Source: an uncultured bacterium (GTDB lineage: Bacteria; Patescibacteriota; Minisyncoccia; Phycocordibacterales; UBA918). From it: a stretch of DNA of 38,178 bases. The notes below the pieces were generated by a model. It was not told the origin of the DNA. It was given only the letters and a program-made list of their open reading frames with translations, and did not search any database. How positions within the stretch are numbered: the stretch's first letter is position 1; every line of letters begins with the position of its first letter. This document shows positions 1 to 38,178 of this stretch, piece by piece. Where the stretch lies: the NCBI GenBank assembly GCA_950073265.1, contig CATMPJ010000007.1, positions 1-38,178 of the forward strand, written 5' to 3'. The position numbers were made by a program, and so were the translations under genes.

Positions 1-1457
1 ATTTCTACATACACTTTATTAAGTGCGACATCATCGCGCAAAAGTACTGTGATAGTTCCTTTTGGAGTGTATTTAATTGAGTTGTTAATAAGGTTATGAC
101 ATATCTGGACCGTTTTGCCAACATCAGCATGTACAATTCCTCTACCCTTCAAGTCTGAGCGGAAAATAAGCAGCAAATTCTTCTCGGTTGCCACTTCGCG
201 GAGTTGATCAGTGACCTCCTCAACTCTTGCTTTAAGATTAAAGTCACTTAATTCGTATTTCATGTTGCCTGACTCAATGCGAGATACATTGAGATAATCC
301 TCAACCGACATAGCCATTAGACGTGCGGATTCTGCAATACGGTCAGCGGCTTCTTGACCCTTCTCTGGCAATTTTCCAAAACTACCTTCAGCAAGCATTG
401 AAGCGTAACCACGAATTGCGGTAAGCGGACTCCGTAATTGGTGTGACGCAATTGAGACGAATTCTGACTTGAGTTTATCAAGTTCCTTTAGACGTTCATT
501 GGCGTGTTCAAGTTGATCTGTCAAAACTTCAAGCTTTTCACGTTGTGCCACCTCTCTCCGTACGCTTCGGTTTAGAATCAGACCAGCAATGCCTGTAAGT
601 ATAAGTGTGATTGAGGTCAACACATTTGAGGTGGGGGTGTGATTAAAGGTAAACTGAGAACCAACTAAAAGAACAAGAGCTACTATAAGCGCTTGAGCAC
701 TCAATATTCCTACTTGGAAAGTTTTAAATTTGGCCATTAAAATACCTATAAAAACCATAAATATAGCCATGCCAAAGAGACCATAGAACTCAAAATCTGA
801 GTCTTGCACAAGACCAACGTTTGCCAGATACGAAGCGAGCCATATGATGCTGAAAAATGTAAATAAGAAAAATTCAATACCTACACCAAATAGCAAAACC
901 TGTTTCCTAAAACTCTTGTCTGATGAGAAGTATCTTTTTAAGAGGAAATAACCAGACCACAACATTGCAACAGCGCCTAAGCTCGTGTAGTAAAAGTTAT
1001 ACCAGAAGCCCTCAAACCCAAATGCGTCACAGTCAGAAATGTTAAAACCACTGACGCTTAAATCAGTGTGTGCAAATAAGAAAATTGGTAGTAGCAGTAC
1101 AATAAAACTTAACTTTAGTGTGACAGGAGCATCTTCATCATGCGTGAACACATAAACAAGATATAAGCTGGTTATAGAGATAAGGGCGGAAAATATGCCA
1201 AACAGGGGCCACACTGCCAAGATAAACTCGCTATGGGTGTTAGTCCAAGCAATAAGATTGACTAAAATCCAACCTGAAAACAAAAGAGTGATTATAAAAA
1301 GGAGTCTATTCGCTAATCGATGAGGAGCGTTAACAAATAAAAATATGCCAACTGACAGTGCAAGAATAGCCACAGGGATATGTGAGTAATATAAAAGTTG
1401 GGGTAAATCATTAGCAAAGATAAACCAGGTGGGATCTTCGTAGTAGTGACAGATCAT
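1..1457 (-). CDS. Sensor histidine kinase with N-terminal multi-TM region, 3' end truncated by window edge
   Basis: Reverse-strand open frame from ATG at 1457 (MICHYYEDPTWFIFANDLPQLLYY...) to the window edge; hydrophobic N-terminal half; H-box SEFVSIASHQLRSPLTAIRGYASML; N-box region HNLINNSIKYTPKG. Not in the ORF track because its stop lies outside the window. Confidence 0.85.
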   Translation of the reverse strand, partial: MICHYYEDPTWFIFANDLPQLLYYSHIPVAILALSVGIFLFVNAPHRLANRLLFIITLLFSGWILVNLIAWTNTHSEFILAVWPLFGIFSALISITSLYLVYVFTHDEDAPVTLKLSFIVLLLPIFLFAHTDLSVSGFNISDCDAFGFEGFWYNFYYTSLGAVAMLWSGYFLLKRYFSSDKSFRKQVLLFGVGIEFFLFTFFSIIWLASYLANVGLVQDSDFEFYGLFGMAIFMVFIGILMAKFKTFQVGILSAQALIVALVLLVGSQFTFNHTPTSNVLTSITLILTGIAGLILNRSVRREVAQREKLEVLTDQLEHANERLKELDKLKSEFVSIASHQLRSPLTAIRGYASMLAEGSFGKLPEKGQEAADRIAESARLMAMSVEDYLNVSRIESGNMKYELSDFNLKARVEEVTDQLREVATEKNLLLIFRSDLKGRGIVHADVGKTVQICHNLINNSIKYTPKGTITVLLRDDVALNKVYVE

Positions 1458-1840
1458 ATTGCTGAATCAGTTATGTCTTCTTGATGTATATCAAGCACGG
1501 TTAAATCTTCACAGTCGCCCGATTCTGGATCACAATACTCGACTTCGCAGGCTATTTCAGTTGGATCACAATACCACGCTTCATCACAATCATTTATATC
1601 TTCAGTGCTGCACAACGATTTGAGTTCTTGTGCACTGCGTGTTGTATACGCATAGTAATAAGGCTCAATGCAGTCCGCGTCTTCACACCACACATAACAA
1701 GACTCAGTATAAGGGTCACATTCGATTTCGTTCTTGACTTGATAATCTTGCAGAAAATAAAATCGATAAAAACTAGCTGTAACAGCTAGTACAAGCAAAA
1801 CTATTATGGTAATTGAAAAGAGATGTCTTCGTAAAAACAT
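1454..1840 (-). CDS. Small membrane-anchored Cys-rich protein (start likely MFLRRHLFS at 1840)
   Basis: One TM segment (ITIIVLLVLAVTASFY), then an acidic domain with 10 Cys in CDPx(3-4)C-like repeats; 4-nt overlap with the downstream kinase start. Confidence 0.6.
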   Translation of the reverse strand: MFLRRHLFSITIIVLLVLAVTASFYRFYFLQDYQVKNEIECDPYTESCYVWCEDADCIEPYYYAYTTRSAQELKSLCSTEDINDCDEAWYCDPTEIACEVEYCDPESGDCEDLTVLDIHQEDITDSAI

Positions 1841-1915
1841 AAGCAAGTGACATCTAAATTGTAACAAAAAAGTACGGGTAATTTTGTCACAGTGCACAGC
1901 CTTGTTCGTGCTGGA

Positions 1916-2725
1916 CTACTTCATCTCGTTAAAGTCGGTGATGTGCTTAAGAACAGTCTTTGGGTAGGAGTTAAAATTAGCTATTTTAGGTCCTGGTTTT
2001 TGTTCAAGTTTAGCAATAAAGGGTTTGTGGCCGAAGCGTTCCTCAGTTTTCTTCATTGCAGGTATCACTATTTCTTGTAGAAAACCTGTTTCATCAGGTT
2101 CATAAATTTCTAGCATAATGCCATGCACAATGAGTAGTGCAAGCATTTTTTCATAAAGAGAAGTTAGTTCGCCGCGAGAATTCCGACTAACCCACTCCGA
2201 CTCATCTGCAATAAGAACATTACCTGGAAATAACTTCTTGGAAAGATAGTGATGTAGATCGAGTAAAGATTTTCCATTTAACAACTCAACTTGATTAAAC
2301 TGTTTTCCCTGTTGAGAGTTTAGGTCAGCAACTCGCTTGTATTGTATGATTCCATTTCCGTTCCTTGACTCACCGACGATTACCGGTAATTTCACTAAGT
2401 TTCTTTTTAAGGCCTGGTGTGAAGTAAGGATATCTCTACTGTCCTCACCAATAATTATTGGGTAGTTGTACCTCTTAACCTGATCGATATAAAAAAGAGT
2501 TTCATAATCAGGCGTGGATATATAACGTGAAAAATAAAAAACGGGCGTATTGTAGTTGAAGTGACTAGGTATATCTCCTTCAAGAAATTCATTAACTTCT
2601 GAGACTAGCTGGTTATCTTTACGACGTTCAACTATGAGAGTGACCGCGTTTGCAAGATCAGTGTGTATATATGTCTCTGACTGTTTGTGTCTTCGTTTTT
2701 TAAAGAAATCCTGTAGAAAGTTCAT
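1916..2725 (-). CDS. Conserved-looking hypothetical protein in SpeD/EamA operon
   Basis: 269-aa ORF 1 nt downstream of the EamA-type gene; no recognised family. Confidence 0.65.
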   Translation of the reverse strand: MNFLQDFFKKRRHKQSETYIHTDLANAVTLIVERRKDNQLVSEVNEFLEGDIPSHFNYNTPVFYFSRYISTPDYETLFYIDQVKRYNYPIIIGEDSRDILTSHQALKRNLVKLPVIVGESRNGNGIIQYKRVADLNSQQGKQFNQVELLNGKSLLDLHHYLSKKLFPGNVLIADESEWVSRNSRGELTSLYEKMLALLIVHGIMLEIYEPDETGFLQEIVIPAMKKTEERFGHKPFIAKLEQKPGPKIANFNSYPKTVLKHITDFNEMK

Positions 2726-2726
2726 C

Positions 2727-3707
2727 CTAATTGTATCCGCCTAAGGCTAAGACAATAATACCCATAGAGACTAAAAATAGACCAATTGATATCAACAGCC
2801 ACCCTCTTATACTAGCGCTATCAGAAGATATCGAACCAGCGCCGAAATATGTGAGTAACCACCCAATCATACCAACCGCTATTGGTTGGGTAGCGTTAAA
2901 TGCAGTCACGACCATCACTGATGGTCCAAGTGTGTTCGCAAGATGTGTCATATATACTCCGCCGGCATCCAGTACTTCATTGATGGCCTGTAAAGCGATA
3001 GCTTTGTAATTTGTATTATTTGTAAATTTATGAAACTGTTCCCGATACGGTTTCCATAGACAATATATTGCTGTACCAGTTACGAACATTCCTGTGCCAG
3101 TCCAAAATCCCACAAACGTAAAACTCCCAGCCAATGCAGCGTCTTTAAAAAGAACATAAATAATTGAGACAACTGCGGCGGATAAACTCATCAAACCCAG
3201 TGTCCCGTAATTAATCTTGCTGCTTATAACACTATCTTCATCTTCCTCTTTCTCTATTGATAGAACAATACCTCCCAAAACAATAATACAAGCACCAACG
3301 ATTTGTATTGCGGGTGGAATAATTCCATAAAAACTTTCAATAATAAGCGCAAACACAGGCACAGCTTGGAAAAGTGGTCCAGCGATGATTGCACCACTTC
3401 GCTCAGTTGCGTATAGGTAGGGTATTATCCATAAAACTTCTAAAAACCCAACAAACAAAGCTTTAGTAGCGATTGCCTTATCGTCAAAAAAAGAAATATC
3501 AGTAGTTAAACCGTATGCTAAAAACCCTGTGGCGATTATTGCACCAAATAGTGAGGATATTAATACTAGTGTGCCAACCTCTTGCTCGTACCTGCTTAAT
3601 AGTAATTCGTCAATATAGTTCCCGGCACCATACATCACACTTGCTACTACAATGAGCCAGACCCAGGGTTCTGCAAAGAGTTGTATAATGGCGTGAAGCA
3701 ATTCCAT
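2727..3707 (-). CDS. EamA/DMT-superfamily transporter
   Basis: About 10 hydrophobic segments and DMT-like pattern (GPLFQAVPVFALIIESFYGIIPPAIQIVGACIIVLGGIVLS). Confidence 0.75.
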   Translation of the reverse strand: MELLHAIIQLFAEPWVWLIVVASVMYGAGNYIDELLLSRYEQEVGTLVLISSLFGAIIATGFLAYGLTTDISFFDDKAIATKALFVGFLEVLWIIPYLYATERSGAIIAGPLFQAVPVFALIIESFYGIIPPAIQIVGACIIVLGGIVLSIEKEEDEDSVISSKINYGTLGLMSLSAAVVSIIYVLFKDAALAGSFTFVGFWTGTGMFVTGTAIYCLWKPYREQFHKFTNNTNYKAIALQAINEVLDAGGVYMTHLANTLGPSVMVVTAFNATQPIAVGMIGWLLTYFGAGSISSDSASIRGWLLISIGLFLVSMGIIVLALGGYN

Positions 3708-3710
3708 AGG

Positions 3711-4106
3711 TTAAGCGTTAGTATTCGGGTAACGAACACCTCTTGCAATTACATTTGCGTCATAGTCATTTGTGTCAAATGTTTTTGAAAGATACTCTGT
3801 AAAAGTGTCATGGTCAAATTCATTTTGACATGTATATACATCCGCTGTTACAAACCCACGCTTCGGGAAAGTATGAAAACTTATATGACTCTCAGCAATC
3901 ATCACAAATCCACTTATTCCGCCCGGATCCTTCTCATTCATTTCTCCTACCTCAACAACTACCTCAGGGGCAATGGTGTGCATATTCATTTCTTTTGGCA
4001 GTTCGACTAGGAATTTTGTAAGGTGCTCTTTGTCGGCGAGCTTTGTAGTGTCACAGTTATACCCATCAAAAAGTAAATGTACACCAAACTGTTCTGTTTT
4101 TTTCAT
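3711..4106 (-). CDS. speD: S-adenosylmethionine decarboxylase proenzyme (SpeD/SpeH class) or neofunctionalised homologue
   Basis: Motif AESHISFHTFPKRGFVTADVYTC retains the ES self-cleavage site, the downstream catalytic His and Cys. Confidence 0.85.
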   Translation of the reverse strand: MKKTEQFGVHLLFDGYNCDTTKLADKEHLTKFLVELPKEMNMHTIAPEVVVEVGEMNEKDPGGISGFVMIAESHISFHTFPKRGFVTADVYTCQNEFDHDTFTEYLSKTFDTNDYDANVIARGVRYPNTNA

Positions 4107-4130
4107 CGCTACTCACTGTAACATGTCTAT

Positions 4131-4634
4131 TTACAGAATAAACAGAATAACTAACGGTGCTAATAGCCACCAGAAAAAATAATTTTCAGGTGAAAAAAGA
4201 GATTGGATTGGGGTGCCCGGAGTCAGGAATTCGGTGATTGGTAAAACTTGAAAGCTGAAGACCATCACTAATGAGGTTGCAGCGAGAGCAAGTAAGACCT
4301 TTTTTCCGAAGCTTTCAAACTTCTTCTCCTTAAACTCATCCGGCATAATGCGGTTTGCTAAGAGGAAGAATGTCATAGTGAATAGAGCAAAAATAATGAG
4401 CTTACCACTAGCCACGCCTTTAGCAGTGTCAAAAGTGTCGAGTAACGTATCGTAATACGGAAAGACTAGCGAAATCAATAGAGCCAGATAAAGGCTAAAA
4501 ATCACGTTGATGATTGCTTGTCTTCCCTTCGCAACTACAATAACCATGAAAATAAGAAAGACGCCAATAAAGTAAGCTGCCTCAGAAATAAAATCTAAAA
4601 TGAAGGCAAGGTCCATAGAAATATTATAGCCCAC
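4131..4634 (-). CDS. Multi-TM hypothetical membrane protein
   Basis: Four to five hydrophobic segments; no recognised family. Confidence 0.55.
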   Translation of the reverse strand: MGYNISMDLAFILDFISEAAYFIGVFLIFMVIVVAKGRQAIINVIFSLYLALLISLVFPYYDTLLDTFDTAKGVASGKLIIFALFTMTFFLLANRIMPDEFKEKKFESFGKKVLLALAATSLVMVFSFQVLPITEFLTPGTPIQSLFSPENYFFWWLLAPLVILFIL

Positions 4635-4664
4635 TGATTTTGAAAAAAAGCAAGCGCATGTTTG

Positions 4665-5084
4665 TTACTTGCGAAAATCAGCGATAGCAATTTTTGTAGC
4701 ATTTTGCACGTGCTTAAATCTATCACCCATCAATTTTGTACCCCCAAACCATCGGGTGACGCATATAACACAATCTTGCACCTGCTCTTTTTGCATAATA
4801 CGGAGGATTACCATACCGGCACCGGTTTCGCCATCGTCATTTTTGGTCTCATAAATAGTCCCTTCTTTAGTAATACGAGCGGCCCAACTATTATGTGTGG
4901 CCTTGGCGTATTTTTTATTACGTTTGAGGGCGCTGAGAAAATCTTTGATGTCAACTCGGTTCTTAACCTGGCCGTAACTAACTGAATACTTACTACCTCT
5001 ATCTTCAATAATTCTCTCCAAAAGCACAAACTTTTGTTCTGGAATTTGACTGTCTTCAAAATTAAATCGGGTTGTCTGTTTCAT
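4665..5084 (-). CDS. IMPACT/YigZ (UPF0029) family protein
   Basis: SKYSVSYGQVKNRVDIKDFLSALK...NDDGETGAGMVILRIM...VCVTRWFGGTKLM; start at MKQTTRF avoids the track ORF's overlap with dnaJ. Confidence 0.8.
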   Translation of the reverse strand: MKQTTRFNFEDSQIPEQKFVLLERIIEDRGSKYSVSYGQVKNRVDIKDFLSALKRNKKYAKATHNSWAARITKEGTIYETKNDDGETGAGMVILRIMQKEQVQDCVICVTRWFGGTKLMGDRFKHVQNATKIAIADFRK

Positions 5085-5097
5085 ATCAATACTATGC

Positions 5098-5123
5098 AAA
5101 ATAGCGACTTCAGTCGCTATTTT
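5098..5123 (-). terminator. Intrinsic terminator after dnaJ
   Basis: Perfect inverted repeat AAAATAGCGAC-TTCA-GTCGCTATTTT, immediately 3' of the dnaJ stop (5128). Confidence 0.75.
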
Positions 5124-5127
5124 GTTT

Positions 5128-6207
5128 CTAGATACCCTCCGATCGCAACTCTTCGATAAGTTTTTGTGCCTTACGTGAAAGTTTTTTCGGAGTTTCAACT
5201 GAGACGCGGACCAAGAAGTCACCTCTACCTCTATCGCTCGGTACCCCTTTTCCTTTTATACGAATCAGTTCCCCGTGAGTAATGCCGGCCGGAATTTTTA
5301 TCTCTGTCTTCCCTTCTAGAGTCTCAACACTGTATGAAGCGCCAAGAAGTGCGTCAGTTAGTTTCACTGGTAACTTGGTGTAAAGATTCAGACCATCTCG
5401 TTTTATGTCTGCGTCAGCTTCGACGTGAACTTTTATATACAAATCACCCGGCTGACCACCCACCATAGCCTCACCTTGACCAGTCATACGGATGACCTCG
5501 CCGTTTTGGATACCAGCTGGAATCTTAATACTGATTTCTGACTGCGTACGTTTTACCCCATCACCGCCACAGGCAGTACATTTCTCTTCGGGAACTTGTC
5601 CTGTGCCATTGCAGGTATGACAATCACGAACAGTAGTAAAATTACCCATGATGCTTTGACGATTTTCTCGAATTTTTCCATTACCATTACAGGTGCTGCA
5701 CGAAGTGGTCTTGGTGCCTGGTTTGGCGCCAGTGCCATCACAGGTCTTGCAGGTGTTGTTTTTGGTAATGAGCACTTTGCGCGTTACTCCAAAAATAGCA
5801 TCTTTGAAACCAAGATTTATGTCAATTGATACATCATTACCACGCTTTTGGCGACTTCCTCCGCCGCCAAAGCCAAAGCCTTGAAACAGGTCGTTGAGAT
5901 CAAACTCAAATCCTCCCTGACCGCCAAAACCAGCTTGTTGAAAGCCTGAGAAATCAAAGCCACCAAAACCTTGTCCAGCTCCCCCACCGGCATTATTGAA
6001 AGCGTGTCCATAGGTGTCGTATTCGGCTTTTTTCTTTTCGTCTCCTAGTACTGCGTAGGCCTCGGTGATTTCTTTGTATTTAGCTTCGTCTCCAGTTTTT
6101 TTATCGGGATGGTATTTAGCTGCGAGTTTACGAAAAGCTTTCTTCACTTCGTCGCGTGAAGCACCTTTTTGTAGGCCAAGAATGCTGTAGTAATCTTTGT
6201 TGCTCAT
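5128..6207 (-). CDS. dnaJ: Chaperone DnaJ
   Basis: J-domain with HPD (KYHPDKKTG), G/F-rich linker, four CxxCxGxG-type zinc motifs, C-terminal substrate domain. Confidence 0.97.
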
Positions 6208-6280
6208 AGTAGATTGCGATTGTAATACAAGTCTTCATCAAGCGCAAAAGCTTTGCTTTTGCGCTTAGGAAAATTTCTAT

Positions 6281-8170
6281 TTAGTCTTTCTTATCGTTCT
6301 CGTCAGCCGCTTCTGCGTCATGCACTGTTGGTTCGTCTTCTGACTTCGCTTCGTCAGCAGCTGTTTCCGCCGCTTTACTCATGATTTCACCAATTTTTTG
6401 CATTGCAGTTGAAAGCTCGTTTGACGCAGTTTCAATAGCTGTCTTATCATCTCCAGTTTTAGCCTCATTCAAAGCTTTGATTTTGTCTTCGATCTCAGTT
6501 TTTGTTTCAGCTGGAATATCTTTCTCATGATCCTTGAGTGCTTTTTCAGCGGTATAGATCATTTGCTCAGCTAGGTTGCGGGCTTCAATGATTTCTTTCT
6601 TTTTTGCGTCTTCACCGGCGTGCTCTTCCGCTTCTTTTTTCATGCGTTCGATATCGTCTTCGGAAAGGCCAGAGTTAGCCTCAATGCGAATGGATTGCTC
6701 TTTACCGGTTGATTTGTCTTTAGCGGTTACGTTCAGTACACCGTTTGAGTCCACATCAAACGTTACTTCCACTTGTGGAACTCCTCTTGGTGCTGGCGGT
6801 ATACCATCAAGCACGAATTTACCGAGTGATTTGTTATCAGCAGCCATTGGGCGTTCTCCCTGTGTGATATGGATCTCGGTTGAAGTCTGGTTGTCAGCGG
6901 CGGTTGAGAACACTTGTGACTTTTGGGTTGGAATGTGGGTGTTCTTTTCAATTAATTTTGTAGCCACACCACCCATTGTTTCAATACCAAGTGAAAGTGG
7001 GATGACGTCTACCAGCGTAATGTCCTGTACGTCACCTTGGAAAATACCAGCTTGAATTGCTGCACCAAGCGCAACCACCTCGTCCGGGTTAATAGAGCGG
7101 TTCGGCTCCTTATTAAAGAGTTCCTTCACCGCGTTTTGGATTGCTGGCATACGAGTTTGACCACCAACTAAGATGACTTCATCAATTTCGTCTTTCTTAA
7201 TTCCTGATGCTTCAAGTGCTCGCTTAGTGATTTCAATTGATTTATCTACATACTCATGAGCAATTTCCTCCAGTTTTGCTCGAGTCAATTTAATGTCCAT
7301 GTGGAGTGGGCCATCTGAACCTTGTGATACAAATGGAATGTTAATATCGGTCTCAGTAGTGCTTGAGAGCTCCAATTTGGCCTTTTCAGCAGCTTCATCG
7401 AGTCTTTGCAGGGCTAACTTGTCCTTTGCCAAATCAACACCTTCTGACTTCTTAAACTCATCGATTAAGAAGCGTACAATACCTTGGTCGATATCTCGTC
7501 CACCCATGTGTGCATCGCCGTCAGTTGCCTGTACCTCAACCACATCATCACCAACTTCTAGCACAGTCACGTCAAACGTACCGCCACCAAAGTCATAGAC
7601 GACAATCTTTTCGTCTTTCTTTTTGTTAAAGCCGTACGCCAGCGCAGCAGCGGTTGGTTCATTGATTATGCGTTTTACTTCAAGACCAGCAATCTTACCC
7701 GCGTCTTGCGTAGCTTTACGCTGAGAGTCATTAAAGTACGCCGGTACCGTAATCACTGCTTCAGTGATTTTTTCACCGAGCTTAGCTTCCGCGTCTTGCT
7801 TGAGCTTAGTTAGAATCATTGCTGATACTTCTTCCGGACGCTTTTCTTCACCGTTAAGCACCACCACTGCCCCGCCATCACTACCTTTTTTGATTTCGTA
7901 CGGAACTATTTCCAGGTCTTTCTGTACAGACTTGTCGTCATAGTTGTGACCCATAAAGCGCTTAATACCATAAATAGTATTAGTCGGGTTGGTCACTGCT
8001 TGACGTTTTGCAATCTGGCCGACCAGTCGCTCCTTCGTTTTTGAAATCGCCACAATTGAGGGTGTGGTGCGGGTACCTTCTGCGTTTTCAATAATAGTTG
8101 GTTCCCCGGCTTCAATTACTGCCATTGCAGAGTTGGTGGTGCCGAGGTCTATCCCTAAAATTTTTGCCAT
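6281..8170 (-). CDS. dnaK: Chaperone DnaK (Hsp70)
   Basis: [37 protein letters not shown], acidic C-terminus. Confidence 0.98.
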
Positions 8171-8200
8171 AGTAAATATAAGAACTTAATGTGTTTGTAA

Positions 8201-8800
8201 TTAATTTTCGTACTGTCCAGTGGTCACACGGGCTGGTCGGATGATTTCTGTGTTTCCATCTAGGGTAATTTCGTACCCACTTTGCATGACAGACACTACC
8301 GTATCATCAAGTTTTTTGTCTGTCACTGTTTCGGTACCAACTGCTTCGTGCCTATTTGGGTCAAAGGCTTCTCCTGCTGGATTTATTGCGCTTACTCCGT
8401 ACTCTTTAAGAATATTCTGAAGCTGTGCGTTTATACCTTCAACCCCCTTTCGCCATGATACATCAGCCTTTTCCCAAGCCTCGGTGTTATTCATGGCCAT
8501 CTGGAAACTGTCACAGAGCGGAAGCAAGTCTTCAACAAAGTGTTTTTTGTTGCGCACCCGATCACGAACACGCTCCTCTTCTAAGCGTCGACGAGCGTTT
8601 AAAAAGTCCGCTTTCGCTCGCTGCAATTCATCTTGTAGTTTTTGCTTCTCCTCGAGAGCCGTTTCCAGTTTCTTGCGCAATTGTTTTATTTTGTCAGTTG
8701 CGCGATCTTCAATGTCTTCTAATTCAATGTCTTCAGTATGGTTATTTTCACCATGTTCAACGTCAAAATCAACGTCTTTTTCGTCTTTTTTATCTCCCAT
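8201..8800 (-). CDS. grpE: Nucleotide exchange factor GrpE (ATG at 8800 preferred over TTG at 8806)
   Basis: Coiled coil followed by FNPxxHEAV-like motif (FDPNRHEAVGTE); upstream of dnaK. Confidence 0.93.
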   Translation of the reverse strand: MGDKKDEKDVDFDVEHGENNHTEDIELEDIEDRATDKIKQLRKKLETALEEKQKLQDELQRAKADFLNARRRLEEERVRDRVRNKKHFVEDLLPLCDSFQMAMNNTEAWEKADVSWRKGVEGINAQLQNILKEYGVSAINPAGEAFDPNRHEAVGTETVTDKKLDDTVVSVMQSGYEITLDGNTEIIRPARVTTGQYEN

Positions 8801-8808
8801 ACACAAGT

Positions 8809-8837
8809 ATTATAACTTGAGTTTTAAGTGGAGTCAA
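8809..8837 (-). promoter_or_regulatory. Sigma70-type promoter of grpE-dnaK-dnaJ
   Basis: TTGACT (8837-8832) - 17 nt - TATAAT (8814-8809); predicted +1 near 8802, 2 nt before the ATG. Confidence 0.85.
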
Positions 8838-8875
8838 AAATCTCTTTAGCCACTTAGATTCTCAGTGCCCTAAAG

Positions 8876-8901
8876 AAAAAAGTCCCGTTTGGGACTTTTT
8901 C
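8876..8901 (-). terminator. Intrinsic terminator after rpsI
   Basis: AGTCCC-loop-GGGACT flanked by A/T tracts; U-rich run on the minus strand. Confidence 0.75.
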
Positions 8902-9308
8902 TATCGCTTAGACCAAGCTGGTCGCTTGCGAGCTTTCCGAAGACCAAACTTCTTACGCTCAACTGAACGTGGGTCTCGCTTGAGGAAGCCAAGCACCTTA
9001 AGGGCACCACGGCGATCTTCTTTCTCTTTCACCAGTGCTCGAGCGATACCGAGACGAATCGCCTCTGCTTGGGCTGTAGTACCACCACCATTTACATGCG
9101 CAGTGATTGTGTAGTTCTCAATACCAGCGTCTTTCGTGTCGAGGACAGATTGAATACTCTTGTGGAGTGATTCATGCGGAAAAAATTCTGTCATGTCCTT
9201 ACCATTAACTGTAATGGTTGTTTCTTTTGCGGGAGTGAGCCGAACTCGCGCGGTAGCAGTCTTGCGACGCCCAATTCCCTCTACATATACATCTTTTTTT
9301 GCTGCCAT
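8901..9308 (-). CDS. rpsI: 30S ribosomal protein uS9
   Basis: C-terminal ERKKFGLRKARKRPAWSKR, N-terminal GIGRRKTATARVRL. Confidence 0.97.
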   Translation of the reverse strand: MAAKKDVYVEGIGRRKTATARVRLTPAKETTITVNGKDMTEFFPHESLHKSIQSVLDTKDAGIENYTITAHVNGGGTTAQAEAIRLGIARALVKEKEDRRGALKVLGFLKRDPRSVERKKFGLRKARKRPAWSKR

Positions 9309-9313
9309 ACGCG

Positions 9314-9670
9314 TTATTCAGTGATTGTTAGTTTGAGTAAAAGTCGCTTCTTGTGCTTATTGTTTGGAAGCATACCACCAATAGTGCGACGTACTACTTC
9401 AGCATACCCAAGGCGCTTACCGAGGTGTTCAAGCGTTTCAGTGCGGCGTCCACCTGGGTAACCTGAATAACTCTGGTAGATTTCTTCCTTCTTTTTCTCT
9501 GGAATATCTAGCTTACTGACGTTTTCGATTTTTACTTCGACGTCAGCCATGATGTGCTTTGCAAAAGCTGGATCGTTTTTGCCAATGAGGTATGACGCTG
9601 CTTCAGTTGCTACTTTTCCAAGTCGCTTGCCTGTTGCGTCTATAGTGAATGTTTTAGTTTCCGTTTCCAT
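9314..9670 (-). CDS. rplM: 50S ribosomal protein uL13
   Basis: DATGKRLGKVATEAASYLIGK...GYPGGRR...VVRRTIGGMLPNNK. Confidence 0.96.
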   Translation of the reverse strand: METETKTFTIDATGKRLGKVATEAASYLIGKNDPAFAKHIMADVEVKIENVSKLDIPEKKKEEIYQSYSGYPGGRRTETLEHLGKRLGYAEVVRRTIGGMLPNNKHKKRLLLKLTITE

Positions 9671-9675
9671 AACTA

Positions 9676-10032
9676 CTATTCTACAAAGCTAATAATGGCT
9701 TCTTGTCGACCTGGTGAAGTTGCTCCGAGCTTTACGATACGGGTGTATCCACCGTTTCGCTCTGCATATCTTGGTGCAATTTCTGAAAAAAGTTTTTTTG
9801 TCGTTGCTTCCGTTGGTTCACCTAAGCGAGATGTAACCAAGCGTCGTGCTGCTACCGTGTCTTTTTTAGCCAGCGTTACCAAACGTTCAATGCGTGGTTG
9901 CAGTTCTTTTGCTTTAGCAGCTGTAGTTTTAATTTGACCGTCTCGGATTAGAGACACAGCCAAACCACGTAGCAATGCAGTGCGGCCACGGCGTGTTCGG
10001 CTGAGGGTACGGTTTTTGTTTGCGTGTCTCAT
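9676..10032 (-). CDS. rplQ: 50S ribosomal protein bL17
   Basis: MRHANKNRTLSRTRRGRTALLRGLA...GGYTRIVKLG. Confidence 0.97.
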   Translation of the reverse strand: MRHANKNRTLSRTRRGRTALLRGLAVSLIRDGQIKTTAAKAKELQPRIERLVTLAKKDTVAARRLVTSRLGEPTEATTKKLFSEIAPRYAERNGGYTRIVKLGATSPGRQEAIISFVE

Positions 10033-10038
10033 AAGCGA

Positions 10039-11004
10039 TTAGTCTTCTAGTTTAAGGTTAAGGCCAGCAAGGAGTTCGACAATTTCTTCTAGTGCTTTCG
10101 GTCCTACACCATCGAGCGCAAGAATATCATCTTTTTTCTTTCGCACAAGGCCTCCAATAGTTCGAATCGAAGCAGATTCTAAAGCCTCTAATGTACGAGC
10201 GCTAAGATCTAGTGTCTCGATACGAGTCTTAAGTACTTCCTGATCTGGTTCAGGCTCTACTTCCGCTGGTACGGCAGCAGTTTCTTCTGATTTAGAACCA
10301 TGTTGTTCTTCGTCTTGAAAACCAATCACAGACTTAAGTTGGTGGACCATAATTTCCACTGCGTTCTCGAGTGCTTCACGTGGAGAGTAGGTGCCATCTG
10401 TTTCAATGGTGATGCGGAGACGGTTATAGTCAGTTCGATCGCCAACACGCATGTTTTCGACTTCGTAGTTTGCACGACGAATTGGAGTGAATACCGCATC
10501 AAGTGCAATTGCCCCAATTTCCATTTTTTCTTTAGCGTGGATTTCTCGTGGGACATAGCCAAGACCTCGTTCTACCGTCAGTTCCATTTCGAGCTTAGTG
10601 CTCTTGTTGGTGATTTCGGCAATAACTTGTTCTGGATTAAGAATTTCAACCTGACTCGGAACCGTAAGATCGCCTGCTGTTACGACACCAGCGCCACTCT
10701 TTGAAAGAGTGATCTTAACCGCTTCGTCACTGTGAGATGCGAGTCGGACGCGTCGCAAATTGAGCAACATAACAATAACGTCTTCTTTCACTCCATCAAG
10801 ACTTGAGAACTCGTGTTCAACGCCGTTAATCTTTACTTGGGTGATAGCTGCTCCTGGTAAAGAAGATAGAATAATTCGGCGAAGTGAGTTACCGAGTGTG
10901 TGTCCGTAGCCTGGATAGAGGCCGTCAATTTCGAATACTCCTTTATTATCTTCTTCTTTTACGACGCGCGGCTTTGACGGGAGGGTTACATTTGTTTCCA
11001 ACAT
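10039..11004 (-). CDS. rpoA: DNA-directed RNA polymerase subunit alpha
   Basis: YPGYGHTLGNSLRRIILSSLPGAAIT...; helix-hairpin-helix C-terminal domain present. Confidence 0.98.
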   Translation of the reverse strand: MLETNVTLPSKPRVVKEEDNKGVFEIDGLYPGYGHTLGNSLRRIILSSLPGAAITQVKINGVEHEFSSLDGVKEDVIVMLLNLRRVRLASHSDEAVKITLSKSGAGVVTAGDLTVPSQVEILNPEQVIAEITNKSTKLEMELTVERGLGYVPREIHAKEKMEIGAIALDAVFTPIRRANYEVENMRVGDRTDYNRLRITIETDGTYSPREALENAVEIMVHQLKSVIGFQDEEQHGSKSEETAAVPAEVEPEPDQEVLKTRIETLDLSARTLEALESASIRTIGGLVRKKKDDILALDGVGPKALEEIVELLAGLNLKLED

Positions 11005-11039
11005 ATTGTGTATACCTAAATTACTATTACTAATTACTC

Positions 11040-11651
11040 CTATCGACTGTAGAATTCCATTACTTGTTCAGGATCAAACAGTGTTTCAGCCGGATTGTAG
11101 ACAGGCGCACCTTTAACGGTACCTTCTAATTTTTTAGCATCAAAGCTAACCCAGGCTGGTACACCCGCAGCTTCATGGGTGTCAGCTAAGTTAACAAAAA
11201 GTGCTGATTGACGACTACCTTCTCGCACAGTGATAACATCACCGGTGCGTACTTTGTGAGATGGGACATTTAATCGCTTTCCGTTAACGATAATGTGACC
11301 ATGAGAGACGATCTGTCGAGCAAGTCGACGCGTTTTAGCAAGTCCCATTCGATAAATAACATTGTCGAGTCGACGTTCAAGTCGATCCATAAGGATGGTT
11401 ACTGGCTGGTGTCCTTCTTTTGCTACTGCTTCGTCAACATAGCGACGCAGCTGTTTTTCAGTAATACCATACGTAAAGCGCATTTTTTGCTTTTCAATGA
11501 GCTGGCGCTTGTAATCACTCATTTGCCCAGGACGGCGATTGCCACGGCGACCACCGCGAGCTAGAGAAAGTTCAAACTTCTGTGACTGAGTCTTTTCGAA
11601 GATTGGTGCTCCAAGGCGCTTTGCAATTTTAAATTTTGGTCCGATTTTCAT
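11040..11651 (-). CDS. rpsD: 30S ribosomal protein uS4
   Basis: S4 domain RLDNVIYRMGLAKTRRLARQIVSHGHIIVNGKRLNVPS. Confidence 0.97.
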   Translation of the reverse strand: MKIGPKFKIAKRLGAPIFEKTQSQKFELSLARGGRRGNRRPGQMSDYKRQLIEKQKMRFTYGITEKQLRRYVDEAVAKEGHQPVTILMDRLERRLDNVIYRMGLAKTRRLARQIVSHGHIIVNGKRLNVPSHKVRTGDVITVREGSRQSALFVNLADTHEAAGVPAWVSFDAKKLEGTVKGAPVYNPAETLFDPEQVMEFYSR

Positions 11652-11664
11652 ATACTAATAGTGA

Positions 11665-12096
11665 TTACACGCGGCGCGCTTTCTTAGGTCGAGGGCCATT
11701 AAATGGTACAGGTGTCATATCAGTGATACGTGTCACTGCAATTCCCTTACCAGCAAAGGCACGGAGCGCGGATTCTCGGCCAGCTCCAACGCCTCGCACG
11801 ATGACCTCAGCTTCCTTCATGCCCATCTGTTGAGCTTTCTCACCAATAATTTCACCAACTTTAGCAGCAGCGAAAGGGGTGCTCTTTCGAGAACCTTTAA
11901 AACCAAGAGCTCCTGAAGAAGCTGCCATTACAGCATTTCCTTTAGGGTCAGTTAAAGTTACTAGCGTGTTGTTAAACGTCGCTAGAATATTAAGCTTTCC
12001 TGAAGCTAGTTTACGCTTTGGTATGCGATTTAGAGCGCGTGATGTTCCGGCGATGTCAGAACCTCCACTCTTTTTCATTATACGTTTCTTACCCAT
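11665..12096 (-). CDS. rpsK: 30S ribosomal protein uS11
   Basis: LATFNNTLVTLTDPKGNAVMAASSGALGFKGSRKSTPFAA. Confidence 0.97.
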   Translation of the reverse strand: MGKKRIMKKSGGSDIAGTSRALNRIPKRKLASGKLNILATFNNTLVTLTDPKGNAVMAASSGALGFKGSRKSTPFAAAKVGEIIGEKAQQMGMKEAEVIVRGVGAGRESALRAFAGKGIAVTRITDMTPVPFNGPRPKKARRV

Positions 12097-12130
12097 ATGT
12101 CGTTACGATACAAATACTAATAAACTCACT

Positions 12131-12508
12131 CTATGTTTTTTCGAGCTTACGACGACCGCTACCCATAGTCTTTTTAGCACCCTTAAGTGTGCGAGAGTTT
12201 GTTTTGGTGCGCTGTCCGCGAGCTGGTAATCGTTTTGCATGGCGTGAACCACGATAAGCATCGATATCTTTTAAACGCTTGATATTAGCTGCTACTTCGC
12301 GACGGAGTTCACCCTCAATACGAAATGACTCAACTTTCTCACGAATTGCATTCTCTTGCTCAGTAGTAAGCTCAGAGGGCTTTGTGGTGGTAGGAATAGA
12401 GAGTTCTTCAAGGATGTCTTTAGCACGTGAAAGACCAATGCCGTACACTGCGGTTAGCGCATATGACAGTTGTTTGTTGTCGGGAATGGTTATACCAGAA
12501 ATTCTCAT
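12131..12508 (-). CDS. rpsM: 30S ribosomal protein uS13
   Basis: MRISGITIPDNKQLSYALTAVYGIG...YRGSRHAKRLPARGQRTKTNSRT. Confidence 0.97.
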   Translation of the reverse strand: MRISGITIPDNKQLSYALTAVYGIGLSRAKDILEELSIPTTTKPSELTTEQENAIREKVESFRIEGELRREVAANIKRLKDIDAYRGSRHAKRLPARGQRTKTNSRTLKGAKKTMGSGRRKLEKT

Positions 12509-12519
12509 ATGTATTGCGT

Positions 12520-12636
12520 TTAGCCTTGCCGCTGCTTATTGCGGGGCTTTTTCTTGTTAATGACGTATACCACGCCGCGACGCTTCACAATGATGTCGTC
12601 AGCGCTACGCTTTTTGACTGATGATTTTACCTTCAT
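12520..12636 (-). CDS. rpmJ: 50S ribosomal protein bL36 (Cys-less)
   Basis: [38 protein letters not shown]; real start internal to the longer track ORF. Confidence 0.93.
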
Positions 12637-12652
12637 AAAATAAAAAACACTC

Positions 12653-12880
12653 TTAAATTCGTTTGGTGATGCGAGCTTTACCACCGTATGGATCAACGAC
12701 CATTCCCACTTTGTCGCCAACGAGAACGCGAATGCGGAATCTGCGCATACGTCCAGACAGATACGCTAAAACGGGTTCGTTTTCGCCCTCTACATTGACA
12801 CGGAAAAGTGTATTCGGCAGTGCTTCTTCCACCACCCCATACAATAAGTCGTCGTTATTTGTTGAACTCTCTTGATCCAT
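12653..12880 (-). CDS. infA: Translation initiation factor IF-1
   Basis: [44 protein letters not shown]; first gene of the alpha operon. Confidence 0.96.
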
Positions 12881-12892
12881 TAAACGACGGTG

Positions 12893-12921
12893 AGTCTAAC
12901 AAAAATATTAGAAGGCGTCAA
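12893..12921 (-). promoter_or_regulatory. Sigma70-type promoter of the infA/alpha operon
   Basis: TTGACG (12921-12916) - 17 nt - TAGACT (12898-12893); predicted +1 near 12886, ATG at 12880. Confidence 0.8.
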
Positions 12922-12947
12922 CACTTTATACCCAGTTTCATTCAAAA

Positions 12948-14267
12948 TTACTCGCTTCGAAGCTCTTCAGTGACTTTAATATCTTCGGGATCATCAGGGA
13001 ATGTGCGTTTCCAGAACGGAGTGATGCTAACACGAGCGCCGTCGATACCAGGATAAGCAGATATTGCGTTATTAACTGCTGTTTTCGGCAAGCCTGCCAA
13101 GTCTTTTTTCAATTTCTCTACATCGTATTCCCAAACGAGCAGAGGTTTTCCTGATAATGTGAAGGTTAGAGATTCTTCATTGCGGATAACAGAAGAGCTC
13201 GTCGTGGCATTTGAATAATTAAATACTAATGCGCTTGGATCTTCAACCCGTACTGGACCGCCGTCATAAGTAGGTACGGTTTCCTCAGCCAAGAAGGCTC
13301 CGAAGTCTGTCGCATTAAATAATGGTATCTGTAGCACTGCTTGCTCCTTTATAGTAACGAGACCTTCACCATATTCAACCGCAGGTAATTGGTTGTAACT
13401 AATAGCAACAGAACCAGGGAACGCTATAAATCCGGCGGGTCTTTCTGAATCTACTCGAGCCAGTAAAGCATCTCGAAGCTGCAGCTGCAATTCTTGTCGG
13501 GCTGTTTGCAGTTCATTTTCTTCGATTTGATATTGTGGACCCGCAAAACCACCAGTGAACGCTTCACCATTTTCAGCATACATTGCGTCATATAGGTCAT
13601 TTAGGCCTGATTCTTCAAATCCTGGAATATCAAAACGCGTCCCAGCTGCAAGGTTGTAGGCTTCACCGATATCGTCTGCAAATACTTCAGCTCGCACACT
13701 GCCAGGTGCTGAATCAGACGCACCGGGTACGACTACCGACTCAGTAATACGGTATATCAAACCATCAGGGCTTCGAAAGCGGGTATTTTTTATGAGTCGC
13801 TCAGAACCAGGTGTCGTCTTAAAAATCTCGAGGGTTCCGGTTGCTAATTCCTCAACCTCTACTTGACCGGAAGCTTTAACCTGGCTTTCGGCGGTTGACT
13901 CCAGTGTCATGATTTCGTAGGTTAGCTCACCAGCCCGGTTATCGGGATAAGCAGTAAACTCACTATTGATATTCGGTGTTCGGTTTTCTGGATAAATTGT
14001 TAACTCTGTTTTTCCAAGCACAGCACTCAGACCAAGCGCACTTCCAACAATCACGAAGAAGACAATCGCTGCATAAAGGACAGTCCTGCTCTTTTTTTCT
14101 GATTTATGTCTAAAGGGAGTATGCGGTACGTTATTTTTAGGGGGTTGCGTTATGTTAATTACTTCATCTTCTTCTTTTTCCTCATCGATATGTGCTGGCG
14201 GCGCAACAGGACGACGCTTTTTTGGTTCGACAGGGCGAATATCTTGTAGGTTCCATTTTTGTGACAT
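12948..14267 (-). CDS. Single-TM protein with Baseplate_J-like domain
   Basis: Pro/charged cytoplasmic N-terminus, one TM (TVLYAAIVFFVIVGSALGLSAVLG), then VVVPGASDSAPGSVRAEVFADDIGEAYNLAAGTRFDIPGFE resembling Baseplate_J-like domains. Confidence 0.6.
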   Translation of the reverse strand: MSQKWNLQDIRPVEPKKRRPVAPPAHIDEEKEEDEVINITQPPKNNVPHTPFRHKSEKKSRTVLYAAIVFFVIVGSALGLSAVLGKTELTIYPENRTPNINSEFTAYPDNRAGELTYEIMTLESTAESQVKASGQVEVEELATGTLEIFKTTPGSERLIKNTRFRSPDGLIYRITESVVVPGASDSAPGSVRAEVFADDIGEAYNLAAGTRFDIPGFEESGLNDLYDAMYAENGEAFTGGFAGPQYQIEENELQTARQELQLQLRDALLARVDSERPAGFIAFPGSVAISYNQLPAVEYGEGLVTIKEQAVLQIPLFNATDFGAFLAEETVPTYDGGPVRVEDPSALVFNYSNATTSSSVIRNEESLTFTLSGKPLLVWEYDVEKLKKDLAGLPKTAVNNAISAYPGIDGARVSITPFWKRTFPDDPEDIKVTEELRSE

Positions 14268-14327
14268 AGATAGGTAAAGTATAGCGCATCAATAGAATGC
14301 TGTCGCTTCATGTTTTGTGGAAGAAAA

Positions 14328-15539
14328 TTAATGCTCAATGGTAAAGCAGTGATTCCCAGTGTGATAGAAAAAAGCACTTATTAACAAAGACTGATCCCTT
14401 TTTGCTACGAGTTCTTCGGCACTAAAACTGCTTAGTGCTTCATTAACATCAGTTATGACGGGAGACATTTTTAGCGCTTGTTTTGAAGCCATAGTTATAA
14501 ATTCACTAATGAGTGAACCTGTATTTTTGGCACTATGAATCAGCATCTGCCGTGGTGCTGCTAGTTCATCACCAGTCTCGAGAAGTAGTTCCTGTAACCT
14601 TGCTATATAAGAGCTAAAGAGTTGCTCAATCTCTCGCTGTTTTTCTTTTTTAAAGGTTGAAACATACTCTTCAATATTTTCACTATAAAGGTGTCTGAGG
14701 GACTCTGTAAGAGGGTCACCGGTGATTGCTGAAAGTTCGCGTGCTAGTGAGTACAAACCAAATGGTGTGTGGGTAACATAGGAAAGCACCCCTTCGCGTA
14801 GTACAGAAATTTCAGTAGCTTCGTAGGTAACGTCTATCAGCGCGACGTTTTTGTGTTTTGGTATCACATCACGCACAACACAGCTAAACACTGAAGCGTA
14901 CGTATATACTTCTAGTACTGCTGATTTAAACATTTTTTTCTGTAAATCTCTGAGTGTATCTAGTATGTATGAGTGGACCATCATGCTGGTGTGCACAAGA
15001 GATATTTTCTTCGCTTCTTTACCTAGTGGCGTTTGTACGGAATATCCATTTAAAAACGTATGCATGGTTGCTTTAGAAGCAGTTTCCAAACCAAGGTCTG
15101 TAACAACCTTGCTCTCTGCTAGTGCTTCTTCGGTCTGTGTTGTGGCTTTCTTTGCAAGCTTGTCTAACAATTCTTGACCAACGGTGAAAGTGTGATCTGA
15201 CTCGTAGTGTATCTTCTTTGTAACCGTGTAAGACCAAGGAGCCGCAACCGTGCATTGCATCGTTGTTATTCTTGCTTTGGGTGCGTGTTGAGAGAGAGCT
15301 AATTGTCCATTGGTTTCAAAATCAAGCAAAATATTTATTAGGGCTGTTAGAACAGATTTTGAACTCTCTTTAAGATTATCTACATTTCGCAAAGCAGCCG
15401 TCTCCCGTTTACTCCAGATAATATCTGGGGAGTCACTATGAGGCTTGGATGAAACAATAGCTACAGAAGCGCTACCTGATCCGATCTCTATCAGAACACC
15501 GTAACGTTCCCCGTTTGTCGTGCTGGCAAATAAACTCAT
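14328..15539 (-). CDS. Actin-like ATPase fold protein (PilM/FtsA-like)
   Basis: YGVLIEIGSGSASVAIVSS N-terminal phosphate-1-like motif and NVALIDVTYEATEISVLREGVLSYVTHTPFG second-lobe motif; start at MSLFAST follows a TATAAT box. Confidence 0.5.
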   Translation of the reverse strand: MSLFASTTNGERYGVLIEIGSGSASVAIVSSKPHSDSPDIIWSKRETAALRNVDNLKESSKSVLTALINILLDFETNGQLALSQHAPKARITTMQCTVAAPWSYTVTKKIHYESDHTFTVGQELLDKLAKKATTQTEEALAESKVVTDLGLETASKATMHTFLNGYSVQTPLGKEAKKISLVHTSMMVHSYILDTLRDLQKKMFKSAVLEVYTYASVFSCVVRDVIPKHKNVALIDVTYEATEISVLREGVLSYVTHTPFGLYSLARELSAITGDPLTESLRHLYSENIEEYVSTFKKEKQREIEQLFSSYIARLQELLLETGDELAAPRQMLIHSAKNTGSLISEFITMASKQALKMSPVITDVNEALSSFSAEELVAKRDQSLLISAFFYHTGNHCFTIEH

Positions 15540-15598
15540 AGCAATACCACCCATTATACTGGGTGTGTATTGCTTGTCGGTAGTTTTGCGTGGATAGA

Positions 15599-17575
15599 CT
15601 ATTCAAGAACGGCTTTGATGCGACGAACACCCGCCGAAGAAGACTCTTCCTTTTTAATTTTAAAGGTGCCTTTAATGTCCTCTAGTTTTTCTACATGAGG
15701 CCCACCACATAGTTCGCGAGAGAAAATCGTACCATCGTTGCCAGTGACAGTGTACACTTTCACTTCGTCTGGATACCTATCCCAGAAACTCCCCTCCACG
15801 GTTGGGTCTTCGTGTGCAGTATCTTTAGCCATAGTTTCAATACTCACTGCGCCCCCGGTTTGAATAGCGTTATTTACCCAGGTCTCAATCTCGTCAAGTT
15901 TAAAGCGCTCAATTTTTTCTGGATGAGTAAAATCAAAGCGTAGACGTTCTCCGGTGATATTTGAACCAGCCTGGTGGATATGATCACCAACAAGTGTACG
16001 CAAGGCAGCAAGCAGTAAGTGCGTGGCTGTGTGGTATTGAACAACTTTTTCTGAATGATCAGCTAAACCACCTTTAAATTTTTGCTCAGCGCCAGCCCGC
16101 GATTTCTCCTTATGCTCTTTCATGAGTTTTTCAAAGCCAGCTAAATCAACCTTTAGTCCTTTTTCAGCTGCAATTTCTTGTGTAAGTTCAATCGGGAAAC
16201 CGTAGGTGGTAAATAGTTCAAAAGCATTTTTTGCGCTAATCACCTTTTCAGCTTTTGCCTTTTGCTTCTTTTGTCCATAGAAAACTCGGTCTCTAATCCG
16301 AATCGCTACATTGTGTTTTTCGTCTGGCGTTTTTTTGAGTTTAAGATCTACTTTCAATGATATTTTATTGAATTGCTTTAGACCGTTCTCAAGCGTCTTT
16401 CGAAATTGCTGTTCTTCCGCAGCTATGGCATCAGTGATGTCATTTTCTTTATCAGAAAGGTATACGTAGTGTGCTTTGTACGTGTCAATAATGCTGTGTG
16501 CAAGGTTTTGTAGTTCACCGTCTGGCAACTCAATCTTGTCTGCGAAGCGGACAGCTCGACGCAGTAAGCGGCGTACAAAATAACCTTGTTCGCTATTGCT
16601 GGGTAATATGCCATCTGCAATCATAAATACCGCACCACGAACATGGTCAGTGATGATACGGAATGCTTCTAAGTGGTCTTGGTACTTTTTATCTGTAAGT
16701 GTTTCAATTTGCATGACGACATTTGCGAGTAAATCGACTTTAAACACATCAGGATCATTATTAACAGCTGCCGTAATGCGTTCTAATCCCCCACCGAAGT
16801 CAATGTTCTTAGCTTCTAGCTCACTAAAACTACCGTCTTCATTTTTGCGGTACTGCATGAAGACATTGTTGCCAATCTCAATAAAGCGGCCGCAATCGCA
16901 ATTAGGATGGCAGTGTTCTCCCCATTTAGGGTCGTGCGGAGTTCCAAAATCGTAAAACATTTCTGAGTCTGGACCGCCCGGCTCCCCCGCTGGCATATTA
17001 CTCGGTACACCCGCCCGGCTCCACCAATTTTTTTTGGCGTTGTAGTAGAAAATTCGCTCTCCTTCTTTCATGCCGCGCTCATAACCCCCAGTTTCAGTGC
17101 CGATATCAGAGATTTTGGCTTCAATCCCCTTTTCTGCAAACAGCTTTTGCCAAAGAGCTGGAGCCTCGTCGTCCTTAGAAATTCCCGCCGCTTCATCACC
17201 TCCGAATACAGTAATGTAGAGCTTATTAGGGTCGAGACCGAGTTCATCAATCAGAAACTCCCACATCCATGGAATTTGCTCTTGCTTGAAATAATCACCA
17301 AACGACCAATTACCGAGCATTTCAAAAAAGGTGGTGTGCCTATTGTCTCCAACTTCGTCAATATCTTCTGCGCGGAAGCACTTTTGAGAGTCCGTAACAC
17401 GAGAACCTTTAGGATGAGTCTCGCCTAGCAAGTACGGGAGCATGGATTGCATACCACTGCCGGTAAACAGCGTGGTTGGATCATTTTCAGGCACGATTGC
17501 AGCCGATGGCACAACGGCGTGCCCTTTCTTCTCCATGAATGCTAAATATTTGGCTCTAATTTCATTTCCGCTCAT
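15599..17575 (-). CDS. alaS: Alanyl-tRNA synthetase, short form lacking C-Ala/DHHA1 region
   Basis: MSGNEIRAKYLAFMEKKGHAVVPSAAIVP..NDPTTLFTGSGMQ, editing motifs HTATHLL and CGGPHV; protein ends soon after the editing domain. Confidence 0.95.
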   Translation of the reverse strand: MSGNEIRAKYLAFMEKKGHAVVPSAAIVPENDPTTLFTGSGMQSMLPYLLGETHPKGSRVTDSQKCFRAEDIDEVGDNRHTTFFEMLGNWSFGDYFKQEQIPWMWEFLIDELGLDPNKLYITVFGGDEAAGISKDDEAPALWQKLFAEKGIEAKISDIGTETGGYERGMKEGERIFYYNAKKNWWSRAGVPSNMPAGEPGGPDSEMFYDFGTPHDPKWGEHCHPNCDCGRFIEIGNNVFMQYRKNEDGSFSELEAKNIDFGGGLERITAAVNNDPDVFKVDLLANVVMQIETLTDKKYQDHLEAFRIITDHVRGAVFMIADGILPSNSEQGYFVRRLLRRAVRFADKIELPDGELQNLAHSIIDTYKAHYVYLSDKENDITDAIAAEEQQFRKTLENGLKQFNKISLKVDLKLKKTPDEKHNVAIRIRDRVFYGQKKQKAKAEKVISAKNAFELFTTYGFPIELTQEIAAEKGLKVDLAGFEKLMKEHKEKSRAGAEQKFKGGLADHSEKVVQYHTATHLLLAALRTLVGDHIHQAGSNITGERLRFDFTHPEKIERFKLDEIETWVNNAIQTGGAVSIETMAKDTAHEDPTVEGSFWDRYPDEVKVYTVTGNDGTIFSRELCGGPHVEKLEDIKGTFKIKKEESSSAGVRRIKAVLE

Positions 17576-17641
17576 ACAAAATATGTTGTGCAATACTAGC
17601 AAATACTACTGTCTAAAACAAACCACAAGCTATAAAACAAT

Positions 17642-18688
17642 TTAAAAAATTGGCTCGCGATTACCTTTTTTAAAGAAGTAACCTTCCAGTGAATATTTAT
17701 CGTAGCCATAACAGAAAAACGCAATTGGAATACCAATCAGAATGACATGAGGCCAGACTGCTTCCCCAAAGTACAGTAGTGATAGGGTCAAGAAAATGTT
17801 TAGAACCAAAGCAGTAAAACGAATTTCTAATCCCAGTATAAAAAATATACCGAGGGCAATTTCAATAAGTGCTGCGCCGAGTACGATAAACTCAGGGTTG
17901 AACCCAAACACACTAACTAAGTTATACTCATTGACTACCGTAATAGCTAACTGATTGTGTAATATTTTGGCATACACAGAAGCGTAAATCAGACTCGCTC
18001 CAAAACCAACTCGTAATATTAAAAATGCGAGTTCACCGTGTTTACTAGCTAATCCGTCAAACAAATTACGAGCAGTTTGAATAGTAATATGCTTATCTTT
18101 AAGTGACAGGCGATGTCCCCCAATAAATATAAGTACCAGCATTTCAGCAAAGTAGTTCAAGTAGGTGGCCATATACACCCCATGGTAAAAGAGCCCAACC
18201 GCAAATAGCAGCAAGCCAACCGTCCCAGAAAGTCTGGTATATAGGCCTAAAATCATACAAACACCAACCACGTACATGATGGCAACAACAACGGTTGTAA
18301 ACTGGCCGTACATAAGGTTTAGTGGCAATTCTGGACCAAACAATGCCTGGTTATAGGCACACATTAAAAAAGCTAAGCCAGCAGTTACTCTCGCGATAAA
18401 TGGTGCGTAATGCTTTAATTTTATTAAGTAACCGTCAAATTTCTTTTCTAACGGCGCAAAAATTGATACGGAAAATACGGTCGCGGCCAGTACCATAATC
18501 AACGCTGTCCAGATAATGGTGTCACTTAAATTGGCACGGATTACATCAATAAAGGACACCGGCGGCAACTGCTCTAGTGTCATAACTCTGTCTGGTTCAA
18601 GCACGTAGACCTCATGGGCAAAGGTGAATATAGGTGCTAGTAGCAGACAGCTTAGAAACAGGTAATACAGATGACGTAATTTTTGCAT
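17642..18688 (-). CDS. DoxX-like multi-TM membrane protein with signal peptide
   Basis: N-terminal signal-like segment ending TFAHE; repeated DoxX-like TM pattern (ARVTAGLAFLMCAYNQALFG, LAFLILRVGFGASLIYASVYAK). Confidence 0.65.
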   Translation of the reverse strand: MQKLRHLYYLFLSCLLLAPIFTFAHEVYVLEPDRVMTLEQLPPVSFIDVIRANLSDTIIWTALIMVLAATVFSVSIFAPLEKKFDGYLIKLKHYAPFIARVTAGLAFLMCAYNQALFGPELPLNLMYGQFTTVVVAIMYVVGVCMILGLYTRLSGTVGLLLFAVGLFYHGVYMATYLNYFAEMLVLIFIGGHRLSLKDKHITIQTARNLFDGLASKHGELAFLILRVGFGASLIYASVYAKILHNQLAITVVNEYNLVSVFGFNPEFIVLGAALIEIALGIFFILGLEIRFTALVLNIFLTLSLLYFGEAVWPHVILIGIPIAFFCYGYDKYSLEGYFFKKGNREPIF

Positions 18689-18693
18689 AATAA

Positions 18694-19422
18694 TTAATAC
18701 CCCTTAAATGGATCAGTGACGATGTCTGAAACTCCTTGCTGGTTTAGTTTTTTTCGAATGGCAGTCAGCATATTTGGTGAGCCTGAGATAAAGTATGTAG
18801 CTGCGCTACCATATTTTTGTATAGTAGCATCAATTGCGGAACTTACTTCTTCCTGTGTGTTTAGAAATTCAATAGTTAGTGAGCTAGATTTTGTGTACAA
18901 CATGAGTTCTTTTTTAAACAAATGAACGCCATTTTTACCTCCGTAGATTAAGTGGACATCATTTTGGCCTTCACTTTCCGTTGCAAGCGCTCCTAACAGA
19001 GCTCGAAATGGCGTAATACCTACACCACCTGCTATACCCACAATTATTTGCTTAGCGTTCTCAACATGAAATTCACCAACAGGACCTCGTATCTTAATTT
19101 GATCACCAGGTTTTAATTGCAGTAAACTTTGTTTATATAAACTAGGTTGTGGAGGAATATTAGTAGTGATTTGAATGCATTGTTCAGCCGTATTGGAAGC
19201 GATAGAAAAGACGCGCCACTGCTTCTTATCGGTACAATTTGGTAGATCAGAAAAAATTGCATGTTGACCAGCTTTCCAAGTTACCCCCTTTGGAATTTTA
19301 AAATAAAAGCTATATACTCCTTCATTCTCCTGCTCGCTCTTAATAAAAGATATTTTTTTGGTTCGCAACAACGCCCAATAATCGAACGGATGTGTGCAAA
19401 TTCGGTATAGTAAATTCCACAT
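18694..19422 (-). CDS. FAD/NAD(P)-binding ferredoxin-NADP reductase-like oxidoreductase
   Basis: RVFSIAS FAD-binding motif, GPVGEFHV, IVGIAGGVGITPFRALL NAD(P)-binding motif; 5 nt from the DoxX-like gene. Confidence 0.85.
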   Translation of the reverse strand: MWNLLYRICTHPFDYWALLRTKKISFIKSEQENEGVYSFYFKIPKGVTWKAGQHAIFSDLPNCTDKKQWRVFSIASNTAEQCIQITTNIPPQPSLYKQSLLQLKPGDQIKIRGPVGEFHVENAKQIIVGIAGGVGITPFRALLGALATESEGQNDVHLIYGGKNGVHLFKKELMLYTKSSSLTIEFLNTQEEVSSAIDATIQKYGSAATYFISGSPNMLTAIRKKLNQQGVSDIVTDPFKGY

Positions 19423-19428
19423 AATTCA

Positions 19429-21267
19429 TCACTTCACTCGCTGCGTTTCAAGCCAAGCAGCATACGTATGACACATGTGCTCAAAACTTTTTTTATTAGT
19501 CCCAATAGTATCTTTGCCGTGCATCATCTTGATGTTAGCGTCTAATACGATTGCACTCTTCGGCTTAGGAACTGATTCCATGCGCGCAATTCTCTCTTTG
19601 GCACGTTTTAGTACAGTATTTGTTGATGCGGTCACATTTTTGAGAAAAGCGTTGGGCGACAGTTTTTTACCAGTAGCCAACTTCACACACTCGGGAAATG
19701 TTTTTGCGGAGCCATATTGCCAGACCTCTTTCATTTCCCTACCTACATTAGGATTGTCCACGATATATCCGTATTTCTTGTAAAAATATTCTCTCCATTG
19801 GCTAAGTGCTAATTGCGCTAAGCCGTAACCCTGATACGAACAAGAACTCTCCCATGAGTAAATATGCGGAATGCTAAGTAGCCTGAGCGATGGAACTGAA
19901 GAATCAGTATGCTTTTTATAAATCTTCTTGGCGATTTTTAAAACTTTTTCTTCGTTTAAGTCCCTAGCTTCATACAGTTCTTTTTCAAAATTCATAACCG
20001 AAGAGATGCCGTTCATCGCCAAAGGACTCAGTGGCCGCAATCGTCGAACTTCTCGCTCATATAGTTCAAACGGGTATGTATCGCCATTTTCATCTGCAGC
20101 ATATCGAGTTGCCCACTCTATACTACTCAGCATAGTGTCGAGAAACATAGACTGTGTTTCGTCCCAGGCTGTTGAAGCTGGAGGGTATTCGTTATTAACA
20201 CAGGCTTCAGTCTCTTCAGAATTTGTGAGATGTGCTGCGTGTCCACCTTCATGAAAAAGAGTGTTGTATCCATCTTCGGCAGAGCCAACTTGCCCGTACA
20301 CCACATTACAGGTGAAATTGGCAGAACCTGGTATACGCTTTCCATTTTTAAAATGAACCAGAGTTGGCCAATGACAAAAACCATTTTCGTATTTTCCTTT
20401 TCGATCAAGCAGATCTAGTTGAAGCGTAGCGCCTTGATAACGAATGCCAAGTGCGCTGAAAGAGCGCCCCCAACGTTCTAGTGCTTTATCAAATGGATAA
20501 TACTTGTCTGATTCCTTTGTAAAGTCACCAGCCAGTAAGTAACCACGGTTCCAAGGCTTACGTAGACCGGGCTGCTTTTTTTCCATTTCACGTAAGTTCT
20601 CAAAAGCATACTTCGTCTTATCATAAATAGTATCAAAGATGGAAAAAAGCTCTTCTTTAGTCATATCCTCTTCCGTCATGACTTTGTATGCGTAAAAATC
20701 ACTAAAACCAAGTTTCTCGGCGTATAGATTGCGTAGACGCACAAGCTGCACAAGCTCTTTGACGCAAGTTACAGCCAATTGCTCAAGCGCTTCGAAACAC
20801 GCCTTGCGAACCGTTTCGTCATCATGGGTTGCTTGGATATCACTCATCTGGGCGCGTGATGCCTTTACGAATTTTTTGCTGTGCGGATCAATATACCCTT
20901 CTTTTCTCGATGATTGCTTTTTGAGGATTTTCTTCTCGAGATCAACAATTTTTTTATAGATTGGTTTTACGTCAGCTGGTGTCTGATACTTTGAAAAAAA
21001 CCATTGCCACTGCTTTAGCTTACGCATTTCTTCATCAGTTGCAGTCAGAAGCGCTGATTCAACAGCTTTTGCGTAAAGTTCATTGCTGCGAAAGGCCTCA
21101 CGAGCCAACTGTGCCGCAGCAAATTCTTTATCAACAGAGTGGTCTCCCATGTATGATGTCCAAAACAACGTTTCGTATGTTTTGTGGATTGAAAGATACT
21201 CTCCATTAAGCTTTTTGAGGAGATTAGTAGTTGATATATTAGTGCTCGTCTCGGCTTTTTTTGGCAT
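19429..21267 (-). CDS. M3-like (oligopeptidase) zinc metallopeptidase
   Basis: [16 protein letters not shown] (HExxH) plus downstream [12 protein letters not shown] Glu motif. Confidence 0.75.
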
Positions 21268-21835
21268 TGATTAAAAATTCTTTATATTCAGTAAACGTGT
21301 GGTTGAATTCATGTACTATAGCATTCTTTAGACGACTGTTTAGCACATCGGAAATTGCTTGGTAGACTTCAAGTCGCTTGTCTGTTGACGGACCAAAATC
21401 TTTGAAAAAACGATCATATACGCCAGTGTATTCTTCAACTACAGTCCGAAAATTATGTGATTTATCAGCAGCTGCAATCATGAGAGCTGCGTCGGGCGCG
21501 ACTTGTAATTGGTCTATATACGCCACCTTTTTTTCAAGGGCGCTCGTTTTTACACCATTCTTGTTGTGTGATGGTTCAGTCACGTGCAATACGATGTTGG
21601 TAACGTTGTTTCCAAAGTCTTCGCGCATTTCACTTTCGGTATAAGGCGTATCCTCAATAGTGTCATGTAGTAGCGCAGCAATAATAGTGTCTTCATCATT
21701 TGTATAATCAGACAAAATAAGCATGACGGATATTAAATGAGAGATATACGGTATCGGGAGTGCCCCTTTTCGCACCTGATCTTTATGCAAAATACTCGCT
21801 GCACGAATAGCTTGCTCTACTTTGTATGAGTACAT
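21239..21835 (-). CDS. Standalone HD-domain hydrolase, SpoT/MESH1-like
   Basis: [25 protein letters not shown]...[20 protein letters not shown]: SpoT/MESH1-type HDxxED motif without synthetase or TGS/ACT domains. Confidence 0.75.
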
Positions 21836-21840
21836 ATTTT

Positions 21841-22098
21841 TTACACTATAGCACCCTCAGCCTCTAACAAGCATCGCTTTTTCATTTCTCCACCACGATT
21901 ATATCCTCCGAGTGTGCCGTCACTTTTAATCACGCGGTGACAAGGTACATCCTCAAGGTAATTATTTGCCATAATGTTGGCAACAGCACGAGCTGCAGCT
22001 GCATTGCCAGCGGCTGCTGCAACCTCTTTGTAGGAACGGGTCTCACCTTTGGGAATGTTTCGTACAACGTCCCTCACTTTGTCTGCGAACATATTCAT
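21841..22098 (-). CDS. MGMT/Ogt-type DNA-binding domain protein (single domain, active Cys kept)
   Basis: IPKGETRSYKEVAAAAG...VPCHRVIKSDGTLGGYNRGGEMKKRCLL; 85 aa. Confidence 0.88.
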   Translation of the reverse strand: MNMFADKVRDVVRNIPKGETRSYKEVAAAAGNAAAARAVANIMANNYLEDVPCHRVIKSDGTLGGYNRGGEMKKRCLLEAEGAIV

Positions 22099-22883
22099 TT
22101 GCTTACATTTGCACGATGAACGGCTTGCAATTTTTTGCCAGCGGCCTCACGGTACGGGCAATATTCGCAGCTGTTACCCGATGGTGGCAACTGTTCACTC
22201 TCTAAACAGTCCTTGATCTGACTTAACGTATTACTAATCCATGATGTATCAGTCTCCACCGGAACCAAGGTTGTTTCGAAAATAAGTTTGTCATCAAACG
22301 CATCAAGATTCTTATCTGCGTTTGCGTACACCAAATATCCAATAGTGGACACCGAAAAACCATTTTGCTCCAGCAGCCACCGATACACGCCAAGTTGTCG
22401 AGTATACTGTTGCTCCCACGGTGAATCACCCAGCGACTCAATCTTTCCGTCTTTAGAAGTTGCCTTGTAATCAACAATAATTAGAGTGCCGTCAGGTTGC
22501 ATCCAGATATCGTCCACTGCACCACTCACTGTCAGACCCGTTGCTTTATCTGTGTATGTAATGCCAGTAAAATTGTCGCGCCAAGCGTCTAATTCCGGAT
22601 GTTCAAACGGCACCGCGTCAATATCATATTTTTTCATAATTGGATGCCTGGATTGCGCAACTCGATGTACATCGAACTCCTTCTTGAATAATTCATCTAC
22701 CGCAATGTTTAGGTTAAAGGATGGAAATCCAGGTCGCTTAGTGCCAAGCTTGTTGTCTAGATAAAAACACCGCGGACACTCCATGAAGAAGTCTATTTTT
22801 GAACGAGAAAGTTTCCATTTAGCTCCGCCATAATTCCAGTCTGCGCTACGATTTGGGTTATATTTATACGTATATTCAGCCAT
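22095..22883 (-). CDS. PD-(D/E)XK nuclease, RecB/Cas4-like with paired Cys
   Basis: VSGAVDDIWMQPDGTLIIVDYKATS catalytic core, QLGVYRWLL Q-like motif, MECPRC and CEYC Cys pairs compatible with an Fe-S cluster. Confidence 0.8.
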   Translation of the reverse strand: MAEYTYKYNPNRSADWNYGGAKWKLSRSKIDFFMECPRCFYLDNKLGTKRPGFPSFNLNIAVDELFKKEFDVHRVAQSRHPIMKKYDIDAVPFEHPELDAWRDNFTGITYTDKATGLTVSGAVDDIWMQPDGTLIIVDYKATSKDGKIESLGDSPWEQQYTRQLGVYRWLLEQNGFSVSTIGYLVYANADKNLDAFDDKLIFETTLVPVETDTSWISNTLSQIKDCLESEQLPPSGNSCEYCPYREAAGKKLQAVHRANVSK

Positions 22884-22925
22884 GCAACTAGTATAACATC
22901 TCTGTTTAATGCTAACTTCAGCATT

Positions 22926-22957
22926 AAAAAACACCGTCTTGGAGACGATGTTTTTTA
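22926..22957 (-). terminator. Intrinsic terminator after the 22973-23497 gene
   Basis: AACACCGTC-TTGGA-GACGATGTT hairpin with flanking A/T tracts. Confidence 0.7.
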
Positions 22958-22972
22958 ATACTGAAACTTCTA

Positions 22973-23497
22973 TTACTGCGCAGTAAAGGTATCGAAGACG
23001 GTTTCAAGTTGTACGTCTCCTGCGGTACTGAAGTCAAAGTCGCCATCTTCTTGGTAGACAACGATCGCATATTCTGTTCCTGCGGTTGTTGCTCGCACTA
23101 GTTCAATCTGCTCAGGCACAAGACCTTGTGATTCGCTAAAACGATTCACGCCGAGAATGTACCCTAGCTCTCCATCATTATATTCGCGAACGCCGATCCA
23201 GCCTTCTGCAACCGGGTACTCAGCTTTTTCAATCGTGATTGAACGACTGGCTGGCTGATCTTCAACAACAATGTCTCCGTTTCCAACCATAAGCTTTGGG
23301 CCAGCAGCTTCATCTTCCACTGAAGAGTCTTCTGATTCATCTGTCATTGATGATTCTTCTGCTGACATTTGCTTATCGCCCGGTTTCGTTTGATCAGATG
23401 GGCCTGAAAAGGCCCACACGAGTAGACCCCCAATGAGTAAACCGACGACGAAAGCGACAATAGTTTTTTGATTATCCTGATTTGTTTCTTCTTGCAT
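22973..23497 (-). CDS. Membrane-anchored protein with DUF7282-like domain
   Basis: N-terminal TM, acidic linker, then VEDQPASRSITIEKAEYPVAEGWIGVREYNDGELGYILG...YAIVVYQEDGDFDFS. Confidence 0.6.
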   Translation of the reverse strand: MQEETNQDNQKTIVAFVVGLLIGGLLVWAFSGPSDQTKPGDKQMSAEESSMTDESEDSSVEDEAAGPKLMVGNGDIVVEDQPASRSITIEKAEYPVAEGWIGVREYNDGELGYILGVNRFSESQGLVPEQIELVRATTAGTEYAIVVYQEDGDFDFSTAGDVQLETVFDTFTAQ

Positions 23498-23589
23498 ACA
23501 AAATTAGATTTGCTGAAATTAACTAATGCACGGAGTATACCACGCTGAAAAACCTGACCCTATTGACAAATGCGCTATTCATGAGGGTT

Positions 23590-24429
23590 TTAGGAGTCGC
23601 GTTTACAAACGGCTGACACCTCTTGCAGTATTTGTTCTTGTTTTTTGGTCGCAATATGCAGGTGCCTCAATACATGTGGCTTCTCAAGCAAATCGTTACA
23701 CAAGATAATCCCACGCGCAATCAATGTTTCTATTTGGTTACTTGTTAGACTCTGAACAACAGTGATTGGATATATACCAGCTCGCTGAATACGGTCGTGG
23801 AGATTATTGTTTTTTGGATAATCCCAACTAAGTAACTTAAGGCCAACACACTGTGCATAGCGTTCTGCGGCGCTGGTAAATTTAGTATTCGTGATAATCC
23901 AAAACTCTGTGATACCGCATATGTCTGAGTCGCATACACGTTTACCCTGAAGATCAAGGAGTCGCGCGTATGAATATAACGCTACTTGCAAGTCAGATTT
24001 TACCCCAGGACGAGCATGAAACTTTGCTTCTGCCACGAAGCTATGATCTTTTTTATACGCAGCAACATCTATTTCATGATCCGCACAACTTCCTTGAATA
24101 ATGCTACCAATAACGATGTCGTAACCATCGTACTCGAAGACTTTCCCAAGAAACTGTTCGAACGGGAAACCAGTAGGACCCAAACCGAATAAGGCTCTGC
24201 GTAGTGAATAGCGAGTAGCTGCAGGAGGTTTGCTTTCACGCAGCAAAGAAAAGGCCTGGCGGTAGATTTCTTGGGTTTTTATTCCGTCATACAAGATCTT
24301 CTCTATCTCATACACAATATCGGCTATCTCAGACTGGCTTGCACCCGCTCTTCTAAGTGAGCGACGTAGCTTTTCAACCTTAAAATATTCTGTTGTACCG
24401 TCGGCTTTTTCAACTACTGCGTGCATCAT
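23590..24429 (-). CDS. ATP-cone domain fused to Mrr-like restriction endonuclease fold
   Basis: N-terminal ATP-cone pattern (VEKADGTTEYFKVEKLRRSLRRAGAS...) followed by DHEIDVAAYKKDHSFVAEAKFHARPG (PD-(D/E)XK-type). Confidence 0.75.
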   Translation of the reverse strand: MMHAVVEKADGTTEYFKVEKLRRSLRRAGASQSEIADIVYEIEKILYDGIKTQEIYRQAFSLLRESKPPAATRYSLRRALFGLGPTGFPFEQFLGKVFEYDGYDIVIGSIIQGSCADHEIDVAAYKKDHSFVAEAKFHARPGVKSDLQVALYSYARLLDLQGKRVCDSDICGITEFWIITNTKFTSAAERYAQCVGLKLLSWDYPKNNNLHDRIQRAGIYPITVVQSLTSNQIETLIARGIILCNDLLEKPHVLRHLHIATKKQEQILQEVSAVCKRDS

Positions 24430-24475
24430 GTCTTATAATAACAAGTGTTGCCTCAGTATTTTTTTATACTCCCCA

Positions 24476-25516
24476 TTACGTTACGATGCCTCCGCCAATA
24501 CAGTGCGTGCCTTTGTATAGTACGACAGACTGGCCTTTAGCGGGAAGATGAGTTGGTAATGCGGGCAGGAGGACGAGTGATTGTTTATCTACTTTAGTAA
24601 CCTTGCAGGTAATATCTGGACCATGATATCTGAAGTGAGCTGTAAGCATTTCGCCTTCTTGCAAAAACTGGCGAAGAACGATGTCACGCAAGACCATATC
24701 GCCTTCCCTTTTCTCAGCCTCAAAATCAGTAGATACCGTGATCGTGTTGTCTTCGACATTCTTGCTGACAACATAATGGGGTGTTTTCTCGACCCCTTTA
24801 CTATCAATTGTAAACCCATGACGCTGTCCGAGCGTATATATAAACGCACCTTGATGACTACCAATCACTTCACCGCTTGTGGACAACACGTCTCCAGGTG
24901 CTAATTCTATATAGTGCGACAAAAAATCAGCTATATCTACGTGTCCCAAAAAGCAGATGCCTTGACTATCTTTTTTGGTGGCAACAGGAATGCCCGCAGC
25001 TTCTGCTTCACAACGAATAGATTGTTTGGTGGTATCTCCAATCGGAAAGAGTGCCTGCTCCAGCTGTTCTGTTGTGAGTGTCCACAAGAAGTAACTTTGA
25101 TCCTTAGTGGCATCCACACTCTTATGTAACTGACCATCTATTTTTTGCACGTAATGTCCCGTAGCAATGTAATCTGCACCGTGTGCTTGCGCAAAACGTA
25201 AGAAAGCACCGAATTTCACTGCTTTGTTGCACATCACATCTGGATTAGGCGTTCTGCCTGCCTGATACTCCGCTATAAAATAGTCAGCAACCTCTTGCTT
25301 GTAAGTGGCTTCTGCATCACAAGTTAAAAACGGAATTTCTAAATGGGCTGCCACCCGCATCGCATCCAGTCGTTCTTGTTCCCAATTACATACCATAAAG
25401 TCTGGGTGCCACACTTTAATAAAGACACCTACGACGTTATAACCTTGCTTTTTTAAACGTAGAGCAGCGACTGAAGAATCGACCCCGCCGGAAAGTCCAA
25501 CAAATACTGTTTTCAT
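24476..25516 (-). CDS. mnmA: tRNA-specific 2-thiouridylase MnmA
   Basis: VFVGLSGGVDSSVAALRLK PP-loop, NPDVMCNKAVKFGAFL, DQSYFLWTL, GQRHG. Confidence 0.95.
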   Translation of the reverse strand: MKTVFVGLSGGVDSSVAALRLKKQGYNVVGVFIKVWHPDFMVCNWEQERLDAMRVAAHLEIPFLTCDAEATYKQEVADYFIAEYQAGRTPNPDVMCNKAVKFGAFLRFAQAHGADYIATGHYVQKIDGQLHKSVDATKDQSYFLWTLTTEQLEQALFPIGDTTKQSIRCEAEAAGIPVATKKDSQGICFLGHVDIADFLSHYIELAPGDVLSTSGEVIGSHQGAFIYTLGQRHGFTIDSKGVEKTPHYVVSKNVEDNTITVSTDFEAEKREGDMVLRDIVLRQFLQEGEMLTAHFRYHGPDITCKVTKVDKQSLVLLPALPTHLPAKGQSVVLYKGTHCIGGGIVT

Positions 25517-25541
25517 GCAATTACGCTAGCACGTACTAATT

Positions 25542-26549
25542 TCAACGCAAGTACTGCTCGATATTGTCCAGATGCTCATCATAGGTCTCACTATAGTAAA
25601 ACGTTCCATTGTCATCGGTAATATAATAGAAATAATCACTATCTGCTGGCTCAAGTACAGCGAGAATAGAATCTAGGCCAGGATTACCAATGGGTGTTGG
25701 TGGCAAACCCGGATTTATGTAGGTGTTGTAGGGAGAATCAATTTTTAAGTCACCTGGAGTGAGTTCACTGAGTGGCTTATCAAGAATATACTCAATGGAG
25801 GCATCGGCTTGTAGTGGCATACCAATGGTTAATCGATTCTGCAGCACGCTGGAAACCATCCTCATTGATTCCGGTGAATTTGCTTCACGCTCAATGATAG
25901 AGGCGAGGATTAAAATTTGATCCAGTGAAAGCGGGCTTGCTTCGATTTTTTCCTGATACGGCAAAAGTGCGTCTTCAAATGCGGCTTCGAGTAAATCAAG
26001 TAGTTCATTGGCAGTAAATGTCTCTGGTACGAAATAAGTGTCTGGATACAGTCGTCCTTCACGGGGTATGGCTGCAGCTAAGAAAGTGTTCGTATCAAAA
26101 TCAATGAGCACCTTCTCAGCTTCTGCTGCCAAAGCTTCTGCTCGCTCACCTTCTATATGAGTCAGTCTTACAAGATCGTTTCCAAAATCGCCTGCCACCA
26201 GTTGACGAGCAATTTGTGTCGTACTGAAATGCTCATCCAAAACATAAGTACTGGCCTTTATGCTTGTTGGATCGTGCAAAGTAACTAACACTAAGTATAA
26301 AAATGTTTCAGAACGAACAATGCCTTGCTCACGAAGACTTGCCGCCACTGCCCTGACACTGGTACCGCTCTCAACTGTGAAAGTTGTTGGTAAATCGTAG
26401 TCTGTGGGTGCATTTAAGTACGTGACGACAAGCGAAACCAGTAGCGTTATTGCAAAAAAAAGTCCAGCTAGTACATACAAAAAAATATGCAGTGGTCTTG
26501 CGCGCTTTGGTGCTTGTGAATCAATTGATGTTTCTTGCTCTAAGTCCAT
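25542..26549 (-). CDS. mltG: Endolytic murein transglycosylase MltG
   Basis: ILASIIEREANSPESMRMVSSVLQNRLTIGMPLQADASIEY...PYNTYINPGLPPTPIGNPG. Confidence 0.93.
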   Translation of the reverse strand: MDLEQETSIDSQAPKRARPLHIFLYVLAGLFFAITLLVSLVVTYLNAPTDYDLPTTFTVESGTSVRAVAASLREQGIVRSETFLYLVLVTLHDPTSIKASTYVLDEHFSTTQIARQLVAGDFGNDLVRLTHIEGERAEALAAEAEKVLIDFDTNTFLAAAIPREGRLYPDTYFVPETFTANELLDLLEAAFEDALLPYQEKIEASPLSLDQILILASIIEREANSPESMRMVSSVLQNRLTIGMPLQADASIEYILDKPLSELTPGDLKIDSPYNTYINPGLPPTPIGNPGLDSILAVLEPADSDYFYYITDDNGTFYYSETYDEHLDNIEQYLR

Positions 26550-27880
26550 GGATTATTAGGATCACCTACTGGTAAATTTGCTGGAGCGTCTCGTCTTAGG
26601 GCCTCAACTCTTCCAACCCCAGGAGTCACAATTGCTTTGCCAGGGATGTGCCACAAGGTAGCTATTTCCTCAACGGACATGACCTTAGGAGCGTCATTAC
26701 CGTTGCGTACATCAAAGGGTACGTACGTTCTTAATTTGTAAAAATCAAGCTCTTTTGTCTTGTATTTTGCCGCCCGTTTACCAGAAGGGTCAGAGAAAAT
26801 ATTGTAGTCAAAGTCCGTCCGCCAACGTACAGCCAAATCATTTCTTCCTACGACAGTATACGTTGCTTTAAGTGTACTAAGCAATGATGTCATTGTTTCT
26901 GCCCTGAATTTTCCCTTGGGTGCAGCATAAATCATTCTGATAACAGTCTCATAAGCAATTTTACTAGTATTGCGCTCAATGTGCGTTACCAAGTCTCGTT
27001 CTCCCATGGTTAACCGTGGTTGCGCGTCTGGCTCTCCCAGGTCTGTCTTACTGCTTTCGCGACCCATGATTTCATTAATTTTAGCTCGCGCACGCGAAGT
27101 CCAGTCCGGTGCTTTGCCCAGACTACCAGTTGAAAAATCTTTTTTTCCATGAGGCACCGCAAGAATCTGCAGCCAAAATCTTTCGTGTGACCGAATATTT
27201 GCCATTTGTTCCAATACGGGCGCCATTGGTTCTATTTTCTCTTCTTCTTTTGGATTTTTGTCTAATCCCCAATCAATATAGGTTTTGATTGGGAACACAT
27301 CGTCTTCAACTTTTCCGAAATGAAAGGACATCCACTGCCATTCATCTTGATTATTCTTAATCTCAGCAGTGTAGTCTACTGGTACTTCCTTTATCTCAAT
27401 TCCAGGATACTGGGCGTACATTTGTGCCTCAAATACGTCTTTCGCTTTTTTAATTGGTAAATTAGCAAACAATTTTACATTACCGCCAATTGAAACTATT
27501 TCGAAGCTGTATGTAAGAGCGTGTTTACCATCCCAAAATGTCTGAAATATATTGTATGGTTTATTTTTGTTCCAAGTTTGTGACAACACCTCCTCCATTG
27601 CTTGCGGTGATTTGAAAACATCTTGTGGTAAGGTTATTTCTAACGTAACTCTTCCCATCTTGTCTTGGTGTTTTAATTGGATTGACTCCATCCAACGCGG
27701 AAACAAAATATAGAAGAGGCTCACTGGAATCCAAATTGGCGCAAACAATAACAGCAAACTCAAGACTGGTAGTAAGTCTACATTTACTGTCTGAAACGTG
27801 TAAAAAATAACCAGAAGACCGATAAAAAGAAATACTGGTCCAGAAAAGCTGAGGAAAATTGTTCTGAAAAAAGACCCCAT
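26540..27880 (-). CDS. Two-TM protein resembling the N-terminal non-ATPase region of CPR VirD4/TraG-like proteins (DUF8128-like)
   Basis: Two N-terminal TM segments followed by WDGKHALTYSFEIVSIGGNVKLFANLPIKKAKDVFEAQMYAQYPGIEIKEV; no Walker motifs present. Confidence 0.5.
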   Translation of the reverse strand: MGSFFRTIFLSFSGPVFLFIGLLVIFYTFQTVNVDLLPVLSLLLLFAPIWIPVSLFYILFPRWMESIQLKHQDKMGRVTLEITLPQDVFKSPQAMEEVLSQTWNKNKPYNIFQTFWDGKHALTYSFEIVSIGGNVKLFANLPIKKAKDVFEAQMYAQYPGIEIKEVPVDYTAEIKNNQDEWQWMSFHFGKVEDDVFPIKTYIDWGLDKNPKEEEKIEPMAPVLEQMANIRSHERFWLQILAVPHGKKDFSTGSLGKAPDWTSRARAKINEIMGRESSKTDLGEPDAQPRLTMGERDLVTHIERNTSKIAYETVIRMIYAAPKGKFRAETMTSLLSTLKATYTVVGRNDLAVRWRTDFDYNIFSDPSGKRAAKYKTKELDFYKLRTYVPFDVRNGNDAPKVMSVEEIATLWHIPGKAIVTPGVGRVEALRRDAPANLPVGDPNNPWT

Positions 27881-27890
27881 AGGTTTTCAA

Positions 27891-27899
27891 ATTGTAGCA
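27891..27899 (-). promoter_or_regulatory. Extended -10 promoter element TGCTACAAT for the 27880 gene
   Basis: TGC-TACAAT with predicted +1 about 4 nt upstream of the ATG. Confidence 0.6.
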
Positions 27900-27906
27900 T
27901 CAACTA

Positions 27907-27943
27907 ACAAAAAACGCTGCCAGTTATCGGCAGCGTTTTTTGT
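27907..27943 (-). terminator. Intrinsic (possibly bidirectional) terminator after the sigma4-HARE gene
   Basis: AACAAAAAA CGCTGCC-AGTTATC-GGCAGCG TTTTTTGTT. Confidence 0.85.
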
Positions 27944-28968
27944 TAGCTTGCGAGAGTGTACGTTCCGTTCGCCAGTTTTTTGAAGAGATTAGTGTCCTGC
28001 AAGTTGACCATTATCGTATTGTCTTTGACATACCGTTCTTTTCGAACCTTATCAATGATTTCATCTTTGGATAAGGGGCCTTCTGATTCGAGAATTTGTC
28101 GCAACACATCCTTCACCACACCGGCGGTGTATCCCCACTCCGAGAGTGCGTATAAACCACGACCTACCAAAACGAAACGATCATCCTTTATTAGCTCGTT
28201 GTGAGTAGTTGCCACATGAGCATCATGATCAAACAAGTCACTGATTGCTTCAGCAACTTCACGGAAATGCATCGGAGAACCATGACGCTTAACCGCTAGG
28301 TATGCGTAGTCACGAATACCTTTAACTCGAATATTTGGACTATCTGCATGCCCCCAATCACCAAGCGGGTTGCGGTCGATTTGTTTTGAGATTGAAAGCC
28401 AGCGTTTTAATGCTTCTTCATCATGCCGATCAGCAATATCGATAAGTTCTTCTCGGAAACGGCTTAGTATTTCACTTTCTGAAATAAGATCATCAGGATT
28501 AAGGCCTTTGTAAACTTTTTTAAGGGCTTCTTCAACTGTTTCGGCAATCTTCTTCTCAGTATACCAACGATGAGAAAAATGCGGATTTTCCTTGTTTTTA
28601 TAGAATGGATCACCCACGACGAGTAAGAAATAGATATGATTACGCACTAGCGGATCGTCAGAAAGCTCATCGAGTAGGACGTGCTCTGCAATAACGCCGC
28701 CGCCAAGTTGATCAATCAACTTCTGCATTTCAATAAATAAATCGTATTGTTTTTTGTACTCGTCTGATTTTTGAATAGACTGGATACCGTAGTTTTCAAT
28801 TTGGCGCACACGTTCACGAGTAATGCCGTATGACTGGCCAATTGCTTCAAGAGTGTATGTTTCGCCATCTTTGCCGAGACCATAGCGTTTTTCAAGAATA
28901 TCTCGTGCCCGATCAGGAAGTACTTCTAGGAGCGTTTTAGTAACTTGTTTAGGTTTAAACGTAATCAT
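27943..28968 (-). CDS. Sigma-70 region 4-like HTH plus HARE-HTH-like domains, transcription regulator
   Basis: N-term LPDRARDILEKRYGLGKDGETYTLEAIGQSYGITRERVRQIENYGIQSIQ (sigma region 4); C-term HGSPMHFREVAEAISDLF...LIKDDRFVLVGRGLYALSEWGY (HARE-HTH/RpoE-delta-like). Confidence 0.8.
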   Translation of the reverse strand: MITFKPKQVTKTLLEVLPDRARDILEKRYGLGKDGETYTLEAIGQSYGITRERVRQIENYGIQSIQKSDEYKKQYDLFIEMQKLIDQLGGGVIAEHVLLDELSDDPLVRNHIYFLLVVGDPFYKNKENPHFSHRWYTEKKIAETVEEALKKVYKGLNPDDLISESEILSRFREELIDIADRHDEEALKRWLSISKQIDRNPLGDWGHADSPNIRVKGIRDYAYLAVKRHGSPMHFREVAEAISDLFDHDAHVATTHNELIKDDRFVLVGRGLYALSEWGYTAGVVKDVLRQILESEGPLSKDEIIDKVRKERYVKDNTIMVNLQDTNLFKKLANGTYTLAS

Positions 28969-29020
28969 AAATATTTTAATCCGAAGGTTGTTTGTAACAA
29001 ATCTTCAATGCGTGGACTAA

Positions 29021-29049
29021 TTTATAACATGTGACCAAAATATGGTCAA
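29021..29049 (-). promoter_or_regulatory. Sigma70-type promoter of the sigma4-HARE gene
   Basis: TTGACC (29049-29044) - 17 nt - TATAAA (29026-29021); palindrome TGACCA-N5-TGGTCA overlaps it. Confidence 0.75.
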
Positions 29050-29056
29050 GGGTGTA

Positions 29057-31900
29057 TTACTGTGCCAGTATGATGTTGTAGATTCGGCCTGGCACGTATA
29101 TTTTTTTGACAATTTCTTGGTTAAGAACTTGTTTAGAGAGACTCGGGTGTTTCTCAATCAACTCCCAAGCCTCCTCTTCAGGAGCTGTCGGAGAGAGTGT
29201 AATCTCACCGCGTAGCTTGCCGTTTATTTGTACTCCGATGGTGACTTCTTCATCCGCGGCTATGGACGGATCGGAAACCGGATATAATTGTGCGTGAACA
29301 CTCTCGCTTTTACCCAACGAATACCATAACTCTTCCGTCAAATGGGGCGCAAATGGAGCTAGTAGTCTAATAAACATTTCGTAACTATCCTTACTTAAGC
29401 CAGTCTTTTCAGCCTGATTTACATAAATCATCAACGCACTTACCGCGGTATTGAACTTATATTCCGCAATGTCTCTCGTAACTTTTTCTATAGTTTTATG
29501 TAGTAGCTTCGTTGTTTCGTTGTGCTCTATAGATTCTACAACATGGTCAGAAAGTCCATATACTCTCTCTAGGAAGCGGTGAATTCCCGCGATACCACCA
29601 TTATCCCAAGGATAATTAGCGCCAATATATGGACCCATAAACGCCAAGTACATCTTCACGGTGTCTGCGCCCACCAAAGCCACCTGTTCATCAGGATCAA
29701 TGACATTGCCTTTGCTTTTGCTCATTTTGTTTCCGTCTGGCCCAAGAATGAGACCTCGATTGTGACGACTCACGTATGGCTCCTTGTGTTCAACTAGCCC
29801 AAGCCGCTTAAGGGCCTTTTGCCAGAAGCGTGAGTACAGTAAGTGCATAGTGGTGTGCTCTGCGCCACCAAAGTAGGTATCTACCTGCATCCAGTCTTTC
29901 TGCGCTTGAGTAGATGAAAAGTGCTCGGTATTCTCATTATCGATGTAACGTAAGAAATACCATGATGAATCCACAAAAGTATCCATCGTCTCCACTTCTG
30001 GTTTCCAGCCAGCACCAAAAATACGTTCTGTTCGATCAAGCAGCTCTTTTGATTTAGCGAGCGGTGGTTCTCCCGTCGGTTTAAAATCGACATCTTCTGG
30101 AAGCGTCCAGGGCAAATGTTCTTCTGGAACTACATGTGCATTTCCTTGTGGATCGTACACAATCGGGATCGGTACCCCCCAATACCGCTGACGACCAACT
30201 GACCAGTCTCGTAACCGATACGTATTGGTAAGACGACCGTTAACTTTTTTAACAATCGCTTCCTTAGCATCTTCGGAATCCATTTCGTCATATTCTTCAG
30301 AATTAATCACATACCCCGAACCGAGTAACGCTTCGTCAGATTGCAATAAGTCCCAGATTTGTTTTTGGTGCTTGGGCGTAATCAAATTACGCATTTCAGA
30401 TGCTTCGTGCCAGGTTAGTGTATGCAGTTTCCTTTCGTTTTCAGGAATATCCCCTTGCTCACTAAGATCTTCAACTTCCGCTAGCAACGAGTACGTATGG
30501 GCACAGCGATTGGTTGCTTTGTGTCGGGCACAATACTTTGCTGCAGTAATCCAACGACTCGTTTTAACAATTTTTGCATTAGGAATTGCTGTCTCTTCAC
30601 TTATTTCAGCCAAAGCGGCTTCCTCTGGGGTTTGACCCTCTTCAATGCCACCCATGATGGCAGTCTTAATACCTTCTTGTGGGCCGTGCCAGTTCAACAA
30701 AGCATACTTGCCTGTTGAGCGATCACGAAGATGGACCACGACTGTATCGCGTTTTATCAAATCATATTGGGGCTCTGGCGGATTGTCAGGATCATCCATA
30801 CATGGGACCATCACTTGCTTGATTGGTAAATCATACTTTTTTGCAAACGCATAATCTCGTTCATCGTGCGCAGGCACCGCCATAACAGCGCCAGTGCCAT
30901 AACTCGCCAGTACGTAGTTGGCAATATAAACAGGAATAACCTCACCAGAAGCCGGGTTTGTTGCAGTGACACCCTTAAGCAACACGCCCGTTTTTTCCTT
31001 GGTGTTATCAAGTCGGTCTTGTTCAGCTAGTTGCTTGGTTTCTTGGATATACGCTGCCACCTCACCCCAATTTGTGATTTTGCTTTGCAATTTTGTTACT
31101 AAATCATGTTCTGGAGCAATCACTAGATAAGTTGCGCCATAGAGAGTATCTGGCCTGGTGGTAAACACTGTCACTGAGGCCTCAGTAGAGAGTTTAAAAT
31201 CGATTTCCGCGCCCGAACTTCTACCAATCCAATTGCGCTGTGCCTCTTTAATGTTTTCAGCCCAATTGACTGTCTCCAGATCATCTATGAGTTCATCAGC
31301 AAACTCAGTTATCCGCAGCATCCACTGGGGCATCTTCTTCTTTTCAATAACATCGCCAGAACGTTCACATGTGCCGTCTGCTTGCACCTGCTCATTTGCG
31401 ATCACCGTACTACACCCTGGACACCAGTTGACCACCCCTTCACCTCGGTACGCAATATCATTTTCAAAAAACTTGGTGAACATCCACTGCGTCCACCGGT
31501 AATAGTCTTGGTCAGTTGACGAGCATGTTTTGTTCCACGAAAAAGCATTTCCCATGCTGGCAAGCTGTGCCCGCATATGGTCAATGTTTTTTTCCGTCCA
31601 GTCTCTCGGATTAACATTGTTCTTTATGGCAGCGTTCTCTGCTGGCAAACCAAAAGCATCAAACCCCATAGGAAACAGAACCTGCTTCCCTTGCATGCGT
31701 CGCATACGGACGTAAATGTCTGGTACAGCAAAGGCGTACCAGTGACCGATATGCAGATTGCCTGATGGGTATGGCCACTCTATGAGTACGTATTCCTTTT
31801 CCTTACTTTCATCTCGCGCACCAACAGCATACAAGCCAGTTTCTGACCATTTTTCCTGCCATTTCTTCTCAAACTCCTGGTGATTAAAACGTTTATGCAT
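29057..31900 (-). CDS. leuS: Leucyl-tRNA synthetase with embedded Nudix domain
   Basis: HIGH motif NLHIGHWYAFAVPD, editing TTRPDTLYGATYL and HDERDYAFAKKY, KMSKS motif GNKMSKSKGNV; Nudix-box-like GGIEEGQTPEEAALAEISEETAI inside the frame. Confidence 0.95.
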   Translation of the reverse strand: MHKRFNHQEFEKKWQEKWSETGLYAVGARDESKEKEYVLIEWPYPSGNLHIGHWYAFAVPDIYVRMRRMQGKQVLFPMGFDAFGLPAENAAIKNNVNPRDWTEKNIDHMRAQLASMGNAFSWNKTCSSTDQDYYRWTQWMFTKFFENDIAYRGEGVVNWCPGCSTVIANEQVQADGTCERSGDVIEKKKMPQWMLRITEFADELIDDLETVNWAENIKEAQRNWIGRSSGAEIDFKLSTEASVTVFTTRPDTLYGATYLVIAPEHDLVTKLQSKITNWGEVAAYIQETKQLAEQDRLDNTKEKTGVLLKGVTATNPASGEVIPVYIANYVLASYGTGAVMAVPAHDERDYAFAKKYDLPIKQVMVPCMDDPDNPPEPQYDLIKRDTVVVHLRDRSTGKYALLNWHGPQEGIKTAIMGGIEEGQTPEEAALAEISEETAIPNAKIVKTSRWITAAKYCARHKATNRCAHTYSLLAEVEDLSEQGDIPENERKLHTLTWHEASEMRNLITPKHQKQIWDLLQSDEALLGSGYVINSEEYDEMDSEDAKEAIVKKVNGRLTNTYRLRDWSVGRQRYWGVPIPIVYDPQGNAHVVPEEHLPWTLPEDVDFKPTGEPPLAKSKELLDRTERIFGAGWKPEVETMDTFVDSSWYFLRYIDNENTEHFSSTQAQKDWMQVDTYFGGAEHTTMHLLYSRFWQKALKRLGLVEHKEPYVSRHNRGLILGPDGNKMSKSKGNVIDPDEQVALVGADTVKMYLAFMGPYIGANYPWDNGGIAGIHRFLERVYGLSDHVVESIEHNETTKLLHKTIEKVTRDIAEYKFNTAVSALMIYVNQAEKTGLSKDSYEMFIRLLAPFAPHLTEELWYSLGKSESVHAQLYPVSDPSIAADEEVTIGVQINGKLRGEITLSPTAPEEEAWELIEKHPSLSKQVLNQEIVKKIYVPGRIYNIILAQ

Positions 31901-31961
31901 ACAAATTACCTATCAATGTCTAGATTGACATTGTGCCACGAGAATCTCAGTGCGCAAAATA

Positions 31962-32867
31962 CTAGGACTGATTTTCTAAGTTGCTGAAGTTGACGATACG
32001 TTCAAAACAATATTCACCTTTCTCATACTGCCAGTCATAGGCATTTACAATCACTGCGCGTTGATCGCGCAGTGGCTTTGCGAAAGAGGCACTATCCTGT
32101 TGTTCGGTGACAAATGTTGCGCAAAGAGAGAAGCCAGAGTCAGTAATAGAATATGCGTACGCAGCTCGGTTTTCTGGAGCTGATGGCACATTCTCTAATT
32201 CACCAAGAGTCTCTGGAAGCACTCCATTTACATACAAGTAGTCCTCAATCTGCCATTGGATAGTTTGCAGATCTTCAACCTGTTTTTCATCTAGTCTGCC
32301 TTCACGCACTTCTGCTGGCGTCTCAATGTACTGCAAGCCAAAGAGTATGCCGGTAAGTACTACTAGCGCTGAAAAAACGCCAAAATAAATTGAAAGCTTC
32401 TCCTTTTTTAACCAATACCCTTGTGAATCCTTTAGGTAATAGAAAAAAGCAGGAATAATGACGACCAAAACTGCAAGAATTTTAAGAGCAAATCTGACTG
32501 TCAGATCCCCTTCAAGGAAACCATAAATCAGCACGGCCAAGTCAATTAGAATGGTACTTCCAGCAACAAATAAGGATAGATAGATTAACCACTTAGTAAG
32601 GGCTGTATACGAACCAGCTTGTACGCGTCGAGTTTTATTGACTGTCCGGGTGAGGAATAGATACGCAGGGAAAAACACCAAGAGCGCAGCGATTGATACT
32701 CGTACACTATCGGCATGATTACCGAGACTATAAAAAGACTCACTCGGATCTGGAAACTGAATATTTATAAGACTAAAGGCTAAGAGTAAGAGAAATATAA
32801 TCGTTAGATACAAGCTGGCTAAAGAGCCTAACTGCAATACAAACTGCTTGGGTGTGTGTTCATTCAT
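31962..32867 (-). CDS. Multi-TM protein, DUF5671-like
   Basis: About six TM segments with a C-terminal soluble region (ETPAEVREGRLDEKQVEDLQTIQWQIEDYLYVNGVLPETLGEL); start likely MNEHTPKQ. Confidence 0.65.
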   Translation of the reverse strand: MNEHTPKQFVLQLGSLASLYLTIIFLLLLAFSLINIQFPDPSESFYSLGNHADSVRVSIAALLVFFPAYLFLTRTVNKTRRVQAGSYTALTKWLIYLSLFVAGSTILIDLAVLIYGFLEGDLTVRFALKILAVLVVIIPAFFYYLKDSQGYWLKKEKLSIYFGVFSALVVLTGILFGLQYIETPAEVREGRLDEKQVEDLQTIQWQIEDYLYVNGVLPETLGELENVPSAPENRAAYAYSITDSGFSLCATFVTEQQDSASFAKPLRDQRAVIVNAYDWQYEKGEYCFERIVNFSNLENQS

Positions 32868-33031
32868 ATTAAAGCAGTATATACCTAGGCATTTACATTT
32901 AAAAGATGTCTTGTAAGAAATGTGGGCGTGGTGCGTCACTCTAAAGTGAGAGGAGAAAGTCTCCTCTGCAAATTTGGCTTCTTAATGAGCTTCAAGAACC
33001 TGAATTTGCAACCTTCAAATGGAGAAACACC

Positions 33032-33298
33032 ATGCGAAAACGTTATTTGATTGCGGCAGGAATGATCATTTACCTGATCATCAACGCACGCGTAAGCGTT
33101 GACGCCGCGCAGTTCTTTACGCAACTCATCGGACACAGCTTCATGGCTATTGTCCTTGTATCTGTGGGCGCGATGGTTTACACAACCTTTCGCGAAGACT
33201 TCGATGCATTGTGGGAAACTTTCTCTGCCTGGTTCTGCGGTCGACGCTCGGACTGGGAAGAACTTCTTGCGGCAGCAAACGCCGCTCCGATGCGCTAA
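33032..33298 (+). CDS. Small two-TM hypothetical protein, isolated on the plus strand
   Basis: 88-aa ORF with GGAG 8 nt before the ATG, two hydrophobic segments, followed directly by a plus-strand terminator hairpin. Confidence 0.6.
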   Translation: MRKRYLIAAGMIIYLIINARVSVDAAQFFTQLIGHSFMAIVLVSVGAMVYTTFREDFDALWETFSAWFCGRRSDWEELLAAANAAPMR

Positions 33299-33305
33299 AC
33301 ACAAC

Positions 33306-33342
33306 CCGCGCCTTCAGCTACCTTTTGCTGGGGCGCGGTTTT
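33306..33342 (+). terminator. Intrinsic terminator after the 33032-33298 gene
   Basis: CCGCGCC-tt-CAGC-tacctttt-GCTG-g-GGCGCGG-TTTT. Confidence 0.75.
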
Positions 33343-33343
33343 G

Positions 33344-34444
33344 CTATGAATGCAAAAATTCAATCACGTCACCGTCTTGCACGATGTATTCTTTCCCTTC
33401 AGTGCGTAGTTTCCCCTGGTCTCTGGCCACTGCTTTTGAACCAGCACTCACAAGATCTTCAAAACGTACCACCTGCGCTCGAATATACTTATCTTTGAAA
33501 TCAGTATGAATGGCGGCTCCGGCTTCTGGTCCAGTAGCACCGCGCTTTACAGTCCACGCTCTAGTCTCTTTTTCACCAGTGGTGAAATAACTCATGAGCC
33601 CAAGCCGAGCATACGCCGCTCGTATGAGTGACTCAACCCCACTATCTTGCGCTCCATATTCGCGCCTAAATTCAGTTTTCTCCTCTTCAGACAAATCTTT
33701 GAGTTCATGCTCCATCCCTGCATCGACTACGACGTACTCTGCTCCGGTACTTTCAAAAAACTCTACCAGTTCTTGCCAGCGCTCGTCGTTATGCTCATCC
33801 AAATTAAATCCATCCTGTTTCTTATTACAAACATACAAGAATGGTTTCATCGTAAGGAGGTGCAAGCCTTTGATCAGCTTTTCCTCTGACTCTGTCATAC
33901 TAAACGAGTTGGCTAGACTGCCTGCTTCTAGGTGAGGTAAAAGACGACTAAGTAAATCTTGGAGAGCGACAGCGTCTTTGTCTCCTGCCCGCACATCCCG
34001 AGCCAAGGTACCAATTCGTTTACTCACAGTCTCTGCATCAGCCATAATGAGCTCAAGGTTGATAGTTTCAATGTCTCCCATTGGGTCAATTCCGCCCGAC
34101 ACATGATGAATATCACTATCTTCGAAAATTCGCACCACTTGCGCAATCATGTCTGTCTCACGAATATTAGCTAAAAACTTATTACCCAAGCCCTCCCCAG
34201 CTGAAGCGCCTTTTACTAAACCAGCGATATCGACGAACTCAACCACCGCTGGAATACACTTTTCGGAACCGGAAAGATTACTTAGTGTTTTAAGGCGTGA
34301 ATCAGGAACAGCAACCACTCCCACAGTAGGATCGATAGTGGCAAATGGGTAATTTGCCATAAGTACGTTGTTTTTGGTTAAGGCATTAAAAAGCGTTGAT
34401 TTTCCAACGTTTGGTAGACCGACGATTCCAACTGAGAGAGACAT
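33344..34444 (-). CDS. ychF: YchF/OLA1-family ATPase (Obg-like)
   Basis: VGIVGLPNVGKSTLFNALTKNNVLMANYPFATIDPTVGVVAVPD, VDIAGLVKGAS, TGS-like C-term GAAIHTDFKDKYIRAQVV. Confidence 0.97.
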   Translation of the reverse strand: MSLSVGIVGLPNVGKSTLFNALTKNNVLMANYPFATIDPTVGVVAVPDSRLKTLSNLSGSEKCIPAVVEFVDIAGLVKGASAGEGLGNKFLANIRETDMIAQVVRIFEDSDIHHVSGGIDPMGDIETINLELIMADAETVSKRIGTLARDVRAGDKDAVALQDLLSRLLPHLEAGSLANSFSMTESEEKLIKGLHLLTMKPFLYVCNKKQDGFNLDEHNDERWQELVEFFESTGAEYVVVDAGMEHELKDLSEEEKTEFRREYGAQDSGVESLIRAAYARLGLMSYFTTGEKETRAWTVKRGATGPEAGAAIHTDFKDKYIRAQVVRFEDLVSAGSKAVARDQGKLRTEGKEYIVQDGDVIEFLHS

Positions 34445-34539
34445 GATTGTTTAAGGTGATGAAGAATTAAAAGCGCAATGCTCTAGTCACAGACTAGACA
34501 GTAGATAATGCGAGTAGCTTAGCAGATTTTTTAAAAAGA

Positions 34540-34569
34540 AAAAGGCTGGGTGTAACCAGCCAAAAAAAA
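34540..34569 (-). terminator. Second hairpin terminator downstream of the ncRNA candidate
   Basis: Minus strand: U8 then GGCTGG-TTACAC-CCAGCC followed by TTTTTCTTTTT. Confidence 0.7.
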
Positions 34570-34667
34570 GTTGATGGTGCGCTACCACGCGGTGGGGCTT
34601 GTCGCACTGTGAAATGTACGATACGTGAGTTCACCCCGCATCCGTGAAGGGGTCACACACCATCAAC
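34570..34667 (-). ncRNA. Candidate structured small RNA or cis-regulatory leader (class unknown)
   Basis: Perfect 10-bp closing stem GTTGATGGTG/CACCATCAAC enclosing three nested or adjacent helices; followed by T8 on the minus strand. Confidence 0.6.
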
Positions 34668-34705
34668 CGCACAAGAAAGTATCAAATTATTAGCTCTAGC
34701 GCAAA

Positions 34706-35545
34706 TTACCAAGGGAGCAAGGGCGGTTCATACTCACAGAAGATTACCTCGTCTGGAGATGTATCAAGCAACACTGCTAGTGACTCTTTAGCCTCCATAC
34801 GGCCACCCACTGCGTCTATCAGTTCTGATTCGAGTGCCCGAGAACCTGTCATACTAGCCCCGTCCGCCAACGCCGCCACTTTATCTCTGTCTAGGTTGCG
34901 ATAGCTTGAAACAAGGTCGATAAAATAGTTGTGTACCGTATCTAAATCAGCTTGCAAGAGTTCTCGTTCTTCGTCTGTGATTGGGCGATACGGTGAACCA
35001 ATATCTTTAAATTTGCCAGTAGTAAGACGCACGTATTCTATGCCTTCTTCATCAAGCTTCTCTGATTCTTCAAGATACGACATATTAACCCCGATACTTC
35101 CGACGTTGGACATAGCAGATGCAAGTAAATAATCGGTGGCCGCTGCAATCATGTAACCTCCCGAAGTCCCTTGATCACCAATCAAGCCAACGACTGGCAC
35201 ATTTGTGTTGCGGACACGCTCGGCAATTCGTTCTGAAGCCACTGGTGTTCCTCCCGGCGAGTTTATTTCTAAAAGAATTGCTTTAATTGTTTCTTCACTT
35301 TCAATTTGGCTAAAAAATTCTTCAACAGCATCAGGAGTAGTTATTAACGGAGCATCATAGATACCTAAATACGGCAAAATGATTCCTTCTATTGGATAGA
35401 CAGCTACGTTGCACACCCCGTCACCCACCGTCTCTTCAAACTCATAGAGAAAACCTAGCAGCGAAAAAAAGAACACTAAAGACAGCACGACGACAATCGC
35501 TTTAAAAACAACCACCCCCAGTTCTCTCGCTAATGTTCTATGCAT
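34706..35545 (-). CDS. SppA-like S49 signal peptide peptidase
   Basis: LLEINSPGGTPVASERIAERV, GDQGTSGGYMIAAATDYLLASAMSNVGSIGV; N-terminal TM. Confidence 0.9.
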   Translation of the reverse strand: MHRTLARELGVVVFKAIVVVLSLVFFFSLLGFLYEFEETVGDGVCNVAVYPIEGIILPYLGIYDAPLITTPDAVEEFFSQIESEETIKAILLEINSPGGTPVASERIAERVRNTNVPVVGLIGDQGTSGGYMIAAATDYLLASAMSNVGSIGVNMSYLEESEKLDEEGIEYVRLTTGKFKDIGSPYRPITDEERELLQADLDTVHNYFIDLVSSYRNLDRDKVAALADGASMTGSRALESELIDAVGGRMEAKESLAVLLDTSPDEVIFCEYEPPLLPW

Positions 35546-35566
35546 AATTAGATTTCTATATTCGCT

Positions 35567-36148
35567 CTATTTTCCCGCTGCTCCTAGCTTGGCGATTTCT
35601 TTCATCCACTTTGTTCGACATGCATTTTCTGCACGCTCACATGGACCATAGGCACTTACTTTTGTTTTGATACCTGCAAACTCTAGGATTCCGTACTGGA
35701 TTTCATTGGTAAAGTCTCCGTATTTCCACCAGGTCTTAAATGGACTGTGTGAGCCAGAAAGAATAAATACGCGTCCAGTTTTACCTTTTAAGTGACTCTC
35801 TACTCTTTTCGTTTTTTTGTTAAAGTTAAAGGCAAAACCCGGTAACCAGAAACGATCAAACAGCCCTTTAAGAAGCGCTGGCATGGTGGTCCACCAGTTT
35901 GGATAAGCAATAACCAAGTGATCACACATCCTAATGGCGTCCTGCAGCTTAACCAGATCGGGTTCAAGTGGTTGAATTTCTTTGTATCCCTTATGAAGAA
36001 TCGGATCAAATTTCATTTCACTTAAGTTAAAGCGAGAAACTTCATGGCCGTTTTGTATAGCAGCTGCTTCATACGTATCGAGCACTGAGCCAGTAAATGA
36101 TTCTATATCAGGATTGCCACAAATGAGAACTATTTTTTTGTTAGACAT
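35567..36148 (-). CDS. Flavodoxin-fold NAD(P)H oxidoreductase (KefF/MdaB-like)
   Basis: IAYPNWWTTMPALLKGLFDRFWLPGFAFNF; LICGNPDIESFTGSVLD. Confidence 0.88.
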   Translation of the reverse strand: MSNKKIVLICGNPDIESFTGSVLDTYEAAAIQNGHEVSRFNLSEMKFDPILHKGYKEIQPLEPDLVKLQDAIRMCDHLVIAYPNWWTTMPALLKGLFDRFWLPGFAFNFNKKTKRVESHLKGKTGRVFILSGSHSPFKTWWKYGDFTNEIQYGILEFAGIKTKVSAYGPCERAENACRTKWMKEIAKLGAAGK

Positions 36149-36171
36149 AGATTGTGATGTTAATAATACAA

Positions 36172-36196
36172 GAAGCGGCGTTATTTGCGCCGCTTC
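36172..36196. terminator. Hairpin with weak T-run between the 36215-36529 gene and the oxidoreductase gene
   Basis: GAAGCGGCG-TTATTTG-CGCCGCTTC. Confidence 0.5.
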
Positions 36197-36214
36197 AGCT
36201 GTTGATTACAGGTG

Positions 36215-36529
36215 TTATTTTCTAATACTTCCGTCTGGATTAAAGCGGCCGACAGCACCCGCGTGCATTTGCATAAGTTTTTCCTTCATTTCCGGACTCA
36301 TGACCGCCATTATTTCTTTTTGATATTTAGGCAATACTTTCATCGCAGCTGCAGTTTGGTTGTTTCCGTTCAATTTCAGTTCCGCTTGCATTTCCTTGGC
36401 AATTTTTTCAAATAATTTTGGATCTTTATCAAGCATCTCCATAATCATTTGCTTCTGATCCTCTGGCACTCCCTTCATCTGGGAATCGATGAGTTTTTTA
36501 AGAGCAAAATTCTTTACTTTTCCTAACAT
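36215..36529 (-). CDS. Small hypothetical protein
   Basis: 104-aa charged helical ORF; TGTTACAAT extended -10 just upstream. Confidence 0.6.
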   Translation of the reverse strand: MLGKVKNFALKKLIDSQMKGVPEDQKQMIMEMLDKDPKLFEKIAKEMQAELKLNGNNQTAAAMKVLPKYQKEIMAVMSPEMKEKLMQMHAGAVGRFNPDGSIRK

Positions 36530-36625
36530 ACGGTAGCGATTGTAACACAGGAGATTAGATCTACCCTACTCTAGACAAATATAGAAATGGATGGTATTTT
36601 TACCGCATTACTTTTACAAAAATAT

Positions 36626-38161
36626 ATGAGAAAAATATCTGATTTAATTCGTTATTACTGGAAAAAGCCGATTGTCAAGGGTGGGATTGCTGTAGTTGCC
36701 GTCATGCTGTTTGCGCTCTTCATGCGTTACGGGCTTAATACAAATGAACCAAGCACTGCAAGTACGACTCGCGCTGTTTCAGTCACAACCGCTGCGGCAG
36801 TAGCCGGCGAACAACAACTCACGCTTATCGGTACTGTTCGTGCCTTTACAGAAGCTGACATTACATCGGAACAAGCGGGACGGGTAACCAGTGTTCGAGC
36901 CACTTTAGGAGGCACCGTGAGTGCGGGCCAAATAATCGCTACCCTGGAAAACTCTTCTGAACAAGCAGCGGTACTACAAGCACAAGGCGCCTACGAAGCA
37001 GCGGTTGCAGCAGCAGCCCAGACAAAACTTTCAGTTGATGAGTCTCAGGTTGGGGTTACATCTGCCCAAAATAGTTTGCTTTCAAGTTTACGTAGCGCCT
37101 ATGCAACGGCTAATCAGATTGTTGAAAACGATGTTGATGATTTCTTCTCTAATCCTGACTCCTCAATCCCAGGACTTAAACTAGAAGGCTATGGACAAAC
37201 TCAAGCTCTAAATAATGAGCGCGTAGCCTATAACACTCTGCTCACTAACTGGAATAACCGTACAAATCAGCTATCAACAAATTCAAATTTTGAAAGCGAA
37301 GCGAGCTATACGATAGCTCAGTTAAATAGGACTATAACCTTCGTGGACTCTTTCTTATCACTCTTTCCACGACAAGATAAGAACAAACCGTACACAGAAG
37401 CTCAGATTGAATCTTTCATTAGTACGTTCACGGCAGACAGGAATGCACTTTTATCTGCTATAGCCAGCATTGAGAATGCACAAGCAAACCTGGTCAGAGC
37501 ACAAGACTCAGTAAATCGCGCGGTCGTAACCAGTAGTGGTGGTTCAGCGTCAACCGCAGACGCACAAGTAAAGCAAGCTCTCGGTAGCTTACGTGCAGCA
37601 CAAGCCAATCTCTCAAAAACAATCTTACGAACCCCAATTAGTGGTACGGTGAACAATCTTGATATCTCTGTTGGAGACTTTGTGAGCTCATTCCAAAAAG
37701 TAGCCGTGGTGGCAAACAATTCTGCATTAGAAATAGTTACGTATGTTGGCGATAATGAGCGCGACCAACTAGTCGTTGGCGACGAAGTGAAGATTGATGG
37801 TGCTGCAACCGGAATCATTACGGTTATTGCACCAAGTGTTGACGAAGAGACAAAGAAAACCGAGGTGCGGATTGCGGTAGACAGCGACACTATAGCTAAT
37901 GGAGATACTGTTCGTATTACCAAAACTTCAGCAGAAGTAGCAGAGATTACTGATGTGTATATTCCACTGAGTGCAGTAAAGTTTGAGTCCGAGAACGGTT
38001 ATGTGATGCAGGTGATTGATGGCACATTACAACAAAAAGCGGTCATCTTGGGTCCGGTGCGCGGCTCGATGGTTCTTATTGAAGAAGGATTATCAGTGAA
38101 TGAAGAATTCGTGACTGACGTACGCGGCCTTACCCCTGGCACAGCTGTAATCATAAAGTAA
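36626..38161 (+). CDS. RND/HlyD-family efflux periplasmic adaptor (membrane fusion protein)
   Basis: N-terminal TM, biotinyl-lipoyl-like halves (ITSEQAGRVTSVRATLGGTVSAGQIIATLEN ... LRTPISGTVNNLDISVGDFV), central coiled coil; track ORF starts at 36587 but MRKISDL at 36626 is more likely. Confidence 0.88.
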   Translation: MRKISDLIRYYWKKPIVKGGIAVVAVMLFALFMRYGLNTNEPSTASTTRAVSVTTAAAVAGEQQLTLIGTVRAFTEADITSEQAGRVTSVRATLGGTVSAGQIIATLENSSEQAAVLQAQGAYEAAVAAAAQTKLSVDESQVGVTSAQNSLLSSLRSAYATANQIVENDVDDFFSNPDSSIPGLKLEGYGQTQALNNERVAYNTLLTNWNNRTNQLSTNSNFESEASYTIAQLNRTITFVDSFLSLFPRQDKNKPYTEAQIESFISTFTADRNALLSAIASIENAQANLVRAQDSVNRAVVTSSGGSASTADAQVKQALGSLRAAQANLSKTILRTPISGTVNNLDISVGDFVSSFQKVAVVANNSALEIVTYVGDNERDQLVVGDEVKIDGAATGIITVIAPSVDEETKKTEVRIAVDSDTIANGDTVRITKTSAEVAEITDVYIPLSAVKFESENGYVMQVIDGTLQQKAVILGPVRGSMVLIEEGLSVNEEFVTDVRGLTPGTAVIIK

Positions 38162-38178
38162 GATATGTGGGATTTTTT

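Follow-up and report, generated by a model that had tools for sequence, protein, structure and literature searches.

The described systems that come closest to the element analysed here are the independently transcribed small RNAs of bacterial intergenic regions that end at intrinsic terminators, the tandem intrinsic terminators of operon ends and the ribosome-mediated attenuators with their leader peptides. In E. coli, YchF, whose gene lies downstream of the element, regulates the translation of leaderless mRNAs by repressing it (PMC8138138). Little literature on small RNAs was found for the host-dependent, reduced-genome group of bacteria concerned.

The window, i.e. the whole stretch of 38,178 nucleotides that was analysed, is contig C7 of a 0.70-Mb genome that is 97% complete (G000 when compared with its relatives). 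'Candidatus Kaiserbacteria' is the named organism closest to it, which places it among the Patescibacteria. On its minus strand a flavodoxin-like oxidoreductase gene (35567-36148) is followed by an sppA-like gene for an S49 peptidase, ending in a TAA stop codon at 34708-34706, then by the RNA candidate and by ychF. The features of this region are the following.

34706-35545, minus strand: sppA-like gene (Peptidase_S49, PF01343, E 3e-35; open reading frame), upstream neighbour of the RNA candidate
34676-34704, minus strand: predicted promoter of the RNA candidate, TTGCGC (34704-34699), 17-nt spacer and extended -10 TGA-TACTTT (34684-34676); a weak match, from the sequence and a genus matrix
34570-34667, minus strand: RNA candidate of 98 nt, its ends joined by a perfect 10-bp stem (13 bp with G·U), from the sequence and folding
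34655-34667, minus strand: 5' arm of the terminal stem, GTTGATGGTGTGT, predicted pair probabilities at least 0.94
34631-34663, minus strand: 10-codon frame ATG...TGA (MVCDPFTDAG) inside the RNA, a putative leaderless micro-ORF
34570-34582, minus strand: 3' arm of the terminal stem, GCGCACCATCAAC, predicted pair probabilities at least 0.94
34562-34569, minus strand: T8 tract adjoining the stem
34533-34561, minus strand: canonical intrinsic terminator GGCTGG-TTACAC-CCAGCC followed by TTTTTCTTTTT, from a terminator scan
34516-34526, minus strand: ychF promoter, extended -10 TCTGCTAAGCT (TGCTAAGCT at 34524-34516), predicted start near 34509; motif common to relatives
33344-34444, minus strand: ychF, ribosome-binding ATPase/GTPase (PF06071 and PF01926)

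An earlier note on this DNA had described at 34667-34570 a structured, undescribed-looking RNA, and the minus-strand letters that it quoted match the window sequence exactly. The perfect 10-bp terminal stem that it reported (GTTGATGGTG/CACCATCAAC) is real and reaches 13 pairs when G·U is counted, each with a probability of at least 0.94 in the folding model, and its base is A/U-rich. The T8 directly 3' of the stem and the second terminator hairpin behind it are likewise present in the sequence, so that the 3' end carries the intrinsic termination signals expected of an independent small RNA. A terminator occupies the equivalent place in the relatives G013, G022, G024 and G033, and the junction of U-tract and promoter at the canonical terminator matches that of G022.

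The multi-helix architecture proposed inside this stem was not borne out. The structures drawn in the earlier note reach -17 to -24 kcal/mol as compared to an optimum of -40.5 kcal/mol for the whole 98-mer, and each of the inner helices (ACCCC/GGGGT, GTGAA/TTCAC, GTA/TAC, GTGCG/CGCAC and CCAC/GTGG) has a probability of 0.003 or less. When folding was compared with shuffled sequences, the 98-mer scored z -2.8 and its opposite strand z -1.5, and the 72-nt interior was no more stable than its own shuffled versions, of which 104 in 300 folded as well (z -0.3). Since the interior scores only z -0.3 and the inner helices are unsupported, the overall value comes from the terminal stem. Nothing suggests a conserved fold or a ligand-binding core. 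Among 1,841 intergenic windows sampled in the genome, 3.3% reach -40.5 kcal/mol and 15% lie at a mononucleotide z of -3 or below, many of these windows being ordinary terminators. The fold z-score was thus dropped as a sign of function, many spacers of the genome scoring better and most of these being plain terminators, long and perfect. One other spacer of the same genome (L068, about 10300-10440, plus strand) holds a long rod-like structure, AAAGTTTCAAAATC...GATTTTGGAAGTTT enclosing GCTGAAAATTTTAC/GTAAAATTTTCAGC, which by energy is a better structured-RNA candidate than the element at 34570-34667.

The rarity of the stem was measured by scanning the genome for two perfect 10-bp arms, separated by 55-160 nt, of which the second abuts a run of six or more T, in a genome-wide reading that covers all but 740 bases of the 0.70 Mb. 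The RNA candidate is the sole intergenic match, and one other true match lies in a coding region; a third hit, a false one with arms thousands of bases from each other, was set aside. Genomes shuffled with an order-2 Markov model gave 1, 0 and 0 sites by the same scan; the stem is therefore unusual, yet on its own within what chance provides.

Thirteen ychF promoters of the genus served to build a promoter matrix. Its best site before the RNA, ATTTGATACTTTC (P 0.032 against random 60-nt stretches of the genome), ends 7 nt, or one start-distance, before the predicted start, which is the first base of the stem, whereas a generic sigma-70 scan found no promoter before the candidate. This arrangement is no more than suggestive of an RNA that begins with the first base of the stem or right next to it, as predicted from sequence. 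The frame MVCDPFTDAG would then begin 4 nt from the predicted 5' end, and it overlaps the 5' arm. The proposal of an independently terminated small RNA accordingly stays plausible by virtue of its T8, its canonical terminator and an extended -10 placed at the first base of the stem, with the empty generic scan counting against a separate start.

The word "undescribed" holds in a narrow sense, as an Rfam scan of the window (Rfam 15, 4227 models) returned no match at gathering score and, at E up to 10, chance matches only, the best being TarB with 19.1 bits against a cut-off of 80. The 5S (RF00001), SRP and 6S families gave no match at the candidate even at E 10, the 5S of the genome was found elsewhere, on contig C11, and a search of this genome with the 6S model (RF00013) stayed empty up to E 10. 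We rejected 5S, SRP RNA and 6S as identities on the basis of these searches and of the missing relatives in the genus. A highly diverged housekeeping RNA of this kind could be imagined from the length near 100 nt and from the fact that SRP and 6S RNA were not found elsewhere in the genome, but this reading is already largely refuted and next to impossible: in addition to the Rfam result at E 10 and the 5S located elsewhere, the genus and order genomes searched lack the Ffh M domain, the partner to which SRP RNA binds, and the candidate has no genus relatives whereas housekeeping RNAs would be conserved. The perfect 10-bp terminal inverted repeats could also be those of a small MITE-like mobile element with GTTGATGGTG termini. 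That origin, too, is largely refuted and barely credible, since blastn finds one copy in its own genome and none in 37 relatives and the borders are without a target-site duplication. In a search for antisense targets, the longest perfect complementarity elsewhere in the genome was 13 nt, close to chance.

The SRP searches returned an observation in its own right. SRP RNA (RF00169, RF01854) and the Ffh M domain (PF02978) were found in none of 37 genomes (G000 and 36 relatives from 15 genera of the order, 30 of the 37 at least 90% complete), while the control genomes were positive in 11 of 14 cases for RF00169, 10 of 14 for RF01854 and 14 of 14 for PF02978. A tblastn search of G000 with E. coli Ffh, using an approximate query sequence, returned only the P-loop of a PilB-type ATPase. 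The order may lack or have lost the signal recognition particle, and this apparent absence, which may matter more than the RNA candidate, deserves its own study.

Conservation was examined in 38 genomes of the same genus (Ca. Kaiserbacteria-type Patescibacteria). The blastn searches of 59 relatives, 38 genus genomes and phages returned short chance matches only, and the best two, once inspected, proved to be a spacer without the stem (L003) and a promoter-like match only (L002). A one-sequence covariance model run over the 38 genus genomes found itself and its own inverse strand only. Neither search thus gave a relative of the candidate in these 38 genomes whose base pairs could be compared for covariation, and no conservation was seen. 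The genes sppA and ychF are still adjacent in seven relatives, with a spacer of 56-88 bp in G002, G027, G005 and G006, 206 bp in G022, 257 bp in G033 and 515 bp with an inserted gene in G034. The existence of the 56-88 bp spacers implies that the RNA unit is dispensable, and by blastn the only spacer parts common to relatives are the sppA tail and the junction of terminator U-tract and ychF promoter. Hairpin segments of about 90-150 nt followed by terminators occur in the sppA-ychF spacer of G022, G033 and G009 and upstream of ychF in G024 and G015, each with promoter-like sequence as judged by eye. The segments, unrelated in sequence and with promoters assigned by eye, are listed here.

L012, 2738 to about 2640, minus strand: spacer hairpin segment
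L017, 1326-1440, plus strand: spacer hairpin segment
L015, from 1308, plus strand: spacer hairpin segment
L055, from 2363, plus strand: spacer hairpin segment
L024, from 2726, minus strand: spacer hairpin segment

No shared sequence was found among the units of G000, G022, G033, G009, G024 and G015, nor any Rfam match in those of the relatives. The units of G022 and G024 are without relatives in the genus, a weak G006 match falling in a coding frame. When all units were scored with the ychF matrix only the promoter of G000 stood out, and the promoter assignments in the units of the relatives are consequently weak. We conclude that the sppA-ychF spacer tolerates hairpin/terminator units without conserving any one of them. 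It is to be noted that the G024 unit carries TTGACT-N17-TATAGT and that in the units of G022, G024 and G033 a very short frame opens with an ATG a few nt past the -10. In L055 (G009), a remnant resembling the ychF start (ATGTCACTATCTGTCGGGACTG) was recognised by eye after the sppA-side unit and an intact ychF lies elsewhere, which suggests a relocation of ychF in this genome.

The earlier note had also offered a cis-acting leader or attenuator for ychF, a role with which the ychF promoter is at odds. A ATCTGYTANNCTA-like motif is present upstream of ychF in 13 of the 15 relatives examined, a few nt from the ATG, so that the mRNA should be leaderless in these relatives; in the window species about 65 nt separate the predicted start from the ATG, and this untranslated region holds a CTAGTC/GACTAG hairpin. 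The motif (34524-34516) sits downstream of the RNA candidate and of both terminators. Only if polymerase passed both of these terminators would the candidate become part of the ychF leader, and it does not lie in the predicted ychF transcript between start site and ATG. As this promoter is nearly invariant in the genus, structured stretches before ychF should not be taken for ychF leaders by default.

A ychF leader or attenuator, possibly run by translation of the 10-codon leaderless frame over the 5' arm, is improbable on these grounds, even though the element lies on the same strand upstream of ychF, the frame starts 4 nt into the RNA, an ATG a few nt after the -10 was also seen by eye in the corresponding units of G022, G024 and G033, and YchF acts on leaderless mRNA translation in E. 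coli (PMC8138138). Besides the conserved promoter downstream of both terminators, it has against it that one sees no antiterminator that could pair with the second terminator, and that the ATG pattern is post hoc, with guessed start sites and peptide sequences that are not alike. A more elaborate form, in which translation of the 10-codon frame would open or close the stem and so let transcription from the sppA side into ychF, the input possibly being the capacity of the cell for leaderless initiation and sequence-unrelated units of the same logic standing before ychF in other Kaiserbacteria, appears very improbable.

We tentatively favour, with a confidence somewhat short of even, a lineage-specific transcript of about 100 nt in the sppA-ychF spacer that is independently started and terminated, over the 3' end of the sppA transcript. 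Several observations argue for it: a stem joined to T8 that is the only intergenic site of this design in the genome and appears 0-1 times in shuffles; an extended -10 (P 0.032 in a 60-nt search) exactly 7 nt before the stem; a second terminator, with ychF having its own conserved promoter downstream; and the unrelated terminator-ended hairpin segments in the spacer or upstream of ychF in other members of the genus. The absence of any relative by blastn or one-sequence structure model in the 38 genus genomes, an interior that folds like shuffled sequence, a promoter known only as a consensus match with an empty generic scan, and the 56-88 bp spacers of G002, G005, G006 and G027 weigh on the other side. 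A quite possible alternative is that no separate RNA exists: the sppA transcript would run on into the element as its 3' untranslated end, and the 13-bp stem and T8, together with the canonical hairpin, would act as tandem intrinsic terminators, or the stem would guard the 3' end. The T8 that adjoins the stem, the canonical terminator directly behind, the abundance of intergenic hairpin terminators in the genome and the lack of conservation all agree with this, whereas an intrinsic terminator formed in this way would have a very large loop, of about 72 nt, and an A/U-rich stem base, a canonical terminator stands next to it in any case and the extended -10 lies exactly before the stem. That the whole is a functionless inverted repeat fallen by chance before a T-run of the spacer is unlikely: the same lack of conservation, the random-like interior and the shuffled genomes that give up to one such stem are compatible with it, but stem, T8, promoter spacing and second terminator stand together in one 170-bp spacer.

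If the independent transcript exists, RNA polymerase would use the extended -10 just past the sppA stop codon, begin with the stem's first base or its neighbour, and produce a non-coding transcript of about 98 nt and a U-tail, the two ends of which are strongly predicted to zip into the 13-bp stem. Transcription would probably end at the T8 with the canonical terminator as a backstop, and the pair of terminators would also close sppA transcription and shield the separate ychF promoter. Closure by the end-to-end stem would stabilise the RNA, and the loosely folded 72-nt interior might, as a conjecture, pair with an mRNA. In terms of novelty this is at most a further lineage-specific candidate among small RNAs. 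Should it be transcribed, it would count as a single such RNA of a host-dependent bacterium with a reduced genome and not as a new RNA class.

Compared with the known systems, the candidate resembles the ribosome-mediated attenuators in its short 5' frame, the translation of which would block the 5' arm of a terminator-like stem, and differs from them in that ychF has its own promoter 3' of both terminators and that an alternative antiterminator was not found here. With the independently transcribed intergenic small RNAs that end at intrinsic terminators it shares promoter-like sequence, a length of about 100 nt, a U-tract, an intergenic position and lineage specificity; unlike them, it has a closing stem that itself bears the T8, in place of a separate terminator hairpin at the 3' end, and a second terminator lies behind. 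Like the tandem intrinsic terminators of operon ends it presents two hairpin and T-run signals after sppA and before the next promoter, the first hairpin differing from the usual ones by its loop of about 72 nt and its weakly paired interior.
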